Source: Chitinophagales bacterium (GTDB lineage: Bacteria; Bacteroidota; Bacteroidia; Chitinophagales; JADIYW01). Taken from it: a DNA stretch of 64,000 nucleotides. The notes under the pieces are model-generated. The model worked only from the letters and a program-made list of their open reading frames with translations. It made no database searches and was not told the DNA's origin. The translations under genes and the position numbers were made by a program. Where the stretch lies: the NCBI GenBank assembly GCA_023957215.1, contig JAMLHH010000005.1, forward strand, positions 1-64,000, read 5' to 3'. This document shows, piece by piece, positions 1 through 64,000 of this stretch (its first letter is position 1; every line of letters starts with the position of its first letter).

Positions 1-1
1 T

Positions 2-232
2 AGTGGATCATTTGAAGTTGCATTAGATGATGGTAAATACAAAAGACAAATATCACTCAATAGACCTAATATGGGCTTACATATTCTACCCGGAATATGG
101 GCATCAGAGATGAACTTTTCAAGTGGAAGTATTTGTTTGGTTTTAGCTTCTCATCAGTTTGATGAAAATGATTACATACGAAATTATAGTCATTATTTAG
201 ATTATCGAAAAAATATTGATGCTAATGAATAG
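2..232 (+). CDS. fdtA: FdtA/QdtA-like dTDP-4-keto-6-deoxyhexose 3,4-ketoisomerase (C-terminal end, cut by window edge)
   Basis: The frame is open from position 2 to the TAG at 230-232 and gives 76 residues. The visible part matches the C-terminal half of the WxcM-like/FdtA cupin family: a GSFEVALDDG strand, LNRPNMGLHI, a tryptophan followed by a SSGSICLVLAS strand, and a DENDYIRNY tail. Family members convert dTDP-4-keto-6-deoxyglucose to the 3-keto sugar, which an FdtB-type aminotransferase then aminates. Such an aminotransferase lies at 2970-4073. The catalytic histidines would sit in the missing N-terminal half and cannot be checked. The gene converges on the minus-strand operon that ends at 247. 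Confidence 0.8.
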   Translation, partial: SGSFEVALDDGKYKRQISLNRPNMGLHILPGIWASEMNFSSGSICLVLASHQFDENDYIRNYSHYLDYRKNIDANE

Positions 233-246
233 AATAATATAAAATT

Positions 247-1185
247 CTACAACTCTAATTCATAATAATCTTGTACTATTCCCCGAGCTCCCATCAATTC
301 CTTTTGATGAATTAATCCTTCATTTAATATTCTACCTTGATTATGATTAGAAGTTCCAAACGAAAAGAATTTTTTATTTGAATAAACCTCATTCATTAGA
401 TAGTTATTAATAAAATCTAATGAACTTAACTTTCTGCCTATCTCATTACTAGCCATATATTGTGTATGTACAACTCTACCAAAATCAAAAACAACTACAC
501 CAGAAACAATATCTTCCTGTTCTTTTACAATAAATAATTGTATTTCTTGTTTGAAATCGTATTTCAATTTTTGTATTTCTTCCAAAGAATGTGTTGGTTT
601 AGAATTGTGCTGTCCTTTTAATACATTAGTCAATAGCTCCCAAAATCCTTTAAAGTCACCAGGATTTTCCACTTTATAGTTCTTTTTTATTAATTTATTA
701 ATTAAATTTCTTTTAGAAGATGAGAAGCTTAGCTTATTTTCAATTTCAATAATTGAAAATATATCTCTACCAACTATACTAGCATTATTTCTAAATAGAG
801 CGTATAAATCTTCTTGGGCTGGATAAGAGGAAAATATGGGAGGGATAGCTTTATATAATATTTTTTTAAAACCTAATGTTTTATAATATTGAATTAAGGC
901 ATTGAAAATTTCTAGCACTTCAATAGTCTTAATTTTACTTTCCATTAATAAGGAACCAAAAGTCAACCCTTGATGAGAAAAAATAGTATCACCATTTTCA
1001 TTAGCAGGAAAGACAGCAATTAATATATCTTCTTTATAAAACATCAAAGAGTGATCTTTAAACCTATCAGAATGATAATCCATAAAACCTCTATTAAAGA
1101 AAAAGAGTCCATTTTTAGCTTTATCAATAAACGAATTCCATGCTAATTTACTATCTACACTATATCTATTAATTATAATACTCAT
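247..1185 (-). CDS. FemAB-like / GNAT-superfamily acyltransferase
   Basis: This 312-residue soluble protein has the features of the FemAB-like (CelD/BioF-related) acyltransferase group found in exopolysaccharide loci: an N-terminal FNRGFMDYHSDRF segment, a central basic linker, and a C-terminal half with VSGVVVFDFGRVVHTQYMAS followed by FINNYLMNEVY and FSFGTSNHNQG. The HTQYMAS and FSFGTS strands resemble the acyl-transfer core. It is the last gene of the fdtB operon, and its ATG overlaps the end of the cupin-GNAT gene by 4 bases, so translation is probably coupled. It may transfer an acyl or aminoacyl group to an amino sugar of the glycan. The substrate cannot be read from the sequence. Confidence 0.7.
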   Translation of the reverse strand: MSIIINRYSVDSKLAWNSFIDKAKNGLFFFNRGFMDYHSDRFKDHSLMFYKEDILIAVFPANENGDTIFSHQGLTFGSLLMESKIKTIEVLEIFNALIQYYKTLGFKKILYKAIPPIFSSYPAQEDLYALFRNNASIVGRDIFSIIEIENKLSFSSSKRNLINKLIKKNYKVENPGDFKGFWELLTNVLKGQHNSKPTHSLEEIQKLKYDFKQEIQLFIVKEQEDIVSGVVVFDFGRVVHTQYMASNEIGRKLSSLDFINNYLMNEVYSNKKFFSFGTSNHNQGRILNEGLIHQKELMGARGIVQDYYELEL

Positions 1186-2027
1186 AACTCTATACTCATT
1201 TTTATATATACCTCATTCACTTCTACAATCTTAAAGCCAAATTTCTCATAAGCTTTAATAGCCCTAATATTATCTAATATAACATTTAAATAAAGTTGTT
1301 TAAGTTTGAACATATCTATTGCAATGAATGATATCCATTTCAACATTTCGCCTCCTAGTCCTATACCCCAATAAGATTTATTCCCAATATAGCCAAAAAA
1401 CTCTGCCTTTTTTTCTTCTAAGTCAATATGCTTTAATCCAACGATACCAATAGTCTCATCATTTAGCATAATTCCACGAACAAAGTATGTACTGTTAGAA
1501 GAAAGAGAATCAAACCATTTCCTTTGATCTTGTCTTGTAAAATTAGGAGTATTTGTTAAGTGTTTTATTTCTTCATCATGTAACCAGTCCCAAGATTGTT
1601 CTAAAATTTGTTCTGTATATTCAACAAATGAAATTTTCCTACCTTGTATATTTTTAAAAAATATATAATTATCAATGTAACTAGCTTTTACTTTAGAACT
1701 TAGGGATATTACTGCCCCCAATTCTTCACTATATATTGAGAACCAGCTAAGTTTTGGTATAAATACTCCAATATTTGATTGAGACAAATTAAACTTTTGT
1801 TTGGTATTATCTACCAACTCAATGTCAACCCAAACTTCCCCTAAAATTGCTGTCAGAATGACATCTGAATCTAAATAAGCACGAGGTTTATATGGCAATG
1901 TATCAACATTACAACTTGTCCAAGAGATGGTCTTTGTTTCAAATGGTTTTGATTTAAATATTTCGAATAATCGTTCCTCAAAACCATTATTATTCTTATC
2001 AAATTCAATAATAACAGCCTTTTGCAT
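1182..2027 (-). CDS. Degenerate WxcM/FdtA-like cupin fused to a GNAT acetyltransferase
   Basis: This 281-residue protein has two parts. Residues about 1-130 follow the FdtA/WxcM cupin pattern (a TAILGEVWVDIELVD strand pair, then SNIGVFIPKLSW), but the usual RGxHAH histidine motif is replaced by PRAYLDSD. Residues about 135-281 are a RimJ/RimL-type GNAT domain, with YWGIGLGGEMLKW as the acetyl-CoA loop and NIRAIKAYEKFGFK as the typical C-terminal motif. It lies between the GT2 gene and the FemAB-like gene. The GNAT half is a good candidate for N-acetylating the 3-amino sugar made by the FdtB homologue. The cupin half probably does not isomerise. Function is inferred from domain content and context. 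Confidence 0.75.
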   Translation of the reverse strand: MQKAVIIEFDKNNNGFEERLFEIFKSKPFETKTISWTSCNVDTLPYKPRAYLDSDVILTAILGEVWVDIELVDNTKQKFNLSQSNIGVFIPKLSWFSIYSEELGAVISLSSKVKASYIDNYIFFKNIQGRKISFVEYTEQILEQSWDWLHDEEIKHLTNTPNFTRQDQRKWFDSLSSNSTYFVRGIMLNDETIGIVGLKHIDLEEKKAEFFGYIGNKSYWGIGLGGEMLKWISFIAIDMFKLKQLYLNVILDNIRAIKAYEKFGFKIVEVNEVYIKMSIEL

Positions 2028-2034
2028 AACCCAT

Positions 2035-2964
2035 CTAAATTTCAGTTTTATCTACAACATAATTGGGTCTATTTCGACTAGCATCTAATGTTCTCCATAA
2101 ATACTCTCCTAAAATCCCCAAAGCTATCATTTGGAAAGCAGATACAAATAAAAAAACTAACATCATAGCTGACCATCCTTCAACATTAATATTACCGTTT
2201 AGCCTATTGTAAACTATAATTAAAGCATATAAAATAGCTATCAAACCTAAAATAAAACCAGAAACGCTAATAATTCGAATTGGTAAAAAAGAAAAAGCTA
2301 CAAAAGAGTCAATAAAGAATTTAATTTTTTTAGAGAATGTCCATTTGCTTTTACCAAATTTCCTTTCAAGTCTTTTATACGGAATAGCTACATATTCATA
2401 TTTAAGCCATAGAAACAGATACAAAGTATTTGAATTCTTTTCATTAATTTCAATAGCTTTCTCACGCAGTTCCTTGTCAAATAACACATAGTCAAAGCCA
2501 CCATCAGGTAAATTGGACAATGCAAATCGTTTAATTAAATATTGAGTTGTTTTCCCAAATATCTTAGAAATGAATGGGTCTTCTCTATCTATTCTATTAC
2601 CCATTACTAGCTTTATACCTTTACTCCAATATTCATACATTTTAGGCATTAATTCAACAGGGTCCTGCAAATCAGCAGCAATCAATATATTACAATCTCC
2701 CGTGGCATATTTTAACCCTGCTAGAAAAGCATTTGGGCTACCAAAATTACCTGATAGTTTTATTAAGGAAACTTTGTCAGGATATTCTGCTTTGAATTTT
2801 TGTAGTTCAGTATAAGTATTATCTTTAGAACCATCATCTACCATAACATACTCAAATTCAGTACCTATAGGAAAATTTCGTTCATTTTCAATCAGTGCTT
2901 TTTTGGTATGAGGGATATTTAACTCATTATAATAACAAGTTATAATAATTGATATTTTTGGCAT
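2035..2964 (-). CDS. GT2 family glycosyltransferase, DPM1/GtrB/ArnC-like
   Basis: The 309-residue protein starts with a GT-A fold (IIITCYYNE, VDDGSKDNT, AADLQDP at about residues 96-102 as the metal/nucleotide site). It ends with two membrane helices at about 225-250 and 265-290. The ERKFGKSKW segment before the helices is typical of polyprenyl-phosphate sugar synthases such as GtrB. Such enzymes load a sugar on undecaprenyl phosphate at the inner face of the membrane. It follows the aminotransferase gene by 5 bases in one operon, so it may handle the aminosugar made there or a side-branch sugar. Donor and acceptor are unknown. Confidence 0.82.
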   Translation of the reverse strand: MPKISIIITCYYNELNIPHTKKALIENERNFPIGTEFEYVMVDDGSKDNTYTELQKFKAEYPDKVSLIKLSGNFGSPNAFLAGLKYATGDCNILIAADLQDPVELMPKMYEYWSKGIKLVMGNRIDREDPFISKIFGKTTQYLIKRFALSNLPDGGFDYVLFDKELREKAIEINEKNSNTLYLFLWLKYEYVAIPYKRLERKFGKSKWTFSKKIKFFIDSFVAFSFLPIRIISVSGFILGLIAILYALIIVYNRLNGNINVEGWSAMMLVFLFVSAFQMIALGILGEYLWRTLDASRNRPNYVVDKTEI

Positions 2965-2969
2965 ATAGT

Positions 2970-4073
2970 CTAGTTGAAAAATTGTCTGATAGCTTCAATC
3001 ACAAAACCTTGTTGTTCTGCACTTAGACCAGGATAAAGAGGAATACTTAAACAAGTTTCCGCAATTTCCTCAGCTAAAGGAAAATCCCCTCTTTTGTAAC
3101 CTAATTCTTGATATGCTTCTTGCAAATGCGGCGGAATAGGATAATGTATTACAGTCCCAATATTTCTATTTGTCAAGTGATTTTGTAATTCATCTCTTTG
3201 TTTTGTTCTTACTAAGTATATATGATAAACAGACGTCGCATTACAAGAAATTTGTGGAAGTATTAAATCCCCTACGTTTTTTAATTCTTCATCATAAACT
3301 TTTGCCAAACGAACTCTTTCTTCATTCTCTGCAGATAGATATTTTAATTTTTCAGATAGAAATGCTGCTTGTAACTCATCAAGTCTTGAGTTTACCCCTT
3401 TAATCTCATTGTAGTATTTTTTTTGAGATCCATAATTGCGAACTACTCTAATTTTTTGGCTTAGCTCTTCATTATCAGTCGTAACAGCTCCCCCATCACC
3501 TAAAGCACCTAAGTTTTTGCCTGGATAAAAACTTGTAGCATTAATATCTCCCCAACTACCTGTAGGCTTATCTTTATAACTCGCACCTTGTGATTGAGCA
3601 TTATCTTCAATAACATATAAATTATACTTAATAGCTATATTACGTATATCTTCTAATTCAGCAGCTTGACCATAAAGGTTTACAGGAATAATAGCTTTCG
3701 TCTTATGTGAAATCTTTTCTTCTATGAGAGCCGTATTAATATTATAGGTATAAATATTAGGCTCTACAGGAATAGGTGTTGCACCTACATAGGATACTGC
3801 TAACCAAGTAGCTATATAAGTGTTAGAAGGAACTATCACTTCATCTCCTTCTCCAATATTTAATACTTTTAAAGAAAGGATTAAAGCATCTAGTCCATTA
3901 GCAACTCCTATACAGTATTTAGTTTGTGTGAATAATGAAAATTCTTTTTCAAACTTATCCACTGCTTCACCTAATATAAACCATCCAGATTTTAAAACAT
4001 TCTCAAACGCTTTTTTTAAAACTTCTTCTTTTGAAATATTAAGTTGTTTAAGATCTAAATAGCTTACTTGCAT
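2970..4073 (-). CDS. fdtB: DegT/DnrJ/EryC1 sugar aminotransferase, FdtB-like
   Basis: The protein has 367 residues, normal for the PLP-dependent DegT family. It shows the ANGLDAL motif, NTYIATWLAVS, the aspartate of VIEDNAQS, and the internal-aldimine lysine at residue 186 in FYPGKNLG. The run from ANGLDAL to EPNIYTYNI is typical of FdtB/QdtB enzymes, which aminate C3 of dTDP-3-keto-6-deoxyhexoses. The FdtA-like fragment at 2-232 supports this. WbpE is a related alternative and would fit wbpB and wbpD at 19-22 kb, but the sequence reads closer to FdtB. It is the first gene of a four-gene minus-strand operon. Confidence 0.8.
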   Translation of the reverse strand: MQVSYLDLKQLNISKEEVLKKAFENVLKSGWFILGEAVDKFEKEFSLFTQTKYCIGVANGLDALILSLKVLNIGEGDEVIVPSNTYIATWLAVSYVGATPIPVEPNIYTYNINTALIEEKISHKTKAIIPVNLYGQAAELEDIRNIAIKYNLYVIEDNAQSQGASYKDKPTGSWGDINATSFYPGKNLGALGDGGAVTTDNEELSQKIRVVRNYGSQKKYYNEIKGVNSRLDELQAAFLSEKLKYLSAENEERVRLAKVYDEELKNVGDLILPQISCNATSVYHIYLVRTKQRDELQNHLTNRNIGTVIHYPIPPHLQEAYQELGYKRGDFPLAEEIAETCLSIPLYPGLSAEQQGFVIEAIRQFFN

Positions 4074-4293
4074 TGTATTTATTATTTCTTTTTTTGAAAA
4101 CAGTATTAATTTTAGAAGACTTATAGTCCTTAGAGCTAAGGTAATAAATATCTTCTTTTGATTACTTCTATTAATAATGATTTTTTGAAATAATCAAAAA
4201 TGAATGTACTTTGTACCAAAAATCAAAAAAAACAGGACTATCAAATAGTCTATTAATTTAGTATATTAAAGCATCCATCTAACGTAATTATTT
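4074..4293. other. Divergent intergenic region between the fdtB operon and a membrane protein gene
   Basis: This 220-base AT-rich gap must hold the start signals of both flanking transcripts. I see no exact TAnnTTTG -7 motif, no hairpin terminator and no convincing small gene. Confidence 0.4.
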
Positions 4294-6051
4294 ATGGAAT
4301 ATATAATAGTATTTATTTTTATATTGATATTAATCAATGTAAAATTATTTAAAGTAAACACAAGCTTTTTCAACTCATCTTTAAATCTTCTGTTAATCAC
4401 AGGATTATATGCAGTCATTCAAACTAAGTTCAATAGTATATTTATAGTGTTCTTAGCTCTTCTTATAGTAACTCAATACAAAAACATAACTTTTTCGTAT
4501 GATTTTTTGGGCTTAAAAAAGTCTTTAATATATGGAATAGGAATAGGGGGAATAGTTTATTCAAATCTATATAAAGTACTCAATTTTACTACTTTCCCAT
4601 ATGTTGATGATGTTTTTTACTCTAGGGTTGCTACATGGATTAACTACACTGGAATTGAGAATACATTGTCTCAATCAAATCACTTATTTGCAGACCAACA
4701 ACTAAATGCTCAATATTACCATTGGTTCGAACTTTGGTTGACTAACTTTATTGGAATATTAAATCATGGGAATACATTTATCAACCTCTTTATAGTTATT
4801 ACATCTATTGTTGGCGTTTTAATTTGTTTAGGTATTCATGAGATAATAGAAAGAAAAGCTTCATCTATTCATGGTAGATATATTTTCATACTTACATTTT
4901 TAATGTTTTTAATAATTACATTATCAAGTAGCTTATGGAATACTATCATTTACATAGCTCCTTTCCAAATTCCCAAATATGGTTCAACTACAGCAATTTC
5001 TAATATATTAAAGACCATTTACGTTGTACCTATCTGCCTATCAATTTATTATGTTTTTACCAAAAAGGAAAACGGAATATATTATCCAATTCTTTTCTCT
5101 TTCTTCTATTTAACAACTTTTCCAGCAATTGTTATGGGATTGATATTTACAGGTATAATAATATCTTATCAAAATAGAAAAATAGAAAAAAAGTATATCA
5201 TACCATTCTTAGCACTATTATTATTTGTAGTTTTTTACAAGTTAAATGCAGATTCTAGAATGCAAGATATAGATAAAAATCCATTAAGCATGATACCAAA
5301 TAATAAACACATGATCAATTGGTTTATTAAATCCTATATATTCATTCCCATAGGATGGTTTGTGCCTATTGTATATTTATACATTAAAAGAAGAGAATTA
5401 AAAGATTTTATTATTCCCTTTGTTTCTATTTACATCAGTTCTTCACTATTGTGGTTACTACTATATACAAAGGCAGATGCTCAACAGCTTTTTGGAAATT
5501 TAATGGATACCTTTTTTTATGTACTTATTGCAATATTAATAATAGACTTATTGAATAATAAGAAGTATGTTATTTTAATTATTATAGCAACTATCCATAT
5601 TATACCATTACAAAAATATCGAGGTACTAATGCATCACCCGATAAAATAAAACGTCTAAATTTTATAAAGCCTTATTTAGAAGAAAAGATAATTTTTCTA
5701 AATAGCAAAGATAGTGTAAGCTCTATATATAGATATAGTGAAAATAATTTTTGCTTTTCTCCTGAGATTTATCTATTAAATTCAAAAGCTAAAATATACT
5801 ACCCTTTAGCCTCATACCCAATATTGCCTAAATTTAATCATGAAGAAAGTCAAATAATAGAATCCATTAGAAAAGAAAGTATTTATTTCCAATCATGCGG
5901 TGAGCTAAATTTTAAAAATTACGATTGTTTGCTAGATTTTATGAAAAAGTATCAATTTACTACTATATTTTCTGAATTTACAATTGATAATAATCAACTA
6001 CAATTTAAAAACGCATATAACGGATTCTACATATACAAAATAAAACCCTAA
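4294..6051 (+). CDS. Polytopic membrane protein, candidate GT-C glycosyltransferase
   Basis: This 585-residue protein has about a dozen hydrophobic helices up to residue ~440, followed by a ~130-residue soluble C-terminal domain. The first long extracytoplasmic loop carries FPYVDDVFYSRVATW. An acidic pair in that loop is the usual signature of GT-C enzymes, which use lipid-linked sugar donors. The tail ends YNGFYIYKIKP. The gene stands alone on the plus strand between two minus-strand blocks. A polymerase or O-acyltransferase role is possible but the loop acids favour GT-C. I do not recognise a close family. Confidence 0.55.
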   Translation: MEYIIVFIFILILINVKLFKVNTSFFNSSLNLLLITGLYAVIQTKFNSIFIVFLALLIVTQYKNITFSYDFLGLKKSLIYGIGIGGIVYSNLYKVLNFTTFPYVDDVFYSRVATWINYTGIENTLSQSNHLFADQQLNAQYYHWFELWLTNFIGILNHGNTFINLFIVITSIVGVLICLGIHEIIERKASSIHGRYIFILTFLMFLIITLSSSLWNTIIYIAPFQIPKYGSTTAISNILKTIYVVPICLSIYYVFTKKENGIYYPILFSFFYLTTFPAIVMGLIFTGIIISYQNRKIEKKYIIPFLALLLFVVFYKLNADSRMQDIDKNPLSMIPNNKHMINWFIKSYIFIPIGWFVPIVYLYIKRRELKDFIIPFVSIYISSSLLWLLLYTKADAQQLFGNLMDTFFYVLIAILIIDLLNNKKYVILIIIATIHIIPLQKYRGTNASPDKIKRLNFIKPYLEEKIIFLNSKDSVSSIYRYSENNFCFSPEIYLLNSKAKIYYPLASYPILPKFNHEESQIIESIRKESIYFQSCGELNFKNYDCLLDFMKKYQFTTIFSEFTIDNNQLQFKNAYNGFYIYKIKP

Positions 6052-6089
6052 TACAAAATCATACACAGAGTACAATTAGCTGATAATTA

Positions 6090-6863
6090 TTATTTGACAC
6101 CTTTAAGTATCCAACATTTCAAATACTCCCAAATAGTAGGATGTGTCCAAAGTTTACTTTCAGTCACCTTACTTTCAATAACTGTCAAAGCATTATTATA
6201 AATAGACTCTATTGTTTTTTGCATCAGCTGAACTCCCTTTGCAACTTGAAGTAATGGGTATGTAATAAAATTATCATTTTTTGAAACCTTAATAATATCT
6301 TGAAACAAAACACCACCAGTATCAATGCCTTCATCAACAAGATGAACAGTAACTCCGCAATTATCCTTATCATTATTCACAAGCGCCCAATAGCCACCGT
6401 GAACACCTCTATATTTCGGAGTAATACCTGCATGAGTATTAATAAAAATAGCATTAATAGCATTTAATACTTTTTTCGATATGATTCTAGTTCCATTAAC
6501 TATAACAATATCAGGGTTTTCAGCTATTAAATATTCAATACATTCATTGCTATTAACGGATGAAACATTAATTATTTTAGATGTAGGTATAAATGATGTA
6601 TCAATTTTAAAATCGTTTATTATCTCTTGTATTCTTTGTTTAGAAATTCTATTTAATAATCGAGGAATAAAAAGTTGAAAGATTATCTGACCAAAAACTT
6701 TCCAATAACCAATTTTCTTTATTCTGTTCTTTAAAAATGTTTTTCTATTTGGTTTGTCTTCAATAACAATACTATGTATAGGATAGATTTCATTCACTCC
6801 ATGAAACATTATTCGAGTAGATTGGCCATTGCAAGCTAACATGATAATTTTCTTAGCTCCCAT
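6090..6863 (-). CDS. Formyltransferase-family protein, probable sugar N-formyltransferase
   Basis: The 257-residue protein keeps the N10-formyltetrahydrofolate transferase core. The catalytic triad is visible as N142 and H144 in FINTHAG and D181 in EGIDTGG, with PKYRGVHGGYW between them. Methionyl-tRNA formyltransferases have a C-terminal OB domain that is missing here, and the position in a glycan locus points to an amino-sugar substrate as in VioF or WlaRD-type enzymes. It overlaps the deacetylase gene by one base. The pair could deacetylate and then formylate an amino sugar, though deacetylases of this fold usually act on polymers. Confidence 0.75.
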   Translation of the reverse strand: MGAKKIIMLACNGQSTRIMFHGVNEIYPIHSIVIEDKPNRKTFLKNRIKKIGYWKVFGQIIFQLFIPRLLNRISKQRIQEIINDFKIDTSFIPTSKIINVSSVNSNECIEYLIAENPDIVIVNGTRIISKKVLNAINAIFINTHAGITPKYRGVHGGYWALVNNDKDNCGVTVHLVDEGIDTGGVLFQDIIKVSKNDNFITYPLLQVAKGVQLMQKTIESIYNNALTVIESKVTESKLWTHPTIWEYLKCWILKGVK

Positions 6864-7840
6864 CAGTTTAATATTTCTTCTGCCAATGCTCTCATTGTAA
6901 TACTCTCAAAGTTATACTTAATGTTCAATTCAGAATAATGTTTGAGAATTTTTTCTAAGAAAGAAAAATTTTCCTCCTGATTAGCCCCAAAATTATGAGG
7001 ATGCCACCATAAGTGAAATACTTTATTATGTTTTGCAGCATAGGTCATACTTTTAATAATCCTTTTCAATCTTAAGTTTTCTAATAATTTCAACTTCTTT
7101 GAATAAGGTCTCAAAAAGCGGCTTGAAGGAATATTGTATGGTTGCACTTTTGATATTTCAACAATATCGCTACAGTTATGTCCTGAAAGATTAATATAGG
7201 TATCAAGCAATCGAAGTGCTCTTTTCAACAAACTATTATCTTCACCATTAGACGCTTGATAAAACCACTTAGTTTCATTCCCTCGATAAGAATACAACCC
7301 AAGTTCTTTAACAATTTGCAAATAATCCGCCTTGACTTGATTCCTTGGAAATACAATACTTTTTATTTCTATTGCTTTTTGTTTCGCAATTTCCAATGCT
7401 AACATCAGATCTTCTCTGAAATGATTAGCGACTTGTCCATCTTCCAAACAATAATAATGAGAAAAGGTATGAGTAGCAATCTCTTGACCTGGAGTCTGTT
7501 GAATCAAATCAATTAAATCAGGGCAAAAATGATATTTATTGAAGTCTTTATCTATAGGAAAATTATCAAGATATAAATAAGGTGAAAGGTTATTGTCTGT
7601 ATATAACGGCTTTTCACTAGGAATATAATGCAACAATTCATTCTTATCCTTGGCAAACAATAAACCTACTGTCGCAAAAGTTCCTTTAATATTGAATCTA
7701 GAAAATTCTGATAGTAATCTTGGAATAACTTGATAAACAGCAATTATTTCTTTCCCATAATTATCTATTGTTCTTTTATCTCTAACACCCCAGTACAGTT
7801 CAAAATCAAGTGATATTACAAACTTCCCATTGTTATTCAT
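6863..7840 (-). CDS. Polysaccharide deacetylase (NodB homology, CE4-like)
   Basis: The 325-residue protein starts with SLDFELYWG (catalytic aspartate D12) and has the zinc motif HTFSH at residues 124-128. Both belong to the NodB/CE4 deacetylase fold. FPRNQ follows at the motif-3 position, and HLWWHPHNFG near the C-terminus supplies the last histidine motif. No signal peptide is visible, so it probably acts on a cytoplasmic or lipid-linked intermediate, as do the homologues found next to formyltransferases in O-antigen loci. It sits in a tight minus-strand block between an epimerase and a formyltransferase. Confidence 0.82.
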   Translation of the reverse strand: MNNNGKFVISLDFELYWGVRDKRTIDNYGKEIIAVYQVIPRLLSEFSRFNIKGTFATVGLLFAKDKNELLHYIPSEKPLYTDNNLSPYLYLDNFPIDKDFNKYHFCPDLIDLIQQTPGQEIATHTFSHYYCLEDGQVANHFREDLMLALEIAKQKAIEIKSIVFPRNQVKADYLQIVKELGLYSYRGNETKWFYQASNGEDNSLLKRALRLLDTYINLSGHNCSDIVEISKVQPYNIPSSRFLRPYSKKLKLLENLRLKRIIKSMTYAAKHNKVFHLWWHPHNFGANQEENFSFLEKILKHYSELNIKYNFESITMRALAEEILN

Positions 7841-7866
7841 GAGTAAAATATAATCTTTAAAGTAAC

Positions 7867-8820
7867 TTACTTTTGAAAAATGTTTTTAAAATACTCTATT
7901 GTTAAAGGCAATCCTTCTGAAAATTTATGTGTAGGATTGTACCCTAGCAATAGCTTCGCTTTAGAAATATCAGCAAGAGAGTCTCTGATATCTCCCATTC
8001 TTGGTTCTCTATGAATCGCTTTAATATCCTTATTCAAAATTTTACAAATACCATCATAAAGTTCGTTAATAGTGAATCTTTCGCCGAGAGCAATATTATA
8101 CACTTGATTTACAGCTTCTGCATTCGTAGTTGTAAGTCCCAAAATATTAGCTTGAACAGCATTATCTACATAAGTAAAGTCTCTGCTTTGCTCCCCATCT
8201 CCATTAATAAAAGGGGCTTCATTATTAATCAAAGATTTTGCAAATAATGGAATCACAGCAGCATATTGACCATTGGGATTTTGTCTAGGTCCAAAAATAT
8301 TAAAATATCTAAAGCCTATAGTTTCCATACCATATACCTTAGCGAAAACACTAGCATAAATCTCATTTGTAAATTTAGTGGCAGCATAAGGAGAAAGTAG
8401 ATTTCCTATCCTATTCTCTATTTTAGGCAAATTAGGTTCATCTCCATATACTGAAGAAGAAGAAGCAAAAACAAATCTCTTAACATTCAATTCTTTGGCA
8501 GCAAAAAGCATATTCACAAAGCCAATATCATTATTGGCATGAGTATCCAATGGAACATTGATAGATCGAGGTACTGACCCTAAAGCAGCTTGATGAGAAA
8601 TTGCATCTACTCCTCTACAAGCATTAGAACAATCTTCAATATTTCTAATATCACCCAACATAAATTCATAATTGGGATGATCTTTAAATAAATCTACATT
8701 TTCTTGTTTGCCAGAAGAAAGATTATCTAATACTCTTACATTATAACCCAAATGCAATAACTGCTCTGTAATATTACTCCCAATAAAGCCTGCGCCTCCA
8801 GTTACAAGAATTTTTTTCAT
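7867..8820 (-). CDS. UDP-hexose 4-epimerase, WbpP/Gne-like (GlcNAc/GalNAc type)
   Basis: This 317-residue extended SDR protein has the NAD motif GGAGFIGS (residues 8-15), the catalytic pair Y145/K149 in YAATK, and an SSSSVYGD strand. The AALGSVPRSIN segment is typical of the WbpP group, which interconverts UDP-GlcNAc and UDP-GalNAc or their uronates rather than UDP-Glc/UDP-Gal. The C-terminal GDIRDSLADISKA is standard. It lies 9 bases after the GT4 gene in the same transcript. Specificity is inferred from the motif only. Confidence 0.82.
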   Translation of the reverse strand: MKKILVTGGAGFIGSNITEQLLHLGYNVRVLDNLSSGKQENVDLFKDHPNYEFMLGDIRNIEDCSNACRGVDAISHQAALGSVPRSINVPLDTHANNDIGFVNMLFAAKELNVKRFVFASSSSVYGDEPNLPKIENRIGNLLSPYAATKFTNEIYASVFAKVYGMETIGFRYFNIFGPRQNPNGQYAAVIPLFAKSLINNEAPFINGDGEQSRDFTYVDNAVQANILGLTTTNAEAVNQVYNIALGERFTINELYDGICKILNKDIKAIHREPRMGDIRDSLADISKAKLLLGYNPTHKFSEGLPLTIEYFKNIFQK

Positions 8821-8829
8821 ATTATAAAT

Positions 8830-9915
8830 TTAACTTAAACTTTTAAAAATTTCATCCATTTTGCTAAGAGTTGACTCCCATTGAAAATTTTTCTTAGCAT
8901 AAGATAGATATTGACTTCTATTAGCCTTACTATCTTTTTCAATTGCATGAATAAGCCCTCGAGCTATATCTTCTGGGCTTTCAGGGTCAAAATAAAATGC
9001 ATTATCGTTACAGACTTCTCTAAACACTGTAATATCTGAACAAGCAACAGTACACCCAGATGCAAATGCCTCAATCAGCGGGATTCCAAATCCCTCATAA
9101 AGTGAAGGACTAACAAATATTTTAGATTGATTGTACTTTTGGATAAGTTCATTTTCTGATAAAACAGTATTATTAATAAATATCATATCCTCCATTTCTA
9201 ATTTAGCAACTAAATCAATCGTATCTTTTAAAGTTCCTTGGTCTCTGCCTACACACTCTGCTTTAAAAGAATAACCTTTTTGTTTCAAAATACTTAATGC
9301 TATAACTAGGTTTTTATGATTCTTCCGATATTCAAAAACACCAATAAATAAAAAATCTAAATCTCTTTTTACTTCACTTGAAAAGTCTAAATAATTTTGA
9401 TTAATTCCATTATAAATAACCAGAATTTGACTTAAAGGTATTTGACATAAGTTATTTAATTCACTACGAGTATAATTACTAACTGTAATAATTCGTTGAG
9501 CTTTTTGCCATTGTCTCACTTGCATTTTTGAATTAAACAAAGGCACTTTGCCTCTATGGAATAAAGTAAAGTTTCGAACATCATGAATGATTTGAAAATG
9601 GAAATGTTTTTTAAATGCAAAAGATGAAAAGGGTAAAAAATCATTAATTATAATTGATTGAGGAGCTCTTAAAAAAAATAGAGATAATTGTAAGAAGTGA
9701 AAAACCCTTCTAATAGCGCCTGGTAAATTCGAATATTTTTTAAAAAAAATGATATTCCCTTTCTCCACGCACCAAATAGGCGCTTCTCCCTCCAAAATAA
9801 TCAATTTTACATCCCATCCCTTACTAATCAAAAATTTAGCTGTTTCATCAAATCTAATATTAGCTCCCGTACGTTCATTTATTTTATAATAAAGTGAAAC
9901 TAAAAAAATTGTCAT
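8830..9915 (-). CDS. GT4 family glycosyltransferase
   Basis: The 361-residue protein has the GT-B layout. The N-terminal half contains NERTGANIRFDE. The C-terminal donor domain has FLFIGVFEYRKNHKNL and the GT4 signature SPSLYEGFGIPLIEAFASG with its E-x7-E pattern. No membrane helix is seen, so it is cytoplasmic or peripheral and would extend the lipid-linked repeat unit. It is the first gene of the block 9915-6090. The sugar it transfers is not predictable from the sequence. Confidence 0.85.
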   Translation of the reverse strand: MTIFLVSLYYKINERTGANIRFDETAKFLISKGWDVKLIILEGEAPIWCVEKGNIIFFKKYSNLPGAIRRVFHFLQLSLFFLRAPQSIIINDFLPFSSFAFKKHFHFQIIHDVRNFTLFHRGKVPLFNSKMQVRQWQKAQRIITVSNYTRSELNNLCQIPLSQILVIYNGINQNYLDFSSEVKRDLDFLFIGVFEYRKNHKNLVIALSILKQKGYSFKAECVGRDQGTLKDTIDLVAKLEMEDMIFINNTVLSENELIQKYNQSKIFVSPSLYEGFGIPLIEAFASGCTVACSDITVFREVCNDNAFYFDPESPEDIARGLIHAIEKDSKANRSQYLSYAKKNFQWESTLSKMDEIFKSLS

Positions 9916-10048
9916 TATATAATTGCGATATTTTTGTGAGATTCTAAAATAATAAATTTTAAATAGCCTATTAATTTACTAATACAAAAGGTTTGCATTT
10001 GATAATTGAACTTAAAAAGTTCAAAGTTAATAATATTAAAATCATAAA

Positions 10049-11410
10049 TTACTTGCTATTCTTTTTAAAATGCTTAAAATATGATTGATTAAACTCCATA
10101 TTATAAAAGACAAACAGCCCTATTAGATATAAAGGCAATAAAGGAATCTTATATCTAACAAGAGACCCAAAATTCTGTGACGATAAACCAACAGCAAAAC
10201 CAAAAATAATACTGAAAGTAAAACAAAAAATTAACATACCACTACCTAAAACTCTTTTTGGAATTTTCAAAAACCCAACCTTAAAAAATATATTAAGAGT
10301 TATCAATAAGATAATAAGGCTTTCGATACCTGATAGAAGCATTACAGGATTATTCACCTCCCAAATATATGGTCTAAATAATGATACATTAATGGCAGCT
10401 GGAGCTTTTTTTATAAGTCCAAATAAACTTGGTTCTATTGGACCTAGGTCATAAGAAGAGCCAGCATCTTTATTCACAAGAGCAGCATTTAAATTAAGAG
10501 CAGTTTCAACAACATTCTCAACTGCATACTTATCGAGATTTTCAGTAAAGACTTGTAATCCAATAAAAATACCCAAAACGATTATTGCAATAACAAAAGG
10601 CGTTACTGATTTCCGAATAAAATTACTTTTTATTTTATCCCTATATGAATAAAAAATCCAAATAGTCACACCTGGAATAAAAGCTAAAAGTTGATATATT
10701 TTAATACTAGATACAACATAGGAACAAATTAAAAAGGAGACAAAATGAATTATAATCTTCCAGAAGCTTCTTTCACCTTTAAGAAAAAATATATTACAAA
10801 TATTATAAATCATTATCCCCAATGCTCCAATACATATTGTATCTTTCATCAAACCACTACCCCAAAAAACTACTGATGGAATAAATAAAGTTGACAAAGC
10901 AATTTCTAATTTTAATTTAGGAAAAATTCCATATAACCCAATAAACATATACCACAGTCCAACCAATGAAAATATTGAAAAACACAACGTATTGATTAAA
11001 AATGAATTAAATGTAAAAAATGAAAGATATCCAGAAACTTTATTAATTAAAAAGCTAGTGTCTGTAAATCCATAGGAATAGTCAATTTGAAAAGATATTA
11101 TATTTTTAAAAGTATCATTAGACATAAATAGCCACTCAAAAAAAGATAGGTTACTAATTTGAAATAACATGTCTTTGTAATACTGACCAAATCTAAAAAA
11201 TCTCAAAGTATCACCATATCCATAGTAGTATAGATAAACATGGACATACATAAAGGCTGCAATAACTTTTAAAAAAAAGAAATAGTTGAAATACTTTTTA
11301 AAATCAAAAAGAAAAGTTTTACGTAAAAGTCTAACTAATACAGCATATAATATAAAAGCGTAAATTACAAACAATAAATAATCATACCATCTGATATACT
11401 CAACACTCAT
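10049..11410 (-). CDS. Polytopic membrane protein, candidate Wzy polymerase or GT-C enzyme
   Basis: The 453-residue protein is almost entirely hydrophobic, with 10 or more helices. The first outer loop reads YYYGYGDTLRFFRFG, and a long loop between the middle helices contains DKYAVENVVE and SYDLGPIEPS. A locus with a Wzx flippase should have a polymerase, and this is the only polytopic protein here besides the one at 4294-6051. Either could be Wzy. The GDT-x-RFF loop could equally mark a GT-C enzyme. It is a single-gene minus-strand unit that diverges from wzx. Confidence 0.5.
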   Translation of the reverse strand: MSVEYIRWYDYLLFVIYAFILYAVLVRLLRKTFLFDFKKYFNYFFFLKVIAAFMYVHVYLYYYGYGDTLRFFRFGQYYKDMLFQISNLSFFEWLFMSNDTFKNIISFQIDYSYGFTDTSFLINKVSGYLSFFTFNSFLINTLCFSIFSLVGLWYMFIGLYGIFPKLKLEIALSTLFIPSVVFWGSGLMKDTICIGALGIMIYNICNIFFLKGERSFWKIIIHFVSFLICSYVVSSIKIYQLLAFIPGVTIWIFYSYRDKIKSNFIRKSVTPFVIAIIVLGIFIGLQVFTENLDKYAVENVVETALNLNAALVNKDAGSSYDLGPIEPSLFGLIKKAPAAINVSLFRPYIWEVNNPVMLLSGIESLIILLITLNIFFKVGFLKIPKRVLGSGMLIFCFTFSIIFGFAVGLSSQNFGSLVRYKIPLLPLYLIGLFVFYNMEFNQSYFKHFKKNSK

Positions 11411-11598
11411 TTATCCACATTTGAAATTAAAAAAACATTTAATAAACCCAATAATATTTATTCAATAGCAAAAAAATAAATTGATTCATAAATTTCGTGA
11501 ATTTAGTAAAAACAAAGAATAAGTCAGGGTCAATGTTATAAATATATTCAAAAAATATCCTCAACTAATTGTAAGTTTATACTTTCATTTTTTAAAAA
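11411..11598. other. Divergent intergenic region upstream of wzx
   Basis: This is 188 bases of AT-rich sequence between two outward-reading genes. It must contain both promoters. I see no exact TAnnTTTG motif on either strand and no other structure. Confidence 0.35.
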
Positions 11599-13077
11599 AT
11601 GCCAAAATCAAAATTACTATTCAACTCTGCGATATATATCATTTTAGGGTTTTTATCCCCAGCAATCAACTTTATCCTTTTACCTATTTATACAAAATAT
11701 TTAGAACCAAGTGACTATGCATTAATAACTCAATCTACAATGATTCAAAGTCTCTTTGCTAATTTTTTAGGTTTTGGTGTAGCTACAGCTTTTTCAAGAT
11801 TTTATTATGATTATTATAAAGACAAAGAGAAGCTAAATGAAATTTATTCAACAGCCTTAGTTAGCCATTTTATTTCTGGTGGAATAGTCATACTACTATT
11901 TAGTATAATTGGTGATTGGGTTATCCAATTTAGCTTTAAAAACAATATATTTACATATTGGCAATGGGGAATTTTCTCAATATTGACAGCACTTATATAT
12001 AACATACAATCAGTTGCATTAAATTATTACAGAAATCAAGAAAAAGCAATTCATTATGCTGTATTGGCGGTCCTATTTTTCCTTTCTGTAGCAACATCTA
12101 TTTATATTGGAGTTGTCATATTGGAAACAAAGGCTAGGGGAAGTATTGTTGGGCGTTTTATAGGCACATTAATTCCAATAATTATCTATTTGATATGGTA
12201 TTATAGCAAACATCCAATAAAATACAATAGAATTTTCAACAAAAATATGTTATTATACGGACTGCCTATCGTTCCATATACCATATTAAATGTATTAATT
12301 GATCAAGCTGATAGATTTACTATAGAGCGACTTTTTGATATGAGATTTTTAGGACTTTATGGTTTTGGATTTTTAATTGCAAGTGTAAATGAAATATTTT
12401 TAAATTCATTAAATTCTGCAATAAGCCCACAAGTATATAGGAAAATGATTGAAATAGATCTTGATTCAAATAGAAAAAGTATCATCAAATTGATGAGTAT
12501 ATATATATCAACTGGAATTATTGTCAATATAGCAATCACTACTATAGGAACAATAGGAATATATTATTTATTGAACGAAGAATATAGACCTGTAGCAGCC
12601 TTTTTCCCACTTCTATCTATAGCATTTATTCCACGAGTATTTTATACAGCTTATATGATGCCGGCATTGTATAATAAAAATACTAAAATTATGCCCGTCA
12701 TTAATATTGTAACTTTTATAATTTCTATTGTACTGTTTATCTCATTGTCACGAATAATAGGAATTTATGGAATTTGTATTACTGTTATTTCAATAAAAAC
12801 AATTCAAATGATATTAATGCATACCTACATAACTCATAAAAAACTTCACTCAAAGCAGCAGCCATTATATAGTTTAAATTTAGAGAAAATCATATCTATT
12901 CTATTTTTTACCTATATAGGAATATGGTATCTATTATCAAACCAATTAGATGATTCATACAAATACCTTTTGCTTTTTCCAGTGTTTTTGATTCTACCAT
13001 CCATAATGTTAAAAAGAATCATTTCTTTAATAGGAATACATCCTCTCAAATTAATTAGGCAATTATTGCGTAGATAG
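11599..13077 (+). CDS. wzx: Wzx-type lipid-linked oligosaccharide flippase
   Basis: The 492-residue protein has the 12-14 helix MOP/polysaccharide-transport fold. It opens with AIYIILGFLSPAINFILLPIY, where a Pro-rich helix 1 is typical of Wzx, and continues with PSDYALI. Further on are GLPIVPYTILNVLIDQADRF and RFLGLYGFGF in helix 7-8, both common to Bacteroidota Wzx proteins. It moves the finished repeat unit across the inner membrane. Its 3' end overlaps the convergent gene 13055-14257 by 23 bases. Confidence 0.88.
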   Translation: MPKSKLLFNSAIYIILGFLSPAINFILLPIYTKYLEPSDYALITQSTMIQSLFANFLGFGVATAFSRFYYDYYKDKEKLNEIYSTALVSHFISGGIVILLFSIIGDWVIQFSFKNNIFTYWQWGIFSILTALIYNIQSVALNYYRNQEKAIHYAVLAVLFFLSVATSIYIGVVILETKARGSIVGRFIGTLIPIIIYLIWYYSKHPIKYNRIFNKNMLLYGLPIVPYTILNVLIDQADRFTIERLFDMRFLGLYGFGFLIASVNEIFLNSLNSAISPQVYRKMIEIDLDSNRKSIIKLMSIYISTGIIVNIAITTIGTIGIYYLLNEEYRPVAAFFPLLSIAFIPRVFYTAYMMPALYNKNTKIMPVINIVTFIISIVLFISLSRIIGIYGICITVISIKTIQMILMHTYITHKKLHSKQQPLYSLNLEKIISILFFTYIGIWYLLSNQLDDSYKYLLLFPVFLILPSIMLKRIISLIGIHPLKLIRQLLRR

Positions 13078-14257
13078 CCTTCTTTAAACGAGTAATACTA
13101 GACTGTTTGGCAACATTAAAATATTTTTCTTTAAAATTATTATTATTATTTGCCTTTAAAGGTTTGAATGTAATTTTATCTAAGTTCAATATTTCTGACA
13201 CATCATATACATTACACAGATTTTCCTTTTCTATAAAATCAATGAATGAATGTTCTTGAGTCTTTATAATAATTGTTGGAACAAAGTATATTGCAGGTAT
13301 AAGAATGGTACTATAAAAGCCTATACAGCATTTAGCATTCTGAATTAAACTATTGAGGTCACAATCTTTAACATATTCTATATTGTCAATGTCTTCTAGC
13401 CAATTACTATGATAATTATAAGGGTGCAATTTTAATTTGACCTTTAACCCTTTTTCTTTAGCAATATCACTTACTTTTTTATATAGTTCTATATGAAGTT
13501 CAGTTGTAAAAAAATAATAATGATGTGGATTATCAGAAAGAGGTGAATCTATAAATAACAAATATGACTCATTAGATTGGTCAGGGGATGCTCTAAATTT
13601 ATCATACTCAAAGTTTCCGACATAATGCACATTTTGCTCTTTGGGTCGGTAAATTTGTTGATTAACTGTATTATTCAAAACAGAGTATGTTATAAAAGCA
13701 TTGGGTTCTGCTAGATATTTTTGAAACAAATTTTTATGTTTTAATCTAATAAATGAAATTTTATTCATCAAATTCTTAACAAGAACAGTAATTAATTTAA
13801 GAAATGAATAAGAGCTTAGGAATGTATTTAATACAAAAGTATGATTAGAACTTCTTCTGCTTCCAATATTCTCAACTGTTGAATTAGCTACAAATTTTAT
13901 GGCTTTTTTTTCACCTTCATTATAATCTCGTTCTAATCCATATAAGCCATGATCCATATAAACAAATGGAATACCCCATTGATTACATACATCTTTTATA
14001 GCATATGTTTGATTACCATAAAGACCCATTGTAATAAAAATACTAGGCTTTATTTTATCAATAAGCTGTTGAGCATTTTTAAAATCTGAATAATAAAGAA
14101 CTTTTGAATCAGTATAATTTGCATATTCGTCCATCTTACTATTAAAGTGGATAAAAATTACTTCAAACTCATCTTTAATAGCCTCAAATGGATAAATCCA
14201 ATTTTTTCTTTGATAGCCAAAATTTGTTAAAATAACTGGCTTTGTATTTGAACTCAT
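13055..14257 (-). CDS. GT-B-like protein, candidate nonulosonic acid (pseudaminic acid) transferase
   Basis: This 400-residue protein has no membrane helix. It carries an HP motif (LKLKLHPYN, about residue 295) and, ~50 residues later, an ST pair in IGFYSTILIPA. HP followed by S/T is the hallmark shared by bacterial sialyltransferases, polysialyltransferases, Kdo transferases and CDP-glycerol glycerophosphotransferases. YMDHGLYGLERD in the first half is reminiscent of the last group. It is the last gene of the pseudaminic acid operon and overlaps pseI by 4 bases, so CMP-pseudaminic acid is the likeliest donor. This is inference from motifs and position. Confidence 0.5.
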   Translation of the reverse strand: MSSNTKPVILTNFGYQRKNWIYPFEAIKDEFEVIFIHFNSKMDEYANYTDSKVLYYSDFKNAQQLIDKIKPSIFITMGLYGNQTYAIKDVCNQWGIPFVYMDHGLYGLERDYNEGEKKAIKFVANSTVENIGSRRSSNHTFVLNTFLSSYSFLKLITVLVKNLMNKISFIRLKHKNLFQKYLAEPNAFITYSVLNNTVNQQIYRPKEQNVHYVGNFEYDKFRASPDQSNESYLLFIDSPLSDNPHHYYFFTTELHIELYKKVSDIAKEKGLKVKLKLHPYNYHSNWLEDIDNIEYVKDCDLNSLIQNAKCCIGFYSTILIPAIYFVPTIIIKTQEHSFIDFIEKENLCNVYDVSEILNLDKITFKPLKANNNNNFKEKYFNVAKQSSITRLKKAIYAIIA

Positions 14258-15270
14258 TCATCAATCATTTCCAATGAAAAAGCATCTCCTTTCTTAAGAT
14301 TACTATTAGCCTTCTGGCCTAAAATACTATTAAGATATTTAGGGTGTAATCCAAATCCTGGTCTCACGGAACGTACATTCTTCTCCGTAATTATTTCACC
14401 TGCTTTGATATCTTCTGCAACATAAAGTGAACGAGAAAAGGCTTTTCCAGCCTTTTGTTTCTCAGTCAATTCATAAGATTCTATCCCAATAGCTTTTTCA
14501 GCTTGTCTAACAGCACTAACCATTTCTGTAAACTCTTTTTCATTTAAAGAGAAAGAAGCATCAGGACCACCAATAGCACGATCTAAAATAAAATGTTTTT
14601 CAATAACAGTTGCTCCCATTGCAACAGCTACCACTGGGACTGTAATTCCCAAAGTGTGGTCTGAAAGACCTACTTTTACACCAAAATCTTTGGCAAAACG
14701 CTTCATCATTACCAAATTTGCCTCGTCAATGGGTGCAGGATAAGATGATGTGCATTTTAAGAGAGTAATATCATTATTACCCACCTCTCTAATAGTATCA
14801 ACCGCTAATTTGATATCATCATACTCTGCAATACCAGTTGATATAATCATAGGTTTACCTTTTTCTGAAACATATTTAATCAAAGGAATATCTGTGATTT
14901 CAAATGATGCTATTTTATATATGGGAGTATCTAATTGCTCCAAAAAATCAACCGCTGTTTTGTCGAAGGGTGAAGAAAAACAAAGCAATCCTTCCTCTTT
15001 TGCTATACGAAATAATTCTTCATGCCACTCCCAAGGCAAATAAGCTTCTAAATACAAATTGTACAGCCGCTTATTATCCCAAATCGTACCACCTTTAATT
15101 ATGAAATCATCTTTATCGGAATCAAGTGTTATAGTGTCTGCTGTATATGTTTGCAATTTAATAGCATCAGCACCCGTACGTTTAGCAGCACGAATGGTTT
15201 CAATGGCTGTTTCTATTTTTCCACCATGATTGGCAGATAGTTCAGCAATAATAAATACTTTATTCGACAT
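14254..15270 (-). CDS. pseI: Pseudaminic acid synthase PseI (NeuB family)
   Basis: The 338-residue protein has the NeuB TIM barrel (IIAELSANHGG at the start, KLQTYTADT, SSPFDKTAVDFLE, KIASFEI, GLSDHTLG, EKHFILDR). It also has a C-terminal SAF/antifreeze-like domain at about 280-338 (RSLYVAEDIKAGE, VRPGFGLHPKY). The segments GTIWDNKRLYNLY and PWEWH distinguish PseI from sialic acid and legionaminic acid synthases. It condenses 6-deoxy-2,4-diacetamido-L-altrose with phosphoenolpyruvate. It sits in order after pseB, pseC, pseF and the tandem-GNAT gene. Confidence 0.9.
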   Translation of the reverse strand: MSNKVFIIAELSANHGGKIETAIETIRAAKRTGADAIKLQTYTADTITLDSDKDDFIIKGGTIWDNKRLYNLYLEAYLPWEWHEELFRIAKEEGLLCFSSPFDKTAVDFLEQLDTPIYKIASFEITDIPLIKYVSEKGKPMIISTGIAEYDDIKLAVDTIREVGNNDITLLKCTSSYPAPIDEANLVMMKRFAKDFGVKVGLSDHTLGITVPVVAVAMGATVIEKHFILDRAIGGPDASFSLNEKEFTEMVSAVRQAEKAIGIESYELTEKQKAGKAFSRSLYVAEDIKAGEIITEKNVRSVRPGFGLHPKYLNSILGQKANSNLKKGDAFSLEMIDE

Positions 15271-15272
15271 AG

Positions 15273-16280
15273 TTAATTATATTGAAATCTAAGAGCATCT
15301 ATTGAATTAATCTCTATTTTATCTATAAAAACAAATCCAGCTTTTTCAAAAGATTTAATTGAGGCAAGATTCTCAGGCTTAATAAATGCAAAAATATCTT
15401 CATTATGATTTTTCCTAAACTTTTTACATGAAATAAATAAAAATTTTGAAGAAAAACCTCTATTTCTAAATTCAGGAGCAATATTTATACCTATTGTATA
15501 ATAATCTTTATGCTTATCAAAACGTATAATTCCTGCTCTTTTAGAATTTACTTCTACAATAAAGTAAGTATTAAACCTAATTTTTGAATTCCACCAATTT
15601 GAATGTTCTTCAAAAGAGATTATATTATTAGAAAATGAGTTTTTGCGCGTTTCAGTATCATTAGTCCATTCAAAAGTTATTAATTCATCACTTTTTTCAG
15701 CAAGCCGAATAGAAATATAATCATTAATTTTTCTGTGAATAACCACATCAATAAACTTATCATCAAAAAAACAATGTTCTTTTAAAACGGCTTCTTTGAT
15801 AAATCCAACTTTTTCTAAAGCTGTATATAAATGAGGCCTCAAGTCAAAAGCATAAGTATATATCTTATGAAACTTTAAAATATCAAAAGCTACTTTTTCT
15901 AATAGCCTTAAAAAAATACTCCAATATTCTTCAAAATGATCTTTTTCTATGGATGTATCCATAATAAAGGATATTTCAGCATTTTTATCGTGCCAATTAA
16001 TGTGAACCAATCCTCCGTAACCAATGCAAGTACCATTTTCTAAATAAGAAAATAATAACTGATTGGGGTTTTCATCGTTAAATAATTTTGATACAACATT
16101 ATTGAAGTAATCATTTTGATTTTCTTCTGTCAATGGTTGTTCTTGACGTAGATGATAGATTTGCTCATTACGCCATTTCATAATAGCTAATCTGTCTTCG
16201 TAACGAATAGGCACAATCGAAAAACCCGCCAATTCAAACGAGTTTTTTGTTAGACAATTATATTTACTTGGAAATTCCAT
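15273..16280 (-). CDS. Tandem GNAT acetyltransferase, probable PseH function
   Basis: The 335 residues form two GNAT domains. Residues about 15-186 have LAIMKWRNEQIYHLRQ and AEISFIMD. Residues about 190-335 have FEWTNDTETRKNSFSNNIISFEEH and FRNRGFSSKFLF as the acetyl-CoA loop. The second domain closely resembles the GNAT module that is often fused to PseG and does the PseH step, N-acetylation of the C4 amine of UDP-4-amino-4,6-dideoxy-L-AltNAc. The first domain resembles RimJ-type transferases. The gene overlaps the end of pseF by 17 bases and precedes pseI by 2. No PseG hydrolase domain is present. Confidence 0.75.
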   Translation of the reverse strand: MEFPSKYNCLTKNSFELAGFSIVPIRYEDRLAIMKWRNEQIYHLRQEQPLTEENQNDYFNNVVSKLFNDENPNQLLFSYLENGTCIGYGGLVHINWHDKNAEISFIMDTSIEKDHFEEYWSIFLRLLEKVAFDILKFHKIYTYAFDLRPHLYTALEKVGFIKEAVLKEHCFFDDKFIDVVIHRKINDYISIRLAEKSDELITFEWTNDTETRKNSFSNNIISFEEHSNWWNSKIRFNTYFIVEVNSKRAGIIRFDKHKDYYTIGINIAPEFRNRGFSSKFLFISCKKFRKNHNEDIFAFIKPENLASIKSFEKAGFVFIDKIEINSIDALRFQYN

Positions 16281-16950
16281 TTTTTAATTGATATTTTAAT
16301 TCGGCTAATTTCCAATCGTTCTCATTATCAATGTCTTGTGCGTCCATTTCTGAAATGATAATCGCACCAGTTGAATCACCAATTATTCTTTGTTCTTCCA
16401 TCACCTTCTCCACATTGAAAAAGTAAAATTGACCTGCATCGTGGTATCTTTTTGGTAAATCTTGTGAGCGTGTTAGAGCAAATTCAGGTTGAGCAAACGA
16501 GATGTTATTGTTATTGATTTGCAAAGCACGTTGTATCGGATAACTATATTCAATTACTGGAAAAACAGTATTTTTCTTGTTTTTAGTTAGTACTTCAAAA
16601 GCATTACTAAGACTTTCAGTAGTCAAAAAAGGATTACATGGATAAATACAACAAGCATATTCAAATTTCGTTGTATATGAATTAATAACTTCTTGAATTA
16701 CCTCAAAAGTTGTAGCAAAATCAGATGCTTTTTCATTGGAACGCATAAATGGAATTTTAGCGCCGTATTTTGTGGCAATTTCAGCAATTTCAGCATCGTC
16801 AGTAGAAACCATTACTTCGTCAAATAAATTTGAATTTAAAGCTGTTTCAATTGCATAGGCAATAATAGGTTTTCCAAGAAAATCTTTGATATTCTTGCGT
16901 GGAATACGTTTACTTCCACCTCTTGCCGGTATAATACAAAGATTAGCTAT
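16264..16950 (-). CDS. pseF: Pseudaminic acid cytidylyltransferase PseF (start codon unusual)
   Basis: The product activates pseudaminic acid with CTP. The first ATG in frame (16812) lies inside the fold and would drop the CTP-binding loop. Reading the same frame upstream gives NLCIIPARGGSKRIPRKNIK, the essential nucleotide-binding motif, and then DFLGKPIIAYAIE. The frame stays open to a TAA at 16963-16965. No ATG, GTG or TTG lies between that stop and the motif. The likeliest start is ATA at 16950, which overlaps the pseC stop and gives 228 residues, the normal length. ATC at 16962 or ATT are alternatives. Identity is secure; the start is not. Confidence 0.8.
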   Translation of the reverse strand: MANLCIIPARGGSKRIPRKNIKDFLGKPIIAYAIETALNSNLFDEVMVSTDDAEIAEIATKYGAKIPFMRSNEKASDFATTFEVIQEVINSYTTKFEYACCIYPCNPFLTTESLSNAFEVLTKNKKNTVFPVIEYSYPIQRALQINNNNISFAQPEFALTRSQDLPKRYHDAGQFYFFNVEKVMEEQRIIGDSTGAIIISEMDAQDIDNENDWKLAELKYQLKNGISK

Positions 16951-18130
16951 TGTAAAATTGATTTATTTTTTCAATAACAAAATCCTGTTCCTCATTAGTT
17001 AATGTTGGATACATCGGAATACTTATGCAATTTTTATAATAGTTTTCTGCATTAGGCATATCACCTTCCTTCCATCCTCTGTCCCTATAATAAGGCATTA
17101 AATGGCAAGGTATATAATGTATCTGTGCATAGATATTCTGTGTTCTTAGATAATTATATAGTCCTAATCTTTCTTTTACTTCAATTACATATAAATGGTA
17201 AGCGTGCCCCTCTATTACTCCAGACTGTCCTAATATGAAATCTTGATTTTTAAAAGCATTGTAATATCGCTCTGCTATTTCCTTTCTTCTAACTAAACCT
17301 GTATCTGCTTTCTTTAATTGACTATTACCTAAAGCTGCTTGAAAATCTGTAATTCTATAGTTATAACCTAGTTCTTGCATTTCCATATACCAACCTGGGT
17401 AATCTTCTGATTCTTCTCCACATGCAAAAGAAGGATTATTTATGTAAATAGAATCATTTTTCACAATTCCGTGAGTGCGCAATTGCAATAACTTCTTATA
17501 CAAGTCTTCTTTATTAGTAGAAATCATTCCGCCTTCACCAGCAGCGATATGTTTTACAGGATGAAATGAAAAAACAGCTAAGTCTGCGTATTTCCCATTT
17601 CCACAAAGTTGTCTATCTCTGTTACTATCTATGAAATATCCACCCGGCGAATGACAAGCATCTTCAATTATCCACAAATTGTATTGATCTGCAATATTCC
17701 GTAGTTTCTCTAAATCTACAGACCTTCCTGCAAAGTCAACCGGAATAATACCAGCAAATTCATTAGGGGTAGAGTTTGCTAAAATTTTCTCAACTGATTC
17801 GATATCTATCAAGTAGGTATCTGGATCAATATCGGCAAAAACAACTTCTCCACCACAGTATCTAACACAGTTGGCAGAAGCAGCAAAAGTAATAGGAGTA
17901 GTTATCACCTTTTGTCCAGGTTTCAAGCCTAATGCTAACACAGCTAAGTGTAAAGCAGCCGTTCCATTAGATACTGCAACCGAATATTCTGCACCTATAT
18001 ATTTCGAGAAGTTAATTTCAAACTCTGTAATTCTAGGACCTTGTGTTAAATAATCAGACTTCAGAGCCTCAACTACAGCAACAATATCTTCTTCTGTAAT
18101 ATTTTGGCGACCATAAGGAATTGCTTTCAT
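16943..18130 (-). CDS. pseC: UDP-4-amino-4,6-dideoxy-N-acetyl-beta-L-altrosamine transaminase PseC
   Basis: This is a 395-residue PLP enzyme of the DegT family. It starts IPYGRQNITEEDI, a form seen in PseC proteins, and has SNGTAALHLAV, the TTPITFAASAN loop and the aspartate in IIEDACHSPGG. The PLP lysine is K193 in SFHPVKHIAAGEGG. It aminates C4 of the 4-keto sugar made by PseB, using glutamate. It starts 2 bases after pseB and its stop overlaps the likely pseF start. Confidence 0.93.
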   Translation of the reverse strand: MKAIPYGRQNITEEDIVAVVEALKSDYLTQGPRITEFEINFSKYIGAEYSVAVSNGTAALHLAVLALGLKPGQKVITTPITFAASANCVRYCGGEVVFADIDPDTYLIDIESVEKILANSTPNEFAGIIPVDFAGRSVDLEKLRNIADQYNLWIIEDACHSPGGYFIDSNRDRQLCGNGKYADLAVFSFHPVKHIAAGEGGMISTNKEDLYKKLLQLRTHGIVKNDSIYINNPSFACGEESEDYPGWYMEMQELGYNYRITDFQAALGNSQLKKADTGLVRRKEIAERYYNAFKNQDFILGQSGVIEGHAYHLYVIEVKERLGLYNYLRTQNIYAQIHYIPCHLMPYYRDRGWKEGDMPNAENYYKNCISIPMYPTLTNEEQDFVIEKINQFYNS

Positions 18131-18132
18131 AT

Positions 18133-19155
18133 TTATACCTCAAAAGTTGGATCCACAAATTCTTTTATCAAATTACGGAGCGTTTCAACATTTAGCCACT
18201 CAGTATTATTTCCTGAACTATAACAGAATCCTTGCGGAACTTGCTCAGCATTAAAATGAGTAATATAATCATCAATTGACCACATTGGCACTTGCGGAAT
18301 AATTGAATAATACTTGCCGATATCATAGGTATTATATGAATCAGAAGCAGTAATCATCTCTTCATGAATTTTCTCCCCTGGTCTTATCCCAACAACTGGC
18401 TTTTCACATTCTGGGCCAATTGCTTCAGCTAATTCAGTAATCTTATATGAAGGAATTTTAGGAACATATAATTCTCCACCCCAAGCATTGAATAATGCAT
18501 ATAAAACCATTTCTACTCCATCTTCCAAACTAATATTAAATCTAGTCATTGTAGGATCCGTAATAGGAAGAATTCCTGATTTTCTTTTAGCCAAGAAAAA
18601 TGGCATTACAGAGCCATTAGAACCCATAACGTTGCCATAACGTACTACTGAAAACTTAATATCTTGTTTGCCTTTAATGTTATTTGCAGCCACAAAAAGC
18701 TTATCAGATGCCAACTTTGTAGCTCCATATAAATTAATTGGAGCAGCAGCTTTATCAGTAGATAAAGCAACAACATTTTTAACGCCTGTTTCAAGACATG
18801 CTTGAATTAGATTTTGAGCTCCATTAATATTCGTTTTAATACACTCATTGGGGTTATACTCTGCTATATGAACATGTTTCATAGCAGCTGTGTGAATTAC
18901 AGTATCTATTTCATTCAAAGCTGATTTTAATCTATTAAAATCTCTGACATCACCAATAAAATAACGAATCATTGGATATTTAGACTGAGGAAACTCTTGA
19001 GCCATTTGAAATTGCTTCTGCTCATCTCTAGAGAAAATCACCAATCTCTTAACATTTGGCCATCTTTCCAAAATTGTTTTTGTAAAACACTTGCCAAATG
19101 AACCTGTACCTCCAGTTATTAATACTGATTTTCCATTCAAACTATTTTCTTGCAT
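18133..19155 (-). CDS. pseB: UDP-GlcNAc 4,6-dehydratase (inverting) PseB
   Basis: The 340-residue SDR protein has ITGGTGSFGKCF as its cofactor loop, the AAMKHVHIAEYNP motif diagnostic for the PseB/FlaA1 group, STDKAAAPINLYGATK with the active-site Tyr-Lys, and a late RPGEKIHEEM. It performs the first step of pseudaminic acid synthesis by dehydrating UDP-GlcNAc with C5 inversion. It is the first gene of a six-gene minus-strand operon (pseB, pseC, pseF, GNAT-GNAT, pseI, candidate transferase). Confidence 0.93.
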   Translation of the reverse strand: MQENSLNGKSVLITGGTGSFGKCFTKTILERWPNVKRLVIFSRDEQKQFQMAQEFPQSKYPMIRYFIGDVRDFNRLKSALNEIDTVIHTAAMKHVHIAEYNPNECIKTNINGAQNLIQACLETGVKNVVALSTDKAAAPINLYGATKLASDKLFVAANNIKGKQDIKFSVVRYGNVMGSNGSVMPFFLAKRKSGILPITDPTMTRFNISLEDGVEMVLYALFNAWGGELYVPKIPSYKITELAEAIGPECEKPVVGIRPGEKIHEEMITASDSYNTYDIGKYYSIIPQVPMWSIDDYITHFNAEQVPQGFCYSSGNNTEWLNVETLRNLIKEFVDPTFEV

Positions 19156-19244
19156 AATTATTTTCTAAAATATCTAAAACGAAGTTATAAATCTATTGTA
19201 ACAATATATTCATAAGAAGTCTGTATTTTATTCTTTTTTCTATT

Positions 19245-20114
19245 CTACCTCATCTTACTTACTATCTCAATAGACTTTTTCACCTCTTTTATCCTAAACC
19301 CTCGACCACTTAAAATCTCTTGATAGCTTTTTGTGTGCAAGTTATGAAATCCATTATCAAATTCTATTTTTTCACCACTAATTTCTAACAAACGATAACT
19401 ATTTAGACTTTTATCTATTAAATCATTTTTATCTATACTCAGAGTCCAACGAACTTCTGCTTGCTGAAATTGTATTATACCAGACATTTTCTTTTCTTCT
19501 TGATTGAGCATTTGGGATGATTTTGCATCACCAAATAACCAAATCAATAAATCAAAAAGATGAATACCTATATTCGTGGCTAAACCTCCAGATTTACTAT
19601 TGTCTCCTTTCCAACTATACTGATACCAATTGCCTCTTGGAGTGATATACTCTAATTTGACTTGATGGAAGGTATTAGAATTAGCTAATTCTTTTTTTAA
19701 TTTTTGCAAAACAGGTTGTAATCTGAGTTGTAAGATGGTAAAAACTCTTTTGCCAGTCGCTTTTTCTTCATTTTCTATAGCTGTAATATTGTGTAGATTA
19801 AGTACCAAAGGTTTTTCACAAATTACATCTGCACCTAATCGCAAACCAAATCTCACATGTGTATCATGTAAATAATTGGGGGTGCAAACCACGAAATAAT
19901 CTATCCCTTGTCCTTCATTTTTGAGTTTGACCAAATATCTTTCAAACCTTTCAAATTCTGTGAAAAAAGCTGCTTCTGGAAAATATTGATCTAATATACC
20001 TACAGAGTCACTTTTGTCCATAGCGGCAACTAAAACATTTCCAGTTTCCTGTATGGCTTTTAGATGTCTCGGTGCGACATATCCTGCAACTCCTATAATG
20101 GCAAATCTTTTCAC
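19245..20114 (-). CDS. wbpB: UDP-GlcNAcA 3-dehydrogenase, WbpB/WlbA-like (Gfo/Idh/MocA family)
   Basis: The 289-residue protein starts FAIIGVAGYVAPRHLKAI, which is very close to the WbpB/WlbA N-terminus. It has the EKPLVL motif with the catalytic lysine, TILQLRLQPVL, and GGLATNIGIHLFDLL with its conserved histidine. It ends near RGFRIKEV as in the family. WbpB oxidises C3 of UDP-GlcNAc uronate on the way to 2,3-diamino uronic acids. The N-acetyltransferase WbpD of the same pathway is at 21463-22053, after an intervening ATPase gene. A WbpA and a dedicated WbpE are not seen in the window. Confidence 0.85.
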   Translation of the reverse strand: MKRFAIIGVAGYVAPRHLKAIQETGNVLVAAMDKSDSVGILDQYFPEAAFFTEFERFERYLVKLKNEGQGIDYFVVCTPNYLHDTHVRFGLRLGADVICEKPLVLNLHNITAIENEEKATGKRVFTILQLRLQPVLQKLKKELANSNTFHQVKLEYITPRGNWYQYSWKGDNSKSGGLATNIGIHLFDLLIWLFGDAKSSQMLNQEEKKMSGIIQFQQAEVRWTLSIDKNDLIDKSLNSYRLLEISGEKIEFDNGFHNLHTKSYQEILSGRGFRIKEVKKSIEIVSKMR

Positions 20115-20216
20115 CTTGTGTCTGATATAAACCCTAACGAAAAATGAAAGTAAGCATTATTTGTCATTTTCAGCGCATTGCAAAATCTATTAAAGATACT
20201 ATTCAAGTATATCATA

Positions 20217-21335
20217 TTACAACAAAAAATCTTCATAGTTTTGAGGTGTAATTACCTTGAAATCACTTTTATAGCTTTCAATAAAAACGGACGGTACTTT
20301 CACTTTTGCCTTTGGATTCCACTTAAATTCATAGCCTGTCATCTTGCCGTCTTTTTCTTCTATATAGTCTATTTCTTTCTGCTCTTTTGTCCTCCAAAAC
20401 CAATAATTAGCCCAAATATGATCATAAGCTAATTTTTTAATCCGTTCTGATACTAAATAGTTTTCCCATAATCCTCCAATGTCGCTTCGAGTTTCTGCTA
20501 TTTCAAAGTTAGCTATCAATGCATTTCTGACTCCATTATCATAAAAATATATCTTCTTGCTGTTTTTCAATTCATTGCGAAGATTACGACTAAATGAACC
20601 CAATCTGAAAATCACATAGGATTGTTCTAAAATTTGTATATATTTTTCTACGGTTTTGGAATCCATTCCTATTATTTGACCGATCTCGGAATAAGATACT
20701 TGGAAGCCAATCTGGAAAGCCAAGGCTTGTAATAGTTTGACAATTTTTTCAGGTTTTTTGATTTGTTCCAATAATAAAACATCCTTGTATAAAAAACTAT
20801 CTGTCAGTTGTTTCAAAATATCTTTCTCCTGCCCGATATGTGTAATGACTTCTGGATATGAACCATAAACTAATCTGTGATTCAGAGAACGTTTTTCTTC
20901 TAAAAGACCGTGATGCATGACCATTTCAGCAAAAGAGATAGGATACATTTTATATTCCCATTTTCTTCCAGTTAAAGGCTCATTTACCTGATTAGCAAGT
21001 TCAAAAGATGAACTGCCTGTCGCTATAAGCTGAATATCAGGAAGTGTGTCTGTAATTAATTTTAATCTTAGACCTATATCTGTAATTCTTTGTGCTTCAT
21101 CTATAATGATTACTTTCTTATTGCCCAAAAATTGTTTCAATCTTGTGGCACTCACATTTGAAAAAAGTTCTTCAACATCTAATTCATCACCATTCAACCA
21201 TAAAATATCTTCCAAATTCTCAAAGGCGCTTTTCAAGAGCGTCGTTTTTCCTACTTGTCTCGGCCCCATTAGAAGTATCGCCTTTCCCGAAAAAAGCTGT
21301 TCTTGTAATCGTGATTTTAATACTCTTTCTATCAT
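20217..21335 (-). CDS. AAA-family ATPase with DUF4143 domain
   Basis: From the ATG at 21335 the product is 372 residues. It begins MIERVLKSRLQEQL and quickly reaches the Walker A motif GPRQVGKTTLL. Walker B is KVIIIDEAQ and sensor 1 is IATGSSSFEL. The DUF4143 part follows (LKQLTDSFLYKDVL, an HTH-like stretch, DNGVRNALI, and an FWRTKEQKEIDYIEE nuclease-like strand). These proteins are common as isolated genes in Bacteroidota and their role is unknown. A longer ATG-like start at 21449 would read through a repeat and is unlikely. It separates wbpB from wbpD, so it looks inserted. Confidence 0.85.
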   Translation of the reverse strand: MIERVLKSRLQEQLFSGKAILLMGPRQVGKTTLLKSAFENLEDILWLNGDELDVEELFSNVSATRLKQFLGNKKVIIIDEAQRITDIGLRLKLITDTLPDIQLIATGSSSFELANQVNEPLTGRKWEYKMYPISFAEMVMHHGLLEEKRSLNHRLVYGSYPEVITHIGQEKDILKQLTDSFLYKDVLLLEQIKKPEKIVKLLQALAFQIGFQVSYSEIGQIIGMDSKTVEKYIQILEQSYVIFRLGSFSRNLRNELKNSKKIYFYDNGVRNALIANFEIAETRSDIGGLWENYLVSERIKKLAYDHIWANYWFWRTKEQKEIDYIEEKDGKMTGYEFKWNPKAKVKVPSVFIESYKSDFKVITPQNYEDFLL

Positions 21336-21361
21336 CTGATATGGAAATTTATCGCAAAGTA

Positions 21362-21457
21362 CAACTTTCTTGGATTGGGTTTCTCGAAAACACCAACTTT
21401 TTGGGATTTGATTCCTCAAATTCTGCAACTTTTTGGGATTTGATTCCAAAAAAGTAA
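21362..21457. repeat. Three tandem copies of a 32-bp repeat
   Basis: Units begin at 21362, 21394 and 21426. The second and third share CAACTTTTTGGGATTTGATT, then CC. The first is a diverged version (CAACTTTCTTGGATTGGGTTT). They lie just upstream of the ATPase gene start on the minus strand and end a few bases before the stop of wbpD. There are no spacers between units, so this is not a CRISPR array. Confidence 0.8.
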
Positions 21458-21462
21458 AAATA

Positions 21463-22053
21463 TCAAAAAATGGATTCTATTAATACCACCTTGTTTTGAA
21501 CCAATTGATAAGTCTGACCACTTTCCTTACAAGTAGCCAAACCCAATTCGTCAAACTCTAATTTGTTGCCATACACACTTACCCAATATAAATGCCTTGC
21601 CGGATTACCTACCACGAGTGAAAAGTCAGCTACATCCTTCGTTACCACACTTCCTGCTCCGACCATCGCATATTGACCAATCGTATTGCCACATACAATA
21701 GTGGCATTAGCGCCAATACTCGCACCTTTTTTAACCAAAGTTCTTTTAAACTCATTTTTTCGTCCTATAAAAGCTCTTGGATTGATAACATTGGTAAACA
21801 CACAAGCCGGTCCCAAAAAAACATCATCTTCACACTCTACACCTTCATATAAAGAAACATTATTTTGCACCTTTACTCCGTTCCCCAATACCACCTTATT
21901 CCCTACAAAAACATTTTGCCCGATGATACACTTTTGCCCGATGACTGCCGTAGCCATGATATGAGAGAAGTGCCAAATCTTGCTACCGACACCTATTTGA
22001 GTGCAGGTTTCAATAATTGCCGTTTCATGTGCAAAATAAGAAGAGTGATTCAT
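21463..22053 (-). CDS. wbpD: UDP-2-acetamido-3-amino-2,3-dideoxy-glucuronate N-acetyltransferase, WbpD-like
   Basis: This is a left-handed beta-helix (hexapeptide repeat) acyltransferase. From the ATG at 22053 it has 196 residues, close to WbpD. Matching segments are SKIWHFSHI, GQNVFVGNKVV, VQNNVSLYEGV, GPACVFTNVINPR, the basic RKNEFKRTLVKKGASIGANATIV, and VVGNPARHLYWVS. It acetylates the 3-amine of the UDP-diamino uronic acid. An upstream start at 22092 adds 13 residues that do not look like the family. It opens the minus-strand run and diverges from ctpA. Confidence 0.87.
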   Translation of the reverse strand: MNHSSYFAHETAIIETCTQIGVGSKIWHFSHIMATAVIGQKCIIGQNVFVGNKVVLGNGVKVQNNVSLYEGVECEDDVFLGPACVFTNVINPRAFIGRKNEFKRTLVKKGASIGANATIVCGNTIGQYAMVGAGSVVTKDVADFSLVVGNPARHLYWVSVYGNKLEFDELGLATCKESGQTYQLVQNKVVLIESIF

Positions 22054-22215
22054 CTCAATGGTTTCTTTTACAAATATAGAAAACTCTAACAATTACCAAT
22101 CAAAGATTAGTTCTACTAATTATTGTTAATGATTTGATACCTTTTGCTTTAAAGATTTAGGAGACCAAAAAATTAATACATACATTTGATACTTTCAAAA
22201 TATTATCTTCTTGTA

Positions 22216-23898
22216 ATGAAATTCAAATTTATAGGTACAATACTGATTACGACCGTTGTTTTAATCAATACAAAAACTGTTTTTGCCCAATCTCAAGGTG
22301 ATACTTCTGTTGACAAATATGCAGAAATAGCTAAAAACATAGAAATCTTTACTTCACTCTTTAAAGAATTGAATAGTTATTATGTGGATGAAATAGACCC
22401 TAATATTGTAATAAAGGATGCTATTGATGGAATGTTGGACAATTTAGATCCTTATACCGAATATATACCTTCATCAGAGATAGATGAATATCAGTTTCAA
22501 ACAACAGGTAAATACGGTGGGATAGGAGCTGTCATCTCCGAAAAAAACGGTAAAGTAATGATACGCCAACCGTATGAAGGCTCTCCCTCACAAAAAGCAG
22601 GTTTACTGCCGGGCGATGTGATTTTTGAAATAGACGGACTCAATACCAAAAATAAAAATTCTGAAGAAATCCGACAATTGTTGATGGGACAGCCCAATAC
22701 ATCTTTGTCATTAAGAGTTATAAGAGCCATCAGCAATGACACACTCAGCTTTACTTTTGACAGAAAAGAGATAAATGTGGGAAATGTTCCTTATTACGGA
22801 ATGTTGGGTAACGGAGTAGCCTATATCAAATTAGATCAATTTACCGAAGCGGCAGCCAAGAATGTGGCAAATGCTTTAAAACAACTCAAAACTCAAAATG
22901 ATGTCAAAGGGATTATTTTGGATTTGCGTGGAAATCCGGGAGGTCTTCTAAATGAAGCGGTGGATTTATGCAATATTTTCTTGGACAAAAAAACTTTGGT
23001 GGTGGAGACACGCGGAAAAGTAAAAGATGTCAACAATGAATATAGAACACAAGGCAAGGCGGTAGATACAGAAACTCCTTTGGCTATCTTGACAGATGGT
23101 GGTTCTGCTTCTGCATCAGAGATTGTTTCGGGAGTAATTCAAGATTATGACAGAGGTGTGATTATTGGTCAAAATACTTATGGAAAAGGACTTGTACAGA
23201 CGATGCGTTCTTTACCTTATCGCGGAAAGTTGAAAGTGACGACCTATAAATATTATATTCCGAGTGGAAGATGTATTCAGGCAATAGATTATGCTCATAA
23301 AGACGAAGACGGTCATGGAAGTGTAGTGCCTGATTCATTGAGAAAAACGTTCTATACAAAAAACAACCGACCCGTTATGGATGGTGCCGGTATAGAACCT
23401 GATGTCAAAACTGAAGAGACAAAATATTCGCCGATTTCTTTATCTCTTTACATGAAAGACTTATACTTCAATTACGCCAATATTTATAAGTATAAACACC
23501 CTAATATAGATACAAACCAAGTTTTTACTTTGACAGATAAAGAATATGATGATTTTATAAAATATCTCTCAGATAAAGATTTTGATTATACGACCAAAAC
23601 AGAGAGCATTTTAAAAGATTTAAAAAATAGTGCAAAAAAAGAATCCTATTATGATGCAATTTCTGATGCCTTAAAAACATTGGAAGAGAATATGAAGCAT
23701 GATAAAAACCAAGATTTGATCAAACATAAAGACGAAGTGAAAACTTTGTTGGAATCGGAATTAGCTTCGAGATATCAGTTTCAAAGAGGTAAAATAAAAG
23801 TAGAGCTTGCACATGACAAGGATGTAAAAGATGCCATTCAGCTTTTATCGGATAGTAAAAAATATTCTGAAATTTTATCCGAAACACAGAAAAAATAA
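22216..23898 (+). CDS. ctpA: Carboxy-terminal processing protease (S41, CtpA/Prc)
   Basis: From the ATG at 22216 the product is 560 residues. It has a signal peptide ending near KTVFAQ, a helical N-terminal domain (VKDAIDG-type ML-DNLDPYTEYI), a PDZ domain (GIGAVISEKNG to LLPGDVIFEIDG), and the S41 protease domain with LRGNPGGLL. The nucleophile motif GSASASE and the general-base lysine in NTYGKG are both present. It acts in the periplasm on protein C-termini. An upstream start at 22186 would precede the signal peptide and is less likely. Its stop overlaps the tsaB start by one base. Confidence 0.92.
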   Translation: MKFKFIGTILITTVVLINTKTVFAQSQGDTSVDKYAEIAKNIEIFTSLFKELNSYYVDEIDPNIVIKDAIDGMLDNLDPYTEYIPSSEIDEYQFQTTGKYGGIGAVISEKNGKVMIRQPYEGSPSQKAGLLPGDVIFEIDGLNTKNKNSEEIRQLLMGQPNTSLSLRVIRAISNDTLSFTFDRKEINVGNVPYYGMLGNGVAYIKLDQFTEAAAKNVANALKQLKTQNDVKGIILDLRGNPGGLLNEAVDLCNIFLDKKTLVVETRGKVKDVNNEYRTQGKAVDTETPLAILTDGGSASASEIVSGVIQDYDRGVIIGQNTYGKGLVQTMRSLPYRGKLKVTTYKYYIPSGRCIQAIDYAHKDEDGHGSVVPDSLRKTFYTKNNRPVMDGAGIEPDVKTEETKYSPISLSLYMKDLYFNYANIYKYKHPNIDTNQVFTLTDKEYDDFIKYLSDKDFDYTTKTESILKDLKNSAKKESYYDAISDALKTLEENMKHDKNQDLIKHKDEVKTLLESELASRYQFQRGKIKVELAHDKDVKDAIQLLSDSKKYSEILSETQKK

Positions 23899-24578
23899 TG
23901 GCTGAAAAGCCCTATATATTAACTATTGAGACTTCACAAGGAATATCGTCTGTCGCATTGGGAAGGGCGGAGGAAGTAGTCGATGTCCTCATTGAGGAAG
24001 AAAAGAATAAAGCTGCCGATAAAATCAATTTGATGATAGATGGAATTGTCAAAAGAAATACTTTGCAGTTTTCGGATATAAATGCCATTGGTGTGAGTGG
24101 AGGTCCGGGCTCATATACCGGATTGCGTATTGGTGTTGCCACTGTAAAAGGTCTGGCTTATGCTTTAAATATTCCGTTGATACATATTGAAAGTTTGATA
24201 GCCATGAAAGTCGGCTTGGAATCAAAAGTGAAAAAAAACTTTGATTTCTATATCCCTTTGATAGATGCCCGGCGAAAAGATGCTTTCACTGCCGTCATTA
24301 ATAAGGAAAATGAATATATTTTAGAACCTTCATGTCTGACGATAGAAGAAAATACTTTTCAGACTTGGTTAGAAAAAGGAAATGTCGTCTATTTTGGAGA
24401 CGATATTGAAAAGTTTAAATTCTTGTCTGAAACAAAAAATACTGCCTTTTATACAGATGTCAGATTAAAAGCTTCAGATTTAATACCTCTGACCTATGAC
24501 AAGTATCTTTCCCAAAGATTTGAGAATATTATCTACTATGAACCTAAATACTATAAAGATTTTTACACTTACAGATAA
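23898..24578 (+). CDS. tsaB: tRNA threonylcarbamoyladenosine biosynthesis protein TsaB
   Basis: The 226-residue protein has the ASKHA-type N-terminus ILTIETSQGISSVAL and the hallmark GVSGGPGSYTGLRIG. KGLAYALNIPL and ESL follow as usual. TsaB pairs with TsaD and TsaE to form t6A37 in ANN-decoding tRNAs. TsaE is encoded 25 kb away at 49088. The ATG overlaps the ctpA stop (TAATG), so the two are co-translated. Confidence 0.92.
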   Translation: MAEKPYILTIETSQGISSVALGRAEEVVDVLIEEEKNKAADKINLMIDGIVKRNTLQFSDINAIGVSGGPGSYTGLRIGVATVKGLAYALNIPLIHIESLIAMKVGLESKVKKNFDFYIPLIDARRKDAFTAVINKENEYILEPSCLTIEENTFQTWLEKGNVVYFGDDIEKFKFLSETKNTAFYTDVRLKASDLIPLTYDKYLSQRFENIIYYEPKYYKDFYTYR

Positions 24579-24637
24579 AAATACTTGTAAAGAAGTAAAA
24601 CTTAACGTTTAATTAAAGTTATATATATACCTTTTTT

Positions 24638-24645
24638 TATCTTTG
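24638..24645 (+). promoter_or_regulatory. Bacteroidota -7 promoter element TATCTTTG
   Basis: This is an exact match to the TAnnTTTG consensus, 70 bases before the ArsR-family gene start and after the tsaB stop. A clear -33 TTTG partner is not visible at the expected spacing. Confidence 0.5.
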
Positions 24646-24714
24646 TAAATTGTGTAAAAATGGCAAAGAAACATGTTGTTCTTATACGCTATTTAAAAAT
24701 GTAATGTATAAAAA

Positions 24715-25017
24715 ATGAGTAGTAAATTAGTAGAATTCGATCAAGAAGTGCTTTCAAAATCAGTATTGATTTTGCGGGCAATCAATCACAGTCTAAGACA
24801 ACAAATTATTAGATTATTGGATGAAAACGGGAGGCTAACTGTCACAGAGATTTATGTCAAACTTAGATTAGAGCAATCTGTTGCTTCCCAACATTTGTCA
24901 CTTTTGAGAAAATCTGAAGTGGTGATTACAACGAGAGACGGTAAATTCATCTATTATTCTGTAGATAAAAACAGAATTGCCGAGATATCAAAGCTATTGA
25001 AAGAATTAGTGGGGTAG
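24715..25017 (+). CDS. ArsR-family winged-helix transcriptional regulator
   Basis: The 100-residue protein is a single winged-helix domain. SLRQQIIRLLDENGRLTVTEIY starts the fold, EQSVASQHLSLLRKSEVV is the recognition helix region, and TRDGKFIYYSVD is the beta wing. There is no cysteine anywhere, so the classic metal-sensing sites of ArsR/SmtB are absent. It may be a stand-alone or redox/ligand-insensitive regulator. It stands alone between tsaB and polA and has its own promoter, so its targets are unknown. Confidence 0.85.
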   Translation: MSSKLVEFDQEVLSKSVLILRAINHSLRQQIIRLLDENGRLTVTEIYVKLRLEQSVASQHLSLLRKSEVVITTRDGKFIYYSVDKNRIAEISKLLKELVG

Positions 25018-25190
25018 TTTTCATTCTCAAGGAATCTTTGCGTTTCAAGTTGAAAACTGATATTCAGTAAATTTCTATTATTTGGAAGTCTGTATCGGGT
25101 TTATTTTATTGAATCCGATAATGACATATCTTTTGCTTTATTTTAATTTCTGCTCGAAATTTCTAATCTTGCAAATGAATTCAAGCACAC

Positions 25191-27965
25191 ATGACTAAAA
25201 AAACCTTTTACGTTTTAGATTCGTTTGCACTGATATATAGAGCGTATTTTGCAATGAGCAAAACTCCTTTGATAAATTCCAAAGGACTAAATGTTTCGGC
25301 AATTTCCGGTTATCTGAATGTCTTGTACGAAATTATCCGTAAGTACAAACCTGACTATCTGGCCTGTGCCTTTGATGCCCCTCATATTACGGACAGACAG
25401 CAAAACTATGAGTTTTACAAAGCAAATCGGGAAGAAACACCCGAGGATATAAAAACTTCCGTTCCCTATATCAAAGAAATAGTGAAAGCTTTCAATATCC
25501 CTATCTTGGAAGTGGATGGTTATGAGGCAGATGATTTGATAGGCACTATTGCCAGACAAGCGGAACAGGAAGACATCCAAGTTTTCATGGTGACTTCTGA
25601 TAAAGATATGTCACAGTTAGTTAGTGAAAATATTTTTCTTTACAAACCTCCTTATATGGGAAGACCTTTTTCAATACACGGACTGAAAGAGGTAAAAGAA
25701 AAATGGGAGGTCGATGATCCTTTGCAGGTGATTGATATTTTGGGTCTGTGGGGTGATGCCATTGACAATATCCCGGGAGTAAAGGGTGTAGGTGAGAAAA
25801 CCGCTAAAAAACTCATCAAGGAATTTGGGTCTATTGAGAATATTTATAAAAACATAGACAAAATTACGGGTTCTCTAAAAAATAAATTAGAAGAAAATAA
25901 AGAGCTTGCCTTTATTTCAAAAGAACTTGCCACTATCGTTATAGATGCGCCGATCCAATTTGATAAGATAGGATATGCACTCCGAGAACCCAACAAAGAA
26001 GTTTTAAATGAAATCTTCACAAACTTGGAATTTAGGACTTTGGGCAGGAGAATTTTGGGTGATGATTTTACCGTGACAAAACCTGCTATTCCTTCAGACG
26101 GTCAGATGTCACTATTTGAAAACTATACTGAAACTGTCTCTCCACAAGCTGAAATATCTATTCCTACAGAGAAAAAAGAAGTGGATTACCAGCTTTTGAC
26201 TGACATAGATGTACTAAAAGAAGTTTTGAAATCTGCCGAAAGGAAACAGCACTTTGCTCTTGATACCGAAACGACAGGCTTAGATGCCATCTCTTGCGAT
26301 TTGGTAGGTATTTCGTTATCGGTAGAAGCGCATAAAGCATTTTATATTCCTTGGGAGAAAGTCAATCAATCCTTGTTTATCGAAGCTTTGAGAGAAATAT
26401 TTTCTAATGAAGCAATTTTAAAAATAGGTCAAAATATAAAATTTGATTTGCAAGTTTTATACAGACATGGATTTGAAAAGATTCATCCCATCTTTGATAC
26501 AATGATAGCACATTACCTCATTGATCCGGAGACCAAACACAATATGGACTATCTATCCGAGACTTATCTCAATTTTACTCCACAATCCATAGAAGAACTC
26601 ATTGGTAAAAAAGGTGTGAATCAAAAAAATATGTCAGAAGTGGAGATAGAGCAAGTCAAAGATTATGCAGCCGAAGATGCTGATATCACCTTACAACTAT
26701 ATCAGAAACTCAAGCCTGAATTAGAATCAAATCAGGTAAAACCGCTTTTTGATGAGATAGAAATACCTTTAATAGATGTTTTGACCGAAATGGAGTTGTC
26801 TGGTGTGGCAATAGATATTCCTTTCTTGGAAGAATATTCTAAAACCTTGGGTGAAGAGATACTGCAAGTGCAAGATGAAATTTATGAAATATCAGGGACG
26901 ACTTTCAATCTCGAATCTCCTAAACAATTAGGTGAGGTACTTTTTGACTATATGAAAATACCCTATAAAGGGAAAAAGACCAAGACCGGACAATATTCTA
27001 CTAATGAGGCTACACTCCAAAAATTAGCCGCCGAACAACCTATTATAGATAAGATTTTAAATTATAGAGAACTCGCAAAGCTTAAATCTACTTACATAGA
27101 TGCTTTACCTAATTTAATAAACCCTCTGACAGGTTGGGTGCATACCACTTTTAATCAGGCCGTCACATCGACCGGAAGATTAAGCTCTACAAATCCTAAT
27201 TTGCAAAACATTCCCATCCGTACAGAAAGAGGTAAAGAGATACGTAAAGCTTTTATAGCACGTGGCGAAGACAGAGTGATTATGTCGGCTGACTATTCAC
27301 AGATAGAACTGAGAGTCATTGCATCAATAAGCGGAGATGAAAAAATGATAGAGGCTTTTGAAAAAGGGCAAGATATTCACGCTTCTACTGCTGCTAATGT
27401 GTACAATGTCCCGATAGAAGAGGTGAATAGTACTATGCGTAGAAATGCAAAAATGGTCAATTTTGGTATTATTTATGGAATTTCACCTTTCGGATTGGGA
27501 CAAAGATTGGGTATTGCGACCAATGAAGCAAAGGAATTAATAGACAATTACTTTGAAAAATATCCGAGTATAAAAGATTATATGGATAATACCGTCGCTT
27601 TTGCTAAAGAAAATGGATATGTGCAGACTTTATACGGGAGAAAAAGATATCTGAGAGATATCAATTCAAGAAATTTTACCGTGAGGAGTTTTGCTGAGCG
27701 AAATGCTATCAATGCGCCTATTCAGGGTTCGGCAGCCGATATGATAAAGCTGGCAATGATCAATGTAGCCCAAAAAATGAAAAGTGCCGGCTTGAAATCA
27801 CAAATGATACTGCAAGTACATGATGAACTTTTATTTGATACATATAAAGAAGAGTTAGTAACTTTGCAAAATATTGTAGAAAACGAGATGAAAAATGCTT
27901 TGAAACTGAAAGTACCTATCAATATTGGTATAGGATTTGGTGCTAACTGGCTCGAAGCACATTAA
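25191..27965 (+). CDS. polA: DNA polymerase I
   Basis: The 924-residue protein has all three domains: a 5' nuclease (VLDSFALIYRAYFAM, YEADDLIG, VTSDKDMSQL, IPGVKGVGEKTA), a proofreading 3'-5' exonuclease with the DTETTGLD acidic motif at about residue 360 and YAAEDADIT later, and a family A polymerase with SADYSQIELR (motif A), RRNAKMVNFGIIYG (motif B) and QVHDELLFD (motif C). Length is normal. It works in Okazaki fragment maturation and repair. About 170 bases before it lack an obvious -7 match. Confidence 0.97.
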   Translation: MTKKTFYVLDSFALIYRAYFAMSKTPLINSKGLNVSAISGYLNVLYEIIRKYKPDYLACAFDAPHITDRQQNYEFYKANREETPEDIKTSVPYIKEIVKAFNIPILEVDGYEADDLIGTIARQAEQEDIQVFMVTSDKDMSQLVSENIFLYKPPYMGRPFSIHGLKEVKEKWEVDDPLQVIDILGLWGDAIDNIPGVKGVGEKTAKKLIKEFGSIENIYKNIDKITGSLKNKLEENKELAFISKELATIVIDAPIQFDKIGYALREPNKEVLNEIFTNLEFRTLGRRILGDDFTVTKPAIPSDGQMSLFENYTETVSPQAEISIPTEKKEVDYQLLTDIDVLKEVLKSAERKQHFALDTETTGLDAISCDLVGISLSVEAHKAFYIPWEKVNQSLFIEALREIFSNEAILKIGQNIKFDLQVLYRHGFEKIHPIFDTMIAHYLIDPETKHNMDYLSETYLNFTPQSIEELIGKKGVNQKNMSEVEIEQVKDYAAEDADITLQLYQKLKPELESNQVKPLFDEIEIPLIDVLTEMELSGVAIDIPFLEEYSKTLGEEILQVQDEIYEISGTTFNLESPKQLGEVLFDYMKIPYKGKKTKTGQYSTNEATLQKLAAEQPIIDKILNYRELAKLKSTYIDALPNLINPLTGWVHTTFNQAVTSTGRLSSTNPNLQNIPIRTERGKEIRKAFIARGEDRVIMSADYSQIELRVIASISGDEKMIEAFEKGQDIHASTAANVYNVPIEEVNSTMRRNAKMVNFGIIYGISPFGLGQRLGIATNEAKELIDNYFEKYPSIKDYMDNTVAFAKENGYVQTLYGRKRYLRDINSRNFTVRSFAERNAINAPIQGSAADMIKLAMINVAQKMKSAGLKSQMILQVHDELLFDTYKEELVTLQNIVENEMKNALKLKVPINIGIGFGANWLEAH

Positions 27966-27989
27966 AAATTAATTTATAAATGAACGATT

Positions 27990-28940
27990 ATGTTAAAGAA
28001 GTTTATTGTTCCGTTCTCATTGGTAATAGGTCTGATGGGAACTTCTGTATCCGCACAAGAAAGTGATTTTGTCGTCAATGAAATACAGCAGACGATTAGT
28101 CAAGGAGAACAAACAGGTTTGGAAGTTTTTATCCCGGAGGTCTCATTAAAGACTGTGCAAAGTACTTTGTCAAAATGGACAAAATCCAACAAAGGAAAAT
28201 ATATCGCATCTAAAAAATCGGAAGAAATTTTTCAAGATAACGTCATGTTGACAGATGTAAGTGATAATACAGTAGATATGTACACTTATTTAAGCCCTGA
28301 AAATGGAGGTGTCAAACTCAAAACTTTTGTCGATTTGGGTGGTGCATTTTTGTCATCTGCCAGTCATCCGGAAGCATTCCAAGCGATGGGAAAAGAATTG
28401 GAAGATTTCGCTAGAAATATGTTGATTGCCAAAGTAAATACCGATATTTCCAATGAAGAAAAAGCACTTAAAAAATTGCAATCTGATTTAAAAAGCTTGG
28501 AAAGCCAAAATGACAAGTTCCATAAAGATATAGCTAAAAACCAAGATAATATCCAGAAACAGGAATTGGCAATGAAACAAAACGAATTGGATCAAAAAAG
28601 TAAAGAGGAGCAAATTAATATCCAACAACAAATTGTTTTAGAGACGAGAGCTAAAAGAAATTCGATGTCATCTACTTTAGATGATGCATCCAAAAAATTG
28701 TTGGATGGCCAAGTGAAAACGGAAGAAAAATCCTTGAAAAAGTTTCAAGACCAATTGAAAAAATTGAAAAGCCAATACTCATCTTCGGCGAAATCTATTC
28801 AAAACAGTAAAACAATCATCTCTCAAAGAGAAAGAGATATCACTAAAAACGAAAGTGATCACGAAACCAAATTGAAACAAATAGAAATCCAGAATAAAAT
28901 TATTGATGCTGTTAACACTAAGAAAAGTGAAATAAAGTAA
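27990..28940 (+). CDS. Secreted coiled-coil protein of unknown function
   Basis: The 316-residue protein has a signal peptide that ends near SVSAQ. A globular region follows (residues 25-145; VYMYTYLSP-like strands and a GGAFLSSASHPEAF loop). A long Lys/Glu/Gln-rich coiled coil occupies residues about 150-316 (IQKQELAMKQNELDQKSKEE and similar). I do not recognise a named family. It follows polA by 24 bases and precedes another coiled-coil gene by 26, so the three may be co-transcribed. Envelope localisation is likely. Confidence 0.7.
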   Translation: MLKKFIVPFSLVIGLMGTSVSAQESDFVVNEIQQTISQGEQTGLEVFIPEVSLKTVQSTLSKWTKSNKGKYIASKKSEEIFQDNVMLTDVSDNTVDMYTYLSPENGGVKLKTFVDLGGAFLSSASHPEAFQAMGKELEDFARNMLIAKVNTDISNEEKALKKLQSDLKSLESQNDKFHKDIAKNQDNIQKQELAMKQNELDQKSKEEQINIQQQIVLETRAKRNSMSSTLDDASKKLLDGQVKTEEKSLKKFQDQLKKLKSQYSSSAKSIQNSKTIISQRERDITKNESDHETKLKQIEIQNKIIDAVNTKKSEIK

Positions 28941-28966
28941 CAGAAAACTTGAATTTTAACTAAATA

Positions 28967-30145
28967 ATGCAAGAACGATTAGTACTTTGGGGAACGGTAG
29001 GTGCCGGAATAAAATCTTTGTTGGCTATTGGGCTGAATGATGAAGAAAAAGAAATTGTCATTAGAGCTTTCCCGAAAGAACAAGTGACAGAACAAATACA
29101 AAGAGACCTGTTTGCTTGGAAAAATGGCGCTACTTACACTTTCCCCCAAAATGAGATGGTGTGGTATGTTGATATCAGTGACGATAGTATTCTCCCAAGA
29201 GAAATAAGTGTAGATAAACCGGAATTTATACAGCGCGCCCAAGAAAAATGGAGTAAACTGTTGATGAGTAAACGCATGTTTCAAGTTTGTAAGGAAGAAA
29301 TAGTTTTACATAAAACTTTTGTACAATCTAATAGAAAATTTGAGCAAGCTAATTGGGATAAAACGATAGAACTTTGGAATAAATACTCTGAACTCTTAAA
29401 AAAACATGAACTCACATTTGACTTTTCCAGATTATTAAAGTCAGAAGTGGACGATGTCTTTGAAATACTAAAGACTCAAAAATTCTTGGAAAAGGAAGGT
29501 GATAAGAAAAAAGAGAAAGAGATATTTAAAGCGATGGATAAAAAATTGAGCGATATTAAAGCTTTGTTGATTTATCCTGACGAGTGGAATACTATTCATG
29601 AGCAGTTGAAAACTCTTAATGAAGAACTCAAAACACTTCCAATTAAAAACGAAGCGAAACGCAAACTGTTTAAAAATATCGATGAAATATACAATTCTCT
29701 AAGAACATATAAGAAGACACAAAATCAGGCGCATATAGAAAAGCGGTTAAATGATTTGTACCGCATTGTAAAAGGTATCGAAAGAGTCATACAGAAAGAT
29801 CGTGAAAACCTTTCTCAGCAAGAAGAAAAAATGTCATTCTATACAAAAGGAAAAGGATTGAGCGGTATGGGCGGTTTGCTAAAAATTACTCAAGATAAGA
29901 TTGATGAAAATACTGCCAAAGTTGCCGATATTAAAAAAACAATAGTTAAGTTAGAAAAAGAATTGGCAGAGATTCAAAAATCGAAAATAGTTCATCCGGA
30001 TAAATTTGCTGCTTCTGTGAAAGAAAATCAGAAAATCGAAACGAATCAAAAGATGGACGAAACTCCACAAAGTGAATCCGGTGAAAATTTAGAGGAAAAT
30101 ATAAATTTATCTGATACAGAAAATCAAAGTGAAATAAAAGAATAG
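28967..30145 (+). CDS. Coiled-coil cytoplasmic protein of unknown function
   Basis: The 392-residue protein has no signal peptide. The first ~110 residues are compact (RLVLWGTVGAGIKSL, FAWKNGATYTFPQNE, WYVDISDD). The rest is charged helix with two coiled-coil blocks (residues about 115-300 and 315-350) and an acidic tail rich in Glu and Asn (residues 365-392). The middle recalls DUF349-like helical repeats but I cannot assign it. A strong hairpin terminator follows at 30169. It may act with the secreted coiled-coil protein upstream. Function unknown. Confidence 0.7.
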   Translation: MQERLVLWGTVGAGIKSLLAIGLNDEEKEIVIRAFPKEQVTEQIQRDLFAWKNGATYTFPQNEMVWYVDISDDSILPREISVDKPEFIQRAQEKWSKLLMSKRMFQVCKEEIVLHKTFVQSNRKFEQANWDKTIELWNKYSELLKKHELTFDFSRLLKSEVDDVFEILKTQKFLEKEGDKKKEKEIFKAMDKKLSDIKALLIYPDEWNTIHEQLKTLNEELKTLPIKNEAKRKLFKNIDEIYNSLRTYKKTQNQAHIEKRLNDLYRIVKGIERVIQKDRENLSQQEEKMSFYTKGKGLSGMGGLLKITQDKIDENTAKVADIKKTIVKLEKELAEIQKSKIVHPDKFAASVKENQKIETNQKMDETPQSESGENLEENINLSDTENQSEIKE

Positions 30146-30168
30146 CTGTTATAGATTGCTTAGAGTAT

Positions 30169-30208
30169 AAAAGAGGCTGTCCGAAATCGGCAGTCTCTTT
30201 TATTTTTT
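30169..30208 (+). terminator. Rho-independent terminator
   Basis: AAAAGAGGCTGTC pairs with a GGCAGTCTCTTTT arm, allowing two G-U pairs, and is followed by TATTTTTT. It closes the polA-coiled-coil transcript 24 bases after the stop at 30145. Confidence 0.8.
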
Positions 30209-30243
30209 ACACGACAAATTGCTTTGAAAATTCCGTAAAAAAT

Positions 30244-30310
30244 AAAGGTGCAGATTTCTCTGCACCCTTAATAACCCCCACTATGAAAAATCGTGGAACT
30301 GACGTCCCAC
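30244..30310 (+). promoter_or_regulatory. Two-hairpin structured region, possible leader of the START-domain gene
   Basis: Hairpin 1 (30244-30269) has a 10-bp stem with one mismatch (AAAGGTGCAG / CTGCACCCTT). Hairpin 2 (30293-30310) has GTGGAAC paired with GTCCCAC around a TGAC tetraloop, with one mismatch. A 24-codon ATG frame runs from 30283 to 30357. The region lies between a terminator and the next gene, so it may be a 5' leader or small RNA. Nothing known was recognised. Confidence 0.35.
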
Positions 30311-30399
30311 TGTTCATGGTACGAATATACAACAATCATATCTTGCCATCCAAATAATTCGGCATGATTTTGGTGAACCATATCTTAAAAAAGTTTAAA

Positions 30400-31005
30400 A
30401 TGAGATTAATTGGTCTTTTATTGGGGCTTTCTATGTTTTTTCCATACTTAATGAGTGCCCAAAATACATGGACTTTGGAAAAAGACAAAGATGGGATTCA
30501 GATTTTTAATAGGAAAATGGACGGTACTAAACTCAAAGAGTACAAAGGGGTGATGAAGATAAAAGCAAGTGTAGATGATGTCGTAAAAGTTTTGACAAAT
30601 TACAAAATGCACGATAGATTTATTTATAAAGCCAAACAGGGGAGTGTGGAGCTTCTTAAAAAAAATAGAAACGAATTTTATACCTATATGATTATAAGCA
30701 CGCCGTGGCCGGCCGCCAATAGAGATATTGTTACAAGATATTATCTGAAACCTAAATCCAAGGATGGCTCTGTTATCATTGAAGTTTCTTCCGTAGAGGG
30801 AATGAAGCCTGTCCAAAGTAAAATCGTAAGAGTAGAAGATATGAAAGGTTATTGGAAAATACAAGATCTCTCGAATGGCTATGTAGAGGTGACACATCAG
30901 GCATACAGCAAACCGGGCGGTAGCGTGCCGGAGGGAATGGCAAATTCCGCTTCTGTCAGTGCACCTTTTGATATGCTCAATGATTTGAGGAAAATCCTTG
31001 AATAA
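30400..31005 (+). CDS. Secreted START-domain lipid-binding protein
   Basis: From the ATG at 30400 the product is 201 residues. It has a signal peptide (LIGLLLGLSMFFPYLMSAQ) and a START-like fold: WTLEKDKDGIQIFNR, EYKGVMKIKASVDDVV, STPWPAANRDIV and FDMLNDLRKILE. Proteins of this kind bind lipids or other hydrophobic ligands in the periplasm. An upstream start at 30364 adds 12 residues before the signal peptide and is less likely. It is followed by bshC 36 bases later. The ligand is unknown. Confidence 0.8.
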   Translation: MRLIGLLLGLSMFFPYLMSAQNTWTLEKDKDGIQIFNRKMDGTKLKEYKGVMKIKASVDDVVKVLTNYKMHDRFIYKAKQGSVELLKKNRNEFYTYMIISTPWPAANRDIVTRYYLKPKSKDGSVIIEVSSVEGMKPVQSKIVRVEDMKGYWKIQDLSNGYVEVTHQAYSKPGGSVPEGMANSASVSAPFDMLNDLRKILE

Positions 31006-31041
31006 TATTGAACTTTTTGTTGGAGGATGAGTTTTAACTGA

Positions 31042-32628
31042 ATGCATATTGAATCCTTTAAATTTTCCGAAGTTCCCTTCTTCTCAAAGTTTTTATCTGA
31101 TTATACTAATTCTGTTTTACCCGAAGAAATACTTCCGCCATATCCAATGGATATGAACGGTATCAAAGCACAGATTGAAGAGCCGTACCCTTTAAAAATA
31201 CCTCGTGAAGATTTGATAAAGGCACTTTTTCTTCAGTATAGTGAAGTTGCTATTAATGATGAAGTAAGAAATAATATTGACAAGCTGGGTCTAGATACAA
31301 CTTTTACGGTGACGACGGCACATCAACTTTCTTTTCTATGTGGTCCACTTTATTATGTGATTAAAATAGCTAACGCTATTGCTTATGCAAGAAAACTAAA
31401 GCTTTCTTTTCCGGATTACGATTTTGTACCGGTCTATTGGATGGGTGGAGAGGATCACGATTTTGAAGAAGTCAATCACATTTATCTCTTTGGTAAAAAA
31501 GTGACTTGGGAAAGTGAACAGACCGGTCCGGTGGGACGTTTTCATCTTGACGGAGTCAAAAGTGTAATAGATGAAGTTTTTGAAATACTGGGCGATTCCA
31601 AACCTGATGGGATAGAAGAGCTTATCAAAAAAGCATATTCCCACAAAAGAGTTAAAGATGCCAATCGTGAACTTGTCAATGGATTATTTGGCCAATATGG
31701 TTTAGTAATAGTAAGTGGTGACGATGTCATTTTAAAGAATGGGATGAAAGAAATTTTTAAAGAAGAGATGATTCATCAAGCCTCATTTCCTTTACTTCAA
31801 AAACAATCTGGCTTACTTGTCAAAACCGGTTATCATGCACAGGCGAGTGGGAGGGAAATCAACCTTTTTCATCTTGGAGATACTCACCGTTTCCGAATTG
31901 AGCCACAAGGAGAAAACTATCTAATCGGTGAAAAAGTATATACATCAGAACAGCTTTTTAAAGAGTTGGACGAACATCCTGAGGCATTTAGTCCAAATGT
32001 TATCTTGAGACCTATTTTGCAACAAAGTGTTTTACCCAATATTGCATTTATAGGTGGTGGTAGTGAAGTTGCATATTGGTTTCAATTGCCGACTATTTTC
32101 AAATACTATCAAGTGAGGTATCCTTTGGTCATCCCACGTACTTCTGTTATGTTGATTAGAGATTTGAATTATAAGAAGATGCAGAAGTTAGAAATGAGTG
32201 TGACAGATTTATTTAGAGATAAAGACCAACTCAAAAATAGGTTTTTGGAAACACATGTTAACGTGATGCCTTCTTTGGAAAATGAATCTAAAGAGATAGA
32301 AAAGATTTTGGGAGAAGTACAAGAAAAAGCAACAGATATTGACCAAACTTTGGACAAAGCTATTGGTGCTGATATTCAAAGAATAAAAAATGTTTTGGAA
32401 CAGATAGAAGGAAAGATGTTGAGAGCTATCAAAAAGAATAATGCGATCTCTCTCAATCAAATAGATAGTCTGTTTAACTCTTTGTTTCCCGAAAATGTCT
32501 TACAAGAAAGACATGATAATTTCCTCAATTTCTATTCTGTGTACGGTCAGAAATTTATAGACTTTTTAGTAGCGCATTTATCTGTCATAGATCAGGATTT
32601 TGTAGTGGTAACGGAGTCAGAAAATTAG
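31042..32628 (+). CDS. bshC: Bacillithiol biosynthesis cysteine-adding enzyme BshC
   Basis: The 528-residue length is normal for BshC. Seen motifs are VTTAHQLSFLCGPLYYVIKI (substrate pocket), VPVYWMGGEDHDFEEVNH, FIGGGSEVAYWFQL, and a long C-terminal coiled coil (residues about 380-480). BshC adds cysteine to glucosaminyl-malate in the last step of bacillithiol formation. BshA and BshB are not in the window. The gene ends 4 bases before the convergent CPBP pseudogene. Confidence 0.92.
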   Translation: MHIESFKFSEVPFFSKFLSDYTNSVLPEEILPPYPMDMNGIKAQIEEPYPLKIPREDLIKALFLQYSEVAINDEVRNNIDKLGLDTTFTVTTAHQLSFLCGPLYYVIKIANAIAYARKLKLSFPDYDFVPVYWMGGEDHDFEEVNHIYLFGKKVTWESEQTGPVGRFHLDGVKSVIDEVFEILGDSKPDGIEELIKKAYSHKRVKDANRELVNGLFGQYGLVIVSGDDVILKNGMKEIFKEEMIHQASFPLLQKQSGLLVKTGYHAQASGREINLFHLGDTHRFRIEPQGENYLIGEKVYTSEQLFKELDEHPEAFSPNVILRPILQQSVLPNIAFIGGGSEVAYWFQLPTIFKYYQVRYPLVIPRTSVMLIRDLNYKKMQKLEMSVTDLFRDKDQLKNRFLETHVNVMPSLENESKEIEKILGEVQEKATDIDQTLDKAIGADIQRIKNVLEQIEGKMLRAIKKNNAISLNQIDSLFNSLFPENVLQERHDNFLNFYSVYGQKFIDFLVAHLSVIDQDFVVVTESEN

Positions 32629-32632
32629 AATA

Positions 32633-33323
32633 TTAAAATATCAAAGACTCTAATTTCCCATAATCTCCAAATTTCCCATAATCTCCAAAGTGTAAAATCG
32701 TTAATGCCGCAAAATTTACAAATCCGTGTGTTAGTATGGAATACCAAAGATTTTTTTGTACACCAAGAAAATAATTCCAAATAAGAATCCTATTATTCCT
32801 GTACTGATAACACCACTCCAACCTTGGTAGAGATGACAGAGTCCAAATAAAATTGATGTGAGAAATAATGCATTGATATCAGTTGTTTGATTACCTTTTA
32901 AAAATTTTGAGATTCTGGTCATTAAAAATCCTCGAAACAAGATTTCTTCCAAAAGTCCACCTAATACAAAACCTATCACTATCCATACTAAATAATCCAC
33001 AATACTATTTGTTTCTATTTTGGATAAATCAATTTGGGAATTTGTCAGCTTTTCTATCGAAGGATTGGCGAAAACTTCTATGATGAGTTCTATTGAGATA
33101 CTCATCAGAGCGGAGAGCATAAATAAGTGTTTCAAATTATCTGGTCTGACTGATCCAATAGAAGCCCACGTTTCCCTTCGGTTTTTGTTAAATCTTAAAT
33201 AGACCATTACCATTATAAAAGCTGTAATAACACCATATTTCGGAATTATCAATATGAATATGACAGATAAAATGTAAGTGCCAGTTCTTGTTTTTCAATT
33301 GATAATTTTTTTGAAATATCCAT
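32633..33323 (-). pseudogene. CPBP intramembrane metalloprotease, frameshifted twice
   Basis: The central frame (33252 to 32731) encodes membrane helices, the first protease motif GGLLEEILFRGF and the second FGLCHLYQG, and then stops early at FGIPY. One extra base in a run of seven T at 32751-32757 would continue the protein as NLWYSILTHGFVNFAALTILH, which supplies the missing third motif, to a stop at 32633. At the 5' end the only ATG (33323, MDISKKLSIEK) is in another frame from the first helix (TYILSVIFILII). Two indels therefore break the gene, unless sequencing errors caused them. Relatives process membrane or prenylated substrates, or confer self-immunity. Confidence 0.75.
32653..32688. 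repeat. Two exact tandem copies of an 18-bp unit
   Basis: ATTTCCCATAATCTCCAA occurs at 32653-32670 and 32671-32688. In the restored CPBP frame on the minus strand it encodes the duplicated peptide FGDYGK near the C-terminus. Confidence 0.9.
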
Positions 33324-33449
33324 CTTCTTTAATTATTGGTTTGTTTTTAATAATTTTATTATGGTCTCTATCGTAGTTCTTATAGTTGACGATTTCCGAA
33401 CCATTATTCCCGACCACTCAACTTTTGACTGATATTTATGTTCTTTCAT
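33295..33449 (-). pseudogene. N-terminal remnant of an OsmC-family peroxidase
   Basis: From the ATG at 33449 the frame reads MKEHKYQSKVEWSG and then goes astray. The next frame continues NNGSEIVNYKNYDRDHN and KPIIK, joined by an indel near 33406-33411. This order matches the start of OsmC/Ohr-type proteins of Bacteroidota (KVEWTG, NYDRDH and so on). The catalytic cysteine region is gone, because the sequence runs straight into the CPBP pseudogene. It is a deletion remnant of about 45 codons. Confidence 0.6.
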
Positions 33450-33600
33450 TTTGATATTGTTTTTTGCTTACGACTAAGATTGTTGTCATTAATACAAGAT
33501 ATCACAAAGCTTTGAATTGTAGTAGTTTTTATGTTATTTCTATCAGTTCAGTCAACTTAAACAAAACTCCTGTTAATTCTCACATTTTCTAATTCACTCA

Positions 33601-34179
33601 TTACCTCGCCAGCTCTTTCCTGACTCTACTCAAACTTTCCGGTGTAATACCCAAAAAAGAGGCGATCAGTGTCTGTGGAATTCTTTGAGTCAGGTCGGGA
33701 TATACTTTGATGAAATCAAGGTAGCGCTCTTCGGCACTTGCGCCCAAAAGTTGGATAATGCGTTTCTGTAATTGACGGATGTGGTTATTGAGCAGACGGT
33801 TGTTAAACTTCATAAACTCGGGACTGGATAGCGAAAGCCTGTCGATTTCTTCTTGACTAATCGTGGAGACAAAAGTGTCTTCGACGGCCTGTATAAAATA
33901 GGTTGATGGTTGATCGTAAAATATGCTCTCCCTGTCCGAAACTATCCAGTCTTCCGGGGCAAACTGTATGATATGCTCTTTGCCTTTAGAGTCGATAATA
34001 TATTGTTTGAGTAAACCTATTTCTACAAAAAAAGAGTGTTTGCATCTTTCGTCGGTTCTCAGTAAAAAATCACCTTTTGCCACTTTTTGTATAGAGCATT
34101 GGCCGAGAAGTTGGCCGATAATATTGGGGTCGATGTCCGCATGAGATCTGAGATAAGATGAAAATCTTGATGTATCCAT
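33601..34179 (-). CDS. Crp/Fnr-family transcriptional regulator
   Basis: The 192-residue protein has an N-terminal cyclic-nucleotide-binding-like beta roll (VAKGDFLLRTDERCKHSFFVEIG, then EHIIQFAPEDWI) and a dimer helix (NNHIRQLQKRIIQLL). The C-terminal HTH IASFLGITPESLSRVRKEL is typical of Bacteroidota Crp/Fnr proteins. No Fe-S cysteine cluster is present and the phosphate-binding motif is not canonical, so the ligand is unknown. A counted stretch has about 42% G+C, well above its neighbours, so it may have been transferred in. It is a single-gene unit. Confidence 0.88.
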   Translation of the reverse strand: MDTSRFSSYLRSHADIDPNIIGQLLGQCSIQKVAKGDFLLRTDERCKHSFFVEIGLLKQYIIDSKGKEHIIQFAPEDWIVSDRESIFYDQPSTYFIQAVEDTFVSTISQEEIDRLSLSSPEFMKFNNRLLNNHIRQLQKRIIQLLGASAEERYLDFIKVYPDLTQRIPQTLIASFLGITPESLSRVRKELAR

Positions 34180-34255
34180 TGAATAATATTGATGTTAAAA
34201 TACAAAATCTATTTGGTTTTCGTATTTTGATTATAAATTTATGTACTTATTATTT

Positions 34256-34360
34256 ATGAGAAACTGTATTTTCAAACAGATTGTTTTACTGCTATTCATA
34301 ATTGTACTTTTTGGTGTTTGTAACTCCGTAAATTCCTTAAAATCACTGCTTGATTTATAG
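34256..34360 (+). CDS. Possible 34-residue hydrophobic micropeptide
   Basis: ATG at 34256 opens a 34-codon frame ending TAG at 34358-34360. It reads as a basic start, a hydrophobic run (QIVLLLFIIVLFGVC) and a short polar tail. It could be a small membrane peptide or the truncated signal peptide of a lost gene. The LFGVC does not fit a good lipobox because of Val at -1. There is no ribosome-binding evidence, so confidence is low. Confidence 0.25.
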   Translation: MRNCIFKQIVLLLFIIVLFGVCNSVNSLKSLLDL

Positions 34361-34393
34361 ACTATTTAGTAAAAAAGTTCTATTTTACACTGC

Positions 34394-35344
34394 ATGAATA
34401 TAGTGGTGGTAGATGGATACACACTCAATCCGGGAGATTTAGATATAAAGGATTTGCAAAAATTAGGTGCGGTCACTGTTTATGATAGAAGTAGCTATCA
34501 TCAATTGGCAGAACGACTACGAGATGCAGAAATTGCTGTAGTGAATAAAGCCGTTTTTGACCAAGAATTGATCCATCAATTACCAAAGTTAAAATACATA
34601 GCTGTCACGGCTACCGGTTATAACAATCTTGATATCTCTTACTTAAAAGAAAAAGGTATTCTTGTTTCTAATGTCACTAATTACGGCAGTCATGCTGTCG
34701 CTCAACATGCTTTTGCCTTGCTTTTAGAGCTTTGTAATCACGTGGGGTTACATCATGAAGAATGCAAACAAGGACGATGGAATGAGATTACAGATTTCTG
34801 TTTTTGGTCAAAATCTATGACGGAACTGTATGGCAAAAAAATGGGAATTATTGGTTTGGGGAATATCGGTTTGCAGACTGCGAAAATTGCACAAGCTTTT
34901 GGAATGCATGTGTATTACCACAGTCGTACCGATAAACAGATAGCTGATTTTAAATATGTAGAAACTGTTGAAAAAGTTCTTTCAACATGTGATGTGATAA
35001 GTTTGCATTGTACTTTAAATGCTGATACTCAAGAGCTCATTAATAAACACACACTTTCACTTTTTAAACCAGATGCTTTCTTAATGAATACTTCTCGTGG
35101 AGGGTTAATCAATGAAAAAGATTTATTAGAAGCTTTAGATAAAGGTAGATTGGCAGGTGTGGGGTTAGATGTTTTGAGTGAAGAGCCACCTAAAACCATC
35201 CATCCGCTTATTCATCATCCTAAATGTATCGTGACACCACATAATGCATGGGCTGCAAAAGAAACGCGTCAGCGACTTTTAGATATCGCTATCCAAAATA
35301 TCAAGTCTTACATAGAAGGAAGTCCGGAGAATTTGGTGTGGTAG
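34394..35344 (+). CDS. D-2-hydroxyacid dehydrogenase (glycerate/hydroxypyruvate reductase-like)
   Basis: The 316-residue protein has the D-isomer dehydrogenase fold: an N-terminal VVVDGYTLNPGDLD, the substrate loop VTATGYNNLD, HAFALLLEL, the NAD motif GLGNIGLQTA, and the Arg-Glu-His set in NTSRGGLINE, EEPP and TPHNAWAA. It reduces a 2-oxoacid with NAD(P)H, and hydroxypyruvate or glyoxylate is the usual substrate of close relatives. It is a single gene with its own upstream region and no clear neighbour in a pathway. Confidence 0.87.
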   Translation: MNIVVVDGYTLNPGDLDIKDLQKLGAVTVYDRSSYHQLAERLRDAEIAVVNKAVFDQELIHQLPKLKYIAVTATGYNNLDISYLKEKGILVSNVTNYGSHAVAQHAFALLLELCNHVGLHHEECKQGRWNEITDFCFWSKSMTELYGKKMGIIGLGNIGLQTAKIAQAFGMHVYYHSRTDKQIADFKYVETVEKVLSTCDVISLHCTLNADTQELINKHTLSLFKPDAFLMNTSRGGLINEKDLLEALDKGRLAGVGLDVLSEEPPKTIHPLIHHPKCIVTPHNAWAAKETRQRLLDIAIQNIKSYIEGSPENLVW

Positions 35345-35718
35345 TTTTTTAGTGTGCCTTGGCTTTTGAAGTATTTTTAAACACTCGATATCCTTTGCGT
35401 ACATTCTCAAATTCGCAAATTCTCAAACTTGCTAATTAACTTCTTCTCTTCACTTTTTTTAGAAAAAAGTAAAACAATGCTTCGGCTATTGCTCAGCAAC
35501 CGCACACTAAAGCGATTCAATGACCTTCGCTTCGATGAACTCAGCGCAGCATATGTCCTTAACGACTAAATCTTCAAAACTCGCTCTTCGAACTCAAACA
35601 GTTGAAGATTTTACGCCGTTTTCATCCTAAAGGTGTCTATCGAATCACTTAAAAGTACAACAGTAAGTTCTTCAAAACTGTCTATGGTCTATGGTCTATG
35701 GTCTATCGTGTCTATCGT
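35345..35718. other. Convergent intergenic region with inverted repeat and microsatellite
   Basis: No gene is seen in these 374 bases. A perfect 10-bp inverted repeat, AAATCTTCAA at 35568-35577 and TTGAAGATTT at 35602-35611, could form a hairpin with a 24-nt loop. The stretch from ~35470 to 35640 is more G+C-rich than its surroundings and reads like a dispersed intergenic repeat. A search of the full genome would tell. A 7-bp repeat run follows. Confidence 0.45.
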
Positions 35719-35724
35719 CTATCC
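35681..35724. repeat. Short tandem repeat of TCTATGG/TCTATCG
   Basis: Six 7-bp units (three TCTATGG, then TCTATCG, a TG interruption, TCTATCG, TCTATCC) run into the stop codon of engB at 35719-35721. Confidence 0.85.
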
Positions 35725-36321
35725 TATTTCCTTATTCACCTCATCAATATACTCCAAGACAGCGTCTTTGCCGGAGCGTTTAGAGGCAGTTGTTACAAAC
35801 TGTGGAGGTAGTTCCTCCCAACTCTTTTTTAACTCCTTTTGAATAGAAGCGATATTGCTATCTATTTTTGTCTTGCTAATTTTATCGGCTTTGGTGTATA
35901 TAATTGCAAAAGGCAGACCTTTATCGCCGACCCAATTAATAAATTCCATATCTATTTTTTGAGGACTAATACTGACATCTATTAATACAAATAGACATGT
36001 TAACTGCTCCCTATTTGTCAAATAATGTTGATTGGTTTTATTAAATTCCGCTCTGGAGGTTTTTGAAACTCTTGCATAACCGTATCCGGGTAAGTCCACC
36101 AAATGCCAGTTATTATTAATGATAAAAAAGTTAAGGAGACGTGTTTTCCCAGGTGTACCGGAAACTTTTGCCAAGGATTTCCTACCTGTCAAATAATTGA
36201 CCAAAGAAGATTTTCCCACGTTTGAACGACCAATAAATGCATATTCAGGAATAGTACTTTCGGGGCATTGACTGGTTTGGGCAAAACTCCCAACAAATTG
36301 TGCATCTTTAACTATACTCAC
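35719..36321 (-). CDS. engB: Ribosome biogenesis GTP-binding protein EngB/YsxC
   Basis: The 200-residue TRAFAC GTPase has G1 GRSNVGKSS (31-39), G2 threonine in SGTPGKT, G3 DLPGYGYA, G4 TKADK and G5 SKRSGKD. The length is normal. It is essential for 50S maturation in most bacteria. It starts close to the divergent porT region and its stop lies within a microsatellite. Confidence 0.95.
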   Translation of the reverse strand: MSIVKDAQFVGSFAQTSQCPESTIPEYAFIGRSNVGKSSLVNYLTGRKSLAKVSGTPGKTRLLNFFIINNNWHLVDLPGYGYARVSKTSRAEFNKTNQHYLTNREQLTCLFVLIDVSISPQKIDMEFINWVGDKGLPFAIIYTKADKISKTKIDSNIASIQKELKKSWEELPPQFVTTASKRSGKDAVLEYIDEVNKEIG

Positions 36322-36491
36322 AGTTTATCTTTGCGTAAAGATACATATCTATTCAATCTATCTTGTACTTTTGCATTTTTAATCATAAAGTGAAAGGTAA
36401 AAACATATCTATTACAAAAATGACTGATACTTTTTATAACTGAAAGACGTTTATGAAGACAGACAAAAATATTTATCTTTAAAGAAGGAAA

Positions 36492-37220
36492 ATGAAAGAT
36501 TACTGTTCAGCAAGTCATGCCATTAAACGAAATAGTTTCATCATTTTTATGATGTTTATTTTACTTCCATTTTTATCAGAAGCACAAGAACGGGTAGCTA
36601 AAAATGATTCAAAATTTGAAAAACGAAAATACCATTTTGGCATTCAGGTGGGTTTTAATGTCGCCGATTTTAAAATCAGACATTCTGAAGATTTTATTTA
36701 TGATGATGAAATTTTAACCGCATTGACAAAGGTGGGACCCGGTTTCAATTTGGCTATTTTGGGAAGTTACCACTTATCTAAAAATTTTGAAATCAGAACA
36801 GTCCCCGGCGTATCTTTCGCAGAACGACATTTATTATATGACACGAGAAGTTCACAAAGGGTGGACAAAAAGATAGAATCTATTACCGTAGAAGCTCCCG
36901 TACATATCAAATTTAAGTCTGACCCGATAAAAGACTTTAAGGTATATGTTTTTGCGGGAATGAAATATGGTTTTGATATGGCTTCTAACTCCAAAGCACG
37001 AAGAGCCGAAGATTTAGTCAAACTCTCCAAGCATGATTTAGCATTAGATTACGGAGTCGGATTTGAGATACATTTCCCATTATTTATTTTGGCACCGGAG
37101 TTTAAAGTTTCTAACGGATTGATAAATATACACAGTGCCGACCCTTTTCTCAACTATTCCAATGTCTTAGGCGGTTTGCGTTCGAGGATGTTTATGTTTT
37201 CACTTAATTTCGAAGGTTAA
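36492..37220 (+). CDS. porT: PorT/SprT-type outer-membrane protein (type IX secretion / gliding)
   Basis: The 242-residue protein has a signal peptide ending at SEAQ and an OMP_b-brl-like barrel. Alternating strands are clear in FGIQVGFNVADFKI, NLAILGSYHLSKNFEIRTVPGVSFAER and DLALDYGVGFEIHFP. The LAPEFKVSNGL and LRSRMFMFSLNF segments are typical of PorT/SprT. It sits in the outer membrane as a component of the type IX secretion system. Type IX cargo candidates are present at 56042 and 58875. It directly precedes holA. Confidence 0.85.
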   Translation: MKDYCSASHAIKRNSFIIFMMFILLPFLSEAQERVAKNDSKFEKRKYHFGIQVGFNVADFKIRHSEDFIYDDEILTALTKVGPGFNLAILGSYHLSKNFEIRTVPGVSFAERHLLYDTRSSQRVDKKIESITVEAPVHIKFKSDPIKDFKVYVFAGMKYGFDMASNSKARRAEDLVKLSKHDLALDYGVGFEIHFPLFILAPEFKVSNGLINIHSADPFLNYSNVLGGLRSRMFMFSLNFEG

Positions 37221-37223
37221 TTT

Positions 37224-37231
37224 TATCTTTG
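37224..37231 (+). promoter_or_regulatory. -7 promoter element TATCTTTG just before holA
   Basis: This is an exact TAnnTTTG match only 6 bases before the holA ATG at 37238. If used, the transcript would start close to or at the start codon, so the message would be leaderless or nearly so. Confidence 0.5.
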
Positions 37232-37237
37232 TAAATA

Positions 37238-38266
37238 ATGGTTCAGTCTTTCCCAGAAATAATACGTGATTTAAAAAATGGACAGTTGGCTAATATCTAC
37301 TTTTTATGTGGAGAAGAACCTTATTTCAGTGATGAAGTAGAAAAGTTGATTTTGAAAAATGCTTTAAGTGATTTTGAAAGGGATTTTAACCAAGACATTT
37401 TATACGGGAAAGATGTTGCGAGAATGAGCGATGTCATTTCCATCTGTCAACAATATCCAAGCTTTTCTCAAAGAAGATTGGTTATCCTACGTGAAGCCCA
37501 ATCTTTTAATAAAAAAGAACAATGGGAAGCATTTGAATCTTATATTCATCAGCCGGTAGATACCACGGTTTTCGTCATCTTGTACAAACACAAAAAATTA
37601 GACGGAAGGTGGTCATTAAAGAAGGTACTGACTTCATCCAAGAAATCGGTCTTTATGGAAGCCGGAAAACTACGGGATTATGAAATTCCAGGATGGATCA
37701 ATGATTACATGACCGGTCAAGGCTATAAGATTCAACATGATTCCACAAAACTGATTGCAGAATCATTGGGAGATGATTTGAGTCGGGTGGTAAAAGAGTT
37801 GGATAAATTGAGTCTTGTTATTGACAAAGGTGGGGAAATCACTGCTGAAAAAATTGAAAAGTATATCGGAATTTCAAGAGATTACAACAGTTTTGAGCTA
37901 TCAAAATCCTTAGTAACCAAAGACTTGTCAAAAGCCGTAAAAATCATAACTTATTTCTCTCAAAATCCTAAAGCCGGTCCTTTTCCATTAATTATTACAG
38001 CATTTTTTTCTGTCTTTTCAGGACTTTGGCTCTACTACTCATCTTCACCACAGGATTTGAGAAATAGTGCTTATTTGTACAAAATATTAAAATATAAGGG
38101 AAGAATTGATGAAGTAACTACTGCCGCAAAATTTTATAATGCTCAACAGACAGAAAGAGCATTACACCTCATCGCAGAATACGATGCCAAATCAAAAGGT
38201 GTCAATAATAAAAACACGACCGATGATCAGTTGTTATTAGAATTGGTTTATAAAATTATGCGGTAA
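37238..38266 (+). CDS. holA: DNA polymerase III delta subunit
   Basis: The 342-residue protein has the HolA layout: IYFLCGEEPYFSDEVE at the N-terminus, RLVILREAQSFNKKEQW, the KLDGRWSLKK stretch, and a C-terminal helical domain (FELSKSLVTKDLSKAV, FFSVFSGLWLYY). It opens the clamp as part of the clamp loader. Its stop overlaps the next ATG by one base. Confidence 0.92.
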   Translation: MVQSFPEIIRDLKNGQLANIYFLCGEEPYFSDEVEKLILKNALSDFERDFNQDILYGKDVARMSDVISICQQYPSFSQRRLVILREAQSFNKKEQWEAFESYIHQPVDTTVFVILYKHKKLDGRWSLKKVLTSSKKSVFMEAGKLRDYEIPGWINDYMTGQGYKIQHDSTKLIAESLGDDLSRVVKELDKLSLVIDKGGEITAEKIEKYIGISRDYNSFELSKSLVTKDLSKAVKIITYFSQNPKAGPFPLIITAFFSVFSGLWLYYSSSPQDLRNSAYLYKILKYKGRIDEVTTAAKFYNAQQTERALHLIAEYDAKSKGVNNKNTTDDQLLLELVYKIMR

Positions 38267-38718
38267 TGATGAGTTCAAGTAAGCCTCTTTTCTCACTGCT
38301 GTTTATCTGTATTTTATGGGTTTCTTGTAATCCGATAGAGCATTTTTCCTATTATACTTTATACCTCAATATTGATGATTTACATGGTCTTGTCGAAGAT
38401 GGAGATATCATTTCAAATAATAAAAAAATCGGTAAAGTTGGTGATATTACCACAATCAATAACGACAATCATATAGTCATCCTAAGGATAAACAGAGATG
38501 TTTTAATACCAAGAAATTCTGATATAAGAGTTATCACTGATATGGAAAGTTCAAAGGCTTATATCGAAATTGTTTTTTCACATTCAAAGAAGAACTATAA
38601 CGAAAACGACACCCTACAAACCGAGGGAACCATTCTTTTCAATAAAAATATCCACCTGCAAGAAGTCAATGATATACCAAAGGATTTACCGGAAGGTATT
38701 AAAAACTTGTTGAAATAA
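38266..38718 (+). CDS. MCE (MlaD-like) domain lipoprotein
   Basis: The 150-residue protein starts with a hydrophobic signal peptide that ends in a lipobox, LWVSC. The body has the MCE pattern: YLNIDDLHGLVEDGDIISNNKKIGKVGDI, then VILRINRDVLIPRNSDIRV and SKAYIEIVF. MCE proteins bind lipids in the envelope, usually with an ABC transporter, but no such genes are adjacent. This is a short, single-domain form. It is cotranslated with holA. Confidence 0.72.
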   Translation: MMSSSKPLFSLLFICILWVSCNPIEHFSYYTLYLNIDDLHGLVEDGDIISNNKKIGKVGDITTINNDNHIVILRINRDVLIPRNSDIRVITDMESSKAYIEIVFSHSKKNYNENDTLQTEGTILFNKNIHLQEVNDIPKDLPEGIKNLLK

Positions 38719-38824
38719 AGTTTCTCATGTCGCATTGAAACATAAAGTGACTAATAATATTCAACTACCATTGAAGTTTCAATAACTATATTTTTATAGA
38801 ATACGTATGAGATACCAATCTTAA

Positions 38825-38860
38825 CAAAAAACACCATGTACAATAATTTGCACATGGTGT
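38825..38860 (-). terminator. Rho-independent terminator of ssb
   Basis: On the minus strand ACACCATGT and ACATGGTGT form a perfect 9-bp stem, followed by TTTTTG. It lies 25 bases after the ssb stop. Confidence 0.85.
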
Positions 38861-38884
38861 CCATTCATCAATCAACGCAGAATT

Positions 38885-39247
38885 TTATGAAGCTTCCACG
38901 ATTTCGGTTGTTGAGGGTCTTTTGACGAGTTCAATTTCTTTAGCGACAATTTCGGTAATATATCTTTTACCTCCGTTTTTGTTTTCGTATTCTCTGTAAG
39001 CGATTTTACCTTTGATGACAACTTCTTTACCTTTTTCAAGTTGTTCTTCAACGGTTTTTACCAAATCTCCCCAAGCGACTACGTTGTGCCATTGAGTTTC
39101 TTGAACTTTTTCTCCTGCTTTGTTTAGATAGTTTTCAGAAGTAGCCATGCTAAACTTAGCCAAGGATCTGCCGTTTTCAAAATTGATGATTTCAGGGTTT
39201 CTACCCAAGTTTCCTGTTAACTGTACATAATTTCTAACTGTGCTCAT
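38885..39247 (-). CDS. ssb: Single-stranded DNA-binding protein (short form)
   Basis: The 120-residue protein is an OB-fold SSB: VQLTGNLGRNPEI, LAKFSMATSENY, ETQWHNVVAWG, KGKEVVIKGKIAYREYEN and TEIVAKEIELV. Normal SSBs continue with a glycine/proline linker and an acidic DDDLPF tip for partner binding. This one ends at VEAS soon after the OB fold, so the tip is missing. It may be a second, non-housekeeping SSB. Confidence 0.9.
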   Translation of the reverse strand: MSTVRNYVQLTGNLGRNPEIINFENGRSLAKFSMATSENYLNKAGEKVQETQWHNVVAWGDLVKTVEEQLEKGKEVVIKGKIAYREYENKNGGKRYITEIVAKEIELVKRPSTTEIVEAS

Positions 39248-39318
39248 AACGATAAAATTTAATAATGAAACAATACACCATTGAGATGCAAGAACATAAC
39301 AGATTCCACAAAATAAAT

Positions 39319-40140
39319 TTACTTTTTTAAAAATAAATTCATATCATGCTGAAAATCAGTATTATCTGACACGTTGTCAAAATGTTTGGTGTTGTAAAAA
39401 TGAAATTCATCACCGGGCTTTAACACCTTTTGTAATCTATTTGTGTTACGCAAAGGAACAAACATATTGTTAGAGCCATAAAAAATAGCCACTTGCCCTT
39501 TGTAATGACTGAGAATAGTTTGTGTATCAAACCGGTAGTTTAGCAACAGTTTAAAGGGAAACAATGGGATATATTCTCTATACAACTGTGCCAAGTTAGA
39601 AAAAGGAGTAATCAATGCTAATTTTTTAATATTGTTGTTATTAGCAAGACGGGTAGCAATAGCTGCGCCAAACTCAACACCGACAATTACAATATCCTGA
39701 ATTTTTATATCATATTTGGATGCAAAACTATCCAACATCATGGAAGCATCTTCATAAAGATTTTTTTCGGTTCTCTCACCGGTTGTTTTACCAAAATCTA
39801 TATAGTCCATCATCCAAACCGTATATCCCAAATCAGTATAAAAAGGAATAAACTGGGTATGATACTCTACATTCTGATAATTTCCGTGAAGATAAAAGAT
39901 ATAGCCGGCGTTTGCTTTTTTAGCCGGAGTGTATATAGCATTAAAAATCTCTCTCTTTGAGGATGTATCTTGCCAAATGTATTCTTGGTGAGGAACTAAG
40001 ATTTTAAACTTATAATCTTCGGATACAGATTTAGATTGAAAGATAATTTGTTCTTGAAAGATGAGGGCAAAAAAAACAATCAGATGTATTCCCACAAATA
40101 CACCGATAATTATTTTCAACCATTTGATATACTTGACCAA
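39319..40140 (-). CDS. Membrane-anchored alpha/beta-hydrolase-like protein without the usual Ser nucleophile
   Basis: The 273-residue protein has one N-terminal membrane helix (residues about 8-28) and an alpha/beta hydrolase fold: IFYLHGNYQNVEYH (oxyanion HG), WMMDYIDFGKTTG, and IVIVGVEFGAAIATRL in place of the GxSxG elbow. The nucleophile position is Glu, read from GAG. The acid (SNNMFVPL) and His (NTKHFDNV) parts are still recognisable. Close relatives (YqkD/FrsA-like) have Ser. It is therefore either a pseudoenzyme or altered. It is a single minus-strand gene upstream of ssb. Confidence 0.75.
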   Translation of the reverse strand: MVKYIKWLKIIIGVFVGIHLIVFFALIFQEQIIFQSKSVSEDYKFKILVPHQEYIWQDTSSKREIFNAIYTPAKKANAGYIFYLHGNYQNVEYHTQFIPFYTDLGYTVWMMDYIDFGKTTGERTEKNLYEDASMMLDSFASKYDIKIQDIVIVGVEFGAAIATRLANNNNIKKLALITPFSNLAQLYREYIPLFPFKLLLNYRFDTQTILSHYKGQVAIFYGSNNMFVPLRNTNRLQKVLKPGDEFHFYNTKHFDNVSDNTDFQHDMNLFLKK

Positions 40141-40183
40141 GTAAAATTCCTAATTTCATTCAAAATTAACACAATTACTTATC

Positions 40184-40768
40184 TTATTTGAAAAGAGATT
40201 TGAAAACTTTCTGAAATGCTTCATCCTCCACTTTTGTTTTGGGGCTGAAACTTGCCACTATATGACCATTTTTATCAATCAGAAACTTTTGAAAATTCCA
40301 TGTGACAGGAGCATCTATAACACCATTAAAGGCTTTATTTGTCAAATAGAGATATAAAGGGTGAATATCTTTCCCTTTGACAGAAATTTTTGAAAACATC
40401 GGAAAAGTCACATTGTAATTGAGTGTGCAAAACTGTTTGATTTCTGCATTCGTCCCGGGTTCTTGACCTAAAAAATTATTGGCCGGAAATCCCAAAATAA
40501 CAAAATTTTTGTCCTTATACTGTCTATACAGATTTTCCAAACCTTCATATTGTGGTGTATTCCCACATTTACTTGCTACATTGACTATTAGTATTACCTT
40601 ACCCTTGAAATCCGATAAAGAAACCTCTTTCCCATCAATGTCTGTCATCATGTAATTGTATATCGAACCTTTTTCGCTGTCTCTACTGTTATCGGCTACG
40701 ATATCTTTTGCATTACAAGCCCAAAAAGAACACATAACCAATATCAGCAAACCATATTTATTCAACAT
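40184..40768 (-). CDS. Glutathione-peroxidase-like lipoprotein (thiol peroxidase)
   Basis: The 194-residue protein has a signal peptide ending in a lipobox near SFWAC (C18). The GPx fold shows the peroxidatic cysteine C68 in NVASKCGNT, GFPANNFLGQEPG, a second cysteine in FCTLNYNVTFPMF, and WNFQKFLID. The catalytic Cys replaces selenocysteine. Such enzymes usually use thioredoxin. It would reduce peroxides at the periplasmic face. Confidence 0.88.
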   Translation of the reverse strand: MLNKYGLLILVMCSFWACNAKDIVADNSRDSEKGSIYNYMMTDIDGKEVSLSDFKGKVILIVNVASKCGNTPQYEGLENLYRQYKDKNFVILGFPANNFLGQEPGTNAEIKQFCTLNYNVTFPMFSKISVKGKDIHPLYLYLTNKAFNGVIDAPVTWNFQKFLIDKNGHIVASFSPKTKVEDEAFQKVFKSLFK

Positions 40769-40856
40769 AAACCATTTTTATTATAGTGATATAAAAAATT
40801 TATCCGTATTTTAGAGTTGAAGTATTTTCATACTAATAAGCTAAAATTAATCCATT

Positions 40857-41753
40857 TTGTTCAGAATTTTTTTACTTTTTTTATTCTCTTTTTATTTACT
40901 GACTTCATTGCAAGCCCAAGATAACATTCCGGCGACTCCCATCTCACCTCAAACCGGTACTTTAAAAATGATGGCATGGAATATTTATATGTTACCACCT
41001 TTACTGAAATTTACGGGCAAGAAAAAAAGAGCCTCTGTCATCGCAGATACTGTCGCCAAAATGGATAATGATTTTATCATCTTTGAAGAAGCTTTTCACA
41101 AAGGCGCACGTAAACGTATTAGAGAAAAAATCAAACATACTTTTCCCTATATGATTGGACCTGCTTTCCCCAAGAAATTTTCTATCAAAACATCTGACGG
41201 ACTGTGGATAGTATCAAAATTTCCCTTACAAGAAATTGACAAAATAAGGTTTAAAGAGCAATCCGGAATAGATAAAATGGCTCGAAAAGGCGCATTGATG
41301 GTCAAAATGAAAAAAGACCTGCAAGCTTTTTATATCATTGCCACCCACATGGATGATGCAGGAACTTTAGATGGTAGAATCACCCAACTCAAACAAATCA
41401 AAAACCAACTGATAAACAAATACAGCAAAGACAGTATTCCCATCATTTTAGCAGGAGATCTTAATATCAACAAATATGACATGATAGGTATGGACAGTCT
41501 GCTTCATATCTTAAATGTAAAAGATTATAAAATATCCGGACCACAAAAGCTCAGCTATGATTATAAAACTAATTCTCTCGCTTATGGAGCTTATCAAGGA
41601 ACTTTAGACCATATTTTCCTGTTTCCTTATCATCTACACGTCATTTCCGAAACCTATCGCATTCCTCTCATCAAAAAAACTTGGAAAAAAGGCAGACACT
41701 TTTTATCTGACCACCATCCTGTGGAACTTATTTTGCGCTATCGGCAAGAGTGA
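40857..41753 (+). CDS. Secreted endonuclease/exonuclease/phosphatase (sphingomyelinase-like) hydrolase
   Basis: Reading from the TTG at 40857 gives 298 residues. They start with a signal peptide (IFLLFLFSFYLLTSLQAQ), and the DNase-I-like fold follows: LKMMAWNIYMLP, DFIIFEEAFHKGA with the catalytic Glu, YIIATHMDD, ILAGDLNINKYD, LDHIFLFP and SDHHPVEL. The order of Asn-Glu-His-Asp-Asn-Asp-His residues is that of neutral sphingomyelinases and related phosphodiesterases. It would be exported. The start codon is not ATG, and no other good start gives a complete signal peptide. Confidence 0.85.
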   Translation: MFRIFLLFLFSFYLLTSLQAQDNIPATPISPQTGTLKMMAWNIYMLPPLLKFTGKKKRASVIADTVAKMDNDFIIFEEAFHKGARKRIREKIKHTFPYMIGPAFPKKFSIKTSDGLWIVSKFPLQEIDKIRFKEQSGIDKMARKGALMVKMKKDLQAFYIIATHMDDAGTLDGRITQLKQIKNQLINKYSKDSIPIILAGDLNINKYDMIGMDSLLHILNVKDYKISGPQKLSYDYKTNSLAYGAYQGTLDHIFLFPYHLHVISETYRIPLIKKTWKKGRHFLSDHHPVELILRYRQE

Positions 41754-41857
41754 GGAGCGATGCATTAGTACATGGGTACATTGATACATTGGTATATCAC
41801 ATAGGCACTTGCCAAACGACTTGTTATCGACTGCCCTTCTTTCGTCACATTAAAAAT

Positions 41858-41929
41858 CCCTTTTGTAGTCCGTAGCTTATACCTCTATCCCAGTCAGGAG
41901 TCAAGTGATTACGAACTGTGCCAAAAGGG
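41858..41929. ncRNA. Candidate structured RNA element bounded by an 8-bp stem
   Basis: CCCTTTTG (41858-41865) and CAAAAGGG (41922-41929) are perfectly complementary. Inside them AGTCCGTAG can pair with TTACGAACT with one mismatch and one G-U pair. Read on the minus strand, the outer stem is followed by ATTTTT, like a terminator, so a short minus-strand RNA is possible. It does not fold as a canonical tRNA and lacks a T-loop GTTCGA. No known RNA family was recognised. Confidence 0.35.
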
Positions 41930-42183
41930 TGTTGAACGATATCTTCCGACTTGTCCGAATTAGTACGACAAATTTAAAGGGTTTTGAACATAATTAACTG
42001 AATGTCTGGGTCTGTATTTTATTAGAATCTAAAGGTGGACGGGTCAGAAAAAGTATGTTAGATGAATACAAGAGCGGGCTTCATGCGATAGGTGCAATTT
42101 GGAATGATTCTAATTAGTATTGTTAAGAGCACAATTAAGCTGAAACTTTCTTATCTTTAACTTTAGATTAAAAAGACAAAAGT

Positions 42184-42197
42184 GTGACATTTGTCAC
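42184..42197 (+). promoter_or_regulatory. Crp/Fnr-like palindromic operator
   Basis: GTGACATTTGTCAC is a perfect 6-bp dyad (GTGACA/TGTCAC) around TT, matching the TGTGA-N6-TCAC layout of Crp-type sites. It is centred 65 bases before the cytochrome ATG. A Crp/Fnr gene lies at 33601-34179, but the link is unproved. Confidence 0.45.
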
Positions 42198-42255
42198 TTG
42201 GAATGAAAATGTCTGATTGAATCTTAGAGTTTGTAAATTTTTTAAAAAACCAAAT

Positions 42256-42735
42256 ATGAAAAGAATTAGAGTTATTGCGTTATTGATGGTGATACCTTTT
42301 GTTTATTTCGCATGTAATGGAAATGCGGAGAAAGAACACAAAATTGTGGATCACGACGAAAGCCAGGTTAAAGAAGTTGAGAATTATGACCCGGAAAGAG
42401 GACTTGGTGAGTTTGATGAATCAAATGTGAAATTAGGTCCTTTGGATGTAGCGATGGCTGAAAAGGGCGAAAGAATTGCGCAGACAAAATGTATGTCTTG
42501 TCATAAATTATCTGATGAAAGACTTGTCGGTCCGGGCTGGAAAGGGGTGACTGAAAGACAAACTCCTCATTGGATTATGAACTTTATCACCAATCCTGAT
42601 CCCATGTTGGATGTGGATCCCGAATTACAAGCACAACTTGAAATGTGTCTGGTACGTATGCCTAATCAAAACCTTACAAGCGAAGATGCAAGAGAGGTAT
42701 ATGAATTTATGCGTAAAAATGACGGTGTAAAATAA
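42256..42735 (+). CDS. Mono-haem cytochrome c lipoprotein
   Basis: From the ATG at 42256 the product is 159 residues, with a signal peptide and lipobox ending at YFAC. It has one CMSCH haem motif followed by KLSDERLVGPGWKGVTERQ. The distal methionine is in VRMPNQNLT, and AREVYEFMR ends the fold. The YVGP, RRTPEWIMN, LNP and MPNQNL pattern is shared with cytochromes near nitrous oxide reductase genes in Bacteroidota, but none are here. It is anchored in the envelope for electron transfer. A Crp/Fnr-like dyad precedes it. Confidence 0.87.
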   Translation: MKRIRVIALLMVIPFVYFACNGNAEKEHKIVDHDESQVKEVENYDPERGLGEFDESNVKLGPLDVAMAEKGERIAQTKCMSCHKLSDERLVGPGWKGVTERQTPHWIMNFITNPDPMLDVDPELQAQLEMCLVRMPNQNLTSEDAREVYEFMRKNDGVK

Positions 42736-42754
42736 TTTATAACGGAAAATTTGA

Positions 42755-42790
42755 AAAAAGGTGATTGCTGATAAAGTAATCACCTTTTTT
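42755..42790 (+). terminator. Rho-independent terminator of the cytochrome gene
   Basis: AAAAAAGGTGATT pairs with AATCACCTTTTTT around a ~9-nt loop, 20 bases after the stop. The U-tract is part of the 3' arm. Confidence 0.88.
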
Positions 42791-42802
42791 ACTTTATGTT
42801 TC

Positions 42803-42810
42803 TATCTTTG
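42803..42810 (+). promoter_or_regulatory. -7 promoter element TATCTTTG
   Basis: This is an exact TAnnTTTG match, 4 bases before the GTG start at 42815 and after the cytochrome terminator. Use of it would give a leaderless or near-leaderless message. Confidence 0.45.
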
Positions 42811-42814
42811 AAGT

Positions 42815-43504
42815 GTGAACAAGGGAATCAAAATAAGTGCTATTGCAATAGGTGTTTTTACTTTGACAGTTGCAGGAGCTTTGTTGTATATCAATCCTCT
42901 TGTCACAGGTGCTTTACCTGATGGTTTCTTTAATCCGATTACGGCTTTGGAATTTGTACGTGAACCGACAGACTTAATTTCAATTTTTAATATCAGTACG
43001 GTTCTTGAAGTCAAACAAGCTTTTGCTTTGGGTAATCAAGTGGACTATGCTTTTATGTCACTTTATACTTTGTTTATAGTCTTATGTACGGTTTTGATTT
43101 ATATAGACAGCCGTGCAAGGGTTCTCTTTTTGGTTATACCATTGGCAATAGTCGCACTTGTGGGAGATGTGTTTGAAAATATGACCATTGCTGAAATATT
43201 GAAAGTAATAGATTACTCAAATTCTGATTTATTGATAGAGCAATTGATGTTTTATACTTGGCTTAAATGGGGGAGTCTGGCTTCTGTTATGCTCATTTTT
43301 TCAATGTATTTCATACAGGGGAATTGGTGGAATAGAGTGATTTCTTTGGTGATGATAGTTACATTTTTCTTGTGTATCGTCGCTTTCTTCAAAGGAGGAA
43401 TTTATTGTGAAATTTTTTCAAACCTGATAGTTGTGAGTTTTCTGCTTTTGTTCACCTATGTCATCACTTGGAAAAGAGTAACCCATCCGACAGTTATTGC
43501 ATAG
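42815..43504 (+). CDS. Polytopic membrane protein of unknown function
   Basis: The GTG at 42815 opens a 229-residue frame. There are about six membrane helices (near residues 7-27, 70-88, 98-120, 150-170, 175-195 and 200-220). The first outer loop carries PDGFFNPITALEFVREPTDL. I do not recognise a family. The final helices end at a short basic tail. The next gene also starts with GTG. Confidence 0.65.
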   Translation: MNKGIKISAIAIGVFTLTVAGALLYINPLVTGALPDGFFNPITALEFVREPTDLISIFNISTVLEVKQAFALGNQVDYAFMSLYTLFIVLCTVLIYIDSRARVLFLVIPLAIVALVGDVFENMTIAEILKVIDYSNSDLLIEQLMFYTWLKWGSLASVMLIFSMYFIQGNWWNRVISLVMIVTFFLCIVAFFKGGIYCEIFSNLIVVSFLLLFTYVITWKRVTHPTVIA

Positions 43505-43587
43505 TTTTACATATTGTATGAAATCGAAACGATGTTTAACAAGCCAATTGATAAATTAAAAGTATTTTTGCCATAAATAATTACTGA

Positions 43588-45063
43588 GTGTCAGGGTTTT
43601 TGAAAAATATTATACTCTTTGTTTTTTCTGTGTCGTTTTTCATTGTAAATGGACAAGAAATTCAGACTTCCGCACCGATAAAACTTTCTACCAAAGCCGA
43701 AAGTTTTAGCATACTTGGGAAAAATGAGAATGGTATTTTCGTTCATTATTATGGAAATTCAAAAGATGAACTTGAACTTTTTAATGAACAGTTAAGATCT
43801 GTCATCAAGCGGGAAGTCAAGTTAAAAGATAGGAATACAAAAGTCGAAGAGATATTTCTGAGAAATGAAGGTGTCGTGGTTTTTTATTCACAAGTTGTAG
43901 AAAATCGCCAATACCTGAAAGCTGCTTATTTGAATGCCCAATTGCAGACGACTCAAAATTTGGTACTCGATAGTTTGGAAAATACGAAGGTAAACTCTTT
44001 TGAACCGTATTATATCAAACAATCTCCCAATCTTCATTTTTTTACTTTTTTCAAAATTTATAAAAGCTCTGATGAGATACAAATTAAGTATCAGATATTA
44101 GATACCTTATTGAATGCCGTCCATTCCGGTGACTTTAATATACAGGATAAAGGCTTGGTCTTGAAAAGTTTTAAAATCAATAACAATGGAGTGATTTATG
44201 CAGTCATAGCAAGAGAAAGCAAATCTGTTGTCAATGATTATATATATGATAAAATTCACACATTTTTGTACAATCCGAAAAATGGATACGTAGAGGATAG
44301 AAATTTTGAAGAAAATGAAAGCTTATTTAAAAACATAGTCAGCCAAATAGATGGATATACTGATAAAGCATATTCTGTTTTTAATTACAGAAATAAAAAG
44401 AATACCGACGATATCGGACATATCATCATAGCATCCAATAAGGGTGATGAAGATTATTTTAGATTCCCTTATACGGAAGAATATATGAATAATATCCAGT
44501 CCATAGATGTAAAAAATTGGAAAGAAAAAGCACTTTTGATACGTCCGCAACAAATCATTCCACAGAGCAATGGCGGATGTCTAATATTGACAGAGGCACA
44601 ATATAAATATACAAGAGTTGTCAGACAGGCTAATCCCTATGGATATGGCTACGGTTATGGCTATTACAATTATTATAACGATGCATATTCAAGACAGTAT
44701 GATCAACATCATTTCTTTGATGTTTTAGGAGTCTCTCTGAATGCTGATGGCACTATCAACTGGTCAGTAGATATCCCTAAAGCACAGATTACCGAGGATG
44801 ATGAAGGACTTTATTCTTCGTTTATTGTTTTTCAAACCAATAATCTTCTCAAAGTACTTTTTAATGAGAATGTATATTCTAACGGAAATCTGATAGAATA
44901 CAACCTCAATCCGAATGGTCAGATGAAAAGAAGAATATTGGTGAATACGGAAAAGGGGGGGTATACCTTGATTCCAAGAATGGCGGTGCAGATTTCAAAA
45001 AACGAAATATTGATACCGGCAGAACAGAAACACAGTTTGCAGCTCTTTTTACTCAAATATTAG
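43588..45063 (+). CDS. Secreted protein of unknown function with Gly-Tyr-rich stretch
   Basis: Translated from GTG at 43588, the 491-residue protein has a signal peptide ending near VNGQ. The body reads as repeating beta strands, as in a beta-propeller (for example VIYAVIARESK, HIIIASNKGDED, LLKVLFNENVYS). A Gly-Tyr segment occurs at about residues 350-362. I cannot assign a family. It is closely followed by a DUF6427-like gene and then dsbD on the same strand. Periplasmic or surface location is likely. Confidence 0.65.
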   Translation: MSGFLKNIILFVFSVSFFIVNGQEIQTSAPIKLSTKAESFSILGKNENGIFVHYYGNSKDELELFNEQLRSVIKREVKLKDRNTKVEEIFLRNEGVVVFYSQVVENRQYLKAAYLNAQLQTTQNLVLDSLENTKVNSFEPYYIKQSPNLHFFTFFKIYKSSDEIQIKYQILDTLLNAVHSGDFNIQDKGLVLKSFKINNNGVIYAVIARESKSVVNDYIYDKIHTFLYNPKNGYVEDRNFEENESLFKNIVSQIDGYTDKAYSVFNYRNKKNTDDIGHIIIASNKGDEDYFRFPYTEEYMNNIQSIDVKNWKEKALLIRPQQIIPQSNGGCLILTEAQYKYTRVVRQANPYGYGYGYGYYNYYNDAYSRQYDQHHFFDVLGVSLNADGTINWSVDIPKAQITEDDEGLYSSFIVFQTNNLLKVLFNENVYSNGNLIEYNLNPNGQMKRRILVNTEKGGYTLIPRMAVQISKNEILIPAEQKHSLQLFLLKY

Positions 45064-45072
45064 AATCTTTTT

Positions 45073-46026
45073 GTGCTGAGTTTATTTAAAAATCAACAAC
45101 CTTTTGCGTTAGTTCTTTTACTTTTAGTATTAGTGGTCTTTCGATTGCCTTTTTTTATTTTTCCTTTGGAAACAAATGGTGAATTTTATCTCCATTTGGG
45201 AAAATGGATGGGTTTCGGACTTTCAAGTATTCTCGTTTTTGCCCAAGCAATTTGGCTAAATTATATCATCACCGATTATAAATTATCAGAGGAAAAAACT
45301 GTCGTGCCTGCACTTATCTGGATACTGATTACATCCATTAACAAAGAATTATATTATGTGGGAGATATCTTGATAGTCAGTAGCCTTTATCTGATGATTT
45401 TACATCTTTTCATTTACACGGAAGAACGATTTGTGAGTGTGGGACGGGCGTTTTATATCGGTATCTTGTGTGCGATTATCTTTTTTATCCATCCGCAAAG
45501 TATTCTTCTTATCCCTGTCTTCCTGATCATTATATATAATAAAGGGATAGAAAGTATCCGAACCTTCTTTGCTTTTATATTGGGAGTTGCCGCTATGGGA
45601 TTTTGGACTTTCAGTGCATCATATCTTTTTGGTTTCGACTTGTCGTGGATAAAAAGATTTCAAGATTCTTTTGGCCTCTTATTTGAAACGTATAGTGCTT
45701 TAGATTTAGCCAAGTACATCTTGCTCATTATTCCGGCTATGATAGGATTTACCTCATTTTTGATGTCATCAAGAAGTAATTTGGCAACGATTAGAAAGGC
45801 ATTTTTTGTGTTTGTTTTATTTTTTATCGGTGCAGTGATAGAAACTATTTTTTCTGATGATTTGAGTTTTAGTCGACATCCGTTATTCCTTTTTCCTCTG
45901 TCCATACTCATTGCTGAGTTCTTGTTAATTATGCATAAAAAGGTCTGGTCGGAGGGTATATTTTCTACCTTTGTAGTAACAATTATTGCATTCATTGTGT
46001 TAGAACTTAAAGTTCTGAATTTTTAA
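45073..46026 (+). CDS. DUF6427-like polytopic membrane protein
   Basis: The 317-residue frame starts with GTG at 45073. It has about eight to nine helices and the motif FRLPFFIFPLE early, which recalls the DUF6427 proteins of Flavobacteriia and relatives. HPLFLFPLSILIAEFLL is near the end. Such proteins are conserved in Bacteroidota but not characterised. It lies 9 bases after the secreted-protein gene and 13 before dsbD. Confidence 0.65.
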   Translation: MLSLFKNQQPFALVLLLLVLVVFRLPFFIFPLETNGEFYLHLGKWMGFGLSSILVFAQAIWLNYIITDYKLSEEKTVVPALIWILITSINKELYYVGDILIVSSLYLMILHLFIYTEERFVSVGRAFYIGILCAIIFFIHPQSILLIPVFLIIIYNKGIESIRTFFAFILGVAAMGFWTFSASYLFGFDLSWIKRFQDSFGLLFETYSALDLAKYILLIIPAMIGFTSFLMSSRSNLATIRKAFFVFVLFFIGAVIETIFSDDLSFSRHPLFLFPLSILIAEFLLIMHKKVWSEGIFSTFVVTIIAFIVLELKVLNF

Positions 46027-46039
46027 ATTTCTAAAAAAT

Positions 46040-48079
46040 ATGATACATATTTCCACTGTTACAAAAAGAGTTTCTTTTTTTATAATAGCGTTTGTTTTAA
46101 GTACAATCCCTACTTTTGCCCAAATAGATATGCCGGTCAAATGGTCTGTCTCTTCAACCGTCATAGACAATGACACTTATGAATTGAGCTTTAAGGCAAA
46201 AATTGATAAAGGTTTTTCTATATACAGTTATGATATAAAAGATGACGGTCCTATTCCGACTTCCATCCATTTTGAACCTTCTGACGATTATAAATTATTG
46301 GGTGGTATCACTCATTTAGGAAAGAAAGAAACCTTTTTTGACCCTATATTTGAAATGGAACTTTCTAAGTTTAAAAACGAAGTAACCTTCAAACAGAAAG
46401 TAAAATTACTCAAAGACAAAGCGACAGTCATAGGATATTACGAAGCGCAGGCTTGTAATGAGATAATGTGTTATCCACCTGATGGGGATGATTTTAAATT
46501 TTCTTTGACGAGAAAAAATGATAAGTCGGAGAATGTAGAATCTGAGACAAAAAGTGAGGAGAAAAGTGGGATAGGTGAAAGTGAAAATATAAAAAAAATT
46601 GAAAGTGAACCTGAATCCGATGTACAGTCAAAAAACGCCGAATTTAATTGGGAAAATACCAATGTAAGTTGTGTGAAAGAAGACCGGACAAATGACGGTG
46701 GTATTTGGGTAGTATTTATTTTAGGTTTTTTGGGTGGATTGATTGCCTTATTGACGCCCTGCGTATTTCCAATGATACCTTTGACAGTTAGTTTTTTTAC
46801 CAAGGGAGGAAAAGATAAGAAACAAGGTGTCAAACAAGCGATGATTTACGGCATTTCCATCATTCTGATATATATTGCGTTAGGACTTTCCGTTACTTTG
46901 ATTTTTGGCGCTGATGCACTCAATGTGATGAGTACGAGTGCATTTTTCAATATCTTGTTTTTCATTATTTTTATACTTTTTGCCTTGTCTCTTTTTGGGT
47001 TGTTTGAGATTACCTTGCCCTCTTCTTGGGCAAATAAGACTGATCAGATGTCAGATAAAGGCGGTTTTATAGGTATTTTTTTCATGGCATTCACTTTGGC
47101 ATTGGTTTCATTCTCGTGTACTGCCCCGATTATCGGTTCACTGCTTGTACAGACAGCTACCGATGTAGCAGGGCCGGCAATTGGCTTTATTAAGCTAAAA
47201 CCGGTGATAGGAATGTTGGGATTTTCATTGGCATTGGCTTTGCCTTTTACGTTATTTGCACTTTTCCCTCAATGGATGAAAGGTTTGCCAAAATCCGGTG
47301 GTTGGTTAGGAAAAGTAAAAGTTATTTTAGGTTTGTTGGAGTTAGCTTTTGCCTTCAAATTTCTTTCAGTGGTGGACTTGACACAGGGTTGGGGTATCTT
47401 GCGTTGGGAACTGTTTATGGGAATATGGATAATCCTATTTATGATAATAGGTTTTTATGCCTTAGGGCTTTTCAGTAAAGATAAAACGCCTAATCTGATT
47501 AGACTTTTTGGACTTGCCTCTATACTTTTTGCTTCATATATGATATACAGTACGGTAAATTACCAGCCTATCAGACTTTTGAGCGGATTAGCGCCTACTA
47601 CCCATTATAACTTCTTTAACAGCCAAGTCAAAGAATTGTCCAACAGCAAAGATTTTGAGGAAGCAGTGCAAATGGCTCAGGCTGAAAATAAACCGATTCT
47701 AATAGATTTTACCGGTTATGGCTGTGTCAACTGTCGTGAGATGGAAGAGCAAGTTTGGGTAGATGATGATATTAAATCTATGATGGGAGAATATGTGATT
47801 GCCTCATTGTATGTAGATGATAGGACCCCACTTCCCGAAGAAGAACAATATCACTCATCAGCCTCCGGTAGGAATAAAAAAATCAGAACAATAGGAAATA
47901 AGTGGACGGATTTTGAAATTAAGCATTTCCAAAAAGCTTCACAGCCGTTTTACGTTTTGGTCGATGCAGATATGAATGTTTTGACGACTCCGGTCGGATA
48001 TAGTGATATAGAAACTTTCAAAAACTTTTTGAATTGCGGTCTTACGCAATACAAAAATAAGTGGGCTTCCTTGAAATAG
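46040..48079 (+). CDS. dsbD: Thiol:disulfide interchange protein DsbD
   Basis: The 679-residue protein has the three DsbD domains: a signal peptide and periplasmic alpha domain with cysteines in ACNEIMC, an eight-helix membrane domain with conserved cysteines in TPCVFPM and FSCTAPI, and a C-terminal thioredoxin domain with CVNC in GYGCVNCREM. Between the alpha and membrane domains lies a charged Glu/Ser/Lys linker (residues about 155-205). It moves electrons from cytoplasmic thioredoxin to periplasmic proteins, which would serve cytochrome c maturation. It ends 4 bases before the convergent TauE gene. Confidence 0.94.
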   Translation: MIHISTVTKRVSFFIIAFVLSTIPTFAQIDMPVKWSVSSTVIDNDTYELSFKAKIDKGFSIYSYDIKDDGPIPTSIHFEPSDDYKLLGGITHLGKKETFFDPIFEMELSKFKNEVTFKQKVKLLKDKATVIGYYEAQACNEIMCYPPDGDDFKFSLTRKNDKSENVESETKSEEKSGIGESENIKKIESEPESDVQSKNAEFNWENTNVSCVKEDRTNDGGIWVVFILGFLGGLIALLTPCVFPMIPLTVSFFTKGGKDKKQGVKQAMIYGISIILIYIALGLSVTLIFGADALNVMSTSAFFNILFFIIFILFALSLFGLFEITLPSSWANKTDQMSDKGGFIGIFFMAFTLALVSFSCTAPIIGSLLVQTATDVAGPAIGFIKLKPVIGMLGFSLALALPFTLFALFPQWMKGLPKSGGWLGKVKVILGLLELAFAFKFLSVVDLTQGWGILRWELFMGIWIILFMIIGFYALGLFSKDKTPNLIRLFGLASILFASYMIYSTVNYQPIRLLSGLAPTTHYNFFNSQVKELSNSKDFEEAVQMAQAENKPILIDFTGYGCVNCREMEEQVWVDDDIKSMMGEYVIASLYVDDRTPLPEEEQYHSSASGRNKKIRTIGNKWTDFEIKHFQKASQPFYVLVDADMNVLTTPVGYSDIETFKNFLNCGLTQYKNKWASLK

Positions 48080-48083
48080 AGTT

Positions 48084-48899
48084 TTAAAGGTGTCCACCTA
48101 ATTTGGAAAACTCTATATAAAATATGACCAAAGAAAGTACAAAAATCATGTAGCCAAAAGTCTTTCTCAAAGCCTGATTGCCGATTTTCTTTTTGAAAGG
48201 ATTGATGGCAAAGACTCCGGCAATCGTAATAAAGGTATAAACCAATAAAAAACGCCAATCAATATTTAATTCCGGATTGAAATCTCCGAGAAAGCCGATT
48301 GTGGTACTGATAGCTATTACAAGTGAGGATGTATAAATCGCAATGTTCATTGGAACTCTTGAAGAGATGACAAAAGCAGGAATGATGAGAAAACCTCCTC
48401 CTGCACCGACAAGACCTGTCACTAATCCGACCAACATACCCTGAACGATAATCAAGGGATAGTTAAACTTGATAGGGCGGACAGTACTCGGGGCTTTTTT
48501 GGAGCGCAAAGAATTGACACTGGCTACTATCATCAAGCCGGCAAAAATGAGCATGATGACAGATTGTTTGGTCACAGTGATATTTTCGTAAGTGAAAAAT
48601 ATATTGGGTAAAATGGGTAGTAAAAACTTTCTGATGACATAAGTCACTATCAAATCCGGAATGGCAAAAACAATCGCCAATTTGTAGATGATCATTTTTT
48701 TCTTTGCATTGTCTATCGTGGCTAACCAAGAAGAAATGCCTACTAAAAACATGGAATAGGAAGTCGCCAGATACGGATCTACTTTAAACAAATAAACCAA
48801 AATGGGTACTGTCATAATAGAGCCTCCACCACCCAAAAGATTAATAACAGCTCCGGTTAAAAAGGATAGAATATAACCTATAATTAAAATCATCTGCAA
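48084..48899 (-). CDS. TauE/SafE-family membrane transporter
   Basis: The 271-residue protein has about eight membrane helices with the family's inverted repeat. The hallmark GGGGSIMTVPIL occurs in the first repeat and GAGGGFLIIPAFV in the second. TauE/SafE proteins export sulfite or organosulfonates. The substrate is not predictable. It is a single minus-strand gene convergent with dsbD. Confidence 0.88.
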   Translation of the reverse strand: MQMILIIGYILSFLTGAVINLLGGGGSIMTVPILVYLFKVDPYLATSYSMFLVGISSWLATIDNAKKKMIIYKLAIVFAIPDLIVTYVIRKFLLPILPNIFFTYENITVTKQSVIMLIFAGLMIVASVNSLRSKKAPSTVRPIKFNYPLIIVQGMLVGLVTGLVGAGGGFLIIPAFVISSRVPMNIAIYTSSLVIAISTTIGFLGDFNPELNIDWRFLLVYTFITIAGVFAINPFKKKIGNQALRKTFGYMIFVLSLVIFYIEFSKLGGHL

Positions 48900-49068
48900 A
48901 AGGATGTTTTGTAAAAGAAAACACCAAAATTAAAAGTATGTTGACAGAAAGATAGGAATGATTGTATTAAACTTGTGAAACTATTTTGTTATCTTTTTCG
49001 CTAAGAGTTTTATCTTTTCATTTTATTCTAAGGCGGTATTCCGTGTTTATAACCCAAAAATAAAGCAG

Positions 49069-49076
49069 TATCTTTG
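49069..49076 (+). promoter_or_regulatory. -7 promoter element TATCTTTG before tsaE
   Basis: This is an exact TAnnTTTG match 12 bases before the tsaE ATG at 49088, giving a very short 5' leader. Confidence 0.55.
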
Positions 49077-49087
49077 TTTGTATTTAG

Positions 49088-49507
49088 ATGAAAAGACTCA
49101 CTTTTATATATAGTTTGGAAGAGTTGCCACTGATTGCTCAAAGCATTCTGCAAAATATCGGATTGCAAAAAGTAATTGTTTTGGAAGGTCATCTCGGTGC
49201 AGGTAAAACCACGCTGATAAAAGAAATTATTGCTCAATTGGGTTCGACAGATCTTGTCAGCAGCCCGACATACACCATCGTTAACACATATCTATATCCG
49301 AAAGGAGAAATCTATCATATAGATGCTTATCGTTTGAAAAGCGACGAAGAAGCTTTGGATATTGGAATAGATGAAATTTTATATAGCGGTGAAATGGTAT
49401 GGATAGAATGGCCGCAAATCATTGAACATCTTTTACCCGAAGGAACGGTATATATTAAAATTACTTTAGAAAACAATCAAAGAAAACTAACTTTGCAGAT
49501 ACCTTAA
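49088..49507 (+). CDS. tsaE: tRNA threonylcarbamoyladenosine biosynthesis ATPase TsaE
   Basis: The 139-residue protein has the Walker A loop GHLGAGKTTLIK, the following SSPTYTIVNTY with switch threonines, YHIDAYRL and VWIEWPQ. It is the ATPase that supports TsaB-TsaD in making t6A. It is followed 5 bases later by the alanine dehydrogenase gene. Confidence 0.93.
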   Translation: MKRLTFIYSLEELPLIAQSILQNIGLQKVIVLEGHLGAGKTTLIKEIIAQLGSTDLVSSPTYTIVNTYLYPKGEIYHIDAYRLKSDEEALDIGIDEILYSGEMVWIEWPQIIEHLLPEGTVYIKITLENNQRKLTLQIP

Positions 49508-49512
49508 TTAAA

Positions 49513-50724
49513 ATGGAAGCAGTCTTAGAACAAATAAAAAAAGAATTTGCACTGACACCGCAAGAAGCTTTGGCTCAAATTTCCTTTATCAAAAAATCTC
49601 TTCAAATAGGTCTTCCTAAGGAAGATGCATTGAAAGAGAGAAGAATAGCACTTACTCCTAACTCAGTAGCTACTTTGACCAATCAGGGACACAAAATCAT
49701 CCTTGAAGCCGGAGCCGGTGAAGGAGCGCATTTCTCTGACGATGAATATACATTGGCAGGAGCACAACTTTCCGGCTCAAAAGAAGAAGTCTATCAATCT
49801 GATTTAGTTTTTAAAACAGCTCCCGTTCTATCGGAAGATATTAACTATTTAAAAAACGGTCAGTGTATATTTTCGCCTATTTCCGTTTCGGTAATGAATA
49901 AAAATGTCATTAAAACCTTGATGCAAAAACGTGTAACTGCCATTGCTTATGGATATATACAGTCAGATGATAAGTACCTACCTTATATGGAGACCACTGG
50001 AGAAATAGTAGGTGCTTATTCTATTGTTTTGGCTGCAAAATACTTGAGCAGTGAATTTGGTAAAGGTCTTTTATTAGGTGGAGTGGCAGGACAACCACCC
50101 TGTAAAGTGCTGATATTGGGAGCTGGTAAGGTAGGTTTGACCGCTGCCAAGACTGCCATTGGAATGGGAGCGCAAGTTTTTATTTTTGACAACAATATTC
50201 GCACATTGAGTCATGCAAGAGAGCAATTAGGTCATAATATTTATACCTCTGTCGTCGATACTATCAATTTGAAAAAAAATATTGCAAGGGCAGATATTGT
50301 GATAGGTGCATTGACTTATGAAGAATTTGAAGTGCCACAGATTGTTACGAGTTCTATGGTCAAACAAATGAAGAAAGGTGCTGTATTGATAGATACTTGC
50401 ATAGATAGAGGTGGATGTTTTGAAACTTCAAAAGTGACCACTTTAGATCAACCGACTTTTGTTCAGGATGGTGTGATACATTATTGTGTGCCTAATATAT
50501 CTTCCAATATTGCAAGAACCGCAACTTATACGCTCAGTAATTTTCTAACACCTTTGGTAGCAAAAATGGGGCAAAAAGGAGGCGTGGAACAACTCATCAA
50601 ATCAGATGTCTTTTTTAGAAACGGCGTGTATTTGTACAAAGGGATGTTGACACAACAACAATTGGCTTCCAAACATGGTCTTAAATATACAGATTTGAAT
50701 CTCATCCTGACAGCAGACTTTTAA
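49513..50724 (+). CDS. ald: Alanine dehydrogenase / NAD(P) transhydrogenase-type protein
   Basis: The 403-residue protein has an N-terminal part with KEDALKERRIALTPNSV, the NAD motif LILGAGKVGLTAAKTA, VIGALT, DTCIDRGGCFETS and ISSNIARTATYTLSN. These are the alanine dehydrogenase/PntA family motifs. It oxidatively deaminates L-alanine to pyruvate and ammonium. The length is slightly greater than the ~370 of the classic enzyme, with extra residues at the N-terminus (residues 1-30), as seen in other Bacteroidota. Confidence 0.87.
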   Translation: MEAVLEQIKKEFALTPQEALAQISFIKKSLQIGLPKEDALKERRIALTPNSVATLTNQGHKIILEAGAGEGAHFSDDEYTLAGAQLSGSKEEVYQSDLVFKTAPVLSEDINYLKNGQCIFSPISVSVMNKNVIKTLMQKRVTAIAYGYIQSDDKYLPYMETTGEIVGAYSIVLAAKYLSSEFGKGLLLGGVAGQPPCKVLILGAGKVGLTAAKTAIGMGAQVFIFDNNIRTLSHAREQLGHNIYTSVVDTINLKKNIARADIVIGALTYEEFEVPQIVTSSMVKQMKKGAVLIDTCIDRGGCFETSKVTTLDQPTFVQDGVIHYCVPNISSNIARTATYTLSNFLTPLVAKMGQKGGVEQLIKSDVFFRNGVYLYKGMLTQQQLASKHGLKYTDLNLILTADF

Positions 50725-50728
50725 ATAA

Positions 50729-51946
50729 ATGAAAACTTTCTTCCAAACATTCTTTTATTGCGAATTAAGAAAAATTCAAAATCTATTTGTCATAAGTTTT
50801 TGCTTTATTCTTTTTTATCCCAATTTTCTTCAGGCAGAAAATAATGATAATATTGAAATCAGTTTACTGACTTGCGGTACAGGAACGGAGGAAGTATATG
50901 AGGCTTTTGGACATACCGCTATCCGTATTAAAAATAAATCCGATAGGACTGACCTGATATATAATTACGGAATGTTTGACTTCTATGAAGAAGACTTTTT
51001 GTCAAAATTTATCAGAGGGAAGTTATTATATTATGTAGATACGGAAAATTTCAATGATTTTTTATTCTCCTATATGCAGGCCGGAAGATCGGTAAGAGAA
51101 CAAGTTTTAAACCTAAACGATGAACAAAAAGAACGTTTGCAAAAGGCTCTAAATGAAAATCTGTTGCCGCAAAACAAATACTATCTATACGATTTTATCT
51201 ATAACAATTGTTCTACTCAACCGAGAGATTTGATAAAAAAATCAATAGGAGAGGACTTTCAGTTTAAAACACTGCAAACTGAAAACACCGAAACCATACG
51301 TGAGTTAATAGACAAACATACTACTTATAACGAATGGTTAGATTTGGGAATTGATTTGCTGTTGGGGGGAAGGACGGATAAGATAGCCGATAAATACACG
51401 CGTATGTTCCTGCCTGAGGAACTGATGATAGAGTTTGATAGTACGTATTATCATGGTCAACCCATTGTCAGTCATTCAGAAATGCTATTCGAAGGAGATA
51501 GCCCGAAGACACCAAATCTGATACATCCTTTTATTGTCTTTTCATTGATACTGTTGATAGTCATTCTGTCGCAAGTATTTTTACCAACCTTCAGATGGCA
51601 ATTACCTGTTGCAATAAGTATTTTGTCGGTCGTCGGAATCGTCGGATGGATATTGGTATTTATGTGGTTTGGAACGGATCATTATTTGACCAAATGGAAT
51701 TTGAACTTACTTTGGGCAATCCCTTTTTATTTCCCCTTGGCCTTTTTTCTTACTCGGTTAAAAGATATACGATGGATACAGATATGTATTGCCATTTGCA
51801 GGACGATTTTGTTTTTTTTATTAATTGCATGGCCATTCAATCCTCAACAATTTCATATATCCGTAGTGCCGATACTGTTATTATCAATATGGTCATTGGG
51901 AATTATCGGTAAAAACGAATTTAAACTCTCAAAAAGTGATTTTTAA
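50729..51946 (+). CDS. DUF4105 / Lnb-like membrane protein (putative lipoprotein N-acyltransferase)
   Basis: The 405-residue protein has a signal-anchor start and a periplasmic DUF4105 domain: SLLTCGTGTEEVYEAFGHTAIRI, YNYGMFDFYEE, then NNCSTQPRDL with the likely catalytic cysteine, and HTTYNEW. About five membrane helices follow from residue 265 onward. The family has been renamed Lnb N-terminal periplasmic domain and is linked to the N-acylation of Bacteroidota lipoproteins, which lack Lnt. It is the last gene of the tsaE-ald transcript. The enzyme role here is by family only. Confidence 0.8.
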   Translation: MKTFFQTFFYCELRKIQNLFVISFCFILFYPNFLQAENNDNIEISLLTCGTGTEEVYEAFGHTAIRIKNKSDRTDLIYNYGMFDFYEEDFLSKFIRGKLLYYVDTENFNDFLFSYMQAGRSVREQVLNLNDEQKERLQKALNENLLPQNKYYLYDFIYNNCSTQPRDLIKKSIGEDFQFKTLQTENTETIRELIDKHTTYNEWLDLGIDLLLGGRTDKIADKYTRMFLPEELMIEFDSTYYHGQPIVSHSEMLFEGDSPKTPNLIHPFIVFSLILLIVILSQVFLPTFRWQLPVAISILSVVGIVGWILVFMWFGTDHYLTKWNLNLLWAIPFYFPLAFFLTRLKDIRWIQICIAICRTILFFLLIAWPFNPQQFHISVVPILLLSIWSLGIIGKNEFKLSKSDF

Positions 51947-52004
51947 AAACTTTATTGTATTAAAAAACTATATATTTATACTTTAGTAAGTAATTATTAT
52001 ATAA

Positions 52005-53315
52005 ATGAAAATCTCAGTTATAGGAACAGGTTATGTGGGATTGAGTGACGGGCGTTTGTTTTGCAGAGACGAAATCAGGTAACATATAGATATTGATATT
52101 ATGAAAAAATAAATAAGTTATCCAAAGGAATTCCAACAATATATGAGAAGGATGGAAAAATACTGTGGTGGATAATATAGTCAAAGGGAATATTTCTTTT
52201 ACAACGGATTTAGAAAAGGCAGTTAAAGATGCTAAAGTTATCTTCTTGGCTTTGCCTACGCCCTCTTCTAGAAATGACTCTGCAAATTTGAACTATGTAG
52301 CAAAGATGTAGCAGAAAAGTTAGGTGAATATATAGATGACTATAAAATTATTGTCAACAAAAGCACTGTACCGGTCGGTACTTCGGATTTGGTTAAAAGT
52401 ATAATTCAGAAACAATCAAAACATGAATTTGATGTTATTTCTAATCCCGAATTTTTGAGAGAAGGACGTGCGATAGAGGATTTTATGTATCCTGATAGAG
52501 TTATTATAGGCACTACTTCAAATAGCGCAAAAGAAGTAATGGAGGAGTTATATACTCCTTATGTGCGACAAGGGAATCCGATTTTCTTTATGGATGAAAG
52601 ATCGGCAGAGATGACAAAATATGCAGCCAATTCCTTTTTAGCGACCAAAATCACTTTTATGAATGAAGTGGCAAGACTGTGTGAAAAATTAGATGCCAAT
52701 ATCGATCAAGTCCGTCTTGGAATGGGGGCTGATCCCCGAATTGGAAATAGTTTTTTATATGCCGGCATTGGTTATGGTGGTAGTTGTTTCCCTAAAGATG
52801 TGAAAGCTTTAACTCATATAGCCAAAGAAAATGATTATAAATTTCAAATATTGGAGGCTGTTCACGATATAAATGAAAGTCAGAAACTGAGTTTAATCCC
52901 TAAAATTAAAGACTATTTTAATGGAGATTTAAAAGGCAAAAAAATAGCTTTATGGGGCTTGGCTTTTAAACCGCAAACAGATGATATTCGGGAAGCACCT
53001 TCATTGCGTTTGATAGAAAGTCTTTTATCCGAAGGCGCTAATATCAGTGCTTATGACCCCGAAGCCATTGAAAATACCAAAAGAGTGATTGGGAATCAGA
53101 TTTTGTATTTTGATAATGAATATAGCGTACTTGAAGATGCGGATGCTTTATTGATAGCGACTGAATGGCCGACTTTTAGAAATCCGAATTTTGAGAAGAT
53201 GTCAAACCTTTTAAAAAATAAAGTGATTTTTGATGGTAGAAATCTGTATAATCTGACAAAAATGAAATCTTTGGGATTCACTTATTATAGTATTGGTAGA
53301 AAAGTTATAAAATGA
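52005..53315 (+). pseudogene. ugd: UDP-glucose 6-dehydrogenase, N-terminal third frameshifted
   Basis: The start MKISVIGTGYVGL is clear but the frame ends after 25 codons. Parts of the NAD domain follow in other frames: TGVCFAET, then a KINKLSKGIPTIYE stretch, then FTTDLEKAVKDAKVIFLALPTP, and DVAEKLGEYIDDYKIIVNKS. At least four indels are needed to join them. From about 52315 the frame is intact to 53315 and keeps FPEFLREG-type segments, the catalytic cysteine in GGSCFPKDV and GLAFKPQTDDIREAP. It is therefore decayed. Its product would feed the adjacent UDP-glucuronate decarboxylase. Confidence 0.88.
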
Positions 53316-54253
53316 ATAAAAAAAGAGTACTTATAACCGGTGCCGCAGGATTTCTTGGCTCACATTTATGTGATAAACTTATAAGTGAAGGTTTTTATGT
53401 GATAGGCATGGACAACCTTTCTACCGGTTCTCTTAGAAATATCAAACATCTCAGTCAATCAGAAGATTTTGAATTTAGGGAGTTTGATATCACTAAATAT
53501 GTTCACATCGAAGGTTCTTTAGATTATATTTTACACTTTGCATCTCCTGCAAGTCCAATTGACTATCTTAAAATTCCTATACAAACTTTAAAAGTAGGGG
53601 CGATGGGAACGCACAATCTTTTAGGGTTGGCAAAGGCTAAAAACGCTAGAATTTTGGTGGCATCGACTTCAGAAGTATATGGTGATCCTGAAGTACACCC
53701 ACAAGTGGAAGAATATTGGGGAAATGTAAATCCCATAGGTCCACGCGGCGTATATGACGAAGCTAAAAGATATATGGAGTCTATCACGATGGCTTATCAC
53801 AACTTTCACGGTTTGGAAACCCGGATTGTGAGAATTTTTAATACCTATGGTCCGAGAATGAGAATCAATGATGGAAGAGCTATTCCGGCATTTATGTCAC
53901 AAGCGATTAAGAATGAAGATATTACTCTTTTTGGCTCGGGATTACAAACGCGCTCGTTTGGTTATGTGGATGATTTGATGGATGGGATTTTTAAACTTCT
54001 GATGAGCGATTATCACTTACCGGTTAATATCGGAAACCCGCAAGAAATTACTTTAAAACAATTAGCTGAGGAGATTCTAAATTTAGTAGATACCACAAGC
54101 AAGATTACATATCATCCTTTGCCGGTAGATGACCCTAAGAAAAGATGTCCGGATATCACAAAAGCCAAAGAGATTTTAGGCTGGGATGTGAAAACTGATA
54201 GAGCAGTAGGTTTAATGCGAACTTTAGAATATTTCAAAGAAGTGATAGAATAG
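53312..54253 (+). CDS. uxs: UDP-glucuronate decarboxylase (UDP-xylose synthase)
   Basis: The 313-residue extended SDR protein has [11 protein letters not shown] for NAD, the family signature [20 protein letters not shown], the catalytic Tyr/Lys in [20 protein letters not shown] and [15 protein letters not shown]. It converts UDP-glucuronate to UDP-xylose. Its ATG overlaps the ugd stop by 4 bases. With ugd broken next to it, the substrate must come from elsewhere or the gene is unused. Confidence 0.92.
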
Positions 54254-54325
54254 CAGTAGAACAGAACGGAACAATCATCAAAGTAAATGATTATTAACCA
54301 GATTGTTTAATATAGATATATTTTG

Positions 54326-54333
54326 TATATTTG
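54326..54333 (+). promoter_or_regulatory. -7 element TATATTTG of the IS630 transposase
   Basis: TATATTTG matches TAnnTTTG and lies 3 bases before the transposase ATG at 54337. A TTG at 54303-54305 is about 20 bases upstream of it, as a -33 box should be. Confidence 0.5.
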
Positions 54334-54336
54334 TGT

Positions 54337-55352
54337 ATGGAAAAACTTGATTTACGAAAACTCGACGAACAAGAAATACTTGGCATACGAAAATCTGCTA
54401 TACGCCTTATTGAATCAGGGATGTCGCAGAAGGCTGTCTGTAAAAAGTTAGGCCTGCGTCCTAATACTCTAAACGATTGGAACAAGAAATATAAGAGCAA
54501 AGGAGTAAAGGGTCTTCATTCCGGAAAGCGTGGAGCGAGGTCTGAGGACAGAAAACTACTATCCTCAAAGGTAGAACGGCAAATACAGAAGATGATTATT
54601 GATAAAATGCCTGATCAGTTAAAACTTGATTATGCTTTATGGACAAGAAAAGCAGTCAAAGAATTGGTTGAAAGAGAATTTGGGATAGTTATTTCTATCA
54701 GTGCCATGGAAGAAATTTGCTTGAGAAGTGGGGTTTACCCCTCAAAAGCCAAAGAAGCAAGCTTACGAACAATGCCCGAAGAAAGTCCAAAAATGGCTGG
54801 ATGAGCAATATCCATTATCAAAAACAAGCTAAAGAAGAAGATGCTGAAATTTCTGGGGCGATGGGACCGGAATCAAAAACCAGTGTAATCGGCAAGTATG
54901 CACCTAAGGAAACACCTGTAAAAATGTCCAAACGTTTTTCGGTAAATATGGTGTCGGCAGTCAACAATCAGGGTAAAGTCCATTTTATGATATACTCCGA
55001 CTCTATGAATACCGATAGATTGATTAATTCATAAGCACAACTCATTAAGGCAAATCGAAGAAGGTTTATTGATATTGAATCATGCTGGGTTCATCACAGT
55101 AAAATCGTCAAGGAATGGGTTGAGAGAAACAAAGAAAAGATTGCATTATACTATCTGCCTTCTTATTCTCCTGAACGGAATCCTGACGAATATCTGAACT
55201 GTGATCTGAAACAGGGAATGTCGGCAAAAAAGTCACCAAAGAACAAAGAAACGCTACAAAATAATGTACAGAACCATATGGAAATGCTATCAGTCAGTCC
55301 GCAAAGAGTTATGAAATATTTCAAACACAAAGATATTCAGTATGCGGCATAG
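54337..55352 (+). pseudogene. IS630-family transposase, several frameshifts
   Basis: The N-terminal HTH (GMSQKAVCKKLGLRPNTLNDW) and the start of the DDE domain are in the first frame, which ends at 54804. The protein goes on in a second frame (AKEEDAEIS, MSKRFSVNMVSAVNNQGK, MIYSDSMNTDRLI), which stops at 55034. A third segment (VHHSKIVKEWVERNKEKI, YYLPSYSPERNPDEYLN) runs to 55352. The first catalytic Asp (WGD) appears only in a shifted frame, and the second (LDN before VHHSK) is destroyed. The final acidic residue in NPDE is kept. Confidence 0.85.
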
Positions 55353-55384
55353 GAAAATATCGGTCAATATATGCCGGGTTAATA

Positions 55385-55593
55385 CAGTTCGACAAACTCC
55401 TTGTATTTCTCTAATCAACTCTGAAAAGCGATTAATCCCAGATTGCGCATTAGAAAAAGGGGGCTTCTCTTTGCCGGTAAAGCTTACAGGGAAATCTATT
55501 AAAAAATATCTTTAATGCTAAGTGTTAGAAAAGTATCTCTTTTTTTGATCCTAACCACTATGTCAAGATTCTATTGCATAATTTGGGTTAAAA
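55385..55593. other. Intergenic region right of the IS element, possible coding remnant
   Basis: A ~30-residue frame ending GGFSLPVKLTGKSIKKYL and a stop at 55513-55515 reads like the C-terminus of a lost gene on the plus strand. I cannot assign it. No other feature is seen. Confidence 0.25.
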
Positions 55594-55902
55594 TTACTGA
55601 TGATTTTGCTGTCCCAATTGGATGAGCTTGTTTCTTTGTAAGAGGTAATAAACGGATGTGATAGGAGCAATGACTATCATCGCAATCAGCCAAAATGCTT
55701 TGTTATAGACGTTTTTGTTCAGGATGTCATTGACCAAAATAATCATGACTGCAACAGCTAAGATACTGCCCGCAATAAAGAAAAATGATGAAGCATCCGT
55801 CTGTGAGAGTTGGATATAAATACCATAGACTATCATCAAATCTGCTATGATGACCACACTCCATACTGTCCACAAACTGATTCTAAAATCGTTATTTGCC
55901 AT
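55594..55902 (-). CDS. Small membrane protein of unknown function
   Basis: The 102-residue protein has three hydrophobic helices (about residues 8-30, 38-58 and 66-88). The last is followed by YYLLQRNKLIQL, which resembles the PLDc_N motif (phospholipase D-nuclease N-terminal family) where a tryptophan-alanine helix precedes a basic YLL tail. Identification is weak. It lies beside the IS element and 140 bases downstream of the next minus-strand gene. Confidence 0.6.
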   Translation of the reverse strand: MANNDFRISLWTVWSVVIIADLMIVYGIYIQLSQTDASSFFFIAGSILAVAVMIILVNDILNKNVYNKAFWLIAMIVIAPITSVYYLLQRNKLIQLGQQNHQ

Positions 55903-56041
55903 ATACTGATAGTCACAAGTTTTTTTTCAAAAATACGTGATTTTTCAAAAAATCCTATATTAGAAACCTCATGCAAAAGCAAGTTAATGAAATTCACCAA
56001 GACATTTATTTAAAACTGAGAAAATGAATGAAACTATCATG

Positions 56042-58792
56042 TTATTGTTTTAACCATTTTTTTGAAAATGAACCTTTGTTACTATTTATATGAAGAATAT
56101 ATGCACCCGATGCAATATCGTTTGGAATATTGATTGATAGTATTTGTGATGAGGTCGATAGGGTTTTATTTGACAAGGTAAACACATGAATCAATTTTCC
56201 GGATAAGTTAAAAATCTGTACATTTTTAATTTGTACCGGTGTCTGAAACTGAATTGAAATTTGGTCTTTCGCTGGATTGGGATAGAGACTCACGTTTTTA
56301 CTGTCATTATAGTGCTGTTTAATACCTAATATAGTAGCCGAATAATCCCATTTTTGAATAAAATACTTCAAATCACTTTGCCAATTTCTGGAACCTACTG
56401 TCATCAAACTTCCATCTTTCCTGTTATTGAAAAATCGAAAATTTGAAAGACGTAATAGAGTAGGGTCTGTAACTATACCATTACTTCCAAAGTTCTCATC
56501 AAGTTTCCCAAAAGCATCTAATTTAAGAAATCCCAAATAGCCATAACTGACATCAGGCATTGTATATTCAAATCCCATCAACAAACTCCCATCCTGTTGG
56601 GGTAATATTCTATCAATTTGGATAGGGTGGTCTAATATTTCTGATATGCGGTATTCACCATTGAGACCATAACTTAAATCAGGTAAGCCACCGGTAGAGA
56701 ACTTTCTGACCTTATTGATATCTCCGAAAGAAAGTACGTACAAATCCTTGTTGATTCCTCTCTTGAAATAGTTAGAAGTCTCTGCAAAACGGATATAGCC
56801 GTTAGTCCCAAAAGTATTATCTATTTCACCGTTGGGTTTGATTCTTAAAAGTGTCTTATCACTATATTGGGGTATTTTTCCTAAAAGTAAAATATATCCG
56901 TCTTCATAGGCAATCTGATCCGGTGTCAGGACTCCATTTCCGGGTAGATAGATACTTAATTTTCCATTATTTCCAAAAGATGTATTGAGTGTCCCATCGC
57001 TTAAATATTGCTCTAATAACAGTGTATTGCTATCTATTAAAGATACAATATTTAAAAACTTGTCATCTACGACTTGGTAATTTAGATAAGTTTTATTTTC
57101 ATCCAATTTTATCCATCCTTCTTGATTTGCCCAGTTTTTATCAAATGTGCCATCAGCGAGTATTTTTCTAATCACCCTTTTATAACCTGTTTCACGATTT
57201 AATACTAAAGCCAAAAAACTGAGATGATCTATTTCGCCAATTAGATTGTATTCTGCAAGTTCGCTTCTATCAGGTAAATATATTTTTCCTTTATCAGCAA
57301 AAGATGAATCTACCGTGCCACTCGGTAGATGTTTGATTATAAATCCATTGTTGTAATTGATACCGTTTTGTGTTATCCCCGAAATGATTAGAGAGCCATC
57401 AGACATGGAAATATAAGATTGGAATAAAGTCGAATTGCTCAGTGTAATATATTTCCCTACTCCTTGATTCCCAAATGTAATATCTTTTTCACCTTTTGGG
57501 GTGTATTTGAGGAGTGTCATTTCGTAACCTCTTTTATCATATTGAGAGACATGTCCCCCTAAGATAATACTGCCGTCATTTAGCGATATCGCATGATTTA
57601 CTATTTGCTCATAATCAGTTAAATCCGACAAAACCAATCCGTCTGTTCCTATGGAGTCTATCAAATGCCCATTTTTATCGTACCATCTCGTATTGATAGT
57701 ATATTGCATAAATTCATCACCTTCAATATACCCATATATAATCATATTGTCGTGACTAAATACAATACCTTTATTGGTAAGCTTATCATTTTCATCGTCC
57801 TCATGTATATAACCACCGTCACCCCATAGTGTATCTAACTGACCGTCAGAATTTAGCTTTATAACTTCATTCTCTTTAAATAAGAAAATATTTTTATTTT
57901 CATCGACATGGATAGATTGAATATCAATCTCATAGATGCCCGGTTTTACGATAGAGTCTATAAAAGCTCTGCCGTCTTTTGCAAAAGAGGAGTCTATTTC
58001 TCCATTCGGAAATCGTTTCATTAGTATGCCCGGCGAATCATTGAGATAATCCTCATTGAGAGTAACATAACTATTGCCATCTTTATCATAAGCCGCCCCC
58101 ATATCAGCTCTGTTAATATAGCCGTTGTAGGAATCCATATCCCTTAAAATTGTATAGATACCGCCTTGGTCACCAAAAGAAGTGTCTATGTTGCCGTCTT
58201 CTTTAATCTTCATCAGCATTTTAGCTCTTTTATCGATAGGTGGCCAAAATGAACTTGCTTCTGCTCCTACAATAAGTCCTATACTATTATCCTCATATAT
58301 ATACATATCTAATATACTGTTGAGAGGTATCGGTTCTTCAAAAAGAGAATTTAAAAACAGATAGCCTTTTTTGTTAAAATCAGTGTCAAGATGACCATCT
58401 TCAGTTAGACGTGCTATATAAGCACCATCGTATGATCCCCCTGCGATAAGATATCTATTGCGGGTATCAGATTTAATAATACTGCCATTATTATCCACAT
58501 TTGTAAAAGTGAGGTTTTTGTTTCCGTCTATACCGAAGGTACTGTCCACTTTTCCGTCAGAGAAATATCTACTTATAATCACCTGTGAATAGTTGGTTGT
58601 CCACCATTTAGCATTGGATGTGGTCAGTATTCTATCTTTTGTATCTATGGTGATAGATTGTATATCGGCATTGGCAATGCCCAGACCATTGATAACCAAT
58701 CCATTTTCTCCATAGGAATTATCTAATTGGGCAGATACTTTGAGTGAAAGTATCGCCATGAAAATGAATGTAATTAAAAATCTCACTCTCAT
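56042..58792 (-). CDS. Delta-60 repeat beta-propeller-like protein with type IX sorting domain
   Basis: The 916-residue protein has a signal peptide ending near KVSAQ. At least ten repeats of a ~60-residue unit follow, each with a core like DGHLDTDFNKKG, GNIDTSFGDQG or GTLNTSFGNNG; this is the delta-60 (uncharacterised delta-60 repeat) family. The last ~80 residues form a type A T9SS C-terminal domain: SLYPNPAKDQISIQF, NVQIFNLSGKLIHVF and SGAYILHI. It is probably exported by the PorT-containing type IX system and attached to the surface. Function of the propeller is unknown. Confidence 0.87.
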   Translation of the reverse strand: MRVRFLITFIFMAILSLKVSAQLDNSYGENGLVINGLGIANADIQSITIDTKDRILTTSNAKWWTTNYSQVIISRYFSDGKVDSTFGIDGNKNLTFTNVDNNGSIIKSDTRNRYLIAGGSYDGAYIARLTEDGHLDTDFNKKGYLFLNSLFEEPIPLNSILDMYIYEDNSIGLIVGAEASSFWPPIDKRAKMLMKIKEDGNIDTSFGDQGGIYTILRDMDSYNGYINRADMGAAYDKDGNSYVTLNEDYLNDSPGILMKRFPNGEIDSSFAKDGRAFIDSIVKPGIYEIDIQSIHVDENKNIFLFKENEVIKLNSDGQLDTLWGDGGYIHEDDENDKLTNKGIVFSHDNMIIYGYIEGDEFMQYTINTRWYDKNGHLIDSIGTDGLVLSDLTDYEQIVNHAISLNDGSIILGGHVSQYDKRGYEMTLLKYTPKGEKDITFGNQGVGKYITLSNSTLFQSYISMSDGSLIISGITQNGINYNNGFIIKHLPSGTVDSSFADKGKIYLPDRSELAEYNLIGEIDHLSFLALVLNRETGYKRVIRKILADGTFDKNWANQEGWIKLDENKTYLNYQVVDDKFLNIVSLIDSNTLLLEQYLSDGTLNTSFGNNGKLSIYLPGNGVLTPDQIAYEDGYILLLGKIPQYSDKTLLRIKPNGEIDNTFGTNGYIRFAETSNYFKRGINKDLYVLSFGDINKVRKFSTGGLPDLSYGLNGEYRISEILDHPIQIDRILPQQDGSLLMGFEYTMPDVSYGYLGFLKLDAFGKLDENFGSNGIVTDPTLLRLSNFRFFNNRKDGSLMTVGSRNWQSDLKYFIQKWDYSATILGIKQHYNDSKNVSLYPNPAKDQISIQFQTPVQIKNVQIFNLSGKLIHVFTLSNKTLSTSSQILSINIPNDIASGAYILHINSNKGSFSKKWLKQ

Positions 58793-58832
58793 AAGTGAAT
58801 CTTATTTATATGTAAAAATATAAAATAATTAT

Positions 58833-58859
58833 AAAAAAGGCAATTTGCAACCTCTTTTT
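58833..58859 (-). terminator. Terminator after the secreted serine protease gene
   Basis: On the minus strand an AAAAAGAGG arm and a CCTTTTTT arm enclose TTGCAAATTG, with one bulged base in the first arm. The 3' arm is T-rich. It lies between the protease stop (58875) and the next gene start (58792). Confidence 0.6.
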
Positions 58860-58874
58860 AAGGCACATAGATAC

Positions 58875-61118
58875 CTACTTAAATATTCCTATTTGATGCG
58901 TTTCTACACAATCATCATATTGTAAAACGATAAAGTATATATCACTTTTTATAAGTGGCAAATCTAATTCATACTCCGCTTGTTGTTCGTTTATATCAAA
59001 TTCGCGTGCAATATAACCGACTTTATCGACTATTTGTACTTTATTCAGTGAATAGGAATGCGTTCCCATTTCGGTCTCATTTTTAGCCTTCATCTTTAAT
59101 CTATTACTACTTGCAATAAATGATACGTCAAACAGCTCACATCCCGTAGCCAGAAGATTGTTGTTACAGGATACAGCGGTACTATAGAAGCAATAATACT
59201 GTTCTATACTTCCACACTGGTTGGATATCGTCGTTTTTAATACAACATTTTGATTGGGTGACTTAAACATTATATTGACATTGTTTGAATGTCCCGACCA
59301 GCTGCCACTCCAAAAATTATAGTTTGTAGGTATAGACCACATTTTTTGCCAAGTCACATTAGTAGCATTGTAAACCGGTTGTGCACACCATGTTTTGGTT
59401 ATACTCGGTGAATAACATTGAGAATTACACGGACTGCCGTCAAAGTCATCAGAAATAACGGCTTCTGAGTATGAGCAAGGTGTCGCTCCCCAAAGTGTGT
59501 ATGGCAAACCAACATCTATAGTTTTTGTGGCAACGTATGTAGAACAAGCAGAAACAGTTGCAGTCAATGTAACCTGACCATTAGCACTACCATTTCTTGT
59601 AACAGTACAGGTATTGCCATTAGGTGATAATGTTACAATACCATTAGGTGCAACACTCCATACAATAGTATTACCGGCAGGTACTCCATTGAGTGTGTAG
59701 GTAGAAACACCATTACAGATAGAATTAGCTCCACTAATAGACAATGGACCAATCAATGATGCAACATTTGTAGTATTTGTAGTAAGTACACCTTTGTTAT
59801 CAGAATCAAGCCAATTGCTTAATCTTGTTGAATTTGTACCTCCACCTGTCCACGAAAGGTCGAAACGACCATAAAAGTCCCATAATTGACTACCATTGCA
59901 GTATGAAGGACCTCCATGTAATTGTCCAACAATTCTATGATTTTGATCAAATAATGGTGAACCAGATGAACCGCCCTCTGTAACAGGTGTAACTGTTTGC
60001 CCTGCACCATTATTTTGAGGACTCCAATCAGCTCGCCAATGTTGATTAGTTGTACCAAATGCACTTGCTACTACTACTGGATTGTTGGCTCTACTAATTT
60101 TCATTAAATCGCCACTCGGATGATGAATAGCTGTTGCATTATTGGCAGGTGTAGTACTTCTTGACCAACCAGCGTAATTAATTCCTGAATTGGTAGGTGG
60201 CGTTTGATTTAATTCTAATAAAGCAAAGTCAGAACTTGTATTATTAGCTCTTAATTTGCAGCCATTAAACTGTATATCTTCTGTCCATCCTGAATTGGGT
60301 GTGCAAGTGCTACTCCAAAATTGAAACTGAAAAACCCAATTGACTTCATTTCCTGCTTGTAGGCAGTGATTAGCAGTCAGCAAATAGGGAATATTAGTGC
60401 CACACGTATTCATTACTAAAGCACCAGTACACCACACAGTCCCATTTGCTACAATTAATGCTACTGAGTTCTTTTCATTATTCCAGCCATTGCCTAATGG
60501 ACAATTGACATTAATTTGACAAGCACCTGAAGAACCCACTTCACCATATTTTGTTCCATATTCTTTATAACCAAAATTGACTTTTGAAATTGAGATTTTG
60601 GAAACTTCATTTTCATATAAAGGGGTTTTCAATACTATATTTAGAGTGTTTCCTTGATACACTCTAGTTGCCCATATATTATTCTCATTATTCTCTTTTG
60701 ATGTAATGCTATCTGTTAATTCTTTTTCGTTGTAAATAGCTAAAATTGCATTCTCAGATAAGTAAAAATTTCCAAATTCTAATGATATATTTAAAGCATC
60801 TTTTGCAACTACTTTTAAAATATATACTTTATAGTTTTCATCTTCAAATTTTTCAGCTTGCTCTATCAAATTTATATTGTTTGCTAATGACACCGCAAAT
60901 CTATTATCATTATCGTCTTTCTCTTTACTTCTCAAACTTTTAAATTCTTTAGGAGCATCTAAAATTATTTCCTTTGAAATTGTTCTTAAAGTTGGAAATA
61001 GGTTTTCAGGAATATTAGTTTGGTAAACTCTTGTTTTTACTTGTGCTTTTATGTTCAACGATAAAAGCATAAAAATTAAAACAGAAATAATCTGTACGTT
61101 AAGCAGTAATTTTTTCAT
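58875..61118 (-). CDS. Secreted trypsin-like (S1/lysyl-endopeptidase-like) serine protease
   Basis: The 747-residue protein has a signal peptide ending near NIKAQ and a prodomain of ~200 residues. The protease domain has ACQINVNCP, the His in LLTANHCL, Asp in SSDFALLEL, and Ser in TEGGSSGSPLFD, followed by HGGPSYC. This layout fits achromobacter-protease-like lysyl endopeptidases. An immunoglobulin/PKD-like region (residues about 455-545) and a second beta domain follow. The C-terminus (VQIVDKVGYIAREFD, DIYFIVLQYDD) looks like a T9SS sorting domain without the NP motif. It is probably exported. Confidence 0.85.
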   Translation of the reverse strand: MKKLLLNVQIISVLIFMLLSLNIKAQVKTRVYQTNIPENLFPTLRTISKEIILDAPKEFKSLRSKEKDDNDNRFAVSLANNINLIEQAEKFEDENYKVYILKVVAKDALNISLEFGNFYLSENAILAIYNEKELTDSITSKENNENNIWATRVYQGNTLNIVLKTPLYENEVSKISISKVNFGYKEYGTKYGEVGSSGACQINVNCPLGNGWNNEKNSVALIVANGTVWCTGALVMNTCGTNIPYLLTANHCLQAGNEVNWVFQFQFWSSTCTPNSGWTEDIQFNGCKLRANNTSSDFALLELNQTPPTNSGINYAGWSRSTTPANNATAIHHPSGDLMKISRANNPVVVASAFGTTNQHWRADWSPQNNGAGQTVTPVTEGGSSGSPLFDQNHRIVGQLHGGPSYCNGSQLWDFYGRFDLSWTGGGTNSTRLSNWLDSDNKGVLTTNTTNVASLIGPLSISGANSICNGVSTYTLNGVPAGNTIVWSVAPNGIVTLSPNGNTCTVTRNGSANGQVTLTATVSACSTYVATKTIDVGLPYTLWGATPCSYSEAVISDDFDGSPCNSQCYSPSITKTWCAQPVYNATNVTWQKMWSIPTNYNFWSGSWSGHSNNVNIMFKSPNQNVVLKTTISNQCGSIEQYYCFYSTAVSCNNNLLATGCELFDVSFIASSNRLKMKAKNETEMGTHSYSLNKVQIVDKVGYIAREFDINEQQAEYELDLPLIKSDIYFIVLQYDDCVETHQIGIFK

Positions 61119-61123
61119 AAGTT

Positions 61124-61957
61124 TTATTTTTTAGTAAATGAATAATTATATACCATACCTATTGATAAGCCTCTGAAACATTTTCTTCTTTTCGCATCAT
61201 TTGTTTCTGATGGAAAAACAGCATCTGTTTTCCATACATCAAAAGCAGGTACTTGTATTGATAAGCCTATTTGCGATGATTTTATTTGCTTTGTAACTTC
61301 TAATGACATGAGTAAAGATGTTCCAAAATACCGTTTATTTTTTGTTCTATACTTTTGAGACTTGTCTGGTTCTGGATTATAAGTAAGATGATAATATTGT
61401 GAAAGCATAAAATAATTATTTGCATATAATGCTGTTTCTATTTGAAAATTCTTCTTTAATTGAAATATTTTTCCAATACCTATGTTTATATTTAGTGTAT
61501 TGTACCAATATTTGTCTGTAATAAATTGAACTTTATAAAGCGATGGATAGTCTATCTCTCTTGCTTTTGCTTCTCCAAACTGTGTGTTTAACTTATTTAA
61601 TTTAGTAAAAGAATGTCTATAATAACCCAATCCAGTAATTAAAGATATTTTATCGAATAATGTAATTTTATAATTTACAGTAGTTCCCCAACTTATGCCT
61701 TTCATCTTTAAATAATCAGTGCTTGGTCGTCCATTTATATTATAGGTAATTTCAGGATACCAATCAAATCTTGTGTAGGTATGTAGTTCTATTGAATGTT
61801 TAAGATTTTTGCTAATATTTATTTCAGAACTATCTAACTGAAATCGATTGTTTTTGTTATATAAATTGCTTTCATCTTCTAAATTAAAGCGAGCATTACA
61901 ATTATAAGCTGAAAGAAATAGTATAAAAAGCAATAAGTTAATATTTTTATATTTCAT
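61124..61957 (-). CDS. Putative outer-membrane beta-barrel protein
   Basis: The 277-residue protein has a hydrophobic start (INLLLFILFLSAYNCNA) that may be a signal peptide or a lipobox. The body has alternating beta strands, including SWGTTVNYKITLF, SLITGLGYYRHSF and the final LSIGMVYNYSFTKK, which ends with an aromatic-rich strand like an outer-membrane barrel. It is not assigned to a family. It starts a run of minus-strand secreted proteins and is followed 5 bases later by the protease gene, so the two may be cotranscribed. Confidence 0.65.
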   Translation of the reverse strand: MKYKNINLLLFILFLSAYNCNARFNLEDESNLYNKNNRFQLDSSEINISKNLKHSIELHTYTRFDWYPEITYNINGRPSTDYLKMKGISWGTTVNYKITLFDKISLITGLGYYRHSFTKLNKLNTQFGEAKAREIDYPSLYKVQFITDKYWYNTLNINIGIGKIFQLKKNFQIETALYANNYFMLSQYYHLTYNPEPDKSQKYRTKNKRYFGTSLLMSLEVTKQIKSSQIGLSIQVPAFDVWKTDAVFPSETNDAKRRKCFRGLSIGMVYNYSFTKK

Positions 61958-62038
61958 AATACAATTTTAATAATATAATATTAATGCAATTAATTTGCAA
62001 AAACAAATAAGATTTTAACCCCAATCTATTTATTTTAA

Positions 62039-62392
62039 TTACTCTGTTATCTCAAATATTATTTTTAGATCAGGAGGAATAATTGAAGTATTACAAATAA
62101 GATTTGCACGATTAATAGTATCTTCCGTTATCTTAAAATTTAACTTCATGCCCTCTATCCTATATTGGTCAGGCAAACTCATGGTAACAAAAGAATCCAA
62201 AGTATAATCTTCTACTCTCATCAGATAAGGTGGTGTATTTAACCCGGTACTTACACATTCACTATAATATCGTACTACTTCTCCGTTGTAAACCTTGTTT
62301 GGGTCTATAACCTCTTCATATTTTTTCTTTTTACAAGATGTATTATATACCGATGCGCATATAATAATCAATAATAGAATCTTGGTTTTCAT
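62039..62392 (-). CDS. Small lipoprotein of unknown function (array member)
   Basis: The 117-residue protein has a signal peptide with a lipobox (YNTSC) followed by a lysine run, KKKKYEE. Its signal peptide is nearly identical to that of 62949-63368 (KILLLIIICASVYNTSCKK), but the mature part is unrelated. The 5' region shares an element with that gene. It is the last of three tandem minus-strand genes. No function is known. Confidence 0.65.
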   Translation of the reverse strand: MKTKILLLIIICASVYNTSCKKKKYEEVIDPNKVYNGEVVRYYSECVSTGLNTPPYLMRVEDYTLDSFVTMSLPDQYRIEGMKLNFKITEDTINRANLICNTSIIPPDLKIIFEITE

Positions 62393-62505
62393 GGTATCAA
62401 TTTTAAGTTTTAAAACGCAGATTAAGTAATTAATATTTTAAATTTAATAAGAAAAAATAATATTAACATCCAATAAGAAAAATAATTATAAAAAAGGCAA
62501 CAGAA
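62393..62505 (-). repeat. Upstream element of the small lipoprotein genes (copy A)
   Basis: It matches 63369-63451 over TATCAATTTTAAGTTTTAAA, ACGCAGATTAAGTAATT and the AATAATTATAAAAAAGGCAAC end, with an extra ~27-bp segment in copy A. It lies directly before the ATG of 62039-62392 (minus strand), so it likely contains the promoter. Confidence 0.7.
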
Positions 62506-62539
62506 AAAAGATGATAAGGATTAAACTTTTATTTTTCAT
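62486..62539 (-). pseudogene. Truncated third copy of the small lipoprotein (signal peptide only)
   Basis: After the stop of 62536-62952 an ATG at 62539 opens an 18-codon frame. Its hydrophobic sequence MKNKSLILIIFFLLP resembles the signal peptide of 62536-62952 (MKNISLIMLVIACIF), then a stop follows. The rest of the copy has been lost and replaced by the repeated upstream element of the next gene. Confidence 0.45.
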
Positions 62540-62952
62540 TGTACTTCTATTTTGGTTAATAAAATATTTTCATAGGTATAATCTGCTGGTGCAAATACTT
62601 TGTCACAAATTGGTTTTAAATGTCCTGCAAATTTTACAGAAAATAATTGAGAGGTATCATTTTTTATGTTTAATATCTGCTGAGGCAATATAGATTCATT
62701 ACAAATAATCATATAATGATTACAGTTAGAACAATTTTGTTCATTATATTTAATAAAAAATTTATTCTGAAATAAGTATCCATTTGCAATCTGTTGTACT
62801 GAGTAATATACTTTGCCTACTAATGCTTGAGTATCCTCAATAGTAACTCTCGTTGGTGCATTGCATCCACAGTCAGCATTATGCTTTTCTTTCTTGCAGG
62901 AAATTGTAAAAATACAGGCAATAACCAGCATAATTAAAGATATATTTTTCAT
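62536..62952 (-). CDS. Small lipoprotein of unknown function (array member)
   Basis: The 138-residue protein has a signal peptide with lipobox TISC, then KKEKHNADCGCNAPTRVTI. The body has CSNCNHYMIICNESILPQQ and AGHLKPICDKVFAPADYTYE. The cysteines in DCGC and CSNC could form disulfides. The last 92 bases are identical to the end of 62949-63368, and the DCGCNAPTRV segment is also shared, while the middle differs. The ATG overlaps the upstream stop by 4 bases (ATGA). Confidence 0.7.
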   Translation of the reverse strand: MKNISLIMLVIACIFTISCKKEKHNADCGCNAPTRVTIEDTQALVGKVYYSVQQIANGYLFQNKFFIKYNEQNCSNCNHYMIICNESILPQQILNIKNDTSQLFSVKFAGHLKPICDKVFAPADYTYENILLTKIEVQ

Positions 62953-63368
62953 TGTACTTCTATTTTGGTTAATAAAATATTTTCATAGGTATAATCTGCT
63001 GGTGCAAATACTTTGTCACAAATTGGTTTTAAATGCCCTGCAAGCTTTACAGTAAGTGATTGATTAATATCGTTTTTTAAGTTTAATACCTGTTGAGGTA
63101 AGATGCTATTGTTACATACAACCATTATGTGAACACAATTACCACAATCCGGCTCGGTATATCCAATTAGGTATTTATTTTTATACGAGTTATATCCTTG
63201 AAAAGCCATTGTGTTATATTGTATAGTGCCAATCAGACTTGTAGAGTCTGGAATAGTAACTCTCGTTGGTGCATTGCATCCACAGTCAGCATTATGCTTT
63301 TCTTTCTTGCAAGATGTATTATATACCGATACGCATATAATAATAATTAATAAAATCTTGGCTTTCAT
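62949..63368 (-). CDS. Small lipoprotein of unknown function (array member)
   Basis: The 139-residue paralogue of 62536-62952 has lipobox NTSC, KKEKHNADCGCNAPTRVTI, PDCGNCVHIMVVCNNSILPQQ, and AGHLKPICDKVFAPADYTYENI at the end. The start is preceded by copy B of the upstream element. It is the first gene of the array. Function unknown. Confidence 0.7.
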   Translation of the reverse strand: MKAKILLIIIICVSVYNTSCKKEKHNADCGCNAPTRVTIPDSTSLIGTIQYNTMAFQGYNSYKNKYLIGYTEPDCGNCVHIMVVCNNSILPQQVLNLKNDINQSLTVKLAGHLKPICDKVFAPADYTYENILLTKIEVQ

Positions 63369-63451
63369 GATATCAATTTTAAGTTTTAAAACGCAGATTA
63401 AGTAATTGATATTTTAAATTTAATAAGAAAAATAATTATAAAAAAGGCAAC
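63369..63451 (-). repeat. Upstream element of the small lipoprotein genes (copy B)
   Basis: It is the counterpart of 62393-62505 without the ~27-bp insertion. It begins at the ATG of 62949-63368 (minus strand) and ends with the sequence AAAAAAGGCAAC. Confidence 0.7.
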
Positions 63452-63465
63452 TTTCTACCTTTTTT
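63440..63465. terminator. Perfect 8-bp hairpin, orphan bidirectional terminator
   Basis: AAAAAAGG (63440-63447) and CCTTTTTT (63458-63465) enclose a 10-nt loop. It resembles the terminator at 58833-58859. No minus-strand gene lies to its right within the window, so it is either a leftover or a copied element. Confidence 0.55.
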
Positions 63466-63701
63466 GAATCTTTTGTGGAGGAGAAATTCGAGTGAAAAAG
63501 TGATAGGTTTTATGTTTTAAAAAACTGATATATTGACTACAAAATAGCGTATCTCATCAATGTAAAATAAATACCGGAAGTATAGGCAATAAAAACCGTA
63601 AAAAATGGTTTTCTATGATAATAGGAAATTATACGGGCTTTTGTGTATTTTTGATTTTTTAAATTCTCAGATAGAAAAGGTTTTTTGTAAAAGTAGATAT
63701 A
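63466..63701. other. Divergent intergenic region before the PASTA-domain gene
   Basis: No gene is seen. It contains a TATTTTTG -7 element and otherwise AT-rich sequence. Confidence 0.4.
63646..63653 (+). promoter_or_regulatory. -7 promoter element TATTTTTG before the PASTA-domain gene
   Basis: Exact TAnnTTTG match, 49 bases before the GTG start. Confidence 0.4.
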
Positions 63702-64000
63702 GTGAAGAATTATAAGACGTTATTATTCAATCTTGTTGCGATGGTCATAGCGACCATTCTTTTATTGGTGGTATTAAATCTTTCATTTCGTTTCCTCACA
63801 AATCATCATCAAGAATATGAAGTCCCGGATGTCGTAGGTCTTAATTTGAAGGAAGCCGCTAATTTATTACAGAATAATAAGATGCGCTACTATATAGTGG
63901 ATTCTGTCTATGAAACCCAATATAAACCTTATGAGGTGGTCAGTCAAAGTCCCAAAAGCGGAAGTTTTGTCAAGGCTAACAGAAAAATCTATGTCACGAT
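63702..64000 (+). CDS. PASTA-domain membrane protein (N-terminal part, cut by window edge)
   Basis: The frame opens with GTG at 63702 and runs off the window after 99 codons. A basic start (KNYKTLL) precedes one membrane helix (MVIATILLLVVLNLSF), which is a single anchor. Then comes a PASTA domain, EVPDVVGLNLKEAANLL, QYKPYEVVSQSPKSGSFVKANRKIYVT. PASTA domains bind peptidoglycan or uncrosslinked muropeptides; in Bacteroidota they often stand as short membrane proteins. The start is not ATG. Confidence 0.8.
   Translation, partial: MKNYKTLLFNLVAMVIATILLLVVLNLSFRFLTNHHQEYEVPDVVGLNLKEAANLLQNNKMRYYIVDSVYETQYKPYEVVSQSPKSGSFVKANRKIYVT

Follow-up and report, generated by a model that had tools for sequence, protein, structure and literature searches.

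Candidate potempin-like lipoproteins encoded by a mosaic tandem gene pair in a Chitinophagales bacterium

Genes and repeats at the locus

The window, that is, the whole stretch of 64,000 bases that was analyzed, corresponds to bases 1-64000 of a 122,670-base contig, and the genome comprises 2.88 Mb in 70 contigs. The minus strand carries all genes that belong to our finding, and the features below are given on that strand unless stated otherwise. Gene A (62949..63368) is an ORF of 420 bp encoding a lipoprotein of 139 aa with the lipobox NTSC, and gene B (62536..62952) is an ORF of 417 bp encoding a lipoprotein of 138 aa with the lipobox TISC. Both lipoboxes were recognized by eye, and alignment of the two proteins indicated that B is a paralogue of A. 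The stop codon of A overlaps the start codon of B in the sequence ATGA. Downstream of B, the order is a 17-codon ORF, MKNKSLILIIFFLLPFL (62486..62539), then a 22-nt element, and then gene C (62039..62392), an ORF of 354 bp encoding a lipoprotein of 117 aa that belongs to a separate small family.

Between C and the protease gene lies an ORF for a 277-aa protein (61124..61957), whose start looks like a signal peptide by eye and which is possibly an outer-membrane barrel; it had no family match. The gene of a 747-aa S1 protease (58875..61118) begins 5 bp later and contains a Trypsin_2 domain (Pfam, E 9.1e-11). It is followed by the gene of a 916-aa delta-60-repeat protein (56042..58792), which has a T9SS type A sorting domain according to Pfam/NCBIfam. 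In the Pfam/NCBIfam search, A, B, and C had no family at or above the cut-off, and the DNA of the array had no match among plasmids. Near the far end of this T9SS/lipoprotein region, at 54331-55350 of the plus strand, there is the remnant of a broken transposase, assigned to an IS630-like family by eye. The helix-turn-helix is in one part of it, and a second, separate part matches DDE_3 weakly.

Mosaic structure of A and B

The mature parts of A and B were aligned without a gap at a spacing of 413 nt. From the lipobox Cys onward, A (63252..63311) and B (62839..62898) are identical over a block of 60 nt, which codes for CKKEKHNADCGCNAPTRVTI. At the 3' ends, an earlier note on this DNA had reported 92 identical bases, and 62531-62622 and 62944-63035 indeed agree at every base; the identity in fact spans 93 nt, with one copy at the end of B (62530..62622) and the other at the end of A (62943..63035), where it reaches into the first 10 nt of B. 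Each copy of this repeat joins unique sequence on either side, and an artefact of short-read assembly may be possible for repeats this long. The longest run of identical codons between A and B was 29 of 121, the stop codon being counted, and none of 100,000 shuffles reached that length.

The middles of the two paralogues were found to be diverged, as the earlier note had said. That is, only 28 of 67 residues (42%) are identical in the middle, while the values are 20/20 at the N-terminal end and 32/33 at the C-terminal end. When the middle was compared with that of the homologues in genome G280 and at locus L042, A shared 34/64 residues with each of them, and B shared 31/64 and 32/64, respectively (48-53%). 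The ends of A or B shared 10-11 of 19-20 residues (N) and 22-26 of 33 residues (C) with the same homologues. The difference between the A-B value and the homologue values in the middle is small by itself, but the contrast between the middle and the ends is large.

Synonymous differences were counted at codons of which the amino acid is identical. The ends have them at 2 of 52 such codons and the middle at 12 of 29 (Fisher p=4e-5). The dS values were 0 in the N block, about 2.4 (saturated) in the middle, and 0.10 in the C block. The synonymous skew and the contrast in dS indicate that selection at the protein level alone is insufficient to explain the identical ends. Thus, the middle and the ends seem to have different histories, which points to recombination, and the reading as gene conversion in the earlier note agrees with these values. 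Gene conversion or unequal exchange between A and B is well supported by the sequence comparison, and an old tandem duplication of which both ends were recently homogenized fits best. Since the 3' block reaches beyond A to the first bases of B, copying of the A/B junction to the end of B would be the more natural direction. Positive selection on the middle was also considered and is unsupported, as dN was 0.53, lower than the saturated dS of 2.4. The tandem pairs of two relatives described below, G372 and G932, showed no evident conversion blocks in codon alignments inspected by eye (dS about 1 overall).

A third copy consisting only of a signal peptide had also been proposed. The 17-codon ORF does exist, and it begins with the last 10 nt of the 93-nt repeat (ATGAAAAATA), its start thus lying within copied sequence; its stop is inside the element upstream of C. 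Its likeness to the start of B amounts to 27 of 60 nt, mostly in MKN.SLI. This part of the proposal is therefore less firm, and the ORF can be called a probable but weakly supported remnant.

Gene C and the shared upstream cassette

The upstream region and signal peptide of A (63298..63442) and those of C (62322..62466) are 90% identical over 145 nt, and the signal peptide of B differs from them. Similarity of the mature part of C to A and B was undetectable when the profiles of both families were compared (hhalign E 0.15 and 0.32). These results bear out the earlier description of a third gene with the signal peptide and upstream element of A and an unrelated mature part, and they also support the sharing of a cassette, here a promoter/signal-peptide unit common to A and C. 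In the C orthologues of two relatives, G006 and G010, the signal peptide ends in SVFSNACKKK, near the SVYNTSCKKK of C. This resemblance makes C the probable source of the signal peptide of A.

A 22-nt element, TTGCCTTTTTTATAATTATTTT, which is a putative promoter or operator, is located before A (63429..63450) and before C (62479..62500). The earlier note had recommended a search for other genes with this upstream element, and a motif search yielded a third copy (58822..58843) before the gene of the 916-aa T9SS protein. With up to 3 mismatches allowed, there were no copies besides these three in the 70-contig assembly. The element was also absent upstream of the lipoprotein genes of eight relatives, where the best candidates had 5-8 mismatches of 19. 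We suspect that the element may co-regulate three units headed by A, C, and the 916-aa protein.

Predicted fold of A and its relationship to potempins

Potempins consist of a single OB-fold domain, which agrees with the solved potempin structures that were matched in our searches. An AlphaFold2 model of mature A, built from four sequences, had a pLDDT of 66 and a pTM of 0.61. After a strand of 3 residues, the model shows the order E-E-E-H-E-E, which is the order expected of an OB fold.

The model of A was compared with 350,542 PDB chains by Foldseek. Ranks 1-4 were occupied by four chains of potempin A (PDB 8b2m, 8b2n, 8b2q; probability 1.00, E 2.8e-3 to 8.3e-3), and potempin D (8ehb) appeared at rank 50 (E 0.5). 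The TM score against potempin A was 0.45-0.48 by query length with an rmsd of 5.7-8.3, and no match reached E 0.001. VIA-align, used as a second look at the Foldseek candidates, placed potempin D (Z 6.4, rmsd 3.9, 85 aligned residues) and potempin A (Z 5.8, rmsd 3.9, 81 aligned) at the top, with superantigen-like proteins (Z 5.7 and 5.5) within 1 Z of the potempins. The identity between A and potempin A in the fold alignment was about 20%.

A profile of eight A-family sequences was then compared with 177,635 PDB sequences, and three potempin A constructs were the only matches at E<=10. The match is weak (E 0.026-0.039, best domain i-E 0.063), and HMMER does not mark it as significant. In two of the three constructs it starts from profile position 12, and it is therefore independent of the lipobox. 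A profile of only two A sequences matched no PDB sequence, and the eight members of the A family had scattered weak Pfam matches, the best at E 0.0025.

OB folds are common. The results on fold, profile, and gene order are each modest, but they are mutually consistent, and the gene order had pointed to potempins before the structure search. Taken together, the OB fold of A and B and their relationship to potempins are supported by prediction. C is not proposed here to be a potempin: its predicted structure had a pLDDT of 35, the profile of its family had no potempin match, and no homology emerged when the A-family and C-family profiles were compared.

Relatives of the lipoproteins and their gene neighbors

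The A/B family was found in 2 of 396 genomes of the order and in 1 of 188 genomes of the class, the window genome being included in the former and the only member in the latter. It was also found in 3 of 394 genomes of the family of G280, which is of the same order as the window genome; one of the three, G988, is a weak case with four in-frame stops. A search with a three-sequence alignment found two loci in a wider genome collection, and a search of the collection with lipobox-adjacent peptides found none. These counts are lower bounds, because G372 surfaced only in a search based on the protease. A single-protein search of 60 relatives gave only one weak match to A outside the window, in G004, which we rejected because it looks like similarity of signal peptides.

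Among the A-type relatives examined, an S8 domain is encoded directly downstream in three of four, and tandem pairs are present in two of four. At L042, the gene of an A-type lipoprotein overlaps (ATGA) the ORF of an S8 subtilase, which is cut off by the end of the contig. G932 has two tandem lipoprotein genes (motif CGCDS) and then an 816-aa S8 subtilase, with gaps of 1 bp. G372 has two tandem lipoprotein genes (CGC.TDSVW) 117 bp apart and, after 3 bp, a 799-aa S8 subtilase, and having been found by searching with the protease it is a biased case for the pairing of lipoprotein and protease. In the fourth relative, G280, the lipoprotein gene is intact and overlaps (ATGA) a retained 100-aa stub of a subtilase N-terminus (locus L040, 7183-7485). 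The stub and the beginning of the L042 subtilase are 56% identical.

As a control, we examined 30 subtilase loci in the family of G280, one of which (L067) had only about 200 nt upstream. A small lipoprotein with a lipobox recognized by eye was encoded directly upstream in three of them, G372, G932, and G897, the lipoprotein of G897 being of another type. Thus, the pairing with a lipoprotein is confined to some subtilases.

Members of the C family were seen in 6 of 298 genomes from the order, the window genome included, and the C profile had weak matches in five genomes of other families. The member in G006 is encoded directly upstream of an S8 subtilase, and that in G007 directly upstream of an S8 subtilase split by a frame break. 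There was no adjoining protease at the C relatives of G010, G206, and G294; the copy in G294 is degenerate, and a membrane-like protein is encoded downstream of that in G206. The 277-aa protein of the window had no similarity to the membrane-like proteins of G206 in a phmmer comparison.

The protease and its C-terminal module

Over residues 459-747, the window protease shows 59% identity with the C-terminal part of the G006 S8 subtilase; over residues 204-537, it shows 41% identity with an S1 protease from G002, a genome of the same genus. The C-terminal module also occurs on an M43 protease of G005 (35%). That is, proteases of the S1 (window), S8 (G006), and M43 (G005) types have a C-terminal module in common at 35-59% identity; the S8 enzymes from G932, G372, and G897 match it less well (21-27%). 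A T9SS sorting domain was above the Pfam cut-off in the proteases of G007, G002, G932, G372, G897, and G005 and below it in that of G006. The Pfam matches of the window protease included no such domain, and the alignment suggests that it may possess one. The M43 metalloprotease of G005 lies in locus L030 (4968-9285) with a neighbor in which no protease domain was recognized, and the C-terminal regions of the two are 51% identical.

A and B in the window are not directly upstream of a protease gene, since the remnant, C, and the 277-aa ORF lie between, and the protease is of the S1 and not the S8 type. A five-sequence model of the S8 domain, which recovered the G007 subtilase as a positive control, gave no match in the window or in the contig sequence as far as 79 kb.

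Interpretation of the locus

From these results we think it probable that A and B are potempin-like inhibitor lipoproteins encoded by a tandem and mosaic gene pair. As small lipoproteins of the OB fold attached to the outer membrane, A and B would most likely act as inhibitors that bind a secreted serine protease and so shield the producer cell while the enzyme passes or stays at its surface. A and B probably arose by an old tandem duplication. More recently, recombination made the two genes identical at their 3' ends and where the mature part begins, and the middle, to which strands 1-3 with their loops and the helix of the model belong, retained its divergence. A probably took over the promoter region and signal peptide of C, or shares them through exchange, the junction lying close to the lipobox Cys. 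C would head a second unit leading through the possible membrane protein to the S1 protease with its swappable C-terminal module, and it may act on the S1 protease in a similar way.

The earlier note had compared the array with variable surface proteins, in which case A, B, the remnant, and C would exchange segments to change surface antigens. Such a reading was plausible, given the real mosaic exchange and the upstream/signal-peptide cassette common to A and C. The earlier note had regarded an array fixed and identical in all relatives as an argument against it, and such an array was not found: neither same-genus genome has a match to A, and where the array would be expected, ahead of the syntenic counterpart of the gene at 63702 onward, both carry a gene that looks by eye like a cytochrome P450. 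The locus is thus accessory. Its absence in the two genomes fits an accessory island but does not show antigenic variation. Moreover, the draft genome assembly contains just two homologous full copies, and silent donor copies were not found in it, array DNA and protein A matching only the array and the upstream element at 58805-58861. The constant parts of A and B are the ends and both ORFs are intact, so that there is no visible silent archive. By eye, no recombinase was recognized at the array or among the ORFs of 59-64 kb. A short-repeat tract of the switching type was not present near the start codons apart from an AT-rich stretch (62445-62495) that is an imperfect repeat with 58% matches, and the array contains only weak AT-rich inverted or tandem repeats. 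Since, in addition, the genes of the relatives adjoin those of secreted proteases and both the structure and the profile searches led to potempins, we consider the variable-surface reading unsupported and very improbable, and we have corrected it.

The adjoining proteases could also mean that A, B, and C help a protease to fold or to dock at the outer membrane before its release, without inhibiting it. The start/stop overlaps or gaps of 1-3 bp to the protease genes of relatives would suit such chaperones or secretion partners, as would the lipobox and the possible outer-membrane protein encoded after C here and in G206, although these two proteins are not detectably similar. However, the nearest matches in fold and sequence are inhibitors, and the S8 domain of the partners begins near residue 220-245, which leaves space for an ordinary propeptide. 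A and B also persist here without a nearby S8 partner, and we regard this role as unlikely, though next in line after inhibition. That no S8 partner was found within the window or the contig to 79 kb would be expected if A and B were immunity lipoproteins against the secreted proteases of rivals, the array being an orphan like spare immunity genes. The tandem copies with diverged middles are also in line with this, and the available part of PMC13340143 reports a potempin A-like immunity protein against a T6SS metalloprotease-like effector in Stenotrophomonas. In the relatives, however, the lipoprotein genes form an apparent single transcription unit with the gene of the cell's own protease, and immunity therefore seems to us quite unlikely.

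Comparison with known inhibitor systems

The inhibitor reading can be compared with the KLIKK proteases of Tannerella forsythia. According to the accessible part of PMC4404884, six KLIKK proteases with a common C-terminal domain are all encoded after genes of small lipoproteins, which are 360-550 bp long and of which the products have no significant mutual similarity. The lipoproteins were later named potempins, and their inhibition of the co-expressed protease was stated, in the part of PMC7296668 available, as data then unpublished. A and B resemble potempins in being small lipoproteins whose genes of 420 and 417 bp are within this range, and A also does so in its predicted OB-fold order. 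The gene of C, with 354 bp, is just below the range. A further likeness is the lipoprotein gene directly upstream of the protease gene in L042, G932, and G372 (A family) and in G006 and G007 (C family); in the window, unlike in the potempin system, A and B are not so placed. Proteases of different catalytic types with a common C-terminal module are also found in both systems. In contrast to the near-identical KLIKK domain, however, the module described here is only 35-59% identical, and the window protease lacks a terminal KLIKK. The present genes also differ from potempins in belonging to another branch of Bacteroidota and in being tandem mosaic paralogues, whereas each KLIKK protease has one lipoprotein ORF.

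The Bfi proteins of Bacteroides fragilis, predicted staphostatin-like inhibitors of C10 proteases, are likewise small (116-138 aa) and exported or lipid-anchored, and their genes lie within 35 bp of the protease gene and are co-transcribed, as described in the available part of PMC2873492. Their targets, unlike those considered here, are C10 cysteine proteases, and the staphostatins used for comparison in that part of PMC2873492 are lipocalin-like and not of the OB fold; recombination between Bfi copies is not mentioned there. The model of A also matched a NigD-like lipoprotein of Bacteroides (PDB 4pqx; Z 4.7, rmsd 3.9, 74 aligned), but that chain is longer (199 residues) and the match is weaker than those to potempins.

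Potempins have been described from an oral pathogen, and A and B are candidate potempin-like lipoproteins in another branch of Bacteroidota. Literature naming potempins concerned Tannerella or periodontitis as well as the Stenotrophomonas immunity protein, as far as the available parts of PMC13340143, PMC13290721, and PMC10909966 extend, and potempin relatives outside Tannerella may already have been described. We found no literature on Chitinophaga with a lipoprotein, a subtilase, and an inhibitor. If our interpretation is true, it would suggest that control of secreted proteases by lipoproteins is a wider strategy in the phylum, and the locus would show how the specificity of inhibitors could evolve alongside swaps of protease domains. 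We speculate that gene conversion holds the ends of the inhibitors constant, that the middles diverge toward different proteases, that cassettes move between inhibitor families, and that the repertoires follow swaps of S1, S8, and M43 domains on a common C-terminal secretion module. This larger scheme is a long shot, to which we give some credit but not much.

Lipoproteins of other types were also observed in the course of this analysis. Locus L024 (6383-7459), which lies outside the window, encodes a 358-aa lipoprotein that had no Pfam match at E 0.01 and resembles a PI-PLC-type enzyme by eye. At locus L028 (5468-8290), the homologue of the window protease in G002 contains an in-frame stop, and a META-domain lipoprotein is encoded directly upstream; this is a pairing of another lipoprotein type with a protease.
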